Shown: positions 1 through 64,000 of the stretch, piece after piece
How positions within the stretch are numbered: position 1 is the stretch's first letter
Layout: each line of letters begins with the position of its first letter
Assembly: GCF_030409055.1 (NCBI RefSeq)
Contig: NZ_CP116619.1
Location: 2,556,628 to 2,620,627, forward strand
Source: Trichocoleus desertorum NBK24
GTDB lineage: Bacteria > Cyanobacteriota > Cyanobacteriia > FACHB-46
Direction of reading: 5' to 3'
DNA: 64,000 nt
Notes under the pieces: generated by a model
What the model was told of the DNA's origin: nothing
What the model saw: only the letters and a program-made list of their open reading frames with translations
Databases searched by the model: none
Position numbers and translations under genes: made by a program

Positions 1-333
1 CCACGCCGTTTATGGGAGCGATTGATTGCTAGCGCTGGCATTACAGAAACGACTCGCTGGGCCGAACTCTCCAACAAAGCCTTAAACCAACTCCTGCAAG
101 AACTGACTCAAGGTTCCTACAACATCAAAGGAAAAGGAGTCTTCAAAGAAGAGTTTGTTACCTGTGGTGGAGTCAGCCTCAAAGAAGTAGATTTCAAAAC
201 GATGGAGAGCCGCTGCTGTCCAGGGCTTTACCTTGCTGGAGAAATTCTAGATATTGATGGGGTCACAGGTGGTTTCAACTTCCAGAGTGCTTGGACCACT
301 GCTTGGCTGGCAGGGCAGGCGATCGCTCAATGA
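1..333 (+). CDS. NAD(P)/FAD-dependent oxidoreductase, HI0933/YhiN family (3' end only)
   Basis: The reading frame is open from the first base of the window, so the gene begins outside it; about 110 C-terminal residues are visible. The end carries the family's hallmark GEILDIDGVTGGFN followed by an Ala/Trp-rich helix. In HI0933-type flavoproteins this segment closes the FAD site. Members are predicted flavin oxidoreductases of unclear physiological substrate (often labelled aminoacetone oxidase-like). The TTG at 22 is internal and not a likely start. The gene converges on the HEAT-repeat gene, with 14 bases between the stops. The family call is firm; the substrate is not known. Confidence 0.85.
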   Translation, partial: PRRLWERLIASAGITETTRWAELSNKALNQLLQELTQGSYNIKGKGVFKEEFVTCGGVSLKEVDFKTMESRCCPGLYLAGEILDIDGVTGGFNFQSAWTTAWLAGQAIAQ

Positions 334-347
334 GCTAGATGAAATGG

Positions 348-1106
348 TTAGATCAAGCGATCGCGCTCAATTTCTTCAATTACCTGTAAGCCCCGTGGAT
401 CACCCACTTTCAGCAAAGCAGTTTTGGCATCTTCTTGGACACCCAGTTCTTCGTCCTCGGCAAAGGCTTCGATCAGCGCATCGATCGCTGTGGCATAGAC
501 CACATTAGAAGGGAGTTCGCGGCAGAGTTGCCCCACTGACCAAGCACAATTGCTCCGCACTGCTGCCACCGGATCGCGTCTTAAGCCTTCGATCAAGGGT
601 GGAATCGCAGCGATGACTGACTCGTAGTTCACATCCGACATTTGAGCCAAAGCGCTGGCAGCCCAGAGCCGCACCGCAGAAATATCAGTTTTGAGGGCAT
701 CAATTAACGGCAGGAGAGAACGGCGATCGCGGCAATTGCCCAAGGCCCAAACTACACCTTTGCGCACATATCCATTCCAATCTCGATTGAGCTGATCAAT
801 GAGGGGTTCTACCGCATCATGGCTAGGATTGCGCCCCAAACCATAGGCCGCACTCACTCGTACCAATGGGCAAGCATCTTGCAACAGACTAATTAATTGC
901 GGGATTGCGCGCTCATCCTGCAATTCACAAAAGGCTCTGGCTGCCAGCATCCGCTGGTTGGTCTCCGGTGAGTCTAAGAGCGCTAGCATCGCCTCTGGAT
1001 TCGGCTTGGGCGTTTCAGACTCAGCATCAATTGGCCCCATGCGGTCGAGGGGGCTTTCCAGTTCGGCCTCAAGATCGAGTACTGTTAGATCGTCATCATC
1101 ATACAT
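348..1106 (-). CDS. HEAT-repeat protein
   Basis: This 252-residue protein has an acidic N-terminus (a run of Asp in the first ten residues). From about residue 35 to 245 it consists of roughly six HEAT repeats of about 31 residues, with recurring patterns such as VRVSAAYGLG, VRKGVVWALG and VRLWAASALA. HEAT solenoids are binding scaffolds. In cyanobacteria relatives include the CpcE/PBS-lyase HEAT group, but no lyase partner or phycobiliprotein gene lies nearby, so a lyase role should not be assumed. The start ATG at 1106 is followed by a normal frame and nothing looks broken. Confidence 0.85.
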   Translation of the reverse strand: MYDDDDLTVLDLEAELESPLDRMGPIDAESETPKPNPEAMLALLDSPETNQRMLAARAFCELQDERAIPQLISLLQDACPLVRVSAAYGLGRNPSHDAVEPLIDQLNRDWNGYVRKGVVWALGNCRDRRSLLPLIDALKTDISAVRLWAASALAQMSDVNYESVIAAIPPLIEGLRRDPVAAVRSNCAWSVGQLCRELPSNVVYATAIDALIEAFAEDEELGVQEDAKTALLKVGDPRGLQVIEEIERDRLI

Positions 1107-1206
1107 ACTGTCACTTTACAGCACTTCGCGGGACGCATGAGCAGGTCAACAGATAGACTTTTTGCAATTATTTGAAAGTCTCTGTAGCAACAACTGGAGC
1201 CGCAGC

Positions 1207-1740
1207 TTAGGGTTCGGTGAGCGGTGGTTCTAACGGTTTAACCATCCATAAAGCCTGTGTTTGAAATCCTAACTTTTGGTACAGATTCAGCGCAGGTTGG
1301 TTGGCTTGAAAAACTTGCAGTCCCAGTTGGCGATCGCCCCTTGCCTGAGACCAAGCGATCGCATGTTGCACTAAAGCTGAAGCAATCCCTCGCCGTCGAT
1401 GTTCTGGTGCCACATACAGCAGAAAAATACAAGCGTGGCGATCGCCTGTGACTTGATCGACCGAGTTACCGAGCCACAGGCAAGCTACAGGAGACGACAC
1501 TCCGCGAGATAACATTGTCGTGACTACAGCGATTGGATTTGACGCTTCTGGCTCGACCCACCACACCGGACTCTCATTCGTCAGGTAACGCTCTACAGTC
1601 TGTGCCAAATGAGAGAAATCTTGCTCTGGATACAACTCCTGGTAGGTTCGCTGCATAAACTTCACCAGCAAGGCTCGTTCCAAGCTAGAGCCAGAACGTA
1701 GCCAGTAACCTGGTAAAAGCAGCTTGGGCGATGACACCAC
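1207..1740 (-). CDS. GNAT-family N-acetyltransferase
   Basis: The 177-residue protein has the GNAT acetyl-CoA signature: a beta strand FLLYVAPEH followed by RRRGIASALVQHA at about residues 110-127, then a C-terminal LNLYQKLGF strand typical of the RimI-like fold. It should transfer an acetyl group from acetyl-CoA to an amine; the substrate cannot be read from the sequence. It lies 25 bases downstream of the small membrane-protein gene on the same strand, so the two are probably co-transcribed. Confidence 0.88.
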   Translation of the reverse strand: MVSSPKLLLPGYWLRSGSSLERALLVKFMQRTYQELYPEQDFSHLAQTVERYLTNESPVWWVEPEASNPIAVVTTMLSRGVSSPVACLWLGNSVDQVTGDRHACIFLLYVAPEHRRRGIASALVQHAIAWSQARGDRQLGLQVFQANQPALNLYQKLGFQTQALWMVKPLEPPLTEP

Positions 1741-1765
1741 TCTCTAAATTACGGGAGGACAGTGG

Positions 1766-2005
1766 TTAAAGTTGCTCGGACAGGGCTGGATCATCTGGCA
1801 ACCCTTTAATTAGGGCTGAAAGGGCAGGCGGTAGGTCAGCCACTTGTTCGGCGCTGGCAGGAGCACTTTGCAAGCCCACTCCTTCGATGGGTGCAGGTGC
1901 AGCCATATCGCCGGGTAAGAAAATTCGGGCGCTAACCGCAACCAAGGCCACTAAGAAGACCAAGACTACGATCAGGGGGGCAATGTACTGACGGAAGAAA
2001 GCCAT
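1766..2005 (-). CDS. Small single-pass membrane protein, unrecognised
   Basis: The 79-residue product has one strong hydrophobic segment at residues 7-30, then a Pro/Ala-rich extramembrane tail with no Cys and no recognisable catalytic motif. It resembles small conserved cyanobacterial membrane proteins of unknown role. It is the first gene of a probable pair with the GNAT acetyltransferase. Support comes from the clean start, the coding-like composition and the tight spacing. No function is assigned. Confidence 0.65.
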   Translation of the reverse strand: MAFFRQYIAPLIVVLVFLVALVAVSARIFLPGDMAAPAPIEGVGLQSAPASAEQVADLPPALSALIKGLPDDPALSEQL

Positions 2006-2094
2006 AGTGACAGGGAAGCGAGGGTGGAAAACTTGTCTGAGAAGAAACCTAAGATTTGTGAAGCGACTCTTCCTTCATCCTACAACTGATACGG

Positions 2095-3369
2095 CTAATT
2101 CTCCCCGTCTCCTCTAGGAGTATTTACCGTCTCAACTTTGGCATTCCAAGGGGCAAAAACAGGTAGTAGCAATAAACCTGGCAACGCTGCCACCAAGGAC
2201 AGTGTAAAGAATAGAGGCCAGCCGATCGCCTCAACAATCCCGCCCGCAGGTGCCACTAAAATGTCTCGACTCACCGCCATAAGGCTCGAAAGCAAGGCAA
2301 ATTGTGTAGCCGAAAACCGTTGATTACAAAGGCTCATCAGAAAAGCAACAAAGGCCGCAGTTCCTAATCCAGCACAAAAATTCTCGATATTAATGGCGAC
2401 GACCATAAATGAGTAGTCTCGCCCTACTTGCGACAAGCCCAAATAAGCCAAGTTGCTCACAGCTTGCAGCCCCCCAAACACCCAGAGGGAGCGGTTAATG
2501 CCCAGTTTGCTCAGGACCGCTCCACCCGCTAATACACCCACGATGGTTGCCAGCAGGCCCATACCACCTTGAATTGCCCCAATATCAGTTTGTGTAAACC
2601 CTGTTTTGAGTAGGAACGGGGTAGACATGTTGTTAACGAGAGCGTCTCCGAGCTTGTAAAGCACGATAAACACCAGAATCAAAGCCCCCCGAACTGCCCC
2701 CAAACGTTGAAAAAACTCGATGAAGGGTAAGGTAACGGCATCAGATAAGGATTCAGGCGGGCGATCGCGCAACACGGGTTCTGGAGCCCAAAGCGCTGTC
2801 ACCATCCCGATTGCCATCAATACAGCCAGCAGTAAATAAACCGTGGGCCAAGGAACGCGATCTGCCAAGATCAGGGCTAATGAGCCAGTAATTAAAAGCG
2901 CAATCCGATATCCTAAAACTGCAACGGCTGCTCCTGCTCCCATCTCGTAGTTTTCGAGCACATCGGTGCGATAGGCATCAAAGGCAATATCTTGGGTGGC
3001 ACTTAAGAACGCAATGAGTAGCGCATTGATCGCCAACAGCTTCAACGCCTGAGAGGGGTCTTGAAACGCCATTGCCCCAATTGCCAGCAGCAAAGCTCCC
3101 TGAGTTAAGATCAGCCAGCCTCGTCTTCGCCCTAAAAATGGTGGGATGAATCGATCGAGAATAGGGGACCACAGAAACTTGAGGGAGTACGGCAAGCCCA
3201 CCAAGCTAAATAGGCCGATCGACTTCAGATCGACGCCTTCTACCGTCATCCAGGCTTGAAGGGTTTTACTGGTTAAGAATAATGGCAAGCCAGAAGCAAA
3301 GCCCAGCAGCAATAATGCAGCCATTTTGCGGCTTTGAAAAACTTGCAGCACAGATGGAGTCGCTTTCAC
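2095..3369 (-). CDS. MFS transporter, AmpG-like
   Basis: The 424-residue polytopic protein has about 12 predicted membrane segments. Its N-terminal block (GFASGLPLFLTSKTLQAWM, then LPYSLKFLWSPILDRF and the cytoplasmic loop GRRRGW) is characteristic of the AmpG branch of the major facilitator superfamily. In enterobacteria AmpG imports anhydromuropeptides for cell-wall recycling. In cyanobacteria the substrate is unproven, so the call is to family. The length is normal for AmpG-type proteins and the ORF is intact. Confidence 0.88.
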   Translation of the reverse strand: MKATPSVLQVFQSRKMAALLLLGFASGLPLFLTSKTLQAWMTVEGVDLKSIGLFSLVGLPYSLKFLWSPILDRFIPPFLGRRRGWLILTQGALLLAIGAMAFQDPSQALKLLAINALLIAFLSATQDIAFDAYRTDVLENYEMGAGAAVAVLGYRIALLITGSLALILADRVPWPTVYLLLAVLMAIGMVTALWAPEPVLRDRPPESLSDAVTLPFIEFFQRLGAVRGALILVFIVLYKLGDALVNNMSTPFLLKTGFTQTDIGAIQGGMGLLATIVGVLAGGAVLSKLGINRSLWVFGGLQAVSNLAYLGLSQVGRDYSFMVVAINIENFCAGLGTAAFVAFLMSLCNQRFSATQFALLSSLMAVSRDILVAPAGGIVEAIGWPLFFTLSLVAALPGLLLLPVFAPWNAKVETVNTPRGDGEN

Positions 3370-3473
3370 AGTTAGTTAGAATTCCTTCCACAACAGAGCC
3401 TTCCTGTTGCAGTCTGTCAATCATGCCACAGGAAGATTCAAGCACTCATTGATTGTAGAGAGGTGTTACAAAA

Positions 3474-4091
3474 TTAAGCTAAAGCTGACTCCAGACCCCG
3501 CCAAACACCTACAAGCGAACCTTGGACTTGGACGTGACTAGCGGACACTTCAATTGGTGGATACTTCACATTCGCAGGCTTCAGTGTCACTTTATTGCCC
3601 TTGCGGTGGAAATGTTTCAAAGTGGTGCCATGTCCCTCTACCATCGCGGCGACAATGGTGCCGTTCTTGAGAGATTTAGGATCAGCGACGGGTTTCATAA
3701 TTACGACATCACCAGGCGCAATCAGCGCTTCGATCATGCTATCGCCCGTGACCCGCAACGCGAAATATTGAGGTTGTAGCAAGAGATTAGACAGGTCTAG
3801 GCGATCTACCGTATCCGTAAATGGCTCTACCAAGCCACCTGCCGCGATCGCTCCTAGAATGGGCACTCCTTGAGTATCCGCTTGCAAAATCCGAATGGTT
3901 CGAGCTTTGCCTTCTGTCCAACTAATGTATCCCTTAGTGCGCAAATGCTCTAGGCGGCTTTGAATGGGAGCTGGAGACTTCAACTCCATCGCCTGCATCA
4001 TTTGCCGAATGGAGGGCGAATGGCGATGCTGACGGATATACTCTAGTAACCAGTCGAAGAGTTGTTGCTGGGCTTCAGTGAGGCGTTCCAT
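3474..4091 (-). CDS. lexA: LexA-type transcriptional repressor
   Basis: This 205-residue protein has an N-terminal winged helix (about residues 1-65, with SPSIRQMMQAMELKSPAPIQ as the recognition region) and a C-terminal S24 peptidase domain. All residues needed for RecA-stimulated self-cleavage are present: the A84-G85 scissile bond, nucleophile S118 in TGDSMIEA and general base K159 in TTLKHFHRKG. Some cyanobacterial LexA proteins, such as that of Synechocystis, have lost these residues, so this one may be a true SOS-type repressor. It lies 99 bases downstream of argF on the same strand, with a candidate LexA box in that gap. Confidence 0.95.
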   Translation of the reverse strand: MERLTEAQQQLFDWLLEYIRQHRHSPSIRQMMQAMELKSPAPIQSRLEHLRTKGYISWTEGKARTIRILQADTQGVPILGAIAAGGLVEPFTDTVDRLDLSNLLLQPQYFALRVTGDSMIEALIAPGDVVIMKPVADPKSLKNGTIVAAMVEGHGTTLKHFHRKGNKVTLKPANVKYPPIEVSASHVQVQGSLVGVWRGLESALA

Positions 4092-4127
4092 AAAAAAGTT
4101 CTAGGTGGTTGATAAATCTCACCCCAT

Positions 4128-4141
4128 AGAACACTTGTATC
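4128..4141 (-). promoter_or_regulatory. Candidate LexA box upstream of lexA
   Basis: Read on the minus strand these 14 bases are GATACAAGTGTTCT. They fit the cyanobacterial LexA box consensus RGTAC-N3-D-GTWC-B at every position but one (A instead of G at position 2). The site lies about 36 bases upstream of the lexA start, a sensible place for autoregulation. This is a by-eye match and has not been tested against background frequency. Confidence 0.45.
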
Positions 4142-4190
4142 ATCTCAATACTCGTCTGTCTAGCCCTACATTCAATAAATCTGCGATCGC

Positions 4191-5114
4191 TTAGGCAACT
4201 GCTCCTAGAAGACTGGCTAGCAAAGCTTTCTGAGCGTGAAGACGGTTTTCGGCTTGATCCCAAATCTTGGACTGTTCCCCTTCCATCACCGCATCCGTAA
4301 TTTCTTCTCCCCGGTGAGCAGGGAGACAATGCAAAACGATCGCCTTGGGGTCTGCCAAACTCAGCAGGGGTTCATTCACTTGATAAGGTTGAAAAATGGG
4401 AATTCTAGCCGCCGCATCGGATTCCTGCCCCATACTGGCCCAGACATCTGTGTAAAGAACTTGAGTTCCTTTGACGGCTGCTTCTGGATCAAGGGTGATT
4501 AGGACTTCTGAACGATTATTTGCGAGCGCTTTTGCTTGCTCCACAATCGCTGGTAACGGCTGGTATTCCGGCGGTGTGGCTATGCGCACATTCATTCCGA
4601 CCAACGCACAACCTAATAGGAGGGAATGAGCCACATTGTTGCCATCTCCTAGGTAGGTCAACGTTAGGCCCGCTAGAGAACCGAACGTCTCCTGCACCGT
4701 TAACAGATCCGCCAGAATTTGACAGGGATGCTCTAGATCGCTCAAGGCATTGATGACAGGAATCTGAGCATGATGGGCAAATGTTTCGAGATCTTGCTGC
4801 TCAAACGTGCGGATCGCCATAATGTCGAGGTAGCGATCGAGAACACGGGCTGTATCTTCCAGCGGCTCCCCACGGCCTACCTGAGTCACGTTTGGGTTGA
4901 GGTCTAGGACTTGCCCTCCGAGTTGATACATTGCCACAGAAAAGCTCACCCGCGTCCGAGTCGAAGCTTTATAAAATAGCAACCCTAAAACTTTGGGGCA
5001 ATGGGGTGCCACTTTACCCAACTTCATCTGGCCTGCCAAATGCAGCAGCTCCTGCACCTCGTCTGGGTTCAGATCTGCCAAACTCAGAAGATCCCGTCCT
5101 TTCATTGCCTCCAT
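4191..5114 (-). CDS. argF: Ornithine carbamoyltransferase
   Basis: This enzyme makes citrulline from ornithine and carbamoyl phosphate in arginine biosynthesis. The diagnostic motifs are intact: the carbamoyl-phosphate loop STRTR, HPCQ, the ornithine-side DVWASMGQ and HCLPAHRGEE near the C-terminus. Three in-frame ATGs compete at 5126, 5114 and 5105. I chose 5114 because a GAGG sits about six bases upstream of it, giving 307 residues, normal for the family. It is followed on the same strand by lexA. Confidence 0.95.
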   Translation of the reverse strand: MEAMKGRDLLSLADLNPDEVQELLHLAGQMKLGKVAPHCPKVLGLLFYKASTRTRVSFSVAMYQLGGQVLDLNPNVTQVGRGEPLEDTARVLDRYLDIMAIRTFEQQDLETFAHHAQIPVINALSDLEHPCQILADLLTVQETFGSLAGLTLTYLGDGNNVAHSLLLGCALVGMNVRIATPPEYQPLPAIVEQAKALANNRSEVLITLDPEAAVKGTQVLYTDVWASMGQESDAAARIPIFQPYQVNEPLLSLADPKAIVLHCLPAHRGEEITDAVMEGEQSKIWDQAENRLHAQKALLASLLGAVA

Positions 5115-5300
5115 GCTGATCCTCATTCACTGAAGCAAACTGCCTTGATGCCCCTTGATGTCTCCAGAGGCTAAGAACCTACAGATGCTAACCGCCAGCC
5201 ACCTGCAAGTTACCCTGAATCGCCTGACTGAGAGGCCGTCTTAAAACCCTACCAGATCCTTCAGCGATAACCTAGCCAGCAAACCTTGATATTGCCTGGT

Positions 5301-5693
5301 TTATGGCTGAGGAGCTTTAGTCGCTAAAAGTTGCTTGATCTGCTGCAAAATGGCATCTAAGCCCATATCTTTGACTAAAAAGCTATCCGCTTCAGGACAA
5401 AGTGCTCGACCTGTCCCAATGTCTTGCTGGCTCAAGAATCCAGTCGCCAAGATCAAAATAGGTGGATGCAATAAGTTATTTTTGAGCTGACAAATTAACT
5501 CACAGCCATTTAAGTTTCTCTCAAATCTAGCGGGTGGAATTGAGAAGTCAACGATCGCCAGATCATACTCATGGGCTTTAGACAAAAAGCTGTAGACATC
5601 TACATAAGTAGAAACTGCAAACTCATTTCTAAAAAACCGTTGAATGGCAAATCCCCATTGGGGGTCATCATCCAGCACAGCAATCTTAAACAT
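5301..5693 (-). CDS. Single-domain response regulator
   Basis: The 130-residue protein is a CheY-like receiver with no output domain. It has the acidic pocket DDD at residues 8-10, a phosphoacceptor D49 in LAIVDFSIPP, and the conserved Lys in FLVKD. The loop after the phosphoacceptor is longer than usual. It is the last of three same-strand genes (kinase at 6179-8344, receiver at 5735-6145, this receiver), so it is probably a target of that kinase or a phosphate sink in the same relay. Confidence 0.88.
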   Translation of the reverse strand: MFKIAVLDDDPQWGFAIQRFFRNEFAVSTYVDVYSFLSKAHEYDLAIVDFSIPPARFERNLNGCELICQLKNNLLHPPILILATGFLSQQDIGTGRALCPEADSFLVKDMGLDAILQQIKQLLATKAPQP

Positions 5694-5734
5694 TAGATTA
5701 GTAGCGACTTGATTAATAAGGGATTACTGAGTGA

Positions 5735-6145
5735 TTAGTTAGCGTTGTATTGGTTCATGGGATTGAGTTGAGCGATCGCGACGAGAAGGGCATCGTAATC
5801 GGTAATAGGCTTTGTGCAAAATTCATCTGCTTGAGAAGCGGCTAAAAGTGCCTGACGCTCTGTCACCATCGCATAAGCAGTTACCAAAATAATTGGGATG
5901 TGAGCAGTTTGAGGATGAGTTTTGAGTAAGCGGGCTAAGTCAGCGCCACTGACTGCCTGTCCCTCCCACTGGGCTCCCGGCAAATTAACATCCATCAGAA
6001 CTAAATGTACATTTCCAGTTTGGCATTGACAAAAAATCTCTGCTGGATCATCTGTAATCTGAACTTGATGACCGCCTAGCCGCTGGATGAGCTTAGCTGT
6101 GCCTTTAGCGAGTAAGTAATCATCATCAACTAGCAGAATATTCAA
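5735..6145 (-). CDS. Single-domain response regulator
   Basis: The 136-residue CheY-like receiver has acidic residues D7-D9, phosphoacceptor D52 in LVLMDVNLPG, T89 and the conserved K112 in CTKPI. It has no DNA-binding or enzymatic output. It starts 33 bases downstream of the phytochrome-like histidine kinase, an arrangement like cph1-rcp1, so phosphotransfer from that kinase is the likely input. The second receiver follows about 40 bases later. Confidence 0.92.
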   Translation of the reverse strand: MNILLVDDDYLLAKGTAKLIQRLGGHQVQITDDPAEIFCQCQTGNVHLVLMDVNLPGAQWEGQAVSGADLARLLKTHPQTAHIPIILVTAYAMVTERQALLAASQADEFCTKPITDYDALLVAIAQLNPMNQYNAN

Positions 6146-6178
6146 CTTTATTCCTCACCTCATCAGGAATCGAATAAA

Positions 6179-8344
6179 TTAAACATTTAGGTCGGGTAAA
6201 GTAAAACTAACTTTAGTGCCTTGGTCTTTACCAGAGCTTTCGATCCAGATCCTGCCACCCATTAGCTCTACCAAGCGTCTACAAATCGTCAAACCTAAAC
6301 CTGTTCCCCCATAGCGCCGCTTAATCGAACCATCTGCCTGGACAAAGGGTTCAAACAATAAGTCTCGCTTACTAATATCGATGCCTATTCCTGTATCTGC
6401 TACGGAGATCTCCACAACTTGTGGATGAAAGTTTGGATCAGAGTTATCAACTTTTCTAATTGCTTGAATGCGAATCTCACCCTGACTCGTAAATTTCAAG
6501 GCATTAGAAACCAGGTTGGTCAAAATTTGTCTAAGCTTAACTTTGTCTGCCTCAACATTGTCCACTTCACAGTCAACAATGAGGGCAATACCTTTACGAC
6601 GGCTATCTAAATTGAATAAATTTTGCTCTTCTTGCAACAGGGTGGGCAGATGAACCATTTCCAAATTAATGTTCATCCGACCCGCTTCGATTTTGGCAAT
6701 GTCTAAAACATCATTAATAATAGCAACTAAGTTTTCGGCAGATTGATAAGCGACTTGAATGTATTCTTTGAGTTCTTCTTCGTTATCATAAAAACCTTCT
6801 TTCAGTAATTTTAAATAGTTCAAAGTTGAAGCTAATGGAGTGCGTAACTCGTGGCTGGTGGAAGATAGAAAATCAGATTTGAGGCGACTCGCTTCTTCAG
6901 CTACTGCTCGCGCTGCATGTAGCTCTTGATTACGCATTTCTACTAAAAGCCGCTGCTCACGCTCGCATTGGTAGAGCCGATTTTGCATTACGGCCATCGA
7001 AAGGTGAGTTCCTAAAGATTGAATCAATTCGATTTCGCTCGGTAGCCAAGCTTGAGCCTGACCACTCTTTAACTCACGCCAGATCTTAAAAGATTGGCGA
7101 GGCCGCTGCTGGCGTTCGTCCGAGTCCCAGTGCCCTGCCCACAGTTTTTCCGTATCAACTTCATCGCGAAAAATACTCAAGCAGCCTAAAGATTGCCGAC
7201 CATAGCGCAAAGGCATGATTAGAACGCTACGAATCTGGTTTGTGGCAAAAGCAGGTTGCAGCGCAGCCAGATCAGGCTCCTGATAGAGGTCATTGATGGC
7301 CCGGATACTAGGAATGGCTTGGTAGACAATGGGTCGTACTTCTCCATTCACTTCGGGCATCAAGGTCATGCTAGATTTCAGCGCGGCTTCTTCCTGGATG
7401 AGAGGCAGCAATGAGTTAATGTCGAGGGACGGCGACTGCAAAGTCAGCGATGGACTAGCTATAAGTTGCTGCCAAAAACTGCTTTCCTCCGGCAAATCAG
7501 GTTGGTCATCCTCAGCGAGGACGGGCTGCTTACCATAGGTGTAGAGGCTACCAGAGGTGGCGGGTTCGGTCGTCAGCAGAAACAATCGGCCCCCAGAACC
7601 CCCGACAGACTGAACTACCCGCTTAAGGACAATTTGCAGAATTTCTTGAATGTTGAGTGGGGCGTGGAGCAGCGTCGAAATTTGGTTAATGATGGCTTCT
7701 CGACGCGCTTGTTCCCTCGCTTGGCTTAGCAGATTGGATTGAGCGATCGCGATCGAAACTTGATCTGCCACCATCTGCACTATCTGCAAATCCGTTTCAG
7801 AAATGACCTTAGGCTCGGAGTGGTGAGACACCAGCAGTCCCCAAAGCTGTTTTTGGTGCAAGATGGGCACAACTAGCGAGGACTTTACCCCCATTGCCGT
7901 CAAGTACTCCACGTGGCAAGGGTCTACAGGACGCTGCAACATCTCTACGACTGCTAGATCTTCAGCTGTTTCTGGAGAAGTGAGGCGAGTAAAGCTGATT
8001 TGCTGCGTCGTGACATCCACGATCGATCGCTGCCGAGCTTTGACAAACATCTCTCGCGCTTCCAGAGGAATGTCGTCTGCTGGAAAGTTTAGTCCTAGCA
8101 GAGACGGCAAGCGCTGCTGATAAATCGACTCCGCGATCACCTCACCGCTATCATCCGCCTGAAACCGATAAATCTTGACCCGGTCAGTGCCCAAAAACGA
8201 TCGCATTTCTGCCACAGTTGCAGACAGGATTTCGGGAAGTTCTAAGGACTGACGAATGCGGTTCGTCATCCGGTTCAATAAAGTTCCTTGAGAAAGCAGC
8301 GATCGCTCTATTTGCTCGTCTCTACTGCTGTCTGGCTGGTTCAT
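6179..8344 (-). CDS. Phytochrome-like GAF-GAF histidine kinase
   Basis: This is a 721-residue soluble sensor kinase. GAF1 (about residues 30-205) looks like a phytochrome or cyanobacteriochrome bilin domain: RVKIYRF, a PADDIP motif at 88-93 matching phytochrome PASDIP, and C143-H144 in DPCHVEYLTAMGV, where phytochromes and CBCRs attach phycocyanobilin. It lacks the N-terminal PAS and PHY domains of canonical phytochromes. GAF2 spans about 220-455. The HisKA phosphoacceptor is H498 in STSHELRTPL, and the HATPase domain runs to the end with intact N, G1 and G2 boxes. Two receivers follow in the same transcription unit. Kinase activity is near certain; bilin binding is inferred. Confidence 0.9.
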   Translation of the reverse strand: MNQPDSSRDEQIERSLLSQGTLLNRMTNRIRQSLELPEILSATVAEMRSFLGTDRVKIYRFQADDSGEVIAESIYQQRLPSLLGLNFPADDIPLEAREMFVKARQRSIVDVTTQQISFTRLTSPETAEDLAVVEMLQRPVDPCHVEYLTAMGVKSSLVVPILHQKQLWGLLVSHHSEPKVISETDLQIVQMVADQVSIAIAQSNLLSQAREQARREAIINQISTLLHAPLNIQEILQIVLKRVVQSVGGSGGRLFLLTTEPATSGSLYTYGKQPVLAEDDQPDLPEESSFWQQLIASPSLTLQSPSLDINSLLPLIQEEAALKSSMTLMPEVNGEVRPIVYQAIPSIRAINDLYQEPDLAALQPAFATNQIRSVLIMPLRYGRQSLGCLSIFRDEVDTEKLWAGHWDSDERQQRPRQSFKIWRELKSGQAQAWLPSEIELIQSLGTHLSMAVMQNRLYQCEREQRLLVEMRNQELHAARAVAEEASRLKSDFLSSTSHELRTPLASTLNYLKLLKEGFYDNEEELKEYIQVAYQSAENLVAIINDVLDIAKIEAGRMNINLEMVHLPTLLQEEQNLFNLDSRRKGIALIVDCEVDNVEADKVKLRQILTNLVSNALKFTSQGEIRIQAIRKVDNSDPNFHPQVVEISVADTGIGIDISKRDLLFEPFVQADGSIKRRYGGTGLGLTICRRLVELMGGRIWIESSGKDQGTKVSFTLPDLNV

Positions 8345-8482
8345 TTTCAGGTAGCGTGATTACTCAGGGAAACAAAAGCTTATAGATTTAGGGTTCCACC
8401 AATTTTGCCTTTTGCAACAGCAGACCCAGTTGGCTCATGACGCAAAGGTTTGATGTTTTGTTTGATGCTTCGCTGTTTCCGG

Positions 8483-9568
8483 CTACGCAACTACAGGAAT
8501 CAAGGGAAAGGGATCTCCATTTATTTCCACCAGAGCAGGCTCCAATTGAGCCAGAGTTGCGATCGCCCCATCCAACAAATCCAAACCCTGTTGTACTGTC
8601 TCAATTAAGCACAACTGACCACGCAGCTCAGCCGCCCCAGAAAAGCCTTTGACATACCAAGTCATGTGCTTACGCGCTTGCCGAATGCCGCGATCGCCCT
8701 TGTACTCCCAAAGTGCCTGTAAATGCTCCCGCGCACATAATAGTCGTTCTATTTGAGTGGGCAGCGCTTTTATGATGCCAGTTCTAAGGAAGTAATCAAT
8801 CTCCCCCACCAAAAAGGGATAACCCATCGTGGCACGTGAACACATCACCCCATCTGCCCCAGTTTGCTCCAGACATGCCACGGCTGACTCCACGGAAAAA
8901 ATATCTCCGTTGGCAATCACCGGAATCGTGAGTTTTTCCTTCACCCGACCAATCCACTCCCACTTAGCAGAACCGTTGTAGCCTTGGGCGCGAGTCCGGG
9001 CATGTACTGTCAACATCTGTGCCCCAGCCTCTTGCATCCGTTGGGCAAACTCCAGAATGTTAATCTCCTCGTCGGTCCAGCCGATGCGAGTTTTCACCGT
9101 TACAGGCACATTCACCGCTTGTACCACCGTCCGCACGATCGCCTCTGCCGTTTGAGGATCGCGCAACAGCGAAGAACCACCCCCATTCTTAGTGATTTTA
9201 TTCACCGGACAGCCCATATTGATGTCGATCGTGTCGGCTCCTTCCGCTACTGCCATCCGGGCTGCTTCTGCTAAAAAATCCGGGCGACAGTCGAACAGTT
9301 GAATACTAATGGGGCGCTCGTTGGGGTCAATCTCCATAATTTTGGGCAGGTGCTTCACATGGCAAAGCCCACTCGCCTGCACCATCTCGGTATACATCAT
9401 CGAGTCAGGAGAATAGCGCCGCACCAACCGCCGAAACACCAGATCCGTCACCCCCGACAGCGGAGCCTGAAGCACCCGACTGTTAACTTCAAAGGAACCA
9501 ATTTTCAGTGGGCTAGACAGACGAGACTTCAGGCTAGGAGACAGAGAAACCATTGCAAGCGGGTGCAT
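8483..9568 (-). CDS. dus: tRNA-dihydrouridine synthase, DusB-like
   Basis: This flavoenzyme reduces uridines in the tRNA D-loop. The 361-residue protein has a TIM-barrel flavin domain with LQAPLSGVTD near the N-terminus, the catalytic C120 in DINMGCPVNKI, TRIGW, and the phosphate-binding ANGDI and SRATMGYPF segments. A C-terminal helical domain follows. Two in-frame ATGs (9568 and 9553) are both possible starts. It stands alone, 138 bases from the kinase operon and divergent from dnaK. Confidence 0.93.
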   Translation of the reverse strand: MHPLAMVSLSPSLKSRLSSPLKIGSFEVNSRVLQAPLSGVTDLVFRRLVRRYSPDSMMYTEMVQASGLCHVKHLPKIMEIDPNERPISIQLFDCRPDFLAEAARMAVAEGADTIDINMGCPVNKITKNGGGSSLLRDPQTAEAIVRTVVQAVNVPVTVKTRIGWTDEEINILEFAQRMQEAGAQMLTVHARTRAQGYNGSAKWEWIGRVKEKLTIPVIANGDIFSVESAVACLEQTGADGVMCSRATMGYPFLVGEIDYFLRTGIIKALPTQIERLLCAREHLQALWEYKGDRGIRQARKHMTWYVKGFSGAAELRGQLCLIETVQQGLDLLDGAIATLAQLEPALVEINGDPFPLIPVVA

Positions 9569-10138
9569 TACGAGTTTCTACATTGTAAGTAATTGAGCTA
9601 ACCCATTGGGTTTAGACAAGCGATCGCCCCTGCTTTAACCCTTTTGGATCAGGCGGCAAACACGACTCTGAGCTTACGGTTCCCCTGAATGCAGCCTGAG
9701 GTATTGCTGCCTACAGTAGGGACATGGGAACCAAAGCAACGCTCCTAAGCAAACGCATAAGCAGTAACCTTCAAGACCTCACCCCTTCTGGCCCTTCCTG
9801 GCCCCTTCTGGAGGGGGTCTGGGGGATGCAGCCGTCCCTCAGCCGGGGTTTGAGGGCAGGTGCCCCCAATGGCTTGGTTCTTTCAACCAAAGTGGAAGAA
9901 AAGAACCTAGCCCATCCAGAACCGACCATCCAGGTTCGGTAAATACCCCTTCAAGAGAATGGCCAAGGGCAAGCAGTATAGAGGTTAGTGCGGTTGTCTG
10001 GTCTGGCCTCATGCAGTAGGTTTGCTGCCGACAGAACTCCAGTTCAGTTCTCAGGCCTACCCCACCTCTAACAAACTTGGCCTTTGAAATCGCTAAGTCT
10101 TGTCTTTTGTATTGAATTGAATAGAGCCGGAGAATTTT
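9569..10138. other. Intergenic region upstream of dnaK
   Basis: These 570 bases separate the divergent dus and dnaK genes. They hold one copy of a dispersed GC-rich hairpin repeat (9810-9869). I see no CIRCE operator of the TTAGCACTC-N9-GAGTGCTAA type. A short open frame across the repeat (9724-9942) does not look coding. The dnaK ribosome-binding site (GGAG, six bases before the ATG) lies at the right edge. Confidence 0.7.
9810..9869 (-). repeat. Dispersed 60-base hairpin repeat, copy 1
   Basis: On the minus strand this segment aligns without gaps to 50056-50115, with about 52 of 60 bases identical by eye. Each copy can fold as two adjacent GC-rich hairpins, the second around CTGAGGGACG. 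Both copies are intergenic and they lie in opposite orientations. It is probably a member of a genome-wide family. Confidence 0.8.
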
Positions 10139-12064
10139 ATGGCAAAAGTTGTTGGTATTGATTTAGGCACGACAAACTCGTGTGTCGCAGTAATGGAGGG
10201 TGGCAAGCCTACTGTAATTGCGAATGCAGAAGGCTTCCGCACCACCCCATCGGTTGTCGCTTTTGCAAAGAATGGCGATCGCCTTGTGGGTCAAATCGCC
10301 AAGCGTCAAGCCGTGATGAACCCCGAAAACACCTTCTACTCAGTGAAGCGGTTCATCGGTCGTCGCTTTGACGAAGTATCAAACGAACTCACCGAAGTTT
10401 CCTACAAAGTTCTCAACGGCAACGGCAACGTTAAGATCGACTCCCCCGCTCAGGGCAAGCAGTTTGCGCCTGAAGAAATTTCTGCTCAAGTCCTGCGGAA
10501 GCTGATCGAAGACGCCAGCAAGTACCTAGGCGACACGGTTACTCAGGCAGTAATCACCGTTCCTGCTTACTTCAACGACTCCCAACGCCAAGCCACCAAA
10601 GATGCTGGCAAAATCGCCGGGGTTGAAGTGCTGCGGATCATCAACGAGCCGACGGCTGCTTCCTTGGCTTACGGTCTCGATCGCAAGAGCAATGAAACCG
10701 TTCTAGTATTCGACTTGGGCGGCGGTACTTTCGACGTTTCCATCCTAGAAGTCGGCGACGGTGTCTTTGAAGTACTAGCGACCTCTGGTGATACTCACCT
10801 GGGTGGTGACGACTTTGACAAGAAGATCGTAGATTGGCTCGCTGATCAGTTCCGTAGTGCTGAAGGCATCGACCTCCGCAAAGACAAGCAAGCTCTCCAG
10901 CGCCTGACTGAAGCGGCTGAGAAAGCCAAAATTGAGCTGTCTAGCGTTACCCAAGCAGAAATCAACCTGCCCTTCATCACCGCGACTCAAGACGGTCCGA
11001 AGCACCTCGACACCACCTTGACTCGCGCCAAGTTTGAAGAGCTGTGTGCAGACCTAATCGATCGCTGCCGCATCCCCGTTGAAGCGGCTCTGCGCGACTC
11101 CAAACTCGACAAGAGCGCGATCGACGAAGTAGTACTGGTGGGCGGTTCTACCCGGATTCCTGCGGTACAAGAAATTGTCAAGCGCGTCTTGGGCAAAGAC
11201 CCCAACCAAACCGTCAACCCTGATGAAGTGGTTGCGGTTGGTGCAGCGATTCAAGCAGGTGTGCTGGCGGGTGAAGTTAAGGACATCTTGCTACTCGACG
11301 TGACCCCCCTCTCTCTGGGTGTGGAAACCTTGGGTGGCGTCATGACCAAGATTATCCCTCGCAACACCACCATCCCCACCAAGAAGTCCGAAGTCTTCTC
11401 GACTGCGGTCGATGGTCAAACCAACGTGGAAATCCACGTCCTGCAAGGTGAGCGGGAACTGGCTAACGACAACAAAGACCTCGGTGTCTTCCGTCTCGAT
11501 GGTATCCCTGCCGCTCCTCGTGGCGTGCCTCAAATCGAAGTTACCTTTGACATTGACGCCAACGGTATCTTGAATGTCCGAGCTAAGGACAAAGGAACTG
11601 GCAAAGAGCAGTCGATCAGCATCACTGGCGCTTCTACCCTACCCAAGGATGATGTGGAACGCATGGTTCGCGAAGCTGAGCAAAACGCAGCGGCTGACCA
11701 AGAGCGCCGTGAGAGAATCGACCTCAAGAACCAAGCCGATACTTTGGTTTACCAAGCTGAGAAGCAAATTGGTGAGCTAGGGGATAAAGTCCCAGCAGGT
11801 GACAAGAGCAAGGCTGAAGGATTGATCAAAGATCTTAAGGAAGCCTCTAGCCAAGAAGATTATGATCGCATCAAAACTCTAACCACCGAGTTGCAACAGA
11901 CACTTTATAGCATTGGTAGCAACATCTACCAGCAAGCGGGTGGCGGTGCAGCCCCCGATGGCGCAACTGGCGCTCCTGGCCCTGATGCTGGCCCCACAGG
12001 CGGTAGTGGCAGCGGCAGTGGTGATGATGACGTGATCGACGCTGAGTTCTCGGAAACTAAATAA
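10139..12064 (+). CDS. dnaK: Chaperone DnaK (Hsp70)
   Basis: This 641-residue ATP-dependent chaperone works with DnaJ and GrpE in protein folding. The nucleotide-binding domain starts [14 protein letters not shown] and contains [16 protein letters not shown] and the [11 protein letters not shown] motif. The substrate-binding domain and helical lid follow. A Gly/Pro-rich linker of about 35 residues leads to the C-terminal DDDVIDAEF tail. A good GGAG ribosome site precedes the ATG. The length and tail fit the main housekeeping DnaK rather than the divergent cyanobacterial paralogues. A terminator lies about 85 bases downstream, and grpE and dnaJ are not adjacent. Confidence 0.97.
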
Positions 12065-12150
12065 GCGATTCATCCGTCAAATCTAACGAATCGCTAGATC
12101 TGTACAGACTAAGGTCTGATGGTATCAGTCAGCTATGAGAGGTTTGTCTC

Positions 12151-12175
12151 GGCCCTGAACTATCGGGCCTTTTTG
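12151..12175 (+). terminator. Rho-independent terminator after dnaK
   Basis: The inverted repeat GGCCC-(9)-GGGCC at 12151-12169 is followed immediately by a run of five T. It sits about 85 bases past the dnaK stop. Confidence 0.8.
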
Positions 12176-12286
12176 TTTGGAGTCAATTTCTTAAAAAAAA
12201 CTGGAGAAAACCGAGTTTTTATTTGGGCTTAGAGATACTTAGAGGTTTAACCACGACAGGTTGGTTCTGAGGGAAAGAGCTAAGGC

Positions 12287-13246
12287 TTGTCAGCGATCGC
12301 AGAGTTGGATTTACTCGCCATGCCAAATCACCCTCTGTTCTACCCTATATCTGAGCATCTTCCAGCAACACCGCTCCATGACCAAATTCAGATTGCTTTA
12401 GCGATCGCTGATCCACAGGTTCTCAAGTCACTGCTCACGAATTGCTTGCCTGCGATCGCCCAACCTCATGAAATTGGCGAAGTCAGCACAGAAATTGGAA
12501 TTCCTTTAGAAAATCAACAAACTGCGGATGCGGTGCTGCATTTTGAGGCGGTGAAATGTGTCTTAGCAGATTCACCCCCTGTAACGCCTGCGGGGAAAGC
12601 TGAATCGTGCCATAGTCCCTATCGTCACCAGACTAAAACCAGTCAGACCAGACACTCCAGTTGCGAGTCGGAAACCCTGACGCTAGCCCATAACGTTTCT
12701 TTGGCTCAGGCGATCGCGCTGCTGACTAAGACAGGATTTGGGCCACAGCAAATTCAGGAAATTTTGCACCTGTCCTACGAAGCCTCGCACAAGTCATGGT
12801 GGTATGCCTTGGATGCAGCAGGGCAGTTCTCCATCCCGTTTTTGCGCTATATCCGCACGCTGCGCTACCCAGATGGGACATTTAGCCTGCAATACAAAGA
12901 TTATTTTTCTGAAACCAAGCCTGCGGGTTTTCAAAGCTTGCCGCAGAAGGTGTTGGTTATCGTCCGTGAGGACAGCCAAAGTTTTAGCCAAACGCTCCGC
13001 CAAATCAACGCCGATAGAACGGCTCTAGGCATTACTCAGGCAATTTTGATTTGCAACACGATCGCGGAGTTGGAGGCGCAAGCCTTTATTACGCAGGGGA
13101 TTAGCCTTTATCCGGCGACTGAGCTAATTTTGCCCACCCAAGCCAACTGTGCCATTTGTGCCACTCATACCTGCCCAATGAACGGCACCGTAGATTCTGC
13201 GATCGCCGTTTGTTATCGCTTTTGCTTAGAGGGCAGCTACGTCTGA
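12287..13246 (+). CDS. Unrecognised protein with Cys-rich C-terminus
   Basis: I do not recognise this protein of up to 319 residues. A Pro-rich, probably disordered N-terminal third precedes a central helical region (about 140-200: [23 protein letters not shown], which may be helix-turn-helix-like, then a [13 protein letters not shown] segment). An alpha/beta region follows (KVLVIVRED ... [10 protein letters not shown]). The C-terminus holds six Cys, including CAICATHTC, and could bind metal. The start is uncertain: TTG at 12287 or ATG at 12320. It ends 41 bases before proS on the same strand, so the two may be co-transcribed. It could be nucleic-acid binding, but that is only a guess. Confidence 0.6.
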
Positions 13247-13287
13247 GCGGTTATGAGATAATAATCTCCGGTCTGAAAGGGGAACCT

Positions 13288-15093
13288 ATGCGCCTGTCTC
13301 AAATGCTCTTTGTCACACTGCGGGAAGATCCGGCGGAAGCGGAAATCCCCAGTCATAAATTGTTGTTGCGGGCAGGATATATCCGGCGGATTGGCAGCGG
13401 AATCTATGCCTATTTGCCGCTGATGTGGCGAGTGCTGCAAAAAGTCTCCCAAATTGTGCGCGAAGAAATGAACGCGACGGGAGCACAGGAATGCTTATTG
13501 CCGCAGTTGCAACCTGCTGAGTTATGGCAAGAATCGGGGCGCTGGGATACCTACACCAAGGCCGAAGGCATTATGTTTTCGTTGGTCGATCGCCAAGAGC
13601 GGGAAATGGGACTCGGCCCCACCCACGAAGAGGTGATCACCACAGTCGCACGGGAGATGATTCGCTCCTATCGGCAACTGCCCACTCACCTCTATCAAAT
13701 TCAGACCAAGTTCCGGGATGAAATTCGGCCTCGCTTCGGCTTGATGCGGGGACGCGAGTTCATTATGAAGGATGGCTACTCTTTCCATGCCACAGAAGAC
13801 AGCCTGAAAGAAACCTATCAAGCCATGCACCAGGCTTATAGCAATATGTTCCGGCGCTGTGGGTTGGCTTTTCGCTCTGTAGAAGCAGACTCTGGCGCGA
13901 TCGGGGGTTCTGGCTCCAATGAGTTTATGATTCTGGCGGAAGCGGGCGAAGACGAAGTGCTCTACACCGAAGACGGCAAGTACGCCGCCAACGTGGAGAA
14001 AGCGGTTTCTCTACCTGCCGATGCTGAACCTTCCTCGTTTACAGCCTACGAGAAGCGTGAAACTCCGGGGACTGACACGATCGAAAAACTCTGCCAATTT
14101 CTTAAGTGCTCCCCCACCCAGATTGCCAAGAACGTTCTTTACCAAGCGGTTTATGACAATGGCACGACTGCTCTAGTCCTGATTAGCATTCGTGGTGACC
14201 AGGAAGTCAACGAAGTTAAACTGCAAAACGAATTGGTGAGACAGGCAGGGCAGTTCGGAGCCAAAACTGTAATCGCGCTCACGGTTCCAGACGCGACGGC
14301 TCAAGCCAAGTGGGCGGCTCAACCATTACCTCTGGGTTACATTGCTCCTGATATTGCCGATACTTACATCCAATCTGCAAAGAACATAGCACCCAAATTC
14401 CTGCGGTTGGTCGATCCGACCGTGGCGGAGCTGAAGAACTTTGTCACCGGAGCCAACGAATCTGGTTATCACGTTGTAGGGGCAAATTGGGGCGATCAGT
14501 TCCAGTTGCCCAAACTAGTGGTCGATTTGCGGAAAGCCAAACTCGGCGATCGCGCAGTCCACGACCCTAGCCAAACGTTGCAAAGTGCTCGTGGCATTGA
14601 GGCGGGGCATATCTTCCAACTTGGCACCAAGTATTCCAAGGCGATGGGAGCGACGTATACCAATGAGCAAGGCGAAGAAGCACCGTTGATCATGGGGTGC
14701 TATGGTGTGGGCGTTTCTCGTGTGGCCCAAGCTGCGGTTGAGCAATCCTACGACAAAGATGGCATCATCTGGCCTGTGGCGATCGCCCCTTACCAAGCGA
14801 TCGTAGTAATTCCCAATGTGAATGATGCTGAGCAAGTGAAAGCGGCTGAAACGCTGTACTCCGAGTTGAACCAAGCAGGAATTGACACCTTGCTAGATGA
14901 CCGGAATGAGCGGGCGGGGGTCAAATTCAAAGATGCCGACTTGATTGGCATTCCTTACCGCATCGTCACGGGCAAGTCGCTGAAAGACGGCAAAGTGGAA
15001 GTAGTGCAGCGGGCCACCAAAACAGTTCAGGAACTTCCCCTCACCGAGGTTGTGTCTACGATTCAGCAGTGGGTGAACGCCGCCTGCTCCTAA
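13288..15093 (+). CDS. proS: Proline--tRNA ligase
   Basis: The 601-residue class II aminoacyl-tRNA synthetase charges tRNA-Pro. The start ATG at 13288 is chosen because AAAGGGG lies five bases upstream and the family's [19 protein letters not shown] start follows; the open frame extends upstream without support. Motif 2 ([23 protein letters not shown]) and motif 3 (GCYGVGVSR) are intact. A YbaK-type editing domain is inserted at roughly residues 230-400, marking the bacterial type. The C-terminal anticodon-binding domain is complete. Confidence 0.96.
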
Positions 15094-15101
15094 GCTACCC
15101 C

Positions 15102-15180
15102 TCCCCAACCCCTCCCCGACGCGGAGAGGGGCTTAATTCTCCCTTCCCTAGGAGGGAAGGGAGCTAGGGGGTTAGGTCGG
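15102..15180. repeat. Double-hairpin intergenic repeat after proS
   Basis: This GC-rich block contains CCCCTCCCCAACCCCTCCCC, a hairpin around CCTCCCCGACGCGGAGAGG, and a near-perfect palindrome CTCCCTTCCC-TA-GGAGGGAAGGGAG. Similar blocks are widespread in filamentous cyanobacterial genomes. There is only one copy in this window. It may also attenuate proS read-through, though it lacks a T-run. Confidence 0.65.
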
Positions 15181-15207
15181 TCACACCTCCACAACTCTGG
15201 ACCTGTT

Positions 15208-16014
15208 ATGGAATTTCTCACCATTTTTCTGTCGAGCCTGATTGCTTTGGTTTCACCCGCAGGCTTAGTGATCGATCGCGTGGCTGAAAATGCGGTGCGA
15301 TCGCAATTTAAGTCGGTGGAGCAGTTACAAATCCGAGTCGATAACGCACCGAGCTACCAAATTGTCCAGGGTAAGGCAGAAAAGGTGAGGATTGCAGGTC
15401 GAGGCTTGTTTCCATTACCCGAAGTTCGGATTGCTGCTTTAGAAGTAGAAACCGATCCGATTGACATCAATCCTCGCGGTGGGGGCAAAGGTCTGAAGCT
15501 CGAGCGCCCGTTGCAAGCAGGGGTACATCTGGTTTTGACCCAAGCGGATATCAATCGGGCCCTCAGTTCCCCTACAGTGACCAAACGTTTGCGGGATTTA
15601 GGAGCTAGCGCTCTGGATGACTCGGAAGCTCAGCAGGTGCAACGCTACGATTTTCTTAATCCTCAAGTGGAGCTGCTGGCAAACAACCGGATTCGGGCCA
15701 AGGCAGAGCTGCAAGAACAGGGACAAAGCGATCGCTTGCAGATTACGGTTGAGTCGGGTCTAGCAGTTGTGGCGGGGAGGCGTTTGCAATTGGTAGAGCC
15801 GCGCATTAGCGTGAATGGGGAAGCAGTACCCCAAGAAATCTTAGATCCGATTGCCAGGGGAGTGACGGAGCGGTTTGACCTTGACCAATTAGCGGGGCCA
15901 GAAATAACGGCACGGCTTCTACAATTGAAGGTAGTCCCAGAGCAACAGATCAATATTGTTGCTTTTGTCCGTGCTGAAACGCCTCCAGATTCCCCTGCCA
16001 CCCCATCAAACTAG
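15208..16014 (+). CDS. DUF2993 (LmeA-like) envelope protein
   Basis: The 268-residue protein has a hydrophobic N-terminal segment (residues 1-22), probably a signal or anchor. A DUF2993 domain follows, with PLPEVRIAALEVETDPIDINPR and ADINRALSSPTV as its conserved blocks. LmeA-type proteins are periplasmic lipid-binding proteins. In cyanobacteria the family is common and its role unproven. It stands alone between the proS repeat and the GerMN gene, on the same strand. No defect is seen. Confidence 0.85.
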   Translation: MEFLTIFLSSLIALVSPAGLVIDRVAENAVRSQFKSVEQLQIRVDNAPSYQIVQGKAEKVRIAGRGLFPLPEVRIAALEVETDPIDINPRGGGKGLKLERPLQAGVHLVLTQADINRALSSPTVTKRLRDLGASALDDSEAQQVQRYDFLNPQVELLANNRIRAKAELQEQGQSDRLQITVESGLAVVAGRRLQLVEPRISVNGEAVPQEILDPIARGVTERFDLDQLAGPEITARLLQLKVVPEQQINIVAFVRAETPPDSPATPSN

Positions 16015-16142
16015 AAGTTAGGCGAAAAAGTTGGGTATGCTCTTGTAGTCAGTGGTACTTTAAACCTTTCAAGGGTGGGGTTGTTGTCATCAGCGCTGGT
16101 AGTGCATCTATCACACTACTAAACCTTCAACAGGAGCTTCCT

Positions 16143-16784
16143 ATGGAAGACCAATCTCGGACCCGTCGGATTTCTGTCGGTCTCATGGCAGGTTTGTCCG
16201 CCTTAATCATGGCCGCTGGGGGAGGAGCCGCTTGGTTAGCATGGCAGTCGTCTCCGCCTGACTTAGGCAGTCGCGTCCCTAATGCCACTAATTCGACAGA
16301 TTCTTCTACTACCAAACCGCCACAGACCCAAGCTACAAAGCCTTCTCAATCAGAATTGGCTCGTCCTTACTGGCTCCAAGACACAGGCAAAGGGCTAGAA
16401 CTAGTACCCAATCAGATCGCTCTACAGCCTGACTTGCAGCCAGAAGCAGCCCTTCAAGCCGCCTTTGCTCAATTACTGAGCGGGCCAAAGGCAGGAGAAG
16501 CCGCGATCGCCACAACCATTCCTCAAGGCACGAAACTTCGCAGCCTAACCGTCAAGCCAGATGGTATTCATGTTGATCTCTCCGAGGAGTTTACGGCGGG
16601 GGGTGGCAGCGCTTCTATGACAGGCCGAGTTGCTCAAGTTCTTTACACAGCCACAAGCCTACAGCCTGATGCTAAAGTTTGGCTCTCCGTCGATGGCGAA
16701 CCTCTAGAAGCGCTGGGGGGTGAAGGCTTACTTCTCGATCAACCCTTTACTCGCCAAAGCTTTGCGAGAGACTTTTCGCTGTAG
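16143..16784 (+). CDS. GerMN-domain membrane-anchored protein
   Basis: The 213-residue protein has an N-terminal membrane segment (about residues 12-34), a Ser/Thr/Pro-rich linker, and a GerMN domain at about 75-205 with PQGTKLRSLTVKPDGIHVDLSEEF and the following Gly/Ser-rich helix. GerMN domains occur in spore-germination proteins but are widespread in non-sporulating bacteria, where they are thought to act at the cell envelope. It follows DUF2993 by 128 bases. The stop is followed at once by a short tandem repeat. Confidence 0.85.
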   Translation: MEDQSRTRRISVGLMAGLSALIMAAGGGAAWLAWQSSPPDLGSRVPNATNSTDSSTTKPPQTQATKPSQSELARPYWLQDTGKGLELVPNQIALQPDLQPEAALQAAFAQLLSGPKAGEAAIATTIPQGTKLRSLTVKPDGIHVDLSEEFTAGGGSASMTGRVAQVLYTATSLQPDAKVWLSVDGEPLEALGGEGLLLDQPFTRQSFARDFSL

Positions 16785-16818
16785 GGTTCTGGTTTTGGGT
16801 TCTGGTTTTGGGTTCTAG
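16785..16818 (+). repeat. 13-base tandem repeat
   Basis: The unit GGGTTCTGGTTTT occurs twice, followed by a partial third copy, directly after the GerMN stop codon and before the convergent ArsR gene. The pattern suits replication slippage; no function is apparent. Confidence 0.8.
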
Positions 16819-16819
16819 C

Positions 16820-17197
16820 CTAACGTTCTGGGGTGCTGACGCTGATGGACTGTTCCGCCAGACCAAAGCTACGAAAGTAGTGAGCTTGCTGTTCAATCCG
16901 GGTGGCGAGGCGATCGCAAACCAAGTTGCAAAGCTCAAAAATCAGGTCATCTTCGATGCTGTAGTAGGCCGAAGTTCCCTCAGTCCGTCGGCTCAAGATC
17001 CCTGCTTGCAGCATCACCTTTAGGTGCTTAGAAACATTAGCTTGACTGGTGTCCGTAGCCTCGACCAAATCTTGTACGCATTTCTCACCATCGCGTAACA
17101 AATTCAAGATTCGCAGACGCATTGGCTCACTTAAGATACTGAAGTACTCAGCAATTTGCTGCATCACTTCTTGCGGTACGGGCTGCATTAACTTCAT
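16820..17197 (-). CDS. ArsR/SmtB-family transcriptional regulator
   Basis: The protein is about 125 residues with the ArsR winged-helix fold: ILSEPMRLRILNLLRDGEKCVQDLVEATDTSQANVSKHLKVML, then a wing SRRTEGTSAYYSI. The conserved ELCVCDL metal site of SmtB/ArsR is replaced by EKCVQDL, leaving one Cys there and one more in ELCNLVCD near the C-terminus. Redox sensing, as in cyanobacterial RexT-like members, is therefore as plausible as metal sensing. I start it at the ATG at 17197; the frame extends upstream to 17257 without family similarity. The target genes are not evident. Confidence 0.85.
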   Translation of the reverse strand: MKLMQPVPQEVMQQIAEYFSILSEPMRLRILNLLRDGEKCVQDLVEATDTSQANVSKHLKVMLQAGILSRRTEGTSAYYSIEDDLIFELCNLVCDRLATRIEQQAHYFRSFGLAEQSISVSTPER

Positions 17198-17615
17198 GCC
17201 AATCTGACCACAGAAAGGTACTGATCCCCACATATTAGCAGTCAAAACCAACTTCACAATAGAGGGATCAACAAAGCTGTTTACTCGGCGCTACTTTTGT
17301 GAGGATTTGTTGAACCTGAACCTAAACAATCTTGCAAATTTTCTACTTCAGGATTAAATTCTATCCGGATCACAACTGCCGCCGCCAGAATTCTAAGTTT
17401 GACCCCTAAATTGCCCCTAAATTGATCAATTCGAGTATAAAAAGACACCGTATTAGAGCATGGTTTCGTTCATAGTTTTAGTGTTCAAAAACACATCTAG
17501 ATAACTTTTGCCAAAGCTCTACCGTTGCTCAAACAACTCTTCGGTGAAAGCAGGAGGTTCAAACTGGTTAACCTAGCCCCCTTGTTTCACAGAGGTACTT
17601 AGGTGAAGTTGTGTC
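17198..17615. other. Divergent intergenic region, ArsR / kinase
   Basis: These 418 bases carry the promoters of two divergent genes. I see no clear inverted repeat that could be called an ArsR operator, no small ORF and no RNA gene. Confidence 0.6.
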
Positions 17616-19127
17616 ATGAATAACGCAGCTCTGAATTGTGCCGCCTCTCAGTTACTTCATTTGGAGTTGTTGTCTGTGCTCAGTTTCGGCACTGGTTTCG
17701 ATCTAGATCAGCTCAATACAACGCGAGCGATTAATGCAGCAGTTGTAAATGTCAGCGGTCGCCAACGCATGCTCTCTCAGCGCACTGCTTTGTTTGTCAT
17801 GCAACTGGTATGCAGTCAGGATGAGGAGGAGCGGGACAAGCTACGGTCTGTTTTGCTAGAAGCGATCGCCTTGATGGAACAGTCTCATCAAGGATTGCTG
17901 AAAGGCGATACCAACTTGAAACTACCCGGTTGTTTGTCTCCGACTTTGCAAGCAATGTACTTTGAGCCACCCCTGAACTTGGATTGGCAAGTGCGGAACT
18001 ACATCTCTCAGCTCCGGGCGATCGCCACAGCCCCAGCAGCAGAACTAACTCTAGAAAATCCAAATTTGCAGGCAATTCTCACGGCTGCTTCCACAAGACT
18101 CCTAGAATCTCTAGATGCGGTGGTCAGCCAATATCAACAAGAGAGTGAAGCCGAACAACTGGCGCTTGATCTCGCTCACGCAGAACTGTTTGAGCAGCGA
18201 GAAGCAGCCACCGCAGCCGCGCAACAACAAGCGCAACAATTAGAAACCATGTTAGTGGAGCTACAGCAAACTCAGGCGCAACTGATTCAAACCGAAAAAA
18301 TGTCTAGTTTGGGTCAATTAGTAGCGGGGGTTGCTCACGAAATCAACAATCCTGTCAATTTCATTTACGGTAATTTAGCCCATGTCAGCGAGTACGCCCA
18401 CAACTTACTCAATCTCTCGGCTCTTTACCAAAAGTATCACCCCCAACCTGAATTAGAGATTCAGCAACAGCTCAAAGCGACTGACCTGGAGTTTTTAATC
18501 CAAGATTTACCGAAGATTTTGTCTTCGATGGCTGTGGGGACGGCTCGGATTCGAGAAATTGTCTTATCGCTGCGCAACTTCTCTCGGCAAGATGAAGCCC
18601 GGATGCGCCGAGTGGATATTCATGACGGTCTCGACAGCACTTTACTAATCTTGCAAAATCGGCTGAAACCGACTGGCAGCTTTCCAGGCATCCAGTTGAT
18701 TAAAGAGTATGGTGACTTGCCCCTTGTAGAGTGTCATTTAGGGCAGATTAATCAAGTTTTTATGAACCTATTGAGTAATGCGATTGATGCCCTCAGAAGT
18801 AGCGATCGCATTACTCAGAAACATTTAACAGAGTCATGCCCCATTCCTAGCATTACGATTCGGACTCAAGTGCATCATTCTGATACCATCACGGTCTGCA
18901 TTGCGGACAATGGCCCCGGAATTAGTGCTGAAGTCCAAGCTCGGCTCTTTGAACCTTTTTTTACCACTAAACCTGTCGGTAAAGGCACTGGCATTGGGCT
19001 TTCGATTAGTCAGCAAATTGTCACAGAAACTCATCAAGGGGCGCTTTGGTGTGTCTCAGAATTGGGTCAAGGTGCAGAATTTTGGCTGAAGCTACCGATT
19101 CACTCCTCAACGACGGTTCACTCATGA
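17616..19127 (+). CDS. PilJ-type-N domain histidine kinase
   Basis: The 503-residue sensor kinase begins with a PilJ/NarX-like helical sensor domain (about residues 35-175), recognisable by NVSGRQRMLSQR at 45-56. A Gln-rich coiled coil (185-225) leads to the kinase core. The phosphoacceptor is H241 in VAGVAHEINNPVNF, with HATPase motifs NLLSNAIDAL, IADNGPGIS and GKGTGIGLSIS. No transmembrane segment is evident, so it is probably cytosolic. The catalytic half is strikingly similar to that of the kinase at 21450-23270. It ends five bases from the convergent acetamidase gene, and no partner regulator is adjacent. Confidence 0.92.
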   Translation: MNNAALNCAASQLLHLELLSVLSFGTGFDLDQLNTTRAINAAVVNVSGRQRMLSQRTALFVMQLVCSQDEEERDKLRSVLLEAIALMEQSHQGLLKGDTNLKLPGCLSPTLQAMYFEPPLNLDWQVRNYISQLRAIATAPAAELTLENPNLQAILTAASTRLLESLDAVVSQYQQESEAEQLALDLAHAELFEQREAATAAAQQQAQQLETMLVELQQTQAQLIQTEKMSSLGQLVAGVAHEINNPVNFIYGNLAHVSEYAHNLLNLSALYQKYHPQPELEIQQQLKATDLEFLIQDLPKILSSMAVGTARIREIVLSLRNFSRQDEARMRRVDIHDGLDSTLLILQNRLKPTGSFPGIQLIKEYGDLPLVECHLGQINQVFMNLLSNAIDALRSSDRITQKHLTESCPIPSITIRTQVHHSDTITVCIADNGPGISAEVQARLFEPFFTTKPVGKGTGIGLSISQQIVTETHQGALWCVSELGQGAEFWLKLPIHSSTTVHS

Positions 19128-19132
19128 ACAGC

Positions 19133-20287
19133 TCACTCATGACCATCAGGCGTGGGGAGAAAAAGACACTTAGGAAGTGAGGCGTGACAGCCCCGCCGCT
19201 GATTCACCATTTGGGTAATGCCAAAATCTACTGCAACTGACATCAGGGCGTAAGCTTCATCTGCACTCATCTTCTGTTTGGTTTGCAAGAAGTCCAGCAT
19301 TTGATCCGCGCATTGGCTGACCGCTTGGTCGAAATCATGATCAAAACCGTGGGTAATCCAATGAGATTCTGTCTCTAGTAGTGGACTGCTGACTGGGAAA
19401 TCCTTAATCAAGGAGACTTGCAGCCAAGCGTTCATCGAAGCTTCGATCGCGGTGCCTGAAATTTCCCCATCTCCTTGCCCCATGTGAGGATCGCCCACAA
19501 AGAAATTAGCACCAGGGGTAAAAACTGGATAGTAAACCGTTGCGCCCGCGCCCATGCGCCAGTTGTCGATATTGCCACCAAACAGGCCCGGAGGGACACT
19601 ACTAATGCGACCACTCTGGGCAGGAGCAACACCCATGATGCCAAAGTGAGGCCGTAGGGGAATAGAAACCTGAGTTTTAATCGGTTCGCGATTTGCCGCC
19701 TCAGCCGGGATGATCAGCCCAGGATGATTGTATAAAGGCTGCGATTTGAAGTCGTAGGCAAAGGCAGGTTGGGCCAGCCCCGCTTCGGCATCTAGTTTGT
19801 AAATAGTCAGGCGCTCTTTTTTGAAGCTGTTGTAGAGATAGCCCCAATGAGCAGCAATATTGACACCGTAAGGCAAGCGGGGCGTGGTCTTGAGAATTTT
19901 AACGACTAAGGTATCTCCTGGCTCAGCTCCCCTAACCGCAATTGGCCCGCTCATAATGTGCATTCCAGGGCCACGATCGCTCACTTGGTCGTAAACCTCT
20001 CGCACCGCTGAATCCATCATCAGGTCAGGTGCGCCACCAGCTTGATGCGTCAAGGCTTCAACATAGACAATGTCTCCTGAATCAATCGTGAGTACAGGGG
20101 GTAAGGACTGATCAAAAAAGCCCCAGAAGCAAGTTTCGGGTGTGGCTTTGAGGACGTGAAGATGTCCGGCATCTCTTAAGGTCTCTGCAACCGATAAAGT
20201 ATCTAGCTTGGCTGCTTCCGGATCACGGCTAAAGCCCATTGCATATCCAGATGAATCTTGATCAGAGCCATGTTGATGTTCTGCCAT
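19133..20287 (-). CDS. Acetamidase/formamidase family protein
   Basis: The 384-residue protein matches the FmdA/AmdA family, which hydrolyses short amides to ammonia and the acid. Visible conserved blocks include CFWGFFD, GDTLVVKIL, FGIMGVAP and the GGNIDNWRMGAGATVYYPVF region followed by GDPHMGQGDGEISGTAIE. The length is normal. It could supply ammonia or degrade formamide, but the substrate is unproven. It lies between two related kinases and has no operon partner. Confidence 0.92.
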   Translation of the reverse strand: MAEHQHGSDQDSSGYAMGFSRDPEAAKLDTLSVAETLRDAGHLHVLKATPETCFWGFFDQSLPPVLTIDSGDIVYVEALTHQAGGAPDLMMDSAVREVYDQVSDRGPGMHIMSGPIAVRGAEPGDTLVVKILKTTPRLPYGVNIAAHWGYLYNSFKKERLTIYKLDAEAGLAQPAFAYDFKSQPLYNHPGLIIPAEAANREPIKTQVSIPLRPHFGIMGVAPAQSGRISSVPPGLFGGNIDNWRMGAGATVYYPVFTPGANFFVGDPHMGQGDGEISGTAIEASMNAWLQVSLIKDFPVSSPLLETESHWITHGFDHDFDQAVSQCADQMLDFLQTKQKMSADEAYALMSVAVDFGITQMVNQRRGCHASLPKCLFLPTPDGHE

Positions 20288-20382
20288 GAATCTACCTTGC
20301 TAAAAGCCGCAGAAGTACCCTGTTATTCATCTTGATGTTTGGTGAAGATTATAGTTTGAGTCTTAAGGCAGCGATCGCCCTT

Positions 20383-20421
20383 GTTGATGCCAAGTGCTGA
20401 TGCCAAGTGTTAATGCCAACT
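20383..20421 (+). repeat. Short tandem repeat (TGATGCCAAGTG-like, x3)
   Basis: Three imperfect copies of a 12-13 base unit (TGATGCCAAGTGC, TGATGCCAAGTGT, TAATGCCAACTCA) lie in the gap between the divergent acetamidase and phnD-like genes. This looks like slippage-prone DNA; whether it affects either promoter is unknown. Confidence 0.7.
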
Positions 20422-20487
20422 CAGACATCAGCTTGATTTCCCACTCCTCAGCCCCAAGTCCTCCAATCCTAAACATCTCCTAACATC

Positions 20488-21453
20488 ATGCGAGCTACCT
20501 CTTCTCTGCTCGATCGTTCTAGCTGCCGCACTTCAATGCGCTATTTTCTGATGCTGGTGGTGATGCTGCTGATGGGAAGCTGTGGATCTGTCAGCGATCG
20601 CCCTGCTCCGTCACCCTCCAATCTGCCTGCAACCAGCAATCGAGAATTCAAAGAATTCAACGTCATTGATGTCGCTGTCATTCCCGCGCTCAGTCCTAAA
20701 GAACAAGAAAAGCAACTGGAATCTCTTAAAGAGTATCTAGAAAAATCACTGGGGTATCCCATTTATTTCCAGGTGACTCAGAACTATGAGCAAGCAGTCG
20801 AGCTACTAGTACAGGAAAAGGTGGAAGTTGCTTATTTAGGGCCTCTAACCTATGTGCAGGCACAGCAGCAAAATCCTCAAATTGAGCCAATTGTCGCTCC
20901 CATCGAGAAAAACACAGGCCGCCCTTGGTATACCAGCGTCATCATTGCCAATACTGCTAAGGGAATTCAAAGCTTAAGTGACCTGCAAGGCAAGCGCTTT
21001 GCCTTTGTCAGTCGCTCCTCTACTTCTGGTTACTTAGTGCCCCTGGCCCACTTGCGAGAAATTGGTCTCAATCCAGACCAAGACTTTGCTGCGGTTAAAT
21101 ATTCTGGTAGTCATGACCAAGCAGAGGCCGATTTGGAGGCAGGTGTCGTAGATGCGATCGCAGATAGCAAACCCTCTTTACTCAAGAGCCAAAAGGCTGG
21201 CAAACTTGACCCTAAACAGTACCAGGTTATTTGGGAATCAGACCCCATTCCGATGTCGCCCGTGGTTGTTTCCAAAAAACTGGACCCCGAAATTGTCTCC
21301 AGTCTGAAGAAAGCCCTGATCAATGCCCCAGAAGGACTAGCGGATATTACAGGGGCTGAGTCTGCGGGCTACACGTTAGTTGAAGATGCTGATTATGAGC
21401 CAATTCGGCAATTGCAAAAGAGCTTGAAGGTCGATTCTGGTCCCAGACAATGA
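20488..21453 (+). CDS. PhnD-type phosphate/phosphonate-binding lipoprotein
   Basis: The protein has a lipoprotein signal ending LLMGSC (lipidated Cys at residue 32, or 16 if the ATG at 20536 is used). A PhnD-type periplasmic binding domain follows, with VAVIPALSPKEQEKQLESL, VEVAYLGPLTYV, GRPWYTSVII, GKRFAFVSRSSTSGYLVP and VDAIADSKPSL. PhnD homologues bind phosphonate, phosphite or phosphate. No permease or ATPase gene follows. Instead the stop overlaps the start of a membrane histidine kinase by four bases (ATGA), so the lipoprotein is more likely a sensory subunit than a transporter part. Confidence 0.92.
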   Translation: MRATSSLLDRSSCRTSMRYFLMLVVMLLMGSCGSVSDRPAPSPSNLPATSNREFKEFNVIDVAVIPALSPKEQEKQLESLKEYLEKSLGYPIYFQVTQNYEQAVELLVQEKVEVAYLGPLTYVQAQQQNPQIEPIVAPIEKNTGRPWYTSVIIANTAKGIQSLSDLQGKRFAFVSRSSTSGYLVPLAHLREIGLNPDQDFAAVKYSGSHDQAEADLEAGVVDAIADSKPSLLKSQKAGKLDPKQYQVIWESDPIPMSPVVVSKKLDPEIVSSLKKALINAPEGLADITGAESAGYTLVEDADYEPIRQLQKSLKVDSGPRQ

Positions 21454-23270
21454 AGATTTGGCAGAAGTTTATTGGCTCGTCTTTGGTTGCGGCTGGATTG
21501 GTGGCTACCTTGATGAGTGGCAGCGCTTTCTTGATCAGGCAGGCCGATCGCTCCGTACAAATGAGTCGGGAAAAAACGATTCAAGCCCGGACAGTTTCCC
21601 TGGAATTGCAACTTGCCTTGCGCGAGCAGCTACTGGCGCTGAAGAATTTTTTGCTGATCGATCGAAATGCGATCGCGATGACCGATTACCAAAAAGCAAT
21701 GTCTAATTTTCTAATCAGTTTGGAAGAATTAGAGCGCGTGATGCCAGGAGCCTCAGAAATTCCTGTGGTGCGTCGTCGGCATCAATTCTTAGTGCGATTG
21801 GCTGATAACTTGGCCGATACGCCAACTAATGACGCCCTGACTGAGCAGGACTTACGAGCCATTGATTCTTTTGGCAAGGATATCGACTTTTACCTAGCAG
21901 CTTTAACTGAAACGGCGCAGAAGCAAGATGCCCTAGCTCAGCAAGCGGCCCAGCAATTTAAGCGCCAAGCCCAAACTTTTACTTATGTTCTAAGTGGGCT
22001 GATTGTGTTGGTATTTATTAGTCAGTTCTTGCTGATTTTGCTGCCAGTCATTCGCTCCATCCACCAGCTACAATTGGGCGCGGCGACCATTGGGGCTGGC
22101 AATTTAGATCACCGCTTGCAAATATCGACTAGGGACGAAATTGAGGCATTGGCCCAAGAGTTTAATCAGATGGCAGCTCAGTTAGCTGAGTTTTATCGCT
22201 CTTTAGAGCAGAAGGTGGCCGAACGAACCGCAGAATTAGTGCAAGTGAATCAAAGCTTAGAGAGTGAGATTAGCGATCGCAAGCAGGCCGAAACCGCGTT
22301 ACGCCAATCAGAGGAGCGAGAGCGGGAGCGTGCCCAGCAGCTAGAGCAAACTCTTCAGGAGTTGCAAAAAACTCAAGCTCAGCTAGTCCAAACCGAAAAA
22401 ATGTCCAGCTTGGGGCAACTAGTTGCGGGAGTGGCCCACGAGATCAACAACCCAGTGAATTTCATCTACGGCAACTTGGAGTACACCCATGCGTATGTAG
22501 AAGATTTGCTAGGGCTGGTTCATCGCTACCAGCAACACTCCGGTCAGCCTCATCCTGAAATCCAGCAATACACAGAGGCGATCGATCTAGAGTTTCTCGA
22601 AATTGATCTGCCCAAGATGCTGGCTTCCATGAAGGTTGGGGCTGAGCGGATTCGGCAAATTGTGCTTTCCTTGCGGAACTTCTCGCGCCTTGACGAATCT
22701 GACATGAAGCGGGTCAACATTCACGAAGGGATCGATAGTACGCTGTTGATTTTGCAACATCGGCTCAAAGCCAAGCCAGACCACCCTGAAATTCAGGTAA
22801 TCAAAGAGTATGGTCAGTTGCCTCTGGTGGAGTGCTACACCGGACAACTCAACCAAGTCTTTATGAATATTCTCAGCAACGCCATTGATGCCCTCGACCA
22901 ATTCAATCAGACGCGCGCGATCGCGGAGATTCAAAGTGCTCCCAGCCAAATTCGGATTCAGACCAAAGCGCTAGCATCCGATCGAGTAGCGATCCGCATT
23001 GCCGATAATGGCTCTGGCATGACGGATGAAGTGAAGCAGCGGCTATTTGATCCCTTCTTCACGACCAAACCCGTAGGCAAAGGGACCGGATTGGGGCTAT
23101 CTATTAGCCACCAAATTGTGGTGCAGAAGCATGGAGGCAAACTATATTGTGAATCCCAACCGCAACAGGGCACAGAATTCTGGATTGAAATTCCAGTGCA
23201 ACCCATTGGTAGCCCCCTCGATAGCCTCCTCACCTCTCCCTCGGCAGCAGTCCCCAACCTGACTATTTGA
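21450..23270 (+). CDS. Membrane histidine kinase coupled to a PhnD-like protein
   Basis: The 606-residue kinase has TM1 at 7-28, an all-helical periplasmic sensor of about 145 residues, TM2 at 177-199, HAMP at about 199-252 and a coiled coil at 252-318. The kinase core has phosphoacceptor H330 in VAGVAHEINNPVNF and HATPase motifs IADNGSGMT and GKGTGLGLSIS. Its start ATG overlaps the stop of the PhnD-like lipoprotein gene, which implies translational coupling and a shared function. The catalytic core is a close paralogue of the kinase at 17616-19127. No response regulator is adjacent. It converges on cobN with ten bases between. Confidence 0.93.
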   Translation: MKIWQKFIGSSLVAAGLVATLMSGSAFLIRQADRSVQMSREKTIQARTVSLELQLALREQLLALKNFLLIDRNAIAMTDYQKAMSNFLISLEELERVMPGASEIPVVRRRHQFLVRLADNLADTPTNDALTEQDLRAIDSFGKDIDFYLAALTETAQKQDALAQQAAQQFKRQAQTFTYVLSGLIVLVFISQFLLILLPVIRSIHQLQLGAATIGAGNLDHRLQISTRDEIEALAQEFNQMAAQLAEFYRSLEQKVAERTAELVQVNQSLESEISDRKQAETALRQSEERERERAQQLEQTLQELQKTQAQLVQTEKMSSLGQLVAGVAHEINNPVNFIYGNLEYTHAYVEDLLGLVHRYQQHSGQPHPEIQQYTEAIDLEFLEIDLPKMLASMKVGAERIRQIVLSLRNFSRLDESDMKRVNIHEGIDSTLLILQHRLKAKPDHPEIQVIKEYGQLPLVECYTGQLNQVFMNILSNAIDALDQFNQTRAIAEIQSAPSQIRIQTKALASDRVAIRIADNGSGMTDEVKQRLFDPFFTTKPVGKGTGLGLSISHQIVVQKHGGKLYCESQPQQGTEFWIEIPVQPIGSPLDSLLTSPSAAVPNLTI

Positions 23271-23280
23271 GTTTCTATGC

Positions 23281-26200
23281 CTAGGAATTGGGAGCAGAAA
23301 GAGTGTTTTCGATCGCGGCTTCTGCTTCATGGGCGATCGCTCGTAATTGGTCGATGGTTTCCGGTTTCACCTGTTCCCATAACCCGCGTTGATGGGCTTC
23401 CAATAATCGTTCTGCCATATCGCGTAAGGCCCAAGGATTTTTCTCCTGAACAAAAGCTTGGACTTTTTCATCCAAGAGATAGGCGTTGGCAACTCCTTGA
23501 TACATGTGGTTTTCCACACAATGAGCTGTAGCATCGTAGGCAAACAAGTAGTCGAGGGTCGCGGCCATTTCAAAGGCTCCCTTGTAGCCATGCCGCATCA
23601 CGCCTTCAAGCCACTTGGGATTCACCACACGCGAACGATAAACACGGGCGATTTCTTCCTGGAGCTTGCGGATTTTGGGGTTTTGGGGTAGCGAATGATC
23701 GCCAAAATAAGTTTGGGGATTTTTGCCAGTGAGCGATCGCACTGCTGCTGTTAAGCCGCCTTGGAATTGGTAATAGTCGTCAGAGTCTAGTAGGTCGTGT
23801 TCGCGGTTGTCTTGGTTGTGCAACACCACCTGCATTTGTTGTAAGCGTTGCTCAAAGGCTTCTGGGGCAGCTCGACCTTCGCCGTTGCGCGTGTAGGCGT
23901 AACTGCTCCAATTGATATAAGCCCGCGCTAAATCTTGATCGTCTGTCCAATTTTGCGCTTCGATTAAACCTTGCAAACCCGCGCCATAAGCTCCTGGTTT
24001 GGAACCAAAGACCCGATAGTGCGATCGCTGCTCTGCCTGTTCTGGCGTTAAGCCTGCGGATTGCCAGCGCTGGGTTTCTTGCTGCACCTGAGCCGCTAAC
24101 GGATTTTGGTCGGGTAGTTCTGGCAAGGCGGCTACGGCTGTCACTGCTTGATCAAACAGATCGATCAAATTGGGGAAAGCATCGCGGAAAAAGCCTGACA
24201 CCCGTAAAGTCACATCCACACGGGGTCGCCCCAAGACAGAGACGGGTAAAATCTCGAAATCCACCATGCGCCGCGATGGCCCTTCCCAAATTGGCTGGAC
24301 TCCCAGTAAAGCCAAGGCTTCGGCAATATCATCACCGCCCGTCCGCATCGTAGAAGTGCCCCAAACTGATAAACCAATGGTCTTGGGATACTCCCCGTTG
24401 TCCTGGGTATAGCGTTCAATTAAAGCTGCCGCCGCCTTGCGTCCCACATCCCAAGCACTCTCGGTCGGAATGGCGCGAATATCAACCGAGTAAAAGTTGC
24501 GTCCGGTGGGTAACACTTCTGGACGACCACGGGTAGGGGCACCAGAAGGCCCACTCGGAACATATCCTCCTGCCAACCCTCGCAATAAATGAGTGATCTC
24601 TTGCGGCGTTTGTTGCAGTTTGGGCAATAGAACTGTTTCAATCCAATTTATTTCTGCTTGGGTGTGAGGTGGTAGGCGATCGCCAGCTTGCCCATTCATC
24701 ACCTGCTCTACCAGAAAAGCCGCTTGTTGCTCCAACAACTCCACGACATCTCCCAAAGTCCGACAAGTCGATAGCTCTTGCTTAAGATCCGAAGGCGATA
24801 GTGAACTGTCTATGGCTGGGAGTTCTGCTACCCACTCAAACGGACTGCCTAAATCAGCCATGAGTGGATCAAGATCGAGACCCCAATCTTTGGCTAAGGC
24901 ACGAGTTAAACCGATGTGACCTGATCCTGGATGCCGTGCGATCGCCACAATCAAATCCCGCAGTTGGCGACCTTCCGGACAGCGGCCAAAGATATGCAAC
25001 CCATCTCTGATTTGAGCTTCTTTCAGTTCGCATAGATACCCATCGGCTCGCGTCAGAAATTCTGCAAGTTGCTCCTGAACTTGGGCCGCGTTGAACTCAA
25101 TACCCAAATCCTGATGCAGGTTCTCCTGCAAAACTAGGTGGGTGATGCGATCGCGAATTACAGGTAAGCGAGTTGGATCTAGGCTTTGGGCTTCGTAATA
25201 TTCATCAATTAAGCGCTCTAACTGTTGCAAGGGGCCGTAGAGTTCAGCGCGGGTCATGGGGGGAGTGAGATGATCCAAAATCACCGCTTGCGATCGCCGC
25301 TTTGCCTGCGCCCCTTCTCCGGGGTCATTGACAATAAACGGGTACAGGTGAGGCAAGGGGCCAAAAGCAACTTCTGGATAGCAATTTTCCGACAGCGCCA
25401 GACTTTTGCCAGGAAGCCATTCTAAGTTGCCATGCTTCCCGACATGAACGATCGCCTGCACTTGAAAGTGTTGTCGCAACCAGTAATAGAACGCCAGATA
25501 AGCATGGGTTGGCTCTAGATCAGGCGCGTGATAGTTCAGCGTGGGGTCTAAGTCATAGCCCCGCGCGGGTTGAATCCCAACAAAAACGTTACCAAGCTGT
25601 AAACCAGAAATAGGAAAAGCCGTTGCTGGTAAGTTAGGATTCTCAGAATTTGGCTCAGAACTTGGCTCAGAGTAAGTGACGGCAGGTGCACCCCAGCGAT
25701 CGCGCATCCCCTGTTGCACCGATGCAGGCAAAGCAGAAAAATACTCCTCGTACTCAGGCAAAGCTAAACTCTGTTGCACCGAGCGTAATTCATATCCTTC
25801 AGGGTCGTTCGTGACTCCGGCAGTTAAGCGCTGAATCAGTTCCTCACTGCTTTGAGGCAAATCTGCCACTTGATAACCCGCCTGTTCTAGAGCCTTAAGA
25901 ATGTCTACGCAGCTCGTTGGCGTATCTAAGCCCACGCCATTCGCCAGTCGGCCATCGCGGGTAGGGTAGTTTGCCAGAATTAAGGCAATTCGGCGTTCTG
26001 CGGGTGGGGTTTGTCTCAGCGCCACCCAATGAGCCGCTAGATCCGTGACAAATTCAATGCGATCGCGAACAGGTTGATAACCCACCACATCCGTTTGCAA
26101 ATCTGGGTTGCGAACTTGTACTGCTTTAAAGGACACCGCACGGCTAATAATACGGCCATCCACTTCGGGTAAAGCCACATTCATCGCGGTATCTCGTGGC

Positions 26201-27144
26201 GACAATCCCCGATACTCGGCTTCCCATTGCTTTACCGTACCGCCGCTCAAGATCACTTGTAGAACGGGCACGTCCAACCGCTGCCATAGCTCCAGATTCG
26301 GAGTTTCGGTTTCCAACTTAGCCAGCGAAAAACTTGTGGCATTCAGCAACACTTGAATTGGCGGAGCATCTGGTGGCTGGAAGTATTTCAACAGCTCTGT
26401 TTGTAAGTCAGGATCGCGCAGGGATGGCACAAAGATGGGCATAGGAGCTAACCCGCGATCGCTCAAGGCTTGGCACAAGGCATCAATTGGAGCGGTGTTG
26501 CCTGCGAGGTAGTGGGCGCGGTAGAACAGTAAGCCTGCTTTGGGGAGGGATGAAGGAGGAAGGATGAGGGATGAAGGAGGAAGGGAGTGAGAGCGCCAGG
26601 GGTAGAGGCCGATTTGGGGGACTGGTTGGGGTAGGGCGGGAGTGTAGTCTTGGTTGAGACCGATTTTGACGGCAAACTTGAGGGCGTTGACCATGTTGGT
26701 GATGCCGCCCTCGGTGAAGTAGCGCCAGAGTTGATTCACTGCTGTCAGGGGTGCGGTGGAGTGACTGACCAAATCTGGATCGGGGCGATCGTCTCCTGGC
26801 AAAACGATGAGAGTGGCTTGGGTGCGCTGAACAATGTCTTTAACGACTTCAAAACCGTAAGACCAATAAGACCGTCCTCCTAGCAAGCGCAACACAATGA
26901 CCGGGGCTGACTCCAAAACATCCTCAGCATAGGTATCAATGGTGAGTTGCTGCTGTAGCTGTAACAAGTTCACCACTCGGATAGCTGGAAAGCCTGGGGG
27001 TAGCTGGGGTAGAGCTTGGGCTAGGGTCTGGATGTCGGTATCTGCCGCCGTTAGCAGGACTACGGGTGCGGGTGTTTGCTCAATAAAAATGACCCCCTCT
27101 GCTTGGGGATTCCAACCGCCAGGGGTAGCAGCCAAACGATGCAT
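23281..27144 (-). CDS. cobN: Cobaltochelatase subunit CobN
   Basis: The large chelatase subunit (about 1287 residues) inserts cobalt into the corrin ring, with ATPase subunits that in cyanobacteria may be shared with Mg-chelatase ChlI/ChlD. The CobN/ChlH core motif HVGKHGNLEWLPGKSLALS is present, as are GLSVWGTSTMRTGGDDIAEALALLG and the C-terminal FAYDATAHCVENHMYQGVANAY. I place the start at the ATG at 27144 (MHRLAATPGGWNP), the family's usual N-terminus; a GTG at 27195 extends the frame. A short tandem repeat sits inside the gene at 26538-26592. I see no cobalamin riboswitch box upstream. Confidence 0.94.
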   Translation of the reverse strand: MHRLAATPGGWNPQAEGVIFIEQTPAPVVLLTAADTDIQTLAQALPQLPPGFPAIRVVNLLQLQQQLTIDTYAEDVLESAPVIVLRLLGGRSYWSYGFEVVKDIVQRTQATLIVLPGDDRPDPDLVSHSTAPLTAVNQLWRYFTEGGITNMVNALKFAVKIGLNQDYTPALPQPVPQIGLYPWRSHSLPPSSLILPPSSLPKAGLLFYRAHYLAGNTAPIDALCQALSDRGLAPMPIFVPSLRDPDLQTELLKYFQPPDAPPIQVLLNATSFSLAKLETETPNLELWQRLDVPVLQVILSGGTVKQWEAEYRGLSPRDTAMNVALPEVDGRIISRAVSFKAVQVRNPDLQTDVVGYQPVRDRIEFVTDLAAHWVALRQTPPAERRIALILANYPTRDGRLANGVGLDTPTSCVDILKALEQAGYQVADLPQSSEELIQRLTAGVTNDPEGYELRSVQQSLALPEYEEYFSALPASVQQGMRDRWGAPAVTYSEPSSEPNSENPNLPATAFPISGLQLGNVFVGIQPARGYDLDPTLNYHAPDLEPTHAYLAFYYWLRQHFQVQAIVHVGKHGNLEWLPGKSLALSENCYPEVAFGPLPHLYPFIVNDPGEGAQAKRRSQAVILDHLTPPMTRAELYGPLQQLERLIDEYYEAQSLDPTRLPVIRDRITHLVLQENLHQDLGIEFNAAQVQEQLAEFLTRADGYLCELKEAQIRDGLHIFGRCPEGRQLRDLIVAIARHPGSGHIGLTRALAKDWGLDLDPLMADLGSPFEWVAELPAIDSSLSPSDLKQELSTCRTLGDVVELLEQQAAFLVEQVMNGQAGDRLPPHTQAEINWIETVLLPKLQQTPQEITHLLRGLAGGYVPSGPSGAPTRGRPEVLPTGRNFYSVDIRAIPTESAWDVGRKAAAALIERYTQDNGEYPKTIGLSVWGTSTMRTGGDDIAEALALLGVQPIWEGPSRRMVDFEILPVSVLGRPRVDVTLRVSGFFRDAFPNLIDLFDQAVTAVAALPELPDQNPLAAQVQQETQRWQSAGLTPEQAEQRSHYRVFGSKPGAYGAGLQGLIEAQNWTDDQDLARAYINWSSYAYTRNGEGRAAPEAFEQRLQQMQVVLHNQDNREHDLLDSDDYYQFQGGLTAAVRSLTGKNPQTYFGDHSLPQNPKIRKLQEEIARVYRSRVVNPKWLEGVMRHGYKGAFEMAATLDYLFAYDATAHCVENHMYQGVANAYLLDEKVQAFVQEKNPWALRDMAERLLEAHQRGLWEQVKPETIDQLRAIAHEAEAAIENTLSAPNS
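26538..26592 (-). repeat. Short tandem repeat embedded in cobN
   Basis: A GGGATGAAGGAGGAAG-like unit is repeated within the coding sequence and reads as the tandem peptide LPPSSLILPPSSLPK. It stays in frame. Repeats of this composition occur as mobile short tandem repeats in filamentous cyanobacteria. The segment precedes the conserved KAGLLFYRAHYLAG block and is probably a surface loop insertion. Confidence 0.75.
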
Positions 27145-27195
27145 GATGGTTTCTAGTTCTAAAAATTGCTTGCACTGAAACTCGCTCTCCTCCAC

Positions 27196-27564
27196 GGATC
27201 TGGAGAGGAGTTGATTAAGATATGCTGATTATTAACTGAATCATCCCGTCAGGCTCTATCTTTGGTAACTCAAAAGCTTTATGCCTTGTTTTGGCCGAGC
27301 ATTAACCCAGCAATCTAGTTACTGAGTATTTGATGGTTTGTGTGTGGTTAAAGCCATGCTGCATCGTACCAGCTTACAGTGTTTCTCATAACTGAGCATT
27401 ACATGTCAAACTTCGAGCGGTTCTGAGATTCCTAGCTTTAGGGCAGAAAAGCTGTTGAGTTTAGTTGTTGAGTGCAGTCTAAGGCCGTGAAAAATGCTGT
27501 GGGTGAAGATTGAGCGCGAAGGTTGACAGAGTCAGGCGACTAACTTGTGTGAACGAACCTGAAA
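27196..27564. other. Divergent intergenic region, cobN / hybrid kinase
   Basis: These 369 bases carry the promoters of cobN (minus) and the hybrid kinase (plus). I searched by eye on the minus strand for the cobalamin riboswitch B12 box and did not find it. There is no other clear element. Confidence 0.55.
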
Positions 27565-29943
27565 ATGCCTAGTTTCCCAGCTTCAGCAGTACGTCGAACC
27601 TTGCCTGGTGCAACCTTCGGCCAGCTATACGATCTTCTCCAGCAAATGGCTGCGGCGATCGCCCCCCAAACAACTGTAACTGTGCTGACTGAAGCCATTC
27701 TTGCCTCCCTTCCAGACCTGCTGAAGTTGGAAATAGCTCGGTTTGTGGTAGTAGTTTCCGAGCCATTTAGTGCGCTGCTGCTTGCCAAAACTGCTGAACC
27801 TCAGGCCACTAGTGAGTACGCGGCTGAATCGGTTTACGAACTCGATCTAACATTTGATCCAGAGTCGATCGCCGAGTTTTTGTCCCAAATCAGCAACTGC
27901 TTTACCTCACCTTCCGATGTGGTTGGCACGCTAGAGCAACTTTGCCAACGACTTCGCCCGAATGATGCCAAAATCCAAAGTGACTTTACGTTGCAATTAG
28001 TCGAGCGACTAGCGATCGCGGCTCAATCACCCCAAACACTAGACAGCAATTACCCAGCCGTATCCGTTTGCCAACCTGTGGAAGAAGCTTTGCGCCAGCA
28101 GGTAGAGCAAGAACGCTTACTCCATCAAGTGATCACCCAAGTTCGCCAAAGCTTGGAGTTGTCCACCATTTTAGAAACGGCAGTGCAGCAAGTGCGCCCT
28201 TTTCTGCAAGCCGATCGCCTGGTTATTTATCAATTTGATGCTCATCTAGCTTCGCTAAACCCGAATCCTAACGCTCCCATCAACTCAGAGCACTTGCAAG
28301 AACACTTGCAAACATTGCGGCCCGGTTATGGCTGCATTACCTACGAAGCCTGTGCCTCCGCCAATATTCCTTCGGTGCTGCATGTGGCAGAAGAGGAAAA
28401 CTGCTTTGTCGGGATTCCGAATTGCCAAGCAAAGTATTGCCAAGGCTACACGTTAGCCGTCAATGATGTCGCTGCCACCTACGTTCTATCGCCCTGTTTG
28501 TTAGAGCTGTTGCGTCGCCATCAGATTGTGGCGAAGTTGGTGGCTCCGATTGTGGTGCAGGGCCAATTGTGGGGGTTGCTGATTGCCCACCAGTGCTTTG
28601 CGCCGAGGGAGTGGCAAGAAAGTGAAAAGACATTTTTGCAGCGGATTGCCGAGCACTTAGCGATCGCCATTGACCAAGCCCAGCTTTACGCTCAGTTGCA
28701 GCAGCAAAAGGAAACCCTGGAAGAACGAGTAATCGAACGCACCCAAGAGCTGCATGATGCTTTGGCTGTGGCTCAATCGGCCAGCCGCGCTAGAAACGAC
28801 TTTTTGGCGACGATGAGCCATGAATTGCGAACCCCACTGACCTGTGTGATCGGCATGTCAGCCACCCTCTTGCGTTGGTCTTTTGGGCACTTGAGCGATC
28901 GCCAACGCCACTATCTACAAACCATCCACGACAGCGGCGAACATTTACTGGCATTGATCAACGACATTTTAGATTTGTCTCAGGTAGAAGCAGGCAAAGC
29001 CACCCTCAATATTAGTGAGTTCTCGTTGACTCACCTGCTGAATCAAAGCTTGCAAACCCTCCAAGACAAAGCCGAATTCAACGGCATTGAGCTAATCAAC
29101 GAGGTCAACATTGCGGCGACAGGCGATCGCTTTACCGCCGACCAGCGCCGACTCAAGCAGGTGCTGCTCAACCTCCTGAGTAATGCAATTAAGTTCACTC
29201 CTGAAGGAGGGCGGGTAACACTGAGGGCTTGGCTAGAAGCAGGGAAAGCGGTGCTGCAAGTGGAAGACACAGGCATTGGCATTCCAGAGCACCAACGGCC
29301 CCTGCTGTTTCAAAAATTTCAGCAATTAGACACCTCTTACCAGCGCAAGTATGAAGGCACAGGGCTAGGTCTGGCATTGACCAAACAATTGGTAGAACTG
29401 CATGGCGGCTGGATTGATGTAGATTCTACGGTCGAGATCGGCTCTGTTTTTACAGTTCATCTTCCTGCCCAAGTTCTGCCTACCTCCAGTGCTATCAATC
29501 CTACTAATGCCAATCACAGCAATTCTCAAGGGCGTATTGTTCTGATTGAAAACCACGAAGAAAGCGCGATGCTGATCTGCGATCTGCTGACGGCAGCGGG
29601 CTACCAAGTGGTGTGGCTAGTAGACGGTTCAACCGCAGTGAAGCAAATCGAAATCTTGCATCCAGTAGTCGTGGTCGCAGACATGCAACTGCCTGGGATG
29701 GATGGATACGAGGTGATGCACTATCTACGGACTTCACCCACCACTCAATCTCTCAAAATTTTAGTTTTAACCACTCACTGCCCCGATAAAGCTGATTCCC
29801 ATTACTTAGAAGCAGGGGCAGACGACTGTTTAGAGAAACCTATTGAACCGGAACAGCTGTTATATAAGGTAGCAGCATTGATCGACGCAACCAACATAGC
29901 CCCCACAGAAGCTCATACTGCGGAAAATGCATCTATCCGTTAA
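27565..29943 (+). CDS. CBCR-like GAF hybrid histidine kinase with receiver
   Basis: The 792-residue protein has an N-terminal region of about 170 residues without a recognised domain, then a GAF domain at about 185-375. The GAF resembles cyanobacteriochromes: C311 in SPCLLELLRRHQIVAKLVAPI aligns with the canonical bilin Cys (here CL, not CH), and C280 in ENCF aligns with the DXCF second Cys. Six Cys lie between 257 and 311. HisKA carries H419 in MSHELRTPL, and HATPase runs to about 635. A C-terminal receiver has D706 in ADMQLPGMDGY and a conserved EKP Lys, but its acidic pocket reads ENHEE rather than DD. Bilin attachment is inferred only. Confidence 0.9.
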   Translation: MPSFPASAVRRTLPGATFGQLYDLLQQMAAAIAPQTTVTVLTEAILASLPDLLKLEIARFVVVVSEPFSALLLAKTAEPQATSEYAAESVYELDLTFDPESIAEFLSQISNCFTSPSDVVGTLEQLCQRLRPNDAKIQSDFTLQLVERLAIAAQSPQTLDSNYPAVSVCQPVEEALRQQVEQERLLHQVITQVRQSLELSTILETAVQQVRPFLQADRLVIYQFDAHLASLNPNPNAPINSEHLQEHLQTLRPGYGCITYEACASANIPSVLHVAEEENCFVGIPNCQAKYCQGYTLAVNDVAATYVLSPCLLELLRRHQIVAKLVAPIVVQGQLWGLLIAHQCFAPREWQESEKTFLQRIAEHLAIAIDQAQLYAQLQQQKETLEERVIERTQELHDALAVAQSASRARNDFLATMSHELRTPLTCVIGMSATLLRWSFGHLSDRQRHYLQTIHDSGEHLLALINDILDLSQVEAGKATLNISEFSLTHLLNQSLQTLQDKAEFNGIELINEVNIAATGDRFTADQRRLKQVLLNLLSNAIKFTPEGGRVTLRAWLEAGKAVLQVEDTGIGIPEHQRPLLFQKFQQLDTSYQRKYEGTGLGLALTKQLVELHGGWIDVDSTVEIGSVFTVHLPAQVLPTSSAINPTNANHSNSQGRIVLIENHEESAMLICDLLTAAGYQVVWLVDGSTAVKQIEILHPVVVVADMQLPGMDGYEVMHYLRTSPTTQSLKILVLTTHCPDKADSHYLEAGADDCLEKPIEPEQLLYKVAALIDATNIAPTEAHTAENASIR

Positions 29944-29986
29944 GCAAGGGCGAGCACCTCAAAGCTGGATAACTCAGATTGACAGG

Positions 29987-31420
29987 CTAGCCCAAAAACT
30001 CCCCAATCTCCTGCCGCAACCGATAAACAATCGTATTTGGTTCAATTTGGCTCAAAATATCCTGAATCGCCGTGTTTGGCCCTTGTGGTCCCCAAGTACA
30101 GCCTTGCTCCAAATAAACCTGCGCCGCCCGTCCGATCGCATAAGCTCCATACCCAGCAGCCGCCGCTTGCACCACCGCAACCCCAGCATAGGCAGAAAAG
30201 TTAGCAGGGTTCTCGCCCGAAGCGATCGCTACGCTGCTCTTGCCCAAACCCAACAAAACACCACTGCCCAATTCACTCAGCAGCAAACTGCCAGAACTGA
30301 GCAAAATCGTTTTCCAGAGCTTTCCAGCTTCGTAGCGAGTCATCGGTAAGCCGTAGAGACGCGCCAACTCTCGAATTAGCGTTAAATCCGCAACCACTCC
30401 CCCAGCCAAATCCAGGAAGGCAATTGGATTGAGAGCGATCGCCATTGCTTTATAACGAGTAAATTTCCAAATCAGCGCCTCAGCTTCTGGGCTGCATAGC
30501 TCAATCGTCGTTTGGGCAATCTTGGTTTCAGCTTCCCGTGCTTGTCGCAAGGCATTCAAAGCTAAAAGCGATCGCCCTTCCCGATTCAGCAGGGTTAGCA
30601 GTTTGTCTTGTAACGGCTCAATTTGGGGCGGTGGCGATTCCCACTCATAGGTGACACGACCATCGGGCCATTCTACTCGCACTTGCAACGGGGCAGGCTC
30701 AGCAGCCACCATGACAATCTCGTCAGTCGAGAGCAGTTGCTGTAGGCGTCGGCTATCTCTGCTGTTAGCTCCTAGTTGCTGTAGATTTTTATAAATCGCT
30801 TGGCGATCGCGATCGGGATACAGATCAATTTTGTTGAATACCAAAAGCAGCGGTTTTTGAGTTTCTCGCAATTCGCACAGCGCTTGATATTCAGTGCGAG
30901 TAATATCACCAGAGACTACGAATAAAATTAGATCGGCTTGGCGAGCCACATCGCGGGCCATCTTGGCACGGGCTTGTCCTTGCACCTCATCGAGGCCAGG
31001 GGTGTCAATCAGTTCAACTTGTACCTTGCTTTCGACATTTGGCACCCAACGCACCGATCGCGGCCACTGGGTCACGCCATTTAGCGGCCCCGTTTGCAAA
31101 ACTTTTTGCCCCAACAGAGCATTCAATACGGCAGATTTCCCTCGACTCACCAACCCAAACGTGGCAATCCGAATTACTCCTTGGTCCAGCTTGTTTAGAG
31201 TGGCTGACAAACCTTCCAGCTCTGTTTGCAAAGCTGCTTGCAGCTCTAAATTATTCGGCAGCTTAAATTGCCGCAGTCGCTGGTTGTGCCGCGACAAAAT
31301 CTCTCGCAAACTGGCTCTGGCTCGACTGAAGTGCGATTCTTGCCGAGCCGAAGGGGCAGAACTGGGGGCAGATTGAAAGTTGGCGGGGGCGTTAGGTTGA
31401 GAGGAGGGAGGATGACTCAA
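29987..31420 (-). CDS. YcjX/dynamin-like GTPase
   Basis: The 477-residue GTP-binding protein has a disordered Ser/Pro/Ala-rich N-terminus (1-30) and a complete G domain: G1 GLVSRGKS (89-96), G3 DTPG (139-142), G4 NKID (196-199). The C-terminal half has hydrophobic helices of the YcjF/DUF697 kind (about 310-450), which suggests membrane association. The start is TTG at 31420, since no ATG occurs before the G domain. It overlaps the end of the upstream paralogue by 29 bases, so the two are co-translated. The role is probably in membrane or envelope maintenance, unproven. Confidence 0.88.
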   Translation of the reverse strand: MSHPPSSQPNAPANFQSAPSSAPSARQESHFSRARASLREILSRHNQRLRQFKLPNNLELQAALQTELEGLSATLNKLDQGVIRIATFGLVSRGKSAVLNALLGQKVLQTGPLNGVTQWPRSVRWVPNVESKVQVELIDTPGLDEVQGQARAKMARDVARQADLILFVVSGDITRTEYQALCELRETQKPLLLVFNKIDLYPDRDRQAIYKNLQQLGANSRDSRRLQQLLSTDEIVMVAAEPAPLQVRVEWPDGRVTYEWESPPPQIEPLQDKLLTLLNREGRSLLALNALRQAREAETKIAQTTIELCSPEAEALIWKFTRYKAMAIALNPIAFLDLAGGVVADLTLIRELARLYGLPMTRYEAGKLWKTILLSSGSLLLSELGSGVLLGLGKSSVAIASGENPANFSAYAGVAVVQAAAAGYGAYAIGRAAQVYLEQGCTWGPQGPNTAIQDILSQIEPNTIVYRLRQEIGEFLG

Positions 31421-33050
31421 GGCTAGTACTGGAAAGACTGACCGCAGTTCTATTCTCCTCTACTAGCTCCAATTCGTGGCTAGCTAACTGGAGGTTTGGT
31501 AACGGTATAGATGCCAAGGGCAGAGTTGGCTCGATCGCTGCGGTTAATTGCAATGGAGGTTGCGACTGAGGCGAGGGGTTTGGCGCAAAGGACGCAAAGC
31601 GCTCTGTCACCTGCTTCACCAAAGCTTGAACGAAACTTCTCTGCTGAGTTTGGTGGAATACGCTTTTGAGAACTTGAGTCAGGCGATCGAGACTTAGGGG
31701 ATTTTCGGATTCTGGGGAAATAGAGGCACTTTGTTCCTCGAAGTATTCGCTTAAGCTCAATCCAGCCAGGCGAGTCAAGTAAGCAGCACTGGCACCCTGG
31801 ACTCCACCACCTGCTACATAGGTAATCGCATGGCTCTTGAGCACCGTGCCGATCGCCTGGGTAGAGAGTTCTACTAAGCCTAATTTCAGCAGTAGGCTAG
31901 CCATTGTCTTAGCAATCGTTTGCGCTTGCTGTAAGGAAAACTTCTGCTGATAAATGGCACTCAGGTCTAGGACTAACTGAGCGTTAATTGCGGTAGTGGC
32001 TAAGAGATCTAAGGCTGGTACTGGGTTAGCAAACGCTGTGGCTGCGGCGATCCATTGGTATTGCTCAATGAGTGGTAAGGCGCGATCGCGACGGACTTGA
32101 TTTAGCACGGCCTGCACCTCTGCCTTCAAAGCAATCGCGCTCCGCCAAGTCGTGGCCCAAACCAATTGCTGTCTCTCTTGAGTTAGAAGCTGTTGTAACC
32201 GCTCGCAGAGCCAATTAACGTCGGGTTGAGGCTGCTCCATCCACTCCTGCACCGAACCATCTGCCTGATGTTGGCGAACCTTCAAAGGATTGGGTACTGC
32301 CGCGATCGCCATCACATCAGCACTGTTTAAGTAATCTTGAGTGCGCGTTTGCAGTTGCCTGAGCACGAGCGATCGCTCAGTGGGTAAATACTGATCTTGC
32401 TTATTCAAAACCAGGAGTAGGCGCTGATTAGCAGCAGACAGTTGCTGCACCACCTGCAACTCAGACTCAGTCAAATCTCCTGCCACCACAAAGATGACTG
32501 CATCTGCGGCTTGAGCCTCAGCGATCGTATCCACATCAAGGGTAGAAGCCTCTGCTGCCAGTAGAGCGGGGAGATCTTGCCAAGCAACAGGTTGCGACAC
32601 AGCAGCCAATCCTTGTGCTTGCAGCACCTGAACGAGAGAAGTTTTGCCAACCGCTTGCCCCCCTACCACAGCGACTCGAAGTTCTTGCCGCTCTAGCTCC
32701 GGTGTCAAAGCCTGGAGTTGCGCTTCTAGTATCGGAATGCGGGCAATGGTTTCAGGACGTACCTTTTCTAAGGTGGCTACTTCCGCCTGTAAGCGATGAA
32801 TTCTGTCTTCAACCTCCGCAAGACTTTGATCTACCTGTAGACGGCTCACAGGAGCCGCTGGAGCAGAAATGGCAGCAATTTGAGCGCTAGGTTTCTGAAG
32901 GAACCAAAACCCCGTCCCTGCCGCGATCGCCCCTAGCGTAACTAAACCACTCACTTCTGCCAGCGAGTGCGCCATAGTTTCTAGAAACCACAGCCCAAAG
33001 GTAAGACCTACTCCCCCAACCAACACAGGTCGCCGCCACAGGACAGTCAT
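31392..33050 (-). CDS. Second YcjX/DUF697-type GTPase, divergent G domain
   Basis: The 552-residue protein is a paralogue of its downstream neighbour. It has N-terminal hydrophobic segments (about 9-50), a coiled coil (70-125), and a G domain with G1 GGQAVGKT (130-137) and G4 NKQD (216-219). The G3 DxxG motif is not recognisable: the equivalent stretch reads STLDVDTIAEAQ. GTP hydrolysis may therefore be weak or absent while nucleotide binding is kept. A DUF697-like helical region follows, then a Gln/Pro-rich tail. The 29-base overlap with the intact partner suggests the two proteins form a heteromeric pair. Confidence 0.85.
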   Translation of the reverse strand: MTVLWRRPVLVGGVGLTFGLWFLETMAHSLAEVSGLVTLGAIAAGTGFWFLQKPSAQIAAISAPAAPVSRLQVDQSLAEVEDRIHRLQAEVATLEKVRPETIARIPILEAQLQALTPELERQELRVAVVGGQAVGKTSLVQVLQAQGLAAVSQPVAWQDLPALLAAEASTLDVDTIAEAQAADAVIFVVAGDLTESELQVVQQLSAANQRLLLVLNKQDQYLPTERSLVLRQLQTRTQDYLNSADVMAIAAVPNPLKVRQHQADGSVQEWMEQPQPDVNWLCERLQQLLTQERQQLVWATTWRSAIALKAEVQAVLNQVRRDRALPLIEQYQWIAAATAFANPVPALDLLATTAINAQLVLDLSAIYQQKFSLQQAQTIAKTMASLLLKLGLVELSTQAIGTVLKSHAITYVAGGGVQGASAAYLTRLAGLSLSEYFEEQSASISPESENPLSLDRLTQVLKSVFHQTQQRSFVQALVKQVTERFASFAPNPSPQSQPPLQLTAAIEPTLPLASIPLPNLQLASHELELVEENRTAVSLSSTSLESSSLLST

Positions 33051-33256
33051 AGAATTACAAGCGATTGATAAAGAATTTTTTGAGGATTACTGGCCTTAGT
33101 AGTATCACTTCTACGGCAAAAAATTCCATGCCTGACTAAAAGTGTTACTCATCCAGTTTTGCAGTGCCCTAGATACCTCTATTCTACGAGGAGAATTCTG
33201 CTTCTACTCAGACACCCAAGGCTTCTACGATTGCAAAATATCAATATCTCAACACT

Positions 33257-33300
33257 AAAAAACAAAGCTCCGTAGCAATTAACTACAGAGCTTTGTTTTT
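33257..33300 (-). terminator. Terminator downstream of initiator tRNA
   Basis: A 15-base inverted repeat with one mismatch (33261-33275 with 33283-33297) is flanked by A-rich and T-rich runs, so it works on either strand. On the minus strand it ends in a T-run just downstream of the tRNA gene, which makes it the likely end of the tRNA transcript. Confidence 0.8.
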
Positions 33301-33303
33301 ATT

Positions 33304-33380
<77 letters not shown>

Positions 33381-33430
33381 TCGGCTTTATTACTATAACC
33401 AAAAGCTTCTGAGATTGCAACCCCCAATTT

Positions 33431-34384
33431 CTAAATTAGGGATAATTCACCCAAAACGTCTAAACGCTTGAATGCGCTCAGGGTAATAAAGCTTTCGGTT
33501 AGAGCCTCTGCGATCGCTGGAGTCACCCAACCGAGCTGCTTGAGGATGTGAATTGCGGCTGCGTACTTGGCTCGCTTTGCTCCGTCCACCACCTTAATGG
33601 CTAACCCTAAGCCCTCCCCGACTCGACCAATGCACTGCACACCTTCCGCACCCGATTTGCTGACCAACTCGCCTTGCGTTAAACGCATGACCTCGGTGTC
33701 AAACTCACCTTCCCCTGCCACCATATTCGGGTGATGGGTCATGGCTCGGACAATCCGCTCCATATCTAGGTTGTTACCGGAAGCAAGCTGGGCATAAAGA
33801 GTAGCCATCTGCCCCAATTGCAAGAAATAAGTCGGAGCGCCACAGTCGTCTCTAGCGCCAATGAATTCTTCAGCGGGCATCCGGAGTAACTCGGCAACCT
33901 TGCCCAGAATCAATTTCTGGACTGGGTGATTGCGCTGCAAGTAATTCGACAACGGCCAGTTGCGTTGCTGACAAACCGCTAGCATCCCAGCATGTTTGCC
34001 AGAGCAGTTATATTCCAATGGGCTGCGCTTGCCTTCAGGAATCGGGCATTGTAGAGCCGATGGATCAATGTCACTGCGCCACAGGATATTAAAAGCCTGC
34101 CGCACCTGCTCAATCGTGCCCTTGTGCGAGCTACAAATAATCGCTAAATCTCGATCGGTCAGATTATAGCGCTCTAATGTGCCTGTTGTGGTTATAGACA
34201 GCGCCTGAAACGGCTTGAGTGCAGAACGCACAAAGGTAGCAGTTTCCGCATTGCCTGCAACCGACAATACTCGCCCTCGGTCATCGCAGGCGACGGCTTG
34301 GACGTGATGGCTGGACTCGACCAAACCTTCACGCAGTAATCTAACTTCTAGCTCAGCGGCTTGAGTTCGTTTTCCCCTAGTCAT
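33431..34384 (-). CDS. Asparaginase (L-asparaginase II family)
   Basis: This protein of about 317 residues belongs to the Asparaginase_II family (as in Rhizobium AnsA-type thermolabile enzymes), unrelated to the E. coli types. Typical blocks are SALKPFQAL, CSSHKGT, YNCSGKHAGMLAVC, GARDDCGAPTYFLQLGQMA and SKSGAEGVQCIGRV. It should hydrolyse asparagine to aspartate and ammonia. The start is taken as the ATG at 34384; the frame reaches a TTG at 34420. It lies next to the initiator tRNA and CGLD27 on the same strand. Confidence 0.9.
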   Translation of the reverse strand: MTRGKRTQAAELEVRLLREGLVESSHHVQAVACDDRGRVLSVAGNAETATFVRSALKPFQALSITTTGTLERYNLTDRDLAIICSSHKGTIEQVRQAFNILWRSDIDPSALQCPIPEGKRSPLEYNCSGKHAGMLAVCQQRNWPLSNYLQRNHPVQKLILGKVAELLRMPAEEFIGARDDCGAPTYFLQLGQMATLYAQLASGNNLDMERIVRAMTHHPNMVAGEGEFDTEVMRLTQGELVSKSGAEGVQCIGRVGEGLGLAIKVVDGAKRAKYAAAIHILKQLGWVTPAIAEALTESFITLSAFKRLDVLGELSLI

Positions 34385-34498
34385 GGCTAAAACTCTGACA
34401 TACTCCAGTTCCCAAGGCAAGCCTAGCTTACAGCGCTATGACCCTTGCAATATTTTGATTAATCTTTGTGGGGCTAATTTTTATGGCTATGTTTTGAG

Positions 34499-34996
34499 CT
34501 ACAGGTATTGCCAAACAATGCCACCGCAGCAAAAAAGAGCCACAAGCCCCCCAAAGCTGCGCTGTAGCCGCCGTAAAATTGGTTGAATTTCGTAGCTAAC
34601 AATTAAGCGATCGCGCGTCAGCACCTCCGGCGGCTTGGGCCAATATTGACCGTCATACCAGCCCGACTCTTCGTAAAAAACGGTTTCGTTGAGGAGGCGA
34701 TCGCGAATATAACTCCAGCCTAAATACAGGCGAAGTAAGGCTAAGACAACAATGAGGCCCGCACCAGCCGCCCCACTCAGCGCAAACTGGACCGGGTGTT
34801 TCACCCAGGAAAAGCTATAGGTTGCAACTGGCCCTACCACGAACCAACTACAAGCCCAAATCCAAAGAATCGTAGTGAGGTAGGTGTGCAAAGGTAAAGT
34901 TGCCCAACGGAAAAACCAAGACTCCTTGAGGTCTTGGTATTCATTAAGTGGTTGCTGCTCAAAAGGAACGGGACAAACAGGGGTAGAAATATCCAT
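34499..34996 (-). CDS. CGLD27/DUF1230 membrane protein
   Basis: The protein of about 165 residues matches the CGLD27 family, conserved in cyanobacteria, green algae, plants and diatoms. Conserved parts are CPVPFEQQPLNEYQDLKESWFFRW, two membrane segments (about 40-95), then RLYLGWSYIRDRLLNETVFYEESGWYDGQ and a final hydrophobic segment. Its location is expected to be thylakoid or plasma membrane; its role is not established. The ATG at 34996 gives the family's N-terminus better than the TTG at 35011. Confidence 0.9.
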   Translation of the reverse strand: MDISTPVCPVPFEQQPLNEYQDLKESWFFRWATLPLHTYLTTILWIWACSWFVVGPVATYSFSWVKHPVQFALSGAAGAGLIVVLALLRLYLGWSYIRDRLLNETVFYEESGWYDGQYWPKPPEVLTRDRLIVSYEIQPILRRLQRSFGGLVALFCCGGIVWQYL

Positions 34997-35052
34997 AGGC
35001 AACACTAGCAAGTGCAGAGGCTACCCAAGAGCCGTCTGTCCCTTTAATTTAC

Positions 35053-35481
35053 CTAATCCTTTGCCAACGTGGAAAATTCAATTTTTTCCGCATGGCCCCA
35101 AAAAGCTTCGAGATTATAAAATTCTCGTTGATCTGGCATAAAGACGTGGGCAATGACCTCACCGTAGTCTTGCACCATCCAACTGCCTTCGCCTTGGCCT
35201 TCGGTGCGCAGAGGGAGTCGTTGGAATTCCTCCTCTACCCTGTCCTCAATTGAGCGGGCGATCGCCCGTACCTGAACACTGGAGAAACCCGTGACTAGGA
35301 CAAAGTAATCTGCCAAGTAAGAAACTTCAGAGACCTTAAGGACGACAATCTCTCCTCCCTTCCGGTCATCCGCAGCTTCAGCAATTAGCAAGGCCAGTTG
35401 TTTACTAGCATCTTCCTTCGCAACGCTAGCAACTGGAGAAGAAGCCGCCGTTGGGTAAGAACGCACTTGGAAATCGGTCAT
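35053..35481 (-). CDS. rsfS: Ribosomal silencing factor RsfS
   Basis: The 142-residue Iojap/RsfS protein binds ribosomal protein L14 (uL14) and blocks subunit joining when nutrients are scarce. Family motifs are VLKVSEVSYLADYFVLVTG, VRAIARSIED and GEGSWMVQDYGEVIAHVF. It begins at the base immediately following the yqeK stop, the usual bacterial order and a strong sign of an operon. Confidence 0.95.
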   Translation of the reverse strand: MTDFQVRSYPTAASSPVASVAKEDASKQLALLIAEAADDRKGGEIVVLKVSEVSYLADYFVLVTGFSSVQVRAIARSIEDRVEEEFQRLPLRTEGQGEGSWMVQDYGEVIAHVFMPDQREFYNLEAFWGHAEKIEFSTLAKD

Positions 35482-36174
35482 TCAGTTCTCAGTTCCTTGT
35501 GTAATAACAGAATTTATCGGATGCGATCGTTTTAAAGACCAATTGCGCGTAAGAACAGTTCGAGGATGAATTAGCCGATGGGTGTCCAGAAAATGCTTCA
35601 GAGAATAATTACAGGTTAAATAGACCGCTTGATGTAAATCCTGCAAACTGCTTTGCCGCAAGGTTTCTAATTCGGGATTATCCCCCCGTCCCGGCTCCAA
35701 GCTATCTGCCAAAAAAACAACACAACTCAGCAAACCCATTCCAGGTCTACCCAGTGTGTGGTCACCAATAGCTTGCAAGACTTCTTCGTCCTCAACCCCA
35801 AACTCATCTCTAGCTACAATGGCACCAACGGGCGCATGTAGTAAGTGTGGGTTTGCCGCTTCTACAGGGTCTATCTCTAACCCCTCGGCCTGAGCCATCT
35901 CTAGAAGGCGTTGGGGCTTGAAGCACTTTGCCAGATCATGCATCAACCCCGCCTCTGCCGCTTTCTCGACATCTAGACCGTGATGCTGAGCTAGTTCTAT
36001 GGCAGTCTGCTCCACTCTCAAAATGTGCTTGAGCCGTGAGTCGGGCACATTTATAGCCAACCAACTCAAGACCTGTTCACGCTGGACTGCGCCTGACAAA
36101 TGTTTAATGTCAGAAGTGGTTGGAGAGTCAGGACAAGGACTATGGTCCAAGGGAATAGATGATTTGATCTGCAA
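35482..36174 (-). CDS. yqeK: YqeK-type HD phosphohydrolase (Ap4A hydrolase)
   Basis: This HD-domain protein hydrolyses diadenosine tetraphosphate symmetrically to ADP. Metal ligands are visible at H50 in KHILRVEQTA, H79-D80 in GLMHDLAK, and further His in LLHAPVGA and GDHTLG, followed by FLADSLEPGR. The start is unclear: TTG at 36174 or TTG at 36099 (the latter removes a tail without homology). It abuts rsfS with no gap. nadD, often upstream in other bacteria, is absent here. Confidence 0.9.
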   Translation of the reverse strand: MQIKSSIPLDHSPCPDSPTTSDIKHLSGAVQREQVLSWLAINVPDSRLKHILRVEQTAIELAQHHGLDVEKAAEAGLMHDLAKCFKPQRLLEMAQAEGLEIDPVEAANPHLLHAPVGAIVARDEFGVEDEEVLQAIGDHTLGRPGMGLLSCVVFLADSLEPGRGDNPELETLRQSSLQDLHQAVYLTCNYSLKHFLDTHRLIHPRTVLTRNWSLKRSHPINSVITQGTEN

Positions 36175-36374
36175 AATTTTTGAAAGGAGATTTATGCGAT
36201 CTGCCTTTCATTTTAACGGAATTATTTGCAGCAGCACCTCAGCTATAGGATTAGTAAACCGTACAAAATTGCCCAGATATCACGATACCTGAGCAGAACG
36301 GGACTAGCGATTTAGGATACGACTTGGTTCTAGAAGCCTTAGAGGAACCAAAAGTTTTCAAGATCGACCAGAGA

Positions 36375-37646
36375 CTATTCAGCCATAAGCTCTGGCAGGA
36401 CTGAAATTTTAGTAGAGGATTTGGCTACGACCGTCTCAAACAAAGCTTCATACTGATTGAGAGCTTGCTCAAAGGCATAGCGCTCAGTGGCATACTGTCT
36501 GCCTTTCTGGCCTAGCATCTCTGCTTTACCGGGATTAGCATGCAGTTCTAAAATAGCAGCGGCTAAGGCATCCGGGTTTTCTGGTTCCACAACGACACCC
36601 CCACCACTTTGGTGAACCGCTCTAGCAGCCGTTCCGGTGTCAGGGACTGAGGCAATGATGGGGCGACCACTGGCCAACAACACCTGAGTTTTGGAAGGCA
36701 TGTTGAAAGAGATTACGTTACTCTTTTGCACAATTAAGCCGATGTCGGCGGCTGCTAACATTTCTGGCAATTTCTCTCGCGGTGCAAACGGCAACAGGAG
36801 TACGTTATCCGCTCCGCGAGCCTGACAATAATTTCGCAAGCCTTGTAGCGCTTTTTCCTCACCGACAATTACCACCGCGATTTCGGGAATGTGGCGCAGG
36901 CGAGTAGCCGCTTCTACAACTGTTTCTAGCCCTTGAGTCAGGGCGATGTTGCCAGAGTAGAGAACCACAAACTTGTTTTCGAGTTGATGGGCGACTCGGA
37001 AGGCGTTGTTTTCTTTAGGCAGGGGACGGATGAAGTTGACATCAACCCAGTTGGGAATGCAGACCATCTTCTCTGGAGCTACCCCTTTAGCGGTGAGGTT
37101 GTCAACAAACCCTTCCGTAATGACGCTAATTTTGGTCGCGGTACGATAAGCGAATTTTTCTAAAGCTGAGAAGACTCGAATCATGGTCTTACTCTTCAGC
37201 AGCCCGACATGCACCGCCGCATCGGGCAAAATATCTTGCAAGTTCAGTACGACAGGACAACGGCGAATCCAGCCGAGTAAAGCCGCCGGAACACTCACTG
37301 GCAAGGGTGGAACAGTCAATAAGATGACATCAGGTCGCCAACCACGCATGGCTTGCAGGAAGCTGGTTAGAACAAAGCTGCCATCAAGGAGGATGCGATC
37401 GAGTAAACCAGGTTTTGGTTTAACCCAAACAAAACTGCGTTGGATGGTAACTCCGTTTTTTTCTTCGGTGACATACCACTTCCCTTGGTATTCGTCGTAG
37501 ATGCGACGTTGGGGATAGTTGGGCATGCCAGTGACAACGCGAACTTCATGACCTCGCTGTACCAATCCTTCTGCCAATTCGGTCATTAGAGGGGCAATGC
37601 CGATGGGTTCTGGATGGTAGTTATAGGAATAAATTAGAATTCGCAT
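36375..37646 (-). CDS. WcaI-like family 4 glycosyltransferase
   Basis: The 423-residue GT4 glycosyltransferase has a WcaI-type N-terminus (RILIYSYNYHPEPIGIAPLMTELAEGL, then GMPNYPQRRIY). Its C-terminal Rossmann domain has GNIALTQGLETVVEAA, PSKTQVLLASGRPIIASVP and GGGVVVEPENPDALA. WcaI acts in colanic-acid synthesis; here it probably adds a sugar to an exopolysaccharide precursor at the cytoplasmic membrane. It stands alone, not inside a polysaccharide cluster, and is divergent from queE. Confidence 0.9.
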   Translation of the reverse strand: MRILIYSYNYHPEPIGIAPLMTELAEGLVQRGHEVRVVTGMPNYPQRRIYDEYQGKWYVTEEKNGVTIQRSFVWVKPKPGLLDRILLDGSFVLTSFLQAMRGWRPDVILLTVPPLPVSVPAALLGWIRRCPVVLNLQDILPDAAVHVGLLKSKTMIRVFSALEKFAYRTATKISVITEGFVDNLTAKGVAPEKMVCIPNWVDVNFIRPLPKENNAFRVAHQLENKFVVLYSGNIALTQGLETVVEAATRLRHIPEIAVVIVGEEKALQGLRNYCQARGADNVLLLPFAPREKLPEMLAAADIGLIVQKSNVISFNMPSKTQVLLASGRPIIASVPDTGTAARAVHQSGGGVVVEPENPDALAAAILELHANPGKAEMLGQKGRQYATERYAFEQALNQYEALFETVVAKSSTKISVLPELMAE

Positions 37647-37958
37647 AGTCGTTAAACTTAAATCGTTCTACGGAGCTGCGAGTCCAACGCGCCTCCAGAA
37701 TTTGCCTATCATTACACAGGACTCTGGAATTTTGCTGCGTCCTCACTAGCAACTTAACGACAGATCACTAACATAGGAAATGCTAAAGGCAAGACTTCAG
37801 CGAATCTTTTTGTAAAATTTTGTTCATTTAAAGCTCAGATGAACCTTTCCTCGGGGAGCGGTCGGTTTTTTGAGCGCTGCCGAACCTAGAGATACCACAA
37901 ATTCTACCCTTGTTGGTCGTCTACAATGGGTTTTCCCTGCTAATAGCAATTTGTTAAG
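37647..37958. other. Divergent intergenic region, glycosyltransferase / queE
   Basis: These 312 bases carry promoters in both directions. I see no preQ1-type aptamer and no small ORF with a convincing start. Confidence 0.5.
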
Positions 37959-38744
37959 ATGACCGCTGACACCTCTACAGCTCGCTTGGTTGAAGTCTTT
38001 TCAGCGATTCAAGGAGAAGGACTGAATGTAGGCACACGCCAACTTTTTATTCGGTTTGCCTTCTGCGATTTACGTTGCCACTTTTGCGATAGTGCTCATA
38101 CCTGGTTGGCCCCTGCTACTTGCCAAATTGAGCGATCGCCCGGTTTACGAGATTTTGAGACGCATCCGAATCCGGTTACACTGCCAACTTTGCTGGAGTG
38201 GGTGCAGCGGCAAAATCAGCCAGGGTTACACGACAGCATCAGCCTAACTGGAGGCGAACCTTTACTACATGCGGCATTTCTAGCCGAATTTTTACCTCAA
38301 GTGCGCCAGCAAACAGGACTACCCATTTACCTTGAAAGCGGCGGGCATCGGCCTGAACAGTTGGCAATGATCTTGCCTTATTTAGATATGGTTGGGATGG
38401 ATATTAAGTTGCCCAGTGTCAGCGGTGAGACGCTGTGGCAAGCCCACACTGAGTTTTTGCAGCGCTGTCATGATGCCGCGGTAGAAGTCTTTGTCAAGGC
38501 GATCGCCTCTCAAGCCACCAAACCAGAAGATTTAGAGCAGACGGCTGAGTTAGTAGCTGCGGTTGATCCAGCGATTCCGGTGTTTCTCCAACCTGTCACT
38601 CCTCTGGATGCCGCCCATTCACTAGGTCATGACTTTTCGCCGCCGACTCCCGATCAAGTTTTGACCTGGCAAGCCATGATGAAGCGCTCCTTGAAACAGG
38701 TGCGAGTGATTCCTCAAACTCACAAAATGCTGGGCCAACTGTAA
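37959..38744 (+). CDS. queE: 7-carboxy-7-deazaguanine synthase QueE
   Basis: This radical-SAM enzyme converts 6-carboxytetrahydropterin to 7-carboxy-7-deazaguanine on the queuosine path. The 4Fe-4S ligands are C36, C40 and C43 in FCDLRCHFC (CX3CX2C), preceded by VEVFSAIQGEGLNVGTRQLFIR. SLTGGEPLLH is the SAM-binding GGE motif. The length (261) is on the long side for the family. No other queuosine gene is nearby. Confidence 0.94.
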   Translation: MTADTSTARLVEVFSAIQGEGLNVGTRQLFIRFAFCDLRCHFCDSAHTWLAPATCQIERSPGLRDFETHPNPVTLPTLLEWVQRQNQPGLHDSISLTGGEPLLHAAFLAEFLPQVRQQTGLPIYLESGGHRPEQLAMILPYLDMVGMDIKLPSVSGETLWQAHTEFLQRCHDAAVEVFVKAIASQATKPEDLEQTAELVAAVDPAIPVFLQPVTPLDAAHSLGHDFSPPTPDQVLTWQAMMKRSLKQVRVIPQTHKMLGQL

Positions 38745-38767
38745 TCTAGACTCTTTCTTGAGCGCGT

Positions 38768-38803
38768 GAAAACGGAGCTGAGTGTTCACCCAACTCCGTT
38801 TGA
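38768..38803. terminator. Bidirectional terminator, queE / DUF3318
   Basis: AACGGAG (38771-38777) pairs with CTCCGTT (38794-38800), with an A-rich flank on the left and TTTGATT on the right. It lies between convergent genes, 27 bases past the queE stop, and can serve both strands. Confidence 0.7.
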
Positions 38804-38845
38804 TTCAGCCCAAAATCTTGACGACGCAGGGCAATGATGAATTTA

Positions 38846-39487
38846 TTACAGTTCCGGGCGGCTACCTTTCGCTTTGGCTTTTGCTTTGGCTGCACTGCGC
38901 TTCAGAGCTTCCAAGCGGGCTTCGTACTTGCCTCGCTGGCGCTTCTTGGGAGTTTGGTCAATTAAAGCTTTGAGAGCACTACCCAAACTCTTGTAGGCAT
39001 TGGGCAAGCTGTAGCCAAATCGCGTGGCTAGGGCGATCGCTTTCTCATCAGCATCGATCGCTTCTCGCACAGTGCGCTCATTATTGTTCTTCTGGAACAA
39101 GCGGTAGCCCGAAACTCCACACAGCCCTAGGGCCAGCAGCAAGAGCAATCCATCTTGCACCCAAAGTTCGCCCACAGCACCACCCAGACCAATGGCTAAA
39201 GCTGCCATTTCCCAGCCATCTTTGGGAATCGTATCGTTCTGAATGCGGGCAACTTCATGCCAAAACAGCAAGTTACGTTGATCGATCGCGAGCTGTTCCC
39301 AGCGAATTAAGTCAATCTGAATCTCAACTTGGTCTTTGCCAATCTCTTCAGCCGTAATCAGGGGAGGGTTAACAGTTGTGGCTCCCTCCACCATGACCCA
39401 ACTCTGCAGTTCAGGGGGTAGCAGGGCTTTTAAACGCCGGAGTTCGCTCATCTCGGCTCTGGTCGTGGAGGTTGCATACGATGTCAT
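38846..39487 (-). CDS. DUF3318 membrane protein
   Basis: The protein of about 213 residues belongs to DUF3318, a cyanobacterial family. It has an N-terminal soluble part (ELRRLKALLPPELQSWV), a conserved LLFWHEVARIQNDTIPKDGWE block, two membrane segments (about 95-130) and a strongly basic Ala/Lys-rich tail (AAKAKAKAKG). The HEVARI sequence resembles a metallopeptidase HExxH only partly, and the second His is missing. The function is unknown. The ATG at 39487 is preferred over the TTG at 39514. Confidence 0.85.
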   Translation of the reverse strand: MTSYATSTTRAEMSELRRLKALLPPELQSWVMVEGATTVNPPLITAEEIGKDQVEIQIDLIRWEQLAIDQRNLLFWHEVARIQNDTIPKDGWEMAALAIGLGGAVGELWVQDGLLLLLALGLCGVSGYRLFQKNNNERTVREAIDADEKAIALATRFGYSLPNAYKSLGSALKALIDQTPKKRQRGKYEARLEALKRSAAKAKAKAKGSRPEL

Positions 39488-39639
39488 AGTCCGGGCCTTG
39501 GCAACTCGCAACAAGAAAGAATACTACTTTGGAGTATAGCTGTCTTTACATGCTAATAATTCTCTCGATCTCCAGTTAATCTAGCGTTCTGAGTTAGAAC
39601 GACATAAGCGAGAATAACTGGCTGACAGCTCGCAAATCA

Positions 39640-40197
39640 TTATTCAGTAGGAAACATCCCTCGTTTTTTTCGGGCTTCCATAGCTCGTTCTAGGAGTCCC
39701 AAAAGTCCTGGAGCCTGCTCTTGCAAAGCCAGTAGTAGCCTTTCCCCTTCTTCTTCATAACCAGGGTCTTGACCCGTTTCCATCACAGCTTGCAAGCGGG
39801 GCATAGCGACTTCATCAACAATTTGCACCAACCCTGCCAGACAACGACTAAATTGTTTCTCCGTCAGCAAAGAATCTTCGAGCGGAAATTCAATAATGGC
39901 TCGAATTTCACCATCAGAGGGATCATATTCCCACTGCAACATTTTGGTTTCCCAAGAGATGCACAGCATAGTTTGCAAAATCGCATCTTTGTGAGGGTGG
40001 TCTTGGATGTCCGAGAGCACTTGTGGGGCAAACAGCTTAAAGAACTTACCTTCTTCGTCTAGTTGAACCACGATGACAAAGTTTTCAACATTTTCAGCCT
40101 CTACGCCTGTGACGATACGGTAGTCTGCTTCATCGATATCGTAAGTCCAACCTTTGTTATCTAGATAATTGGCAATCTGTTGCAACGTCGCGCCCAT
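39640..40197 (-). CDS. YbjN-domain protein
   Basis: The 185-residue acidic cytosolic protein has a YbjN/type-III-chaperone-like fold (residues 1-135: LQQIANYLDNKGWTYDIDEADYRIVTG, then LQTMLCISWETKMLQWEYDPSDGEIRAIIEFPLED) and a helical tail. YbjN-like proteins bind peptides or partner proteins; no enzymatic motif is present. Cyanobacterial members are widespread and not characterised. The start ATG at 40197 is clear. It is followed by the DUF3318 gene on the same strand. Confidence 0.85.
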   Translation of the reverse strand: MGATLQQIANYLDNKGWTYDIDEADYRIVTGVEAENVENFVIVVQLDEEGKFFKLFAPQVLSDIQDHPHKDAILQTMLCISWETKMLQWEYDPSDGEIRAIIEFPLEDSLLTEKQFSRCLAGLVQIVDEVAMPRLQAVMETGQDPGYEEEGERLLLALQEQAPGLLGLLERAMEARKKRGMFPTE

Positions 40198-40291
40198 AGG
40201 TGCCTCATTGGTGATTCGCTAAGCAAGCAGGTGAAATCAAAATGCTTAATCCTCTGCCCTATTGAATTTATCCGAGAAGAGGTCATCAGAC

Positions 40292-40314
40292 AAAACCCCC
40301 ACTCAGGGTGGGGG
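40292..40314 (-). terminator. Terminator after chlN
   Basis: On the minus strand CCCCCAC (40314-40308) pairs with GTGGGGG (40302-40296) around a five-base loop, followed by TTTTG. It lies 43 bases past the chlN stop and closes the chlL-chlN unit. Confidence 0.85.
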
Positions 40315-40356
40315 CTAGGCAAAAGCATAGATCACAAGGAGGTAGATGCTGACAGA

Positions 40357-41868
<1,512 letters not shown>

Positions 41869-42297
41869 CTACACGCCTCTACAAGCTTCGTCTATGGCAG
41901 CAGGTTGATTCACGGGCTTTGACTTGGCTGAGATCATCTCTGGGCTGGGGTTAGCGGTGCGAGTGGGCAGCATTTTGACGGCTTTATCTGCGATCGCTGC
42001 AGACTTGCTCTCTTCGCTCGTTTGGAGTTCAGCATCTGGGTTAAAGTTCAGGCCCAACGCTGCCACAATTCGGTCTGGATTATTACTCAGCTCCACAACC
42101 AGCGGAAACATCTGGGTAAGCTGTGGCTCAAGAATGGATAACGTCGCCAAGATAAAACCAGAAGCAGGGCGGCGCTGGCCATCACAGTTGACCCAGATAC
42201 CTAGACGAATAAGCCAGTGCCGATTCTCGCGATAGTAGCCTAACCATTTCGCCTTCAAAGACTGACGTAACTGCTCAATGTTCACGCGGGGCCTCAT
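41869..42297 (-). CDS. DUF5331 protein between chlL and chlN
   Basis: The 142-residue protein matches DUF5331, a cyanobacterial family typically encoded between chlL and chlN. The conserved part is residues 1-90 (NIEQLRQSLKAKWLGYYRENRHWLIRL, then GFILATLSILEPQLTQMFPLV and NPDRIVAALGLNF). The tail is variable and Ser/Lys/Pro-rich. It has no Cys cluster and no membrane segment. Position suggests a link to dark chlorophyll synthesis, such as assembly or regulation, but no role is proven. Confidence 0.88.
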   Translation of the reverse strand: MRPRVNIEQLRQSLKAKWLGYYRENRHWLIRLGIWVNCDGQRRPASGFILATLSILEPQLTQMFPLVVELSNNPDRIVAALGLNFNPDAELQTSEESKSAAIADKAVKMLPTRTANPSPEMISAKSKPVNQPAAIDEACRGV

Positions 42298-42469
42298 GCT
42301 TGAAAAATATGCCAGATACAGAATGGCGAATTACTGCGCTAAGGCCAAGCATCGAGCATCACAAAGTTGGACTTGATGACTTGTAATTTGATGACATTGA
42401 TTACTTAACGTGAATCCATCCCGGTGAGATGAATCAGCCCCGCATCTCATCGCTGCACCTAGCTCATTT

Positions 42470-43333
42470 TCAAACCATCATCAGGTCTAGCTCTTCGTCT
42501 TCTCTCTTAGGAACAGGTGCGGGGTTGAGATAGAAGTCAGACAATAGAGCAAACAGATCTCGGTCGGGAGTGTCGGTGGGTACGACACCTTCTGGCTGAG
42601 CCAAAATCTGGTCGGCAATGCTGAGGTAGTAGTCGCACACATGGTTCAAGGAGGGGTCAGACTCGGCCATCTCAAACAGGGTTTTACCCTTCACGCGAGA
42701 AACCCGAATGTCTTCAATCAGGGGCAGAACTTCGAGCACAGGCATGGGCACTGTTTCGATGTACTTGTCGATTAAGTCACGCTTGGAAGTTCGGTTGCCG
42801 ATCAGACCAGCTAGACGCAGAGGGTGAGTTCTAGCTTTTTCCCGGACAGAAGCTGCAATCCGGTTGGCCGCGAACAGAGCATCAAAACCGTTGTCGGTCA
42901 CGATCAAGCAGTAGTCGGCATAGTTGAGGGGAGCCGCAAAGCCACCGCAGACTACGTCACCCAACACGTCAAACAAAATTACGTCGTACTCATCAAAGGC
43001 GTTGAGTTCTTTCAACAGTTTGACGGTTTCACCCACCACATAGCCACCACAACCCGCTCCGGCGGGAGGGCCACCTGCTTCAACGCAGTCTACGCCGCCG
43101 TAACCTTTGTAGATAACATCTTCTGGCCACACATCTTCGTAGTGGTAGTCTTTGGCTTGCAGTGTGTCAATGATGGTGGGAATCAAGAAGCCCGTCAAGG
43201 TAAATGTGCTGTCGTGCTTTGGGTCACAGCCAATTTGTAAAACCTTTTTGCCGCGCTTCGCTAAAGCAGCTGAGATATTGCAGCTCGTTGTCGATTTGCC
43301 GATCCCGCCTTTGCCATAAACTGCTAGTTTCAC
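42470..43333 (-). CDS. chlL: Light-independent protochlorophyllide reductase ATPase ChlL
   Basis: ChlL (287 residues) is the NifH-like ATP-dependent electron donor to ChlNB. The P-loop is [11 protein letters not shown] at the N-terminus, then [10 protein letters not shown]. The cluster-ligating Cys lie in [11 protein letters not shown] and [13 protein letters not shown]. Switch regions are intact. It is the first gene of the unit chlL-DUF5331-chlN and is preceded by a 767-base intergenic region. The enzyme is oxygen-sensitive, so expression under low oxygen or darkness is expected from the family. Confidence 0.97.
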
Positions 43334-44100
43334 GCCGATCTCTCCTATAGCTTCGTATCAAAATCTGGGGCCGCATTGGCTGCACGGCGCTTGAGGTGAC
43401 CGTGGCATGCGCTTTATCAAGTTGTTGCCTGCATTATTGTCGAACTTCCAGGGAAAAGAAAGAGGTTAAAAGGGCATTCAGGGGCGTATGACGACGTTAA
43501 AGAGTTTTGTGAATATCTCGATTCAGCTTAAAGGTTTAGCTTCCGTCTTAAGGCACTAAGGGAGCAATATCTTTGTTTTATTTATTAGTTTTTATAGAAT
43601 ACGGAACAAAAAGCAAAAACCCAACTCTTACTAATTCTTTTTTAGAGAGGATTCAGGCTCATTGAAATGGCGATCGCCCTAAATTAACTTCCTGCCCGCA
43701 TCTTGAAAGCCCAAAACCATAGAGGAGGCGATCGAGACACCTCAAACCCCTTTTATGTCTGCCCTCTCTGAGCAAAACTGGAGCCTGTCGGCGATCGCGT
43801 AGTATCTGCCAGGAGTTCCCTAGGTTCACAGAGGCGATCGCGCTCTCTTATCCCTCTCGCATCCCATCTCCGCAAGCAACAAACTAAGCACATATCCTTA
43901 GCCGAAAGATGCAGAATCAGGTGATCTCAAGAGTTTTGTTAAATATGGTGAATTTTGCCCTGATCAGCCCTAGAGCTTTATCAAACGTCACATCCAGGTC
44001 ACAAAGTTGCTCATAAAAAATTGGGGCAAGATTGGCTCACCCCAAGGACACAAGATTTCAGTTACTAAGATTTCAATGATGGAACGCGAATTTCGACCCA
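43334..44100. other. Long intergenic region upstream of chlL
   Basis: These 767 bases hold several HIP1 sites (GGCGATCGCC and similar), the terminator of the LOG-family gene at the right end, and an AT-rich stretch at about 43560-43640. I found no ORF with coding character and no recognised RNA. The chlL promoter and leader must lie in the left part. Confidence 0.6.
44014..44045 (-). terminator. Terminator after LOG-family gene
   Basis: On the minus strand TTGGGG and CCCCAA (44045-44040 with 44026-44021) form a hairpin followed by a T6 run. It lies about 55 bases past the stop of the gene at 44101. Confidence 0.85.
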
Positions 44101-45168
44101 CTACTTTTGTTCTGGGTGCTCGGCAGTGGGAGAAGGAACAGCTAGTTGATTGATGGCAGCAATGAGTTGGTACAAACGGCCTAAATCGCGTTGATTGAAG
44201 TGCAGTGCTAAGCGGGGCAGGTCAATGGTTTCATCTGGAGCTTCTTGGGGCAGGGTTTTGCTTCTTTCGATGCGTCCTTTGACCAAGATGTCACTGAACT
44301 CTTCATTCAGCTTTTCTATGTCTTTATCCATTAGCTCAGACTTAAGCCGAATGATCAGCAGACTGCCGACATAGCGACTGGAATGAAACACCCGATAGAA
44401 ACTCGCGATCGCCTCGCAAGCCACATCCAAGTCATCAGTAATGGTATATAAGCTGGGATCTTCTGGGCTAATTAACCCTCGTTTGAGTAATTGCTTTTCA
44501 ATGTAGTCCGCCCAATTCCGCCAATAATCCCCCCCAGGGCGATCGATCAACACGAGAGGTACAGGAGCTGATTTCCCAGTCTGGCTCAGCGTTAAGGACT
44601 CAAAAGCTTCATCTTGCGTCCCAAAGCCGCCTGGGAACAGCGCTAGAGCATCGCTTTCCTTGAGAAATACGAGCTTACGGGTGAAGAAATACTTGAAATA
44701 AACCAGCTTGGGATCGCCTTGGATGAAAGGGTTGGCCCCTTGCTCAAAAGGCAAGTGAATGTTGAGACCGAAGGACTGACCTGCGCCCGCGCCTTCATTC
44801 CCTGCTTGCATGATGCCACCACCCGCTCCAGTGATCACCATGAAACCTTGTTCCGTGATGCGACGGGCAAACTCAGCCGCCATCTGATACTCAACACTGT
44901 CGGGTTGAATGCGAGCAGACCCAAACATAGAAATTTTGCGGACGTGACGGTAAGGATAGAAAGCTTTAAAGGCTCGCTCCATATCCTGTAGGGAAGCAGT
45001 CACAATCTTCCAATCCAAGCGGTTTACTTCACCCTCGGCCATCCGCAAAATAGTTACCAAAGCTTGCTGAATTAACTCTCCCTGCTCATGGGTGGGCAGA
45101 CGATTAATTAATTCAGTCACATTGGTTTGGAGCGATGCAAGCTCGTTGAAAGACGATGAGGAGGCCAT
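44101..45168 (-). CDS. LOG-family (TIGR00730-like) protein
   Basis: The 355-residue protein has the Rossmann-fold signature of the LOG/lysine-decarboxylase-like family: VITGAGGGIMQAGNEGA and the diagnostic PGGFGTQDEAFE. LOG proteins are cytokinin-activating or general nucleoside-monophosphate phosphoribohydrolases. This is the long form, with about 90 extra N-terminal residues and a C-terminal extension. The old label of lysine decarboxylase should not be used. It has its own terminator and is not in an operon. Confidence 0.9.
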   Translation of the reverse strand: MASSSSFNELASLQTNVTELINRLPTHEQGELIQQALVTILRMAEGEVNRLDWKIVTASLQDMERAFKAFYPYRHVRKISMFGSARIQPDSVEYQMAAEFARRITEQGFMVITGAGGGIMQAGNEGAGAGQSFGLNIHLPFEQGANPFIQGDPKLVYFKYFFTRKLVFLKESDALALFPGGFGTQDEAFESLTLSQTGKSAPVPLVLIDRPGGDYWRNWADYIEKQLLKRGLISPEDPSLYTITDDLDVACEAIASFYRVFHSSRYVGSLLIIRLKSELMDKDIEKLNEEFSDILVKGRIERSKTLPQEAPDETIDLPRLALHFNQRDLGRLYQLIAAINQLAVPSPTAEHPEQK

Positions 45169-45288
45169 GGATGCTTCTAAACTGGCGGCATTCTATTCTA
45201 CCGAGATTCATATCGTATTGGTGCCACCGAATCACAAGCTGGGGATAGCGGGGATCAAAGCAGGGAAAAGCATTGAGCAAAAATGCAA

Positions 45289-45323
45289 TTAAAAAGCGCT
45301 TCGGCATTTGCATCCCAAGCGCT
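45289..45323 (-). terminator. Terminator downstream of trxA
   Basis: On the minus strand AGCGCTT (45323-45317) pairs with AAGCGCT (45301-45295), followed by TTTTAATTG. It is about 130 bases past the trxA stop and upstream of the LOG-family gene. Confidence 0.65.
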
Positions 45324-45454
45324 GATATTCAGGAGAAGGCTTAAGTTTTAAGACATTACAAAAGCCAAAGCTCTAAAAACTAAGCTAATGAATGAATTAA
45401 GACCTGAAATACAAAAGATTGATTTCTCAAGAAAATGGTTCGACCCTATTTAGC

Positions 45455-45778
45455 TTAAAGATACTTTTCTAAAGTGTTAGCTAGAGTGGTCTTCGGTACA
45501 GCACCCACTACCATATCAACTCGCTGTCCTCCCTTAAAAATCATCAGCGTTGGGATGCTGCGGATGCCGTATTGGCTAGCAACGCTAGGATTCTCGTCAG
45601 TATTAACTTTGACGACCTTGATTTGGCCATCGTACTGTTGGGCGATCTCGTCAACAACAGGTGCAACCATCCGACAGGGACCGCACCAGGGAGCCCAAAA
45701 ATCAACTAAAACTGGAACTTCACTATCAAGCACTTCTTGCTTAAAACTAGAATCCGTCACTTGTGCGGCTGCTGACAT
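45455..45778 (-). CDS. trxA: Thioredoxin
   Basis: The 107-residue m-type thioredoxin has active site W31-C-G-P-C35 in [14 protein letters not shown], the cis-Pro in SIPTLMIF and the conserved buried Asp in VLVDFWA. It reduces target disulfides, fed in cyanobacteria by ferredoxin- or NADPH-thioredoxin reductase. It follows guaB3 and the Yfr1 RNA gene on the same strand, an order conserved in many cyanobacteria. Confidence 0.97.
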
Positions 45779-45904
45779 GCTCGGAAATCCTTGCCTACGT
45801 TGTTTTCCAAAATTTTATCATAGACAAAACAGTCACCTTTGGTCTTAAAGCTTATACATTTAGGTAGAGATTCTTGGACAACAACTCCCAGAAAATCCCC
45901 CTTT

Positions 45905-45981
45905 AAAATTAGGAACCGCCCGAACGATAGTCCAGGCGGAGTGTGGTGTGAGGAGTGAACGGAAACATGCGTCTCCGCTAC
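45905..45981 (-). ncRNA. yfr1: Yfr1 small RNA
   Basis: On the minus strand between guaB3 and trxA lies the strictly conserved Yfr1 core ACTCCTCACAC (45956-45946), in a stretch with no pairing partner. It is flanked by a 5' hairpin (about 45979-45958, AGCGGAGA with TTTCCGTT) and a 3' terminator hairpin (CCGCC with GGCGG, 45939-45916) followed by TTCCTAATTTT. A -10 box TACAAT at 45992-45987 places the start near 45981, giving about 77 bases. Yfr1 is known to act by pairing its core with mRNAs such as those of outer-membrane proteins. The gene order guaB-yfr1-trxA matches other cyanobacteria. Confidence 0.92.
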
Positions 45982-45986
45982 TTTCT

Positions 45987-45992
45987 ATTGTA
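45987..45992 (-). promoter_or_regulatory. -10 box of yfr1
   Basis: TACAAT on the minus strand lies about six bases upstream of the inferred start of the Yfr1 transcript. A -35 element is not clear. Confidence 0.65.
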
Positions 45993-46067
45993 AGCGACAG
46001 CTTTAGTTTTTCCAGGGTTCCTGGGTAGAGACCGGAAAAGTTTTAAGGATTTATTTGGGAAGTTAAT

Positions 46068-47231
46068 TTACTTACCCATTCCAAGCTGTTGCGCCTTTTG
46101 ATAAACCTTGCCTTCAGTTAACAAGGAAGGGGCAATGACGACTTCAACTTGCTGCATTTCCTTGATATTTTTAGCGCCTAAGGTACCCATACTGGTTTGC
46201 AAAGCGCCTAGGAAGTTGTGAGTGCCATCGTCAAGTTGGGCAGGGCCACGGAGAATTTGCTCTAGCGTGCCTGTAGTACCCACCCGAATCCGAGTGCCGC
46301 GTGGCAGAACGGGGCTAGGAGTCGCCATCCCCCAATGGAAACCTCGACCCGGTGCTTCGGCTGAACGAGCAAAGGGAGAACCGATCATGACGCCATCGGC
46401 TCCGCAAGCAATACACTTACAGATATCGCCACCTGTGACGAGTCCACCATCTGCGATGACGGGGACATAGTTGCCCGTTTCTTGATAGTAGTCGTCCCGT
46501 GCTGCGGCACAGTCGGCGATCGCGGTAACTTGAGGCACACCCACGCCAAGCACCCCGCGAGACGTACAAGCAGCGCCTGGGCCAATGCCAACTAGCACGC
46601 CTGCTGCCCCTGCCTTCATCAGGTTGAGGGCTACTTCATAGGTGACACAGTTGCCCAGAATCACTGGCATGGGCATTTCTTGGCAGAACTGAGCCAGATC
46701 CAGGGGCACAATTGACTCTGGAGACAGGTGGGCGGTAGAAACAACCGTTGCTTGAATAAAGAACAGATCAGCGCCTGCTTTAGCCACGATGTCACCAAAC
46801 TTGACCGCTCCGGCGGGAGTCGCACTGACCGCAGCGATACCACCTTGGCTCTTAATTTCCTGAATTCGCTGCTCGATCAGCTCTGGTTTGATCGGCTCTG
46901 CGTAAAGCTCTTGCATCAAAGGAACAAACTCAGTAGGTCCTACCGACGCGATTCTATCCAGAATGGGGTTGGGGTCAGCGTAGCGGGTTTGAATGCCCTC
47001 TAGGTTTAATACACCCAACGCTCCCAACTGAGATAGGAGCACAGCCATTTTGACATCCACTACTCCATCCATTGCACTCGCAATGATTGGAATTTGCCGT
47101 TCGATGCCACCAATCTTCCAGCTTGTATCGGCCAAGCTCGGATCAAGCGTCCGCTGACCGGGAACCAACGCAATTTCGTCGAATCCGTATGCTCTACGAG
47201 CTGTTTTGCCCCGCCCAAGTTGAATTTCCAC
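46068..47231 (-). CDS. guaB3: GuaB3-family IMP dehydrogenase-like protein
   Basis: The 387-residue TIM-barrel protein is related to IMP dehydrogenase. It keeps the catalytic loop Cys in GPGAACTSRGVLG, the ADGGLVTGGDICKC phosphate-binding segment and the flap region GTRIRVGTTGTLEQI. It lacks the CBS module of full-length GuaB and is shorter, as in the GuaB3/MJ0653-like group. It probably oxidises IMP to XMP in GMP synthesis; a paralogue elsewhere cannot be excluded. It is upstream of yfr1 and trxA on the same strand. Confidence 0.92.
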   Translation of the reverse strand: MEIQLGRGKTARRAYGFDEIALVPGQRTLDPSLADTSWKIGGIERQIPIIASAMDGVVDVKMAVLLSQLGALGVLNLEGIQTRYADPNPILDRIASVGPTEFVPLMQELYAEPIKPELIEQRIQEIKSQGGIAAVSATPAGAVKFGDIVAKAGADLFFIQATVVSTAHLSPESIVPLDLAQFCQEMPMPVILGNCVTYEVALNLMKAGAAGVLVGIGPGAACTSRGVLGVGVPQVTAIADCAAARDDYYQETGNYVPVIADGGLVTGGDICKCIACGADGVMIGSPFARSAEAPGRGFHWGMATPSPVLPRGTRIRVGTTGTLEQILRGPAQLDDGTHNFLGALQTSMGTLGAKNIKEMQQVEVVIAPSLLTEGKVYQKAQQLGMGK

Positions 47232-47641
47232 GCTTCTAATTCTTCACAAGACCATTTGGACTAGACTACCAAATTTGGGTGAAGGATGGGTCTTGTCAGC
47301 GTTAAGGATTTAGTTTTTTTCGGTTAAAGTTGTGGCGATCGCCTAGTTTCCGTGGTCTTTCTGGGAAAGCACTGTGGGAAAGCACTAAGCGGTTTTTAGT
47401 TTAACTCTGGATGATCTATTTCTTTGTCAAAAACAAAAGAACTTAACGATCAGCTTGCTGCCCAGAATGCTCAATTTTTAGCCTCAATTCTTAGGCTCAA
47501 TATTTGAAAGATTAATCTTGCTAGTCCTAGCTTGTGGGCGATCGCACTAAGGGATCGGCTCGTTACAATAGAGGGATAGGGTTCCGAGGATTCGGACTCG
47601 CGAAGCTTAAAATTATTTAATCAATTCCAGTCACCCACTCG
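47232..47641. other. Divergent intergenic region, guaB3 / mutS2
   Basis: These 410 bases carry both promoters. They include a short direct repeat GGGAAAGCACT (two copies near 47368-47390) and HIP1 sites. I see no gene. Confidence 0.5.
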
Positions 47642-50047
47642 TTGAGACTCGGCACGCAGACTTTGATTCAATCTGAAACTTTAGACCTTTTAGAATGGCC
47701 ACGCCTGTGTCAGCATCTATCAACCTTTGCTGCCACTAAGTTAGGGGCGATCGCAGCACGGCATCTCACCATTCCCACCACATTAAATGAAAGCTTAGGG
47801 CTACTTGCCCAAACCCAGGAAGTTTATCAACTAGAAAGTCGCCTCACATCGGGGCTGTCGTTTGAGGGCATTAGTGATATTGGCGAGGCGCTAGAGCGGG
47901 CAGAGCGGCAAGGACTATTAACCGGGGAAGAGCTGTTTGCGATCGCCACGACTTTAGCAGGAGCACGCAACCTCCGTCGTGTGATCGACAACCAAACAGA
48001 CGTGCCTGTCTTAACTGAGCTAGTGGCAGAACTGCGAACCTATCCAGAATTAGAACAAGAAATTCATCGCTGCATTGATGAGCGCGGCAAGGTGATGGAC
48101 CGAGCTAGCCCGAAGCTGGGCGAAATTCGGGAGCAACAAAAGCAAGTGCGCGATCGCGTCTATCAAATGTTGCAAAACATTCTGCAACGGCAATCGAATG
48201 CGGTGCAGGAACAGTTAATTACACAGCGGAGCGATCGCTTTGTGCTTCCCGTGAAAGCGCCGCAGAAAGATGCAATTCCGGGCATTATTCATGACACCTC
48301 CATGAGTGGGGCGACGCTGTATGTCGAGCCTCATTCCACGGTGCAGTTGAATAACCAGTTGCGGCAACTCCTCCGGCGAGAACAAGCGGAAGAAGAAGCA
48401 GTGCGTCAAGTGCTGACCACTCAAGTTGCTGAAGTCAAGGCAGATTTGGAACGGTTGTTGGCGATCGCGACCACGCTCGACTTAGCCACAGCCCGCGCCC
48501 GCTACAGCTTATGGTTGCAAGCCAATCCACCCCGCTTTGTGGATCGAACGGCAGGAGAAAACGTCACCCTGCGAAACTTGCGCCATCCGCTCCTAGTTTG
48601 GCAACAACAGCACGAACAAGGGCGAGCCGTGGTGCCCATCGATCTGATGATTCGGCCCCAAATTCGCGTGGTCGCCATCACCGGACCCAACACGGGTGGT
48701 AAGACTGTAACACTAAAAACTTTGGGCTTAGCGGCTTTGATGGCAAAGGTGGGGCTGTTTATCCCGGCTCGCGAACCTGTAGAAATTCCTTGGTTTGACC
48801 AAGTTCTGACTGACATTGGCGATGAGCAGTCTATTGAGCAAAACCTTTCGACCTTTTCTGGGCACATTCGTCGGATTAGCCGCATTCTTGAGGCCATGAC
48901 GGAGCGATCGCTGGTACTGCTTGATGAGGTGGGCGCAGGCACCGACCCCTCGGAAGGCAGCGCTTTGGCTGTAGCGTTGTTGAAGTACTTGGCAGATCAG
49001 GCTCAATTGGCGATCGCCACTACTCACTTTGGCGAACTTAAAGCCCTGAAATATCAGGACGATCGGTTTGAGAACGCTGCCGTTGAGTTTGATGATGTCA
49101 CCCTCTCTCCTACCTATCGTCTGCTTTGGGGTATTCCGGGTCGCTCGAATGCTTTGACGATCGCGCGTCGGCTCGGTTTGAAAGCAGAAATCACTACCCA
49201 AGCGCAGCAATATGTCGGGGGCGCTTCCGAAGAAGTGAATGAGGTGATTGCAGGTCTAGAGGCACAGCGCCGACAACAAGAAACTAAAGCTCAAGAAGCC
49301 TCACAACTGCTGGAGCAAGCGGAACGATTACATCGACAAGTTTCGCAGAAAGCGACTGCACTCCAGGAGCGAGAGCGGGATTTGCAATTAGCGCAAGAAC
49401 GAGCAGTCCAAGAGGCGATCGCTCAAGCCAAAGGGGAAATTGCCCAGGTGATTCGACAATTGCAGCAAGGCCCAATGAGCGCCCAGGAAGCCCAAAAAGC
49501 GACTAATGCGCTCAACGAAATTGCGGGTCGTCGTCTACCCTCGAAGCAAAAACCAGTTCCCCCAAAACCTGCTTTTCGTCCGCAAGTGGGCGATCGCATC
49601 CGGATTCCCCGCTTAGGTCAGACCGCTGAAGTTCTCAGTGGCCCTGATGATGATGGGGAACTAACGGTGCGGTTTGGCTTAATGAAAATGACGGTGAAGC
49701 TCCAGGATGTCGAATCGCTGGATGGGCAAAAGCCAGAAATAGTAGCCAAGCCCAAGCCAGCGCCAGAACCTCCCCCGTTAGAGACCAAGCCTGCTCCAGT
49801 CATTCGCACTTCTCGCAATACGGTAGACATTCGTGGCAGCCGAGTAGCTGACTCGGAAACTAGCTTGGAGGAAGCCATTAGAGAGGCTCAAGCTCAAGGA
49901 ACCCTGTGGATTATTCATGGTCATGGTACCGGACGCTTACGCCAAGGCGTGCATGAGTTTTTGAAGCACCATCCGCAAGTGGAGCGTTTTGAGCTGGCTG
50001 AGCAAGCGGAAGGAGGTTCTGGGGTGACGGTGGCCTATCTGAAGTAA
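47642..50047 (+). CDS. mutS2: Endonuclease MutS2
   Basis: The protein of about 801 residues lacks the mismatch-recognition domain of MutS. It has the lever/core (1-290), an ABC-type ATPase with Walker A GPNTGGKT and Walker B LLDEVGAGTDPSEGSAL, and a coiled coil (about 530-620). The C-terminal Smr nuclease domain has VDIRGSRV and WIIHGHGTGRLRQGV. MutS2 restrains recombination and in other bacteria rescues collided ribosomes. No ATG is available at the N-terminus: TTG at 47642 or TTG at 47663 (MIQSETLDLLEWPRL) must be used, and the second fits the family better. Confidence 0.94.
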   Translation: MRLGTQTLIQSETLDLLEWPRLCQHLSTFAATKLGAIAARHLTIPTTLNESLGLLAQTQEVYQLESRLTSGLSFEGISDIGEALERAERQGLLTGEELFAIATTLAGARNLRRVIDNQTDVPVLTELVAELRTYPELEQEIHRCIDERGKVMDRASPKLGEIREQQKQVRDRVYQMLQNILQRQSNAVQEQLITQRSDRFVLPVKAPQKDAIPGIIHDTSMSGATLYVEPHSTVQLNNQLRQLLRREQAEEEAVRQVLTTQVAEVKADLERLLAIATTLDLATARARYSLWLQANPPRFVDRTAGENVTLRNLRHPLLVWQQQHEQGRAVVPIDLMIRPQIRVVAITGPNTGGKTVTLKTLGLAALMAKVGLFIPAREPVEIPWFDQVLTDIGDEQSIEQNLSTFSGHIRRISRILEAMTERSLVLLDEVGAGTDPSEGSALAVALLKYLADQAQLAIATTHFGELKALKYQDDRFENAAVEFDDVTLSPTYRLLWGIPGRSNALTIARRLGLKAEITTQAQQYVGGASEEVNEVIAGLEAQRRQQETKAQEASQLLEQAERLHRQVSQKATALQERERDLQLAQERAVQEAIAQAKGEIAQVIRQLQQGPMSAQEAQKATNALNEIAGRRLPSKQKPVPPKPAFRPQVGDRIRIPRLGQTAEVLSGPDDDGELTVRFGLMKMTVKLQDVESLDGQKPEIVAKPKPAPEPPPLETKPAPVIRTSRNTVDIRGSRVADSETSLEEAIREAQAQGTLWIIHGHGTGRLRQGVHEFLKHHPQVERFELAEQAEGGSGVTVAYLK

Positions 50048-50055
50048 ACCGAACC

Positions 50056-50115
50056 TTGGGGGCACTCGCCCCCAAACCCCCGCTGAGGGACGGTTGCGTC
50101 CCTCAGACTCCCTCC
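50056..50115 (+). repeat. Dispersed 60-base hairpin repeat, copy 2
   Basis: This copy aligns with 9810-9869 in inverse orientation at about 52 of 60 bases. It can form the hairpins TTGGGGGC-ACTC-GCCCCCAA and CTGAGGGACG-GT-TGCGTCCCTCAG. It begins eight bases after the mutS2 stop and has no T-run, so it is not a classic terminator but could protect the mRNA end. Confidence 0.8.
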
Positions 50116-50194
50116 AAACGAGTTTGACTGTAGGCGTTTCGGGCTATGGATTTTTGGGGTTAGGTGGTCAATTGTGAAGGTAGGGGATTGAGAG

Positions 50195-52618
50195 TTATGC
50201 AATGGCATCGGTTGCCCGTCCCATCAGTTGCGCGATCGCTCGGATGAGTTCGTCGGGTTCGATCGGCTTTGCCATATGCTGTTGAAACCCGGCTGCTAGC
50301 ACTTGTTGTTGGTTAGTTTCGCCTGCATAGGCAGTTAGGGCGATCGCGGGAATGGTGCCGCCTTGGTGAGGAGGCAGCGATCGCACCTGGCGAATCAGCA
50401 TATAACCATCGACTTGGGGCATGCCGATGTCGCTCAAAAGTAAATCAGGTGATGTTTGGCTGAGCAGTTGGAGCGCTGCCGTTGCAGACTCAGCGTTGGT
50501 GACTATGGCTCCAGCCTGCTCCAAAACAAAACTCACTACTTCTCGCGTATCCGTATCGTCATCGACTAGCAAAATTCTTAGATTTTTTAGGAGAGGCTCT
50601 AGGCAAAGGGGTTGGGCATTCGTGGGCAAGAGGTCATGCTGGCCGACTTCTCCTTGCTGCCAAATGGGTAAGCGCACCAAAAAAGTCGCTCCTTGGTCTT
50701 CTCCAGCACTTGCTGCTTGGATTACGCCACCATGCAGTTCTATTAAGTTCCGAGCGATCGCCAAGCCTAGCCCTAAGCCACCGAAAATGCGAGTGGTGGT
50801 GCTATCTGCCTGACGAAAATAATCAAAGATATAAGCTAGAAATTCTGGGGCAATGCCTCTACCTGTATCACTCACTCGAATTTGAGCTTGCTGAGCAACT
50901 TGCTCCAGCTTCACTTCTACCCGTCCACCCGGAGGAGTGAATTTCACCGCATTGGAGAGCAAGTTCCAAATGACCTGTTGCAGTCGGTTTTGATCGCCTG
51001 AGACTTTGCCCACTGTGCCATCCAAGATAGCTTGAATCTGGATCGACTTCGCTTCTGCGGCCAACCGGACTGTCTCGATCGCGGCGTTAATTACAACGGC
51101 TAAGCTGACCGGATGAGCACTCAGAGTTAGCTTGCCTTGCAAAATTCGAGAAACATCCAGCAAATCTTCAATTAGCTGAGTTTGCAGCTTGGCATTACGC
51201 TCAATCGTCTCCAATGCTAAAGCCGCTTTGGCAGGTTCTAGCTTGCCCCCTCTCAACAACTTGACCCAACCCAAAATGGGATTGAGTGGGGTACGCAATT
51301 CGTGGGACAGCACAGCCAGAAATTCGTCTTTGATCCGGTTGGCCGCTTCCGCTTCTGCTCGTAAGCTTTTCTGCTCCTGATATAGCTCTGTCGTCCCAAT
51401 GGCTGAGGCAGATAAGTTAGCCAGCGCCATTCCCACTCGAACTTCTGTGGAACTAAATTGGTGGGGTTGGTGATAATAAAACACCAAAGTTCCAGAGGTT
51501 TCGCCATGAATTTTCAGCGGCAATACTAGAAGCGCCAGAATCCCTTCTTGGCGATAGTTTGCCTTGCGAATTTCTAGGAGGGGTGACTGCTCTACATCCT
51601 CGATCACATAAGGCTGGTCTGGCATGGACGGTGTGGCGGTCGTCACTTGAATCACAGATTGTTGATACGCCTCCGACAAACCTGCGGCTGAGACGACTTG
51701 CCACTTATTGAGGGAAGGCAGAAAGCGCCAAACTGCATAGGCATCTGCGGCAATCAAACTGCAAGATAGATTTAGAATCTTGGGCAACAGAGCATTGAGT
51801 TCTAGAGAACTAATTAGCGTACTGGAGGCTTCGACCAACAACGTTAGCTTCTGCTCGACACTTTGCTGAAGTCGCAGGGCTTCTTCCCGTTGCTGGAGGG
51901 CTGCGTGAGCGGCTTGGTAGAGACGAGCATTGTCTACAGCGATCGCGGCCCGCTGTGCCAAATCTTCTGCCAAAACCAAATCAACTCTTTCATAGCGCTG
52001 CTCAGATTCAGCCGTGGCAAAGGTAATGACACCCAACACGCGATCGCGAGCAATCAGTGGCACCACCATCAAGGACTGGCAACCCAAACTACGCAACAGC
52101 TTTAAATGAACCGCATCTTGGGCATAGGCAACCAAGAAATCTTCGGAGATATGAGGAATTAGCTCTGAAGCTCTAGTTCGCACACTGTGGGCAGGGCCGA
52201 AAAGAGCGTGGAGCGGAGGTGGATAATGCTGGTTTAATTCCCACGCTTGAGCCACCTTAACAGGATCGAGATGAACCACAGCCAAGCGTTGCAACGTCCC
52301 ATCTGGACTCAAGACATCCACAAAACACCAATCCGCGATCGTTGAAACGGCGAGTTGGGCCACACTATTTAATGTCGCTTCATAGTCGAGAGAGCTGGCT
52401 AGGACTCGGCTTACTCCCGCTAAAAATGCGGCCCGTCGCTCTGCCGATTCGGCCACAGTCCGGGCTGCCTGCTCTCGCACTAGGAGCTGCTGTCCTTCAG
52501 CTTTTGCCTTTTGCAGTGCTTGGGTGCGTTGGCTCAATACTTCCAGCTCATCATTGCGCTGGCGTAGTGCTGCTATCTCACAGAGGAGTTGCTCTCTAGT
52601 TTTGTCTTCATCTCTCAT
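50195..52618 (-). CDS. GAF-GAF hybrid histidine kinase with receiver
   Basis: From the ATG at 52618 the protein has 807 residues: an N-terminal coiled coil, GAF1 (about 65-235), GAF2 (about 260-410), HisKA with H439 in VLSHELRTPLNPILGW, HATPase (to about 650), and a C-terminal receiver with DDD, D730 in LLLSDIGMPQVDGY and the conserved AKP Lys. Neither GAF has the Cys-His bilin motif, so the ligand is unknown. Soluble. It converges on mutS2 across the hairpin repeat. The frame extends to a TTG at 52657 without need. Confidence 0.93.
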   Translation of the reverse strand: MRDEDKTREQLLCEIAALRQRNDELEVLSQRTQALQKAKAEGQQLLVREQAARTVAESAERRAAFLAGVSRVLASSLDYEATLNSVAQLAVSTIADWCFVDVLSPDGTLQRLAVVHLDPVKVAQAWELNQHYPPPLHALFGPAHSVRTRASELIPHISEDFLVAYAQDAVHLKLLRSLGCQSLMVVPLIARDRVLGVITFATAESEQRYERVDLVLAEDLAQRAAIAVDNARLYQAAHAALQQREEALRLQQSVEQKLTLLVEASSTLISSLELNALLPKILNLSCSLIAADAYAVWRFLPSLNKWQVVSAAGLSEAYQQSVIQVTTATPSMPDQPYVIEDVEQSPLLEIRKANYRQEGILALLVLPLKIHGETSGTLVFYYHQPHQFSSTEVRVGMALANLSASAIGTTELYQEQKSLRAEAEAANRIKDEFLAVLSHELRTPLNPILGWVKLLRGGKLEPAKAALALETIERNAKLQTQLIEDLLDVSRILQGKLTLSAHPVSLAVVINAAIETVRLAAEAKSIQIQAILDGTVGKVSGDQNRLQQVIWNLLSNAVKFTPPGGRVEVKLEQVAQQAQIRVSDTGRGIAPEFLAYIFDYFRQADSTTTRIFGGLGLGLAIARNLIELHGGVIQAASAGEDQGATFLVRLPIWQQGEVGQHDLLPTNAQPLCLEPLLKNLRILLVDDDTDTREVVSFVLEQAGAIVTNAESATAALQLLSQTSPDLLLSDIGMPQVDGYMLIRQVRSLPPHQGGTIPAIALTAYAGETNQQQVLAAGFQQHMAKPIEPDELIRAIAQLMGRATDAIA

Positions 52619-53164
52619 CTGAATCAGCAAACCTTGTTTGAGACAGTTCTCAAGCACTAGTCGAAAGCACTAATCGAAAGCACAGACAGCAACCTCTAGA
52701 GCGTATTTGTATCCTGCTGTTGCAGTTGAAATTAGCCTAAGCCGCAGTCCCTGAGAGCACTCAACCGTGAGGCGACTTTGGACCCAGTAATGCACAAGTA
52801 ACGCAACAGCGGGCGTGAAAAAGTTAGCCATCTATATTCAAGTTATAGAAGCACTCCTAAGGACTGGAGCGCAATTCATATCAGATTCTTTAGACTTATG
52901 CTCTAGGCTTAGACGGGCGATCGCTTCTGGCATTTTTCTGGTATTCGCTGAGGTTGCTCCTACAAGCAGGGTATTCCTGAACTTCATTCACCGTTCATAC
53001 TTCGTAATTCTCTGGGCAAGAGCAATGTACCTTCTGATAGACGGCGCTTCTATCTAGGCACCGTAGGATTCATTTCAAAAGGATATTGATGTCGCCGTAT
53101 AGATCGCGTCGCTATTTTTTGACCAAAACTAGCAGAGCTTCACTAGAATCACGAGGAGATTGGT
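52619..53164. other. Intergenic region, hybrid kinase / secreted protein
   Basis: These 546 bases contain a slippage-type repeat (AGCACTAGTCGAA and AGCACTAATCGAA near 52652-52680). A GTG-started 80-codon frame at 52815-53057 is not convincing. The ribosome site GAGGAG of the gene at 53165 lies at the right edge. There is nothing else I can support. Confidence 0.55.
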
Positions 53165-53515
53165 ATGCAACGAATTCTTGTCGCAGTTGGACAGTTTATT
53201 CGCAGTAGTCTGGTGGTGATTGGGTTGGTTGGTGTACTGAGCCTATCTAGCCTGATCATTTCGCAAGCTAGCTACGCTGACAACGCAAACGTGCGTAACT
53301 TTAAGACCGACCAAGTCAACCCATCCAAGGCAGAAAAGCAGTCGGTGGAAACAAGGGAACAAGCTTATAACAACGCCACAAGATTTGCTAAAGATCCCAA
53401 TGGTCTAGAGCAAGAATACGAAAAGAACTTCAAATCTTACGAAGAGAAACACCCTGATGCGGGCCTTGTAAAAGGTGCAAAACATCTAATCGAAAAAGTT
53501 ACAGGCAACGACTAG
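53165..53515 (+). CDS. Small secreted protein, unrecognised
   Basis: The 116-residue protein has a clear signal peptide (about residues 1-39, hydrophobic core LVVIGLVGVLSLSSLII, probable cleavage after ASYA). The mature part is charged and helical, without Cys, rich in Lys, Glu and Asn (QSVETREQAYNNATRFAKD). The start is well supported by GAGGAG six bases upstream. It is flanked by a strong terminator 125 bases downstream, so it is a single-gene unit. It is probably lumenal or periplasmic; no family is recognised with confidence. Confidence 0.8.
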   Translation: MQRILVAVGQFIRSSLVVIGLVGVLSLSSLIISQASYADNANVRNFKTDQVNPSKAEKQSVETREQAYNNATRFAKDPNGLEQEYEKNFKSYEEKHPDAGLVKGAKHLIEKVTGND

Positions 53516-53870
53516 AACTCACAGTTGGATTTCTGGTTCAAGCGGATGTGTTCATGGCTACGTCAGAACTTAATGGTTGAATTTTGCCAGCCTATACAAC
53601 TTCAACCGCTGGCCTAAATCCTTAAAAATGGCTTATTTTTCCCATCTAATTTTTAGATTTAGATGGGTTTTTCTTATGTATAAATTAATATCCCAGCTAG
53701 GATAATCAACTCACTATTTGAGAGCAATAATTTTCTGCCATTCTGTCCTGAGTCTTACTAGACTAGGCGTTAGATATAAGTTAAGTCCAAAAAGCCAAAT
53801 CCAGATTAAGCCTAGAAATTCCTAGTGGCGTTTCTCCCTCAGTAGATTCCCAACTCTTATTTAGAACCTT
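53516..53870. other. Intergenic region with terminator
   Basis: These 355 bases contain the terminator at 53641-53674 for the secreted-protein gene and then the upstream region of the amidase. No further gene is seen. Confidence 0.6.
53641..53674 (+). terminator. Terminator after small secreted protein gene
   Basis: CCCATCTAA pairs with TTAGATGGG around a short AT-rich loop, followed by TTTTTC. It lies 125 bases past the stop. Confidence 0.85.
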
Positions 53871-54842
53871 ATGAATTTTCTGCGCCAGCTTCGGAGTCTT
53901 GACAACCAACTGAAAGCGCTCTTGGCAACTGTGGTGATTAGTGTGGTGTGGCTGGTTTATGCGGTCACAACAATTCAACCCGGTGATGCGGAAATCCTGG
54001 CGAATCAACCCCAACCGATCGCGATCGCCTCAGTTCCGCCCAGTCAAATGCGGCCATCTGAGAACCGAGCTAGTGCTTCACCGCCAGCTACCTCACCGTC
54101 AGCCACCTCACGGCCAGCTTCAGTCACAGTGCCCACGGTTCCTCTAGAGCCACCCGCTACTCGACCCATCCAATCCCCAACACAATCCCAGCAATCTCCT
54201 CAGCCACCTCAGCCACCAACTAATTCGCCCGCTGTGCCCACTTACCAACCGAGGGAACTTGTCGCTTTCGCAGACCCCACAAACTACGGGGAGCGAGTGG
54301 TCAGGGATACCTATGGTCACCCAGTGGCTCAGGCACCCATTATTGTGCTACACGAAACGGTCAGTTCTGCCAACAGCACTATCTCATTTTTTCAGACTCC
54401 TCATCCTAGAGATGAAGACCAAGCTAGCTACCATGCTCTGATTACGCAAGATGGCACCATTGTTTACCTTGTGCCTCCCGATAAGCGAGCCTTTGGAGCT
54501 GGCAACTCCGTGTTTAATGGCCTCAATGGCCCGGAGGCGGTGAAAACTCATCCTAAATTTCCACCTTCTGTCAACAATTTTGCCTACCATATCTCTTTAG
54601 AAACCCCACCCGATGGCCGTAACAATGCCAATCGTCACAGCGGCTACACAGCAGCCCAGTACCAATCGCTGAGCTGGTTGGTTGCGAGAGCAGCGGTGCC
54701 CGAATCGAGAATTACTACTCACCAAGCGGTCGATCGCTCTGGATCTCGGAAAGATCCTCGCAGCTTTAATCAGCAAACATTCCTGACGCTGCTACGCTCT
54801 TATACTCGACCTGCTCAGACGGCTCCTACACCGCGTGGCTAA
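53871..54842 (+). CDS. N-acetylmuramoyl-L-alanine amidase, membrane-anchored
   Basis: The 323-residue protein has an N-terminal membrane anchor (about 16-34), a long Pro/Ser/Thr-rich linker (40-125) and an Amidase_2/PGRP catalytic domain. Zinc-ligand His are visible in IIVLHETVSS and ITTHQAVDRSGSRKDP, and the substrate-groove segment QASYHALITQDGTIVYLVP is present. It should cleave the MurNAc-L-Ala bond in peptidoglycan from the periplasmic side. The linker encodes a low-complexity PPATSPSATSRPAS stretch. It is convergent with the porin locus. Confidence 0.92.
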   Translation: MNFLRQLRSLDNQLKALLATVVISVVWLVYAVTTIQPGDAEILANQPQPIAIASVPPSQMRPSENRASASPPATSPSATSRPASVTVPTVPLEPPATRPIQSPTQSQQSPQPPQPPTNSPAVPTYQPRELVAFADPTNYGERVVRDTYGHPVAQAPIIVLHETVSSANSTISFFQTPHPRDEDQASYHALITQDGTIVYLVPPDKRAFGAGNSVFNGLNGPEAVKTHPKFPPSVNNFAYHISLETPPDGRNNANRHSGYTAAQYQSLSWLVARAAVPESRITTHQAVDRSGSRKDPRSFNQQTFLTLLRSYTRPAQTAPTPRG

Positions 54843-54883
54843 TCGCTACTCCCTGGCGATCGCTGCCTAGACTCAGATCATCC

Positions 54884-56660
54884 TTAAAACTGAAACACGG
54901 TTCTAACCACGCCCACAAAGACATCATCATTTTCTGCATTGTGATTCGGTGCTGTGAGCCAGATGATTCCTGGCGTGACGGTAACGTTGTCATTGAAGCG
55001 GTATTTATAGAAAGTCTCCAAATGGAGAGAAGTGTCTCGGTCGGGTTGCCCACCATTGAGATTATTGCTAATTGCGGTGACTTTGGGTTCCATACCGACT
55101 AATATGCCGCCCAAGTTTCCTTCCTTACCCAAGTCGGGAAAGGCGATCGTCACGGCCCAGTTCCACACATCCGATTTGCCAGTACCGATGTAGCGTTGGT
55201 TAGAGTATCCGACCCAGCCGCCTAAAGCAAAATTGCGACTCAGGGTGAAGGTACTAGAAATGCCATAGGAATCGACGCTGACGGGTCTGCCGAAGGTACT
55301 GTTGGCTAGGTTGCTCCCTGTGGAGGTGCCAAAGGCAGGGCTAAAACCGGGCGTGTAGCTGTTGACATAGGTAAAGCCGATGCGGGCGCGATCGCTAGGG
55401 CTAACAATCAATTGAGCCAACGCGCCATACTGCCCATCAAACAAACCATTTTTCTCAACTGGATCGGCGGCATTTGGTACCAGGTAGCCCAGGTTGAGTT
55501 CCAGATTGTCGTTAAAGAGATGCCGCAGCCCGAAGCCAGCGCCACCGGAGTAGTTATAAATTGGGTTGCGGAGAGCGAATAACGAGACCGCACCGCCATC
55601 AAAGTATGGATTGAGTTGCGAAGATGCGTCTATATCTACAAAGCCATTACCCGTGCCTGCCAGGTAAACATTGGTTCTAGGCCCCACCGGAAAGCGATAG
55701 CGCAGCAAACCCAGAATAAAAGAGTTGTTGCTGTCCCCATCAAACTCCACTCTGCCTTCATTGGTGAGCAAGGGGCCACTGCCTTCATTCAAAATTAAGC
55801 CAGTTCCTCTCGTACCCGGAGTTGTCCCTCCTAAAGGCTCGATATTGTTGGCCTGTAGGCGAGTGGTTAATAAATCCTGGCCTGTGAAACTGGTATCCAA
55901 ATTAAGGCGAACTCTGGTGCCCAAAGTAGGGATCTGCTCAGCAGGTTGACCATCAGCGCGATCGCCCCCTAACACACTCACCAGACCCACCAACGCTTCC
56001 CCATGCAACTTGGTGGTAGTCGAGAACTGGTTGGCCTCTAGTTCCGCTGTGCGAACTTCTAGCGTATCGACTCGCCCCCGCAAAACACTCAGCTCTGCTG
56101 CGAACTCTTCCTGCAATCTTTAGTAAGATCGCCAAATCTTCTTTACGAACTAGATCAGTGGTTCCAGCAGAAATTAACTCTTGAATTCGATCTAGCGCTG
56201 CATTCACACCCGCCGCAAATTCATACCGAGTCAGCGATCGATTGCCTCGAAAGGTGCCATCTGGATAGCCCGCAATTACACCATACCTTTCAACCAGCGA
56301 TTGCAATGCCTGAAAAGCCCAGTCTGTCGGTTGCACATCGGATAACTGCGAAACTGAAGTCACTTGAGCGAGCGGTTGATCTTCATTAACCGTGATTGCT
56401 AGTACTTCTGTAGGTAGGCTCTCTGCGGTTGGGGTGGGCAAATTCGAGGTGTCTAAGGGTGGAGTAGCTGACTTTAAGGGTTTTGAGGTTGAAACTTCAG
56501 CAACAACCAGGCTTGGATGGGCAGAACTCCCGATCGCACTCGTTAGCGCTAAATTTTTTGCAACTAGGTTTTCCCCAGCCAACGTCATAGATGAATCAAT
56601 AAGATAGAACCCTAAAACCGCTGAATTGATTAATAAAGAATAGCCAAAAAACCGTCTCAT
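54884..56660 (-). pseudogene. SLH/OprB iron-uptake-type porin, frameshifted
   Basis: The gene encodes a signal sequence, an SLH domain (DVQPTDWAFQALQSLVERYGVIAGYPDGTFRG), a short coiled coil and an OprB-type beta-barrel ending in Phe (RTVFQF), as expected for an outer-membrane porin. The SLH half stays in one frame to KEDLAILLKIAG. The barrel half continues from QEEFAAELSVLRGRVDTLE in another frame. One extra base near 56117-56121 explains the break. Both halves are otherwise intact, so this is either a recent mutation or a sequencing error. The start is the ATG at 56660, with GAGG seven bases upstream. Such porins import iron and other solutes. Confidence 0.88.
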
Positions 56661-57379
56661 ATAGCCCTCATCAGAAGTCAAACAACCACTAATGCGAAAA
56701 AGTGAATTTTAATAAGCAAAAAATTAAAACTACACAGTAGAAAAATTAATCAGCCTAATCTTAGTAATTCAAAAACCTGCACAGAAACTACTGCTAAGTT
56801 GCAAAACACTTAACAGCTAAATTAGGCTAAAACGAATTCAAGCTAATATTGCAAATACAGCTAATGCAGCCGTTTGGTCTCAGTACAGCTAAACCTATTT
56901 CAAATAAAATCCCAGGTGCAATTCCTGATTCAAAAAGCTTTGGACGTGATTATCTTGCAGGAGCAACTTGATAAAGCTGTCGAATTCATCAAGCCAATTA
57001 ACCGAATTATATCCAGATTTATATTTTCAGATAAATGAAATCATTCATTTTATACACAAGTAGAGAAATTGTATTTGTTCGTAAAGATTGAGGTCGTTCT
57101 ACAAAAATTTAGTCTTATAAACTTCTAGTTTTTATCTCTAAAGGTGTATTTACAATTAAAACTAGAACTAAAGATCACATTAGTTTATTAAGCAAAGTTT
57201 GGAAAGTATCCTATCGAGATAAAAACCTCTTAGCGTAGACTCTAGGGTGAAGAAGCAATAGCTTCCTATCAACAATGCTGCTGGCAGACGGGGCGGTGAC
57301 GTCTCACAAATCACCCTCGATGGAAAGTTACTCTCACCCTTTGGATAGTAATTGAGTCAGCAACGGCAAAGGTAGCCTA
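56661..57379. other. AT-rich intergenic region upstream of porin
   Basis: These 719 bases are notably AT-rich compared with their surroundings. CAGCTAA-like words recur between about 56810 and 56895. The porin promoter and a long leader are expected here. I find no clear Fur box, no ORF and no recognised RNA. Confidence 0.55.
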
Positions 57380-57667
57380 ATGAAGCGGATAAAACCGTTT
57401 ACTGGTTTAACGAGTGCAGTTCAGGTTAACTCAATGGTTGAAACCGTCAAAAAGTCCCAAAGTTCCCAAGCCCAGTCCCAAGCTCAGCTACCTCAACCCT
57501 CGTCACTGGTTAGGCTCGTACAGATGAGTTTGGCGGGATTTGCTTTCCTATATTTGTTGGGCTACGGCTGGGCTGGACACAGGTTACAATCGCGATCGCC
57601 CGCGTACCAAGCAACCACCCCTGTCTCTAGCAGCGATACCGACGACGCGCTTGTTCTACAGCCTTAG
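57380..57667 (+). CDS. Small single-pass membrane protein, unrecognised
   Basis: The 95-residue protein has a Ser/Gln-rich N-terminus (a KKSQSSQAQSQAQ stretch), one membrane segment at about residues 48-68 (MSLAGFAFLYLLGYGWAG) and a short polar tail. AAAGGT precedes the ATG. The composition is compatible with a real gene but no family is recognised. It stands alone between the AT-rich region and the convergent TPR gene. Confidence 0.6.
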   Translation: MKRIKPFTGLTSAVQVNSMVETVKKSQSSQAQSQAQLPQPSSLVRLVQMSLAGFAFLYLLGYGWAGHRLQSRSPAYQATTPVSSSDTDDALVLQP

Positions 57668-57733
57668 GACAAACTTTTTGAATTAATGATTCAGTTCAAC
57701 CAGTCAGCTCAACCAAGTGGATATTAGCTTGAT

Positions 57734-60154
57734 TTAGCAGTTGATTAAGTTGGCATCTCGCGCCGTTTGTTGGAGTTTCTGTAGGGTGCTCTGAGCTTTG
57801 CGACTGTTTACAGGATCACCGCGATCGCTGAAGAACTGGGCTGCTTGTTGCAGATCTGCGATCGCTCCTGGCTGGTCTCCCAATTTGGCTCGTGCGAGTC
57901 CACGATAAAGATACGCGGTAGCGTCTTCAGGATTGAGTCCCAAGGCTCGACTGTAGTCTTCAATCGCACCTAGTTTGTTGCCAATCCGAGTTCGAGCTAG
58001 TCCCCGGTAGAAGTAAGGAGTCGCATCCTCTGGGGACTGCTTGATAGCTTGACTGTAGTCTTCAATGGCCCCTAGCTTATCTCCCAACTCAGCACAGACA
58101 AAGCCACGATTGCTATAAGCCACACTATTGTCAGGATTGAGTCGGATGGCTTGGTCAAAGTCCGCGATCGCCCCAGATGGGTCATCCGAGTCATAACGAG
58201 CCACCCCTCGGTTGATGTAAGCAACGTCGTTATGGGGGTCAATCTGTAGAACCTGGGTGTAATCAGCGATCGCCCCAGATTTATCACCAATCTCATAGCG
58301 AGTTGCAGCCCGGTGGAAATAAGCCGTAGCATCTGCGGTATCGAGCCAAGGTTGCTCAAAGCGATCGATTAAGCCTTGGATGGTTGAGAGGTCAGTGGTG
58401 CGCAGTCCGAGTTCTAGTTCTGGAAAAACGGTGCTCGAAACAGGCAAATTCGGAACTTTGAGAATGGCTAAGCGGCGATCGCAAACCAAGAAATTCTCCT
58501 CAGCTCCCAAGATTTTGAACTTAAATTGTTGGGGAAACTCCTGTTTCAGTTGAGCCAGTTGCTTCAGCGTGTCGTGGAGCCAGCTTCTTTCAGGGGAGGA
58601 TGAGGGCGATCGCGGGCTGATGTAGCGAGGGGCATCACTTTGATGAGTGACTCCGAGATGACTCCAAGCCATCGAAATCTGACCCTGACGCCGTAAAAAC
58701 GCACGAAATTTTTCTAGTAGGGCGGTATCTAAGCTAGATGGATCAGGCCACGGCCAAACCACAATCACTTGCTTTTGAGCTTGCTCTAGTAACTCCTCTA
58801 GAAAGGCTCGGCTACCAGAGAGGGTCTGCGGGCGATCGCCTGATGGTGCGGTAGAATGGAGCGCCAATACCAGCTCGTGATTGGGTGTATCTGGCAAGGC
58901 TCGCAGTTGTTGATTGATGCCTTCTAGCCGATTTTGCAAAGTTGCTTCTAGCTCGGCTCGTACCTCTACTGCGCCGCCTTCTGCACCTTCCAAGCGAGTC
59001 GCCAAACTCTGGAGCTGACTTTGTAGCGCACTATTATCTAGGAGCTGAGGTAAGCGGTAAACCCAGTCACGTAAGGCTTTGTGCTGCTGGTACAGAGCTT
59101 GAGTTTGGCGCTGGATTATCGTGACATCTTGGCGCAACTGAGCCACTTCGGTACTCAAACCCGCTTGAGCTTCAACCTGATTTTGCAGATCTGCTAAGTC
59201 AGGTAGGGTCGGTAGTTGGTTCAACCGAGCTTCAAGGGCAGTCACAGTTTGGCTGAGTTCTGCCATCAGGTGCGAGTCTGTGGGGGCATGCACTTTGGTA
59301 TGAAGAACATCCAGTTGCTTCCGAAAAATAGTAACGGCGAGTCGCAAGGGAACGACCGCTTGCTCTAAGCCCTGATATCGCTGGTTAAGATTTTCCACCT
59401 CAACTAAGGTGCGGGTAAATTCGCGACGCGGCACCAGCCCTGCAATAACTCGAATTAGAGAGTCTACATCCTGCTTGAGAGAACTGGCATCAAAGGGCGT
59501 GGGTAAATGGTTTAGGCGACGGTTGATATGATTAATCTGATCTTGCAGCGCCTTGACTTGCATCAACGGCTCGTCGCTGAGGAGTTTTAGCTCCGTCTCT
59601 GCCTGGGACATTTGAGCTTGCAACTGCGCGATCGCGGCTTCCGTCTCCTCAGTAGAATTAGCGCTTAACTGCGTCAACTGGTGAGTAACCTGTTCTAAGG
59701 CCGTGGCGAGTTGAGTCTGCTGGATTTGCATTTGCTCCAAGTCCTGACGCAGCCCGACGACATCATGGGCTTTGAGGGGAGCCAGTTGGCGATGCATCTC
59801 CCATTGCAGTGTTTGCAACTGTTCTGAGAGCTTGGTTAGAGACTCACGGTGCCAACCTAGGAAAGTTTGCTTGAGGTGATCTAGATCCAAGCTGCTGGGT
59901 AAGTCTTGAACTTGCTCTTGCAGCGCGATCATATCCCTGGTGAGGCGATTGTCCAACCGAGTAATGCTCAGCTTAGACAGTTGCTTAGTTTCTTGCTCAA
60001 ACCGACGGCGGTTCGCAAAATTTAGAGCTAGCAAGCAGGAGATAGGGGCAGCCGCAAACACAAATTGCTGAGAGACAGTCGCAGCGATCGCTCCGACCCC
60101 TGAGCCAGCCAGCATGACATATTCGGCAGTTTCGCGCCAACGACGATGGTTCAC
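57734..60154 (-). CDS. Coiled-coil/TPR protein with PLD-like region
   Basis: The 806-residue protein starts with two membrane segments (about 12-46). A long coiled-coil region (50-420) full of Gln, Leu and Glu follows. The region at 425-600 (ELVLALHSTAP, then QKQVIVVWPWPDPSS and ENFLVCDRRLAILKV) resembles phospholipase-D-like folds but shows no HKD motif, so it is probably inactive. Five to six TPRs follow (610-790) with DKSGAIADYTQVLQIDPHNDVAYINRG as a typical unit. The start is GTG. It is likely a membrane-tethered scaffold; partners are unknown. Confidence 0.85.
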   Translation of the reverse strand: MNHRRWRETAEYVMLAGSGVGAIAATVSQQFVFAAAPISCLLALNFANRRRFEQETKQLSKLSITRLDNRLTRDMIALQEQVQDLPSSLDLDHLKQTFLGWHRESLTKLSEQLQTLQWEMHRQLAPLKAHDVVGLRQDLEQMQIQQTQLATALEQVTHQLTQLSANSTEETEAAIAQLQAQMSQAETELKLLSDEPLMQVKALQDQINHINRRLNHLPTPFDASSLKQDVDSLIRVIAGLVPRREFTRTLVEVENLNQRYQGLEQAVVPLRLAVTIFRKQLDVLHTKVHAPTDSHLMAELSQTVTALEARLNQLPTLPDLADLQNQVEAQAGLSTEVAQLRQDVTIIQRQTQALYQQHKALRDWVYRLPQLLDNSALQSQLQSLATRLEGAEGGAVEVRAELEATLQNRLEGINQQLRALPDTPNHELVLALHSTAPSGDRPQTLSGSRAFLEELLEQAQKQVIVVWPWPDPSSLDTALLEKFRAFLRRQGQISMAWSHLGVTHQSDAPRYISPRSPSSSPERSWLHDTLKQLAQLKQEFPQQFKFKILGAEENFLVCDRRLAILKVPNLPVSSTVFPELELGLRTTDLSTIQGLIDRFEQPWLDTADATAYFHRAATRYEIGDKSGAIADYTQVLQIDPHNDVAYINRGVARYDSDDPSGAIADFDQAIRLNPDNSVAYSNRGFVCAELGDKLGAIEDYSQAIKQSPEDATPYFYRGLARTRIGNKLGAIEDYSRALGLNPEDATAYLYRGLARAKLGDQPGAIADLQQAAQFFSDRGDPVNSRKAQSTLQKLQQTARDANLINC

Positions 60155-60465
60155 AGCGTTTCCAGATAGCTGAGGTTAAAAAGTCAGAAGGTCTGCCTAA
60201 GACTGGGGCGGATGGGATAGTAGATTGCACCGCGACAGCAACAGCACCTTACTTCGCTTTTCAGCTCTACCTAGGAAAATCAGGAACCTCTAAGGGTAAT
60301 GCTTGTGATATTAAACACTGGTTTGAGTGATACCGTACCACTGGGCAAAATCGCGATCGCCCTACATCTGTGAGTAGCAAATGGCTTTAGCGACTTAACT
60401 TCGCCGTAGCGGATTCTTTAAAGATTGGTTGAAGTAAAAAATTGTCAGCAGAGCTAAATATTTAG
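60155..60465. other. Intergenic region, TPR gene / Ser-Thr kinase
   Basis: These 311 bases separate two minus-strand genes. They contain a HIP1 site and no hairpin with a T-run that I could call. No gene is seen. Confidence 0.5.
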
Positions 60466-61845
60466 CTAAGAGTTTTGCGATCGCAGCTTGTTCAAAAAGT
60501 TTGACAACTCCTGTGCGAGCCACTTTTGCTCTGTATCAGTAAGCGCAGAGCCAAATTGGTGAGTTCGCACTCCCTCGATTAAGGCACAGGTATATACAGG
60601 CTGATCGTTGATTCGCAGTTGGCTATCGAACCATTCAATCGCTTGTAAATCCTCTGTGTTGCCTTCAACTGGACGGTACCGCCAACCCAAGCACTGCTGC
60701 TGTAGCCGAAAGCGATGGCGATTGATTTCTACATACGTCTGGATGGTAATGGGAGCCAAGGCATTGCCTAGTAAAGCTAAACCTGCCATCCAGAAGGGAA
60801 TGGAGAAGAGGGGAAAAAAGATCGGCGCACCCATCGCGATCGCAGAGCTTGTCCAAAAAAAGATAAAACCATTCCAAACCAACGCAAAACCGAATAAACC
60901 GAGATTGCGAGACAAGAAACGTTGGGGTGGAATGTCAACTGTTACCTGTTGGGCTGTACGCTTGAGCTGAATGCGACTGCCAGCAGGTTGCCGATCAATC
61001 TGAACCTCGGATCTTGCTAACTCAACCTGACGACGAGGTGGCTCCTGTAATGCGGCCAAAGCTTCCTGGGCGGCGGGAAAGCGATCTTCCATCGCAGGTT
61101 CTAGCATTTGGTCTAGCCAATCGGCAAAAGTAGGGGAGAGCTGTGTACAGGCACGAATGTCGATTTTGAGGCGGCGCTGGGGTAGATCAGCGGGTGATTG
61201 GTGGGTAAGCAAAAACAGCAATGTGCCACCTAAACCATACAAATCGGTGGCGGGAACGGCTTTACCTCGAAACTGCTCTGGAGCCATGTAACCGTAGGTG
61301 CCTACGACCGTACTGCCTTGAGTTAGCGTGTCTCGGTAAGTATCTTGCACTGCCCCAAAATCTACCAAGAAAATTTGCCCATCGGATCGCCGGATGATGT
61401 TTTGGGGTTTGATGTCGCGGTGAATCACAGGTGGGGTGAGCGAGTGCAGGTAACTCAGCACCTCAAGGACTTGTATCGCTAGCTGTTTAGCTTCAGGTTC
61501 TCCAATCCGCCAGCCTTCCTTGACCCACTGCGCCAGCGATCGCCCTGCTGCCAATTCTTGCACCAGATAAAACCAGCGATTCTCTGGCGTATCCACCTGG
61601 AAGTAGTTGAGATAGCGCGGAATAGCGGGATGTTGTAGATACGACAAAACTCTAGCTTCCCGCTCAAACAGTTCCAGCACTTTCCAGTCGTTGATGCGCC
61701 GGAGGGAAAGGGCTTTTAGGGCTACCTGCTGCTGGGTTTGCAGATCTTCGGCTTTGTAGGTCGTGCCAATGCCACCCTGACCCAAAACTTCCAAAATGCG
61801 GTAGCGATCGCCAACGATCTCCTGTGGTTGATGTAGTGCCTCCAT
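60466..61845 (-). CDS. Serine/threonine protein kinase, membrane-anchored
   Basis: The 459-residue Hanks-type kinase has glycine loop LGQGGIGTTYKAED (21-34), catalytic K44 in VALKAL, catalytic loop HRDIKPQN (142-149), DFG at 162-164 and an APEQF activation segment end. All residues needed for activity are present. After the kinase domain (to about 275) come two hydrophobic segments (about 315-365) and a C-terminal cytoplasmic domain of about 90 residues. The layout is typical of cyanobacterial Spk proteins. No phosphatase gene is adjacent. Confidence 0.93.
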   Translation of the reverse strand: MEALHQPQEIVGDRYRILEVLGQGGIGTTYKAEDLQTQQQVALKALSLRRINDWKVLELFEREARVLSYLQHPAIPRYLNYFQVDTPENRWFYLVQELAAGRSLAQWVKEGWRIGEPEAKQLAIQVLEVLSYLHSLTPPVIHRDIKPQNIIRRSDGQIFLVDFGAVQDTYRDTLTQGSTVVGTYGYMAPEQFRGKAVPATDLYGLGGTLLFLLTHQSPADLPQRRLKIDIRACTQLSPTFADWLDQMLEPAMEDRFPAAQEALAALQEPPRRQVELARSEVQIDRQPAGSRIQLKRTAQQVTVDIPPQRFLSRNLGLFGFALVWNGFIFFWTSSAIAMGAPIFFPLFSIPFWMAGLALLGNALAPITIQTYVEINRHRFRLQQQCLGWRYRPVEGNTEDLQAIEWFDSQLRINDQPVYTCALIEGVRTHQFGSALTDTEQKWLAQELSNFLNKLRSQNS

Positions 61846-61982
61846 GCCACTCCTTTCTTACAGATGTGGTTCTGCTTCAATTGTGGCTTACGAGCTAAAT
61901 GAGTCAGAGGCTGGAGGAGTTTTTGGTAGTATGGCTTTGCTACGGCTCAACCAAAAAGATGTTGCAGTTTACGGAACACCCG

Positions 61983-62369
61983 TTAGGTCGGCGATCGCTG
62001 ATCTTGATCTTTTTGAGGGGTTTCTAAGACTTCACGCTGATGCTTCATCACCTCTTTAGCAGCAGTGAGATATTCTCTAACGGCTGCTACATGCTCTTCT
62101 ACTGCTTTTTCATGCTCATGGCCTGACATCAGGTAGGCTTCTGTAGAAATCTGCTTGTTTGTGCGGGCGAGTTTGGCATACTCCTGAGAGGCACGGGCAT
62201 GCTCTTGCACCAAGTGACCCCGCTCCTCAATGATGTGCCCCACCTCTGCGATCGCACCCTCTTGATTTTGCAGAGTCTTGCCCACGGTCTCAATGGATTT
62301 TCCATGCTTTTCTGACACCTCTGCATGTTTCAGAGCCGCTTCAGCATTTTCTGGTGATATTTCATGCAT
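61983..62369 (-). CDS. His/Glu-rich helical protein, unrecognised
   Basis: From the ATG at 62369 the protein has 128 residues (MHEISPENAEAALKHAEVSEKHGKS). It is almost entirely amphipathic helix, with repeated HAE/EH patterns and many His (for example SGHEHEKAVEEHVAAVREY). There is no signal peptide and no Cys. The frame extends to 62528 but would then overlap the hydrolase gene, so the shorter start is chosen. It could form a helical bundle or bind metal through His, but this is speculative. Confidence 0.65.
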   Translation of the reverse strand: MHEISPENAEAALKHAEVSEKHGKSIETVGKTLQNQEGAIAEVGHIIEERGHLVQEHARASQEYAKLARTNKQISTEAYLMSGHEHEKAVEEHVAAVREYLTAAKEVMKHQREVLETPQKDQDQRSPT

Positions 62370-62479
62370 ATGCTGCTGTCCCCCATTTGGCAAGCAAGCT
62401 GCTTGATTCGTTCGTTTGGCTTCAGCATAAAAAGAATTATTTTGGGTAACACCTACCTCTAGACTCAGGCTAGACCAAA

Positions 62480-63033
62480 CTAGGGTCCTGATTGCGGATA
62501 CCAACTTTGGCGACGCAAATACCGACAAACTCTTTCACGCAGTAGATAAACCGACAGAAATAGATCTAAAGTTTTTTCGAACCACTGAAATTCATGGCCG
62601 TAATAGCGCGGATCCCAATAGCTGATGACGCTGTGGAAGCGAACAGTCCAGTTCAGCGGAAAGAACAACAAAGGGCCATCATCTACATGGGTCAAGATGT
62701 CTACGGTGGTGTGAAATAGACAGGCAAGCAAAAACCAAAATAACCAGCGAGTGCGAGAGCCAATATTCCGTCGTCTCGGCCATACATAAGCTAGCCCCAC
62801 TAGCAACAGCACTGGAGCGTGCAAGGCATTATGGGCCGCAATCCAAAAAGGGTTGTGAAAAAAAGCTCGTCAAATAGGAGATGCGCTGTATCCGTCAGGC
62901 TCCAGCCTTGGATGAAGTGGTAGTAGACAATGCCACCGATCGACAGCAGCCACAGAGGCAGATCAGGAGCTACAGAACCGAGAAGAAATGCTCTCTTAAC
63001 GATCGGTACCCGTGGCAGAGCGTAATTGCTCAA
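62480..63033 (-). pseudogene. YdjM-like membrane metal-dependent hydrolase, broken
   Basis: Two frames together encode a membrane-bound hydrolase-like protein. The N-terminal part has KRAFLLGSVAPDLPLWLLSIGG; the rest has FFHNPFWIAAHNALHAPVLLLVG and HTTVDILTHVDDGP, both His-rich family motifs. The frame breaks in a run of seven A (62858-62864, plus strand); eight would restore it. The 5' end is also missing: an in-frame TAG lies directly before the first matching codon, and the conserved N-terminal segment with its first His is absent. The IS66 element starts just beyond, so insertion probably removed the true start. Confidence 0.75.
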
Positions 63034-64000
63034 CTAGGTTGACCTAAGCACGCCTTTGGTAGAAGATGATAAACTTTTGCCATGAAGGAACTGCCCCCTC
63101 TCGCTGGACTGAGTCACGCAGAAAAGGATGCCCTGATTCAAGGGCTGTGGCAGGAGTTGCAAACGTTGCGCTCAGAGGTCGAAAAGCTGAAGCAAAAACG
63201 GGTCAAGAAAACCTCCCGTAATTCAAGTTTGCCTCCTTCTCAGGGCTTCAAGCCAAATCAGAGGAGGGCTCAGTCCCCTGCCCTCAATGGTGAGGAAACG
63301 GGAAGTCACCGTAACGGTGGGCGAGAATTGAGCCAACAACCGGATCAAGTCGTCGTTGCCCAAGCCAAGAGTTGTCCCCACTGTGGGGTCGAAGTGGAGC
63401 TATCAACACAACGCTTGAGCGGGACTTACGAACGCATTGAATTGCCGCCGATGACTCCTCACATCACCCGGGTTGAACGTTACGGTGGGACTTGCCAGTG
63501 TTGTCAGCAGGCGTATGAAGCGCCTGTTCCAGTCGGTTTGGAGCCAGGGTCTCCCTTTGGCACCAGTGTCGTGAGTTTAGTGACCTATCTCCGTTACAGC
63601 CATGCCATCAGCTATCAACGGCTGAGCCAGCTGATGAGTGAGCTTTACGGTCTCAGCCTGTCCGAAGGAGCGATTGCCAATCTCCTGCAACGGGTGCGCT
63701 CTCAGCTAGAAAACCCGGTGGCCAAGATTGTCGAACGTTTACGCAGTGCTCGTCTCGTCGGCAGTGATGAGACGGGGGCACGAGTGAAGGGGACCAACCA
63801 GTGGGAATGGGTGTTTCAGAACGACCAGGTGTGTTTGCACGTGATTCGTCCCAGTCGTGGCAAAACGGTCATTGATACCGTGATGGCGGGGCATCAACCA
63901 CAGGTTTGGGTGTCTGATTTATTCAGTGCCCAGGCCGCCCATCCGGCGCACGACTGGCAAGTGTGTCTAGCCCATCAACTGCGCGATTGTCAGTATGCCA
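63034..64000 (+). mobile_element. IS66-family insertion sequence (left part)
   Basis: The element runs off the window. Its left end must lie between the disrupted hydrolase (last matching codon at 63031-63033) and the transposase ATG at 63082. I cannot identify the exact inverted repeat or the target duplication, because the right end is outside the window. Confidence 0.75.
63082..64000 (+). CDS. IS66-family transposase (5' part)
   Basis: An open frame of 306 codons continues to the window edge. It has an N-terminal Leu/Glu-rich coiled coil, a basic linker, a zinc-finger region (C98PHC101 and C138-C141) and the start of the DDE catalytic domain, with D229 in GSDETGARV and D279 in VWVSDLFSAQ, the usual IS66 TnpC layout. 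The third catalytic residue is beyond the edge. No TnpA/TnpB accessory ORFs precede it, so it belongs to the single-ORF IS66 group. No defect is seen in the visible part. Confidence 0.93.
   Translation, partial: MKELPPLAGLSHAEKDALIQGLWQELQTLRSEVEKLKQKRVKKTSRNSSLPPSQGFKPNQRRAQSPALNGEETGSHRNGGRELSQQPDQVVVAQAKSCPHCGVEVELSTQRLSGTYERIELPPMTPHITRVERYGGTCQCCQQAYEAPVPVGLEPGSPFGTSVVSLVTYLRYSHAISYQRLSQLMSELYGLSLSEGAIANLLQRVRSQLENPVAKIVERLRSARLVGSDETGARVKGTNQWEWVFQNDQVCLHVIRPSRGKTVIDTVMAGHQPQVWVSDLFSAQAAHPAHDWQVCLAHQLRDCQYA

Follow-up and report, generated by a model that had tools for sequence, protein, structure and literature searches.

The minus-strand feature described here is, with high confidence, the single yfr1 gene of Trichocoleus desertorum NBK24, an orthologue of the phylum-wide small RNA Yfr1, and the cell-envelope function of that RNA is included in this reading. 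The Rfam covariance model for Yfr1 (RF01116) was run on the window (the whole stretch of DNA analysed, 64,000 nt) and gave a complete match, spanning model positions 1–59 of 59, at 45914–45978 on the minus strand (58.6 bits against a gathering cut-off of 38; E = 5e-9 for the window). When the whole genome was scanned this locus was the only place above the cut-off; a second match to the model (3649241–3649280, 20.4 bits) has no core and was taken as noise. The gene is kept in both congeners (59.4 and 58.0 bits). The original prediction had placed a Yfr1 gene on the minus strand at 45905–45992, and this is borne out, with the core lying inside that range. Its extent of about 77 bases needs a minor adjustment, as the Rfam-defined RNA is 65 nt long (45978–45914) and a transcript of about 65–78 nt would be expected, depending on the 3′ end. 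Yfr1 is found in nearly all cyanobacteria, with a published length range of 54–69 nt (PMC2190773). The presence of a conserved regulatory RNA at the locus also agrees with the earlier claim that annotation confined to proteins would overlook it. Taken together, the full-length RF01116 match, the core, the hairpins, the −10 box and the gene order identify an orthologue of a known small RNA and no new kind: this is an ordinary, standard copy in its usual place.

In the minimum free energy (MFE) structure the RNA folds into two hairpins, with stems of 9 bp (5′) and 10 bp (3′) when G–U pairs are counted. The 5′ stem-loop (45958–45979, minus strand) is found in both the MFE and the centroid structure, and the GC-rich, terminator-type 3′ hairpin occupies 45916–45939 (minus strand). 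Between them lies an unpaired linker of 18 nt (45957–45940) which contains the invariant core ACUCCUCACAC (45946–45956, minus strand; read as ACTCCTCACAC from 45956 to 45946). The energy of the MFE structure is −28.6 kcal/mol compared with a mean of −15.4 for shuffled sequences (z = −5.3), and none of 200 dinucleotide shuffles folded as well. The 3′ stem is followed directly by UU, then CCUAAUUUU. A terminator scan of the yfr1 locus made no call at the 3′ hairpin, because what follows it is UUCCUAAUUUU and no clean U run. As the TTCCT in this tail is common to most relatives, the interrupted U tail is a trait of the lineage and not damage. The claim that the core sits between two hairpins stands, the second of them being of terminator type.

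Comparison with relatives supports the 3′ hairpin. A search by family and order yielded only three genomes, and named relatives were gathered via GuaB3 instead. Among 35 distinct sequences, 97.3% of stem cells are paired as against 32–53% in slid controls, and 18 cells are changed on both sides compared with a shuffle mean of 5.0. Most of these compensatory changes fall in the 3′ stem, where they affect 4 of the 10 pairs. The 5′ stem has 97% of its cells paired with little covariation, and says little on this point because it is too conserved. The flanks of the core within the linker are also largely invariant among relatives.

The promoter scan places a −10 box, TACAAT, at 45992–45987 (minus strand), about seven bases ahead of the predicted transcription start (about 45980–45978), together with a weak −35-like sequence, TGGAAA, at 46014–46009 (minus strand) with a spacing of 16 to the −10 box. 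Of 75 sequences (the relatives and our own), 53 have TACAAT as the hexamer and the remainder have a variant of it, and in 58 of the 75 it begins exactly 35 nt ahead of the core, a near-fixed distance which upholds the earlier claim that the box is in register. The upstream neighbour is guaB3 (46068–47231; GuaB3 family IMP dehydrogenase-related protein, TIGR01304, 560.5 bits) and the downstream neighbour is the thioredoxin gene trxA (45455–45778; TIGR01068, 140.3 bits, and PF00085), both on the minus strand like yfr1 itself. The order guaB–yfr1–trxA is, as had been predicted, the known arrangement (PMC2190773), and of 80 guaB3 loci in named cyanobacteria, 72 have the exact core downstream of that gene, most with a thioredoxin gene next. 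Fischerella thermalis PCC 7521 has another exact copy of the core motif, about 135 nt upstream of the one in yfr1 and on the other strand (about 4215–4225, minus strand), inside a low-complexity G-rich stretch.

This position on the same strand between guaB3 and trxA could also mean that there is no independent gene, the structure belonging instead to the guaB3 mRNA as its 3′ end, or to trxA as its leader, and acting in cis, and the weak U tract might allow some read-through into trxA. We consider this very unlikely, as the RNA has its own −10 box with a spacing conserved in relatives, and as in some other cyanobacteria yfr1 adjoins other genes and Yfr1 is a discrete abundant RNA (PMC2190773).

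In other species, where expression of Yfr1 has been demonstrated, it pairs through its core with ribosome-binding regions, and the targets it represses include porins, murC and mraY (PMC6974561, PMC6778093). Plain duplex energies with a 22-nt linker were used to look for such targets here, target opening being charged only in separate runs, and the background comprised 694 gene starts, taken from the window together with 40 sampled 20-kb stretches; up to five candidate starts were scored per gene and the best one was kept. The linker pairs at the starts of murC, mraY and murE with energies of −26.2, −25.9 and −26.3 kcal/mol and at four OprB porin starts with −26.5, −23.4, −22.3 and −21.6 kcal/mol; at each of these starts, only 0–2 of the 694 background starts do as well, although it should be noted that for the porins, mraY and murC the best energy was picked from a longer series of candidate starts, which gives these genes some advantage. 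The sites chosen for the porins, mraY and murC are each immediately upstream of a plausible start codon. One porin locus, masked by N, was left out of the scoring. When a single procedure was applied to 30 loci of each gene, −15 kcal/mol or better was reached at 29 mraY and 13 murE loci and at none of the recA control loci. No guaB3 start (0/75) or trxA start (0/64) reached −13 kcal/mol when a single chosen start was scored, and 9% of background genes reach that value. As the core complements Shine–Dalgarno-like sequence generally, strong ribosome-binding sites account for some of the pairing signal. Nevertheless the complementarity is well above background, and from it we infer that porins, murC and mraY are predicted targets of Yfr1 in this genome.

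The porin gene in the window itself behaves differently from the four above. It encodes an iron-uptake/OprB-type porin (NF033921, PF04966) with its start codon at 56660, and had been put forward as a possible target whose leader would pair with the core. That pairing, at −8.2 kcal/mol, is weak and close to the median of the background (−7.6), and as 312 of the 694 background starts pair at least as well this gene was rejected as a candidate. The idea of porins as targets therefore survives by complementarity for four other OprB porins of the genome and fails for the one in the window. The reading frame of this gene is broken into two overlapping frames (55953–56681 and 54884–56116) with a frameshift near 56120, and the genome search also shows a stop inside the match, so that 54884–56681 (minus strand) is either a pseudogene or the product of a sequencing error. 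The adjoining gene (53871–54842) looks like a cell-wall amidase; its orthologues occur in both congeners, and the contigs bearing them yielded no OprB match.

A further candidate is murE. A perfect complement of the 11-nt core lies at its ribosome-binding site (genome 4165086–4165096, plus strand), seven bases ahead of the start codon. The genome holds four exact core complements including that at the yfr1 locus; a simple estimate from base frequencies predicts 2.6, so that their number is about chance level; with up to one mismatch the counts are 63/65 compared with 48/60 in a reversed control. Of the three exact complements outside the yfr1 locus, one is the murE site; the other two, one inside an EF-Tu-like coding sequence in antisense orientation and one inside a GTGTGAGGA-type repeat, were dismissed. 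Short tandem repeats of the heptamer GTGAGGA, which resemble the core complement, are found at 331398–331422, 1021838–1021855 and 1193188–1193219. The murE site is matched at 10 of 11 positions in the congeners (ATGTGAGGAGT). In a class-wide sample (n = 57), with murE starts placed by match coordinates, identity to the complement is at least 9/11 in 19% and at least 8/11 in 33%. A site of at least 8/11 with −13 kcal/mol or better is present in 9 of the 29 families of this sample and absent from many other families. Shared ancestry among the genomes inflates their count. With target opening charged, murE gives about −14 kcal/mol, near but not beyond the 1% background quantile of −14.2. murE is not named as a Yfr1 target in the texts of the Yfr1 papers searched, the matches listed from the main Nostoc paper belonging to ‘murein’. 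We would give even chances to murE being a direct and widely conserved target of Yfr1, as its complementarity suggests. If so, murE would be a simple extension of the known set of cell-wall targets, and murC, murE and mraY would come under one small RNA.

Two candidate partner RNAs of the Cyano-1 motif, which is the motif of the Yfr2 family (PMC8400943), were found at genome positions 272366–272441 (minus strand; 48.7 bits, above cut-off) and 4541943–4542010 (plus strand; 38.3 bits, just below cut-off). Both carry the core complement UGUGUGAGGAG near their 5′ end, and their cofolds with Yfr1 have energies of −72.5 and −75.6 compared with −53.8 and −55.2 as separate molecules. Yfr2 binds Yfr1 in other species (PMC6974561, PMC6778093). 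In the mechanism that we propose, the gene's own sigma-70-type promoter would give an RNA of roughly 65–78 nt in which the two hairpins keep the 18-nt linker open. The CU-rich core would then base-pair with GUGUGAGGAGU-like ribosome-binding sites in cell-envelope mRNAs (OprB porins, murC, mraY and probably murE) and so lower their translation, and the two Cyano-1/Yfr2 RNAs, with the core complement aboard, could sequester Yfr1. By homology and complementarity, Yfr1 probably tunes cell-envelope gene expression here by covering ribosome-binding sites. A genome with a complete predicted Yfr1 circuit (Yfr1, two Yfr2-type RNAs and envelope targets) offers a reference point.

The core motif is also carried by RNAs of the Yfr10/Syr5 type, which differ from Yfr1 in structure and locus and which we set apart by their description in PMC6778093. 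That the RNA is a Yfr10-like one with only the core in common is nonetheless extremely improbable, given the full-length match to the Yfr1 model, the Yfr1 synteny and the conserved promoter; nor was a different, better-scoring Yfr1 found in the genome. That it is a pseudogene or degenerate copy without function here is hardly credible: no point in favour was found, whereas the core is invariant, the stems and the −10 box are intact, and the predicted targets in this genome carry complementary sites.

With the locus thus read as a Yfr1 orthologue, its relation to known families is straightforward. Cyano-1/Yfr2 (RF01701) is the partner RNA carrying the complement and binds Yfr1 but does not resemble it. 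Yfr1 (RF01116) shares with the RNA described here its sequence, two-hairpin layout, invariant core and guaB–yfr1–trxA order. The linker of 18 nt and the 5′ stem of 9 bp are within the published Yfr1 ranges (16–20 nt and 6–10 bp), whereas the 3′ stem of 10 bp is one pair beyond the published 6–9 bp. The loop of the 3′ hairpin is slightly longer than in the Rfam consensus, and the U tract, which in Yfr1 forms the tail of a Rho-independent terminator, is interrupted; both these features are common to relatives. The differences from Yfr1 are nothing of substance.
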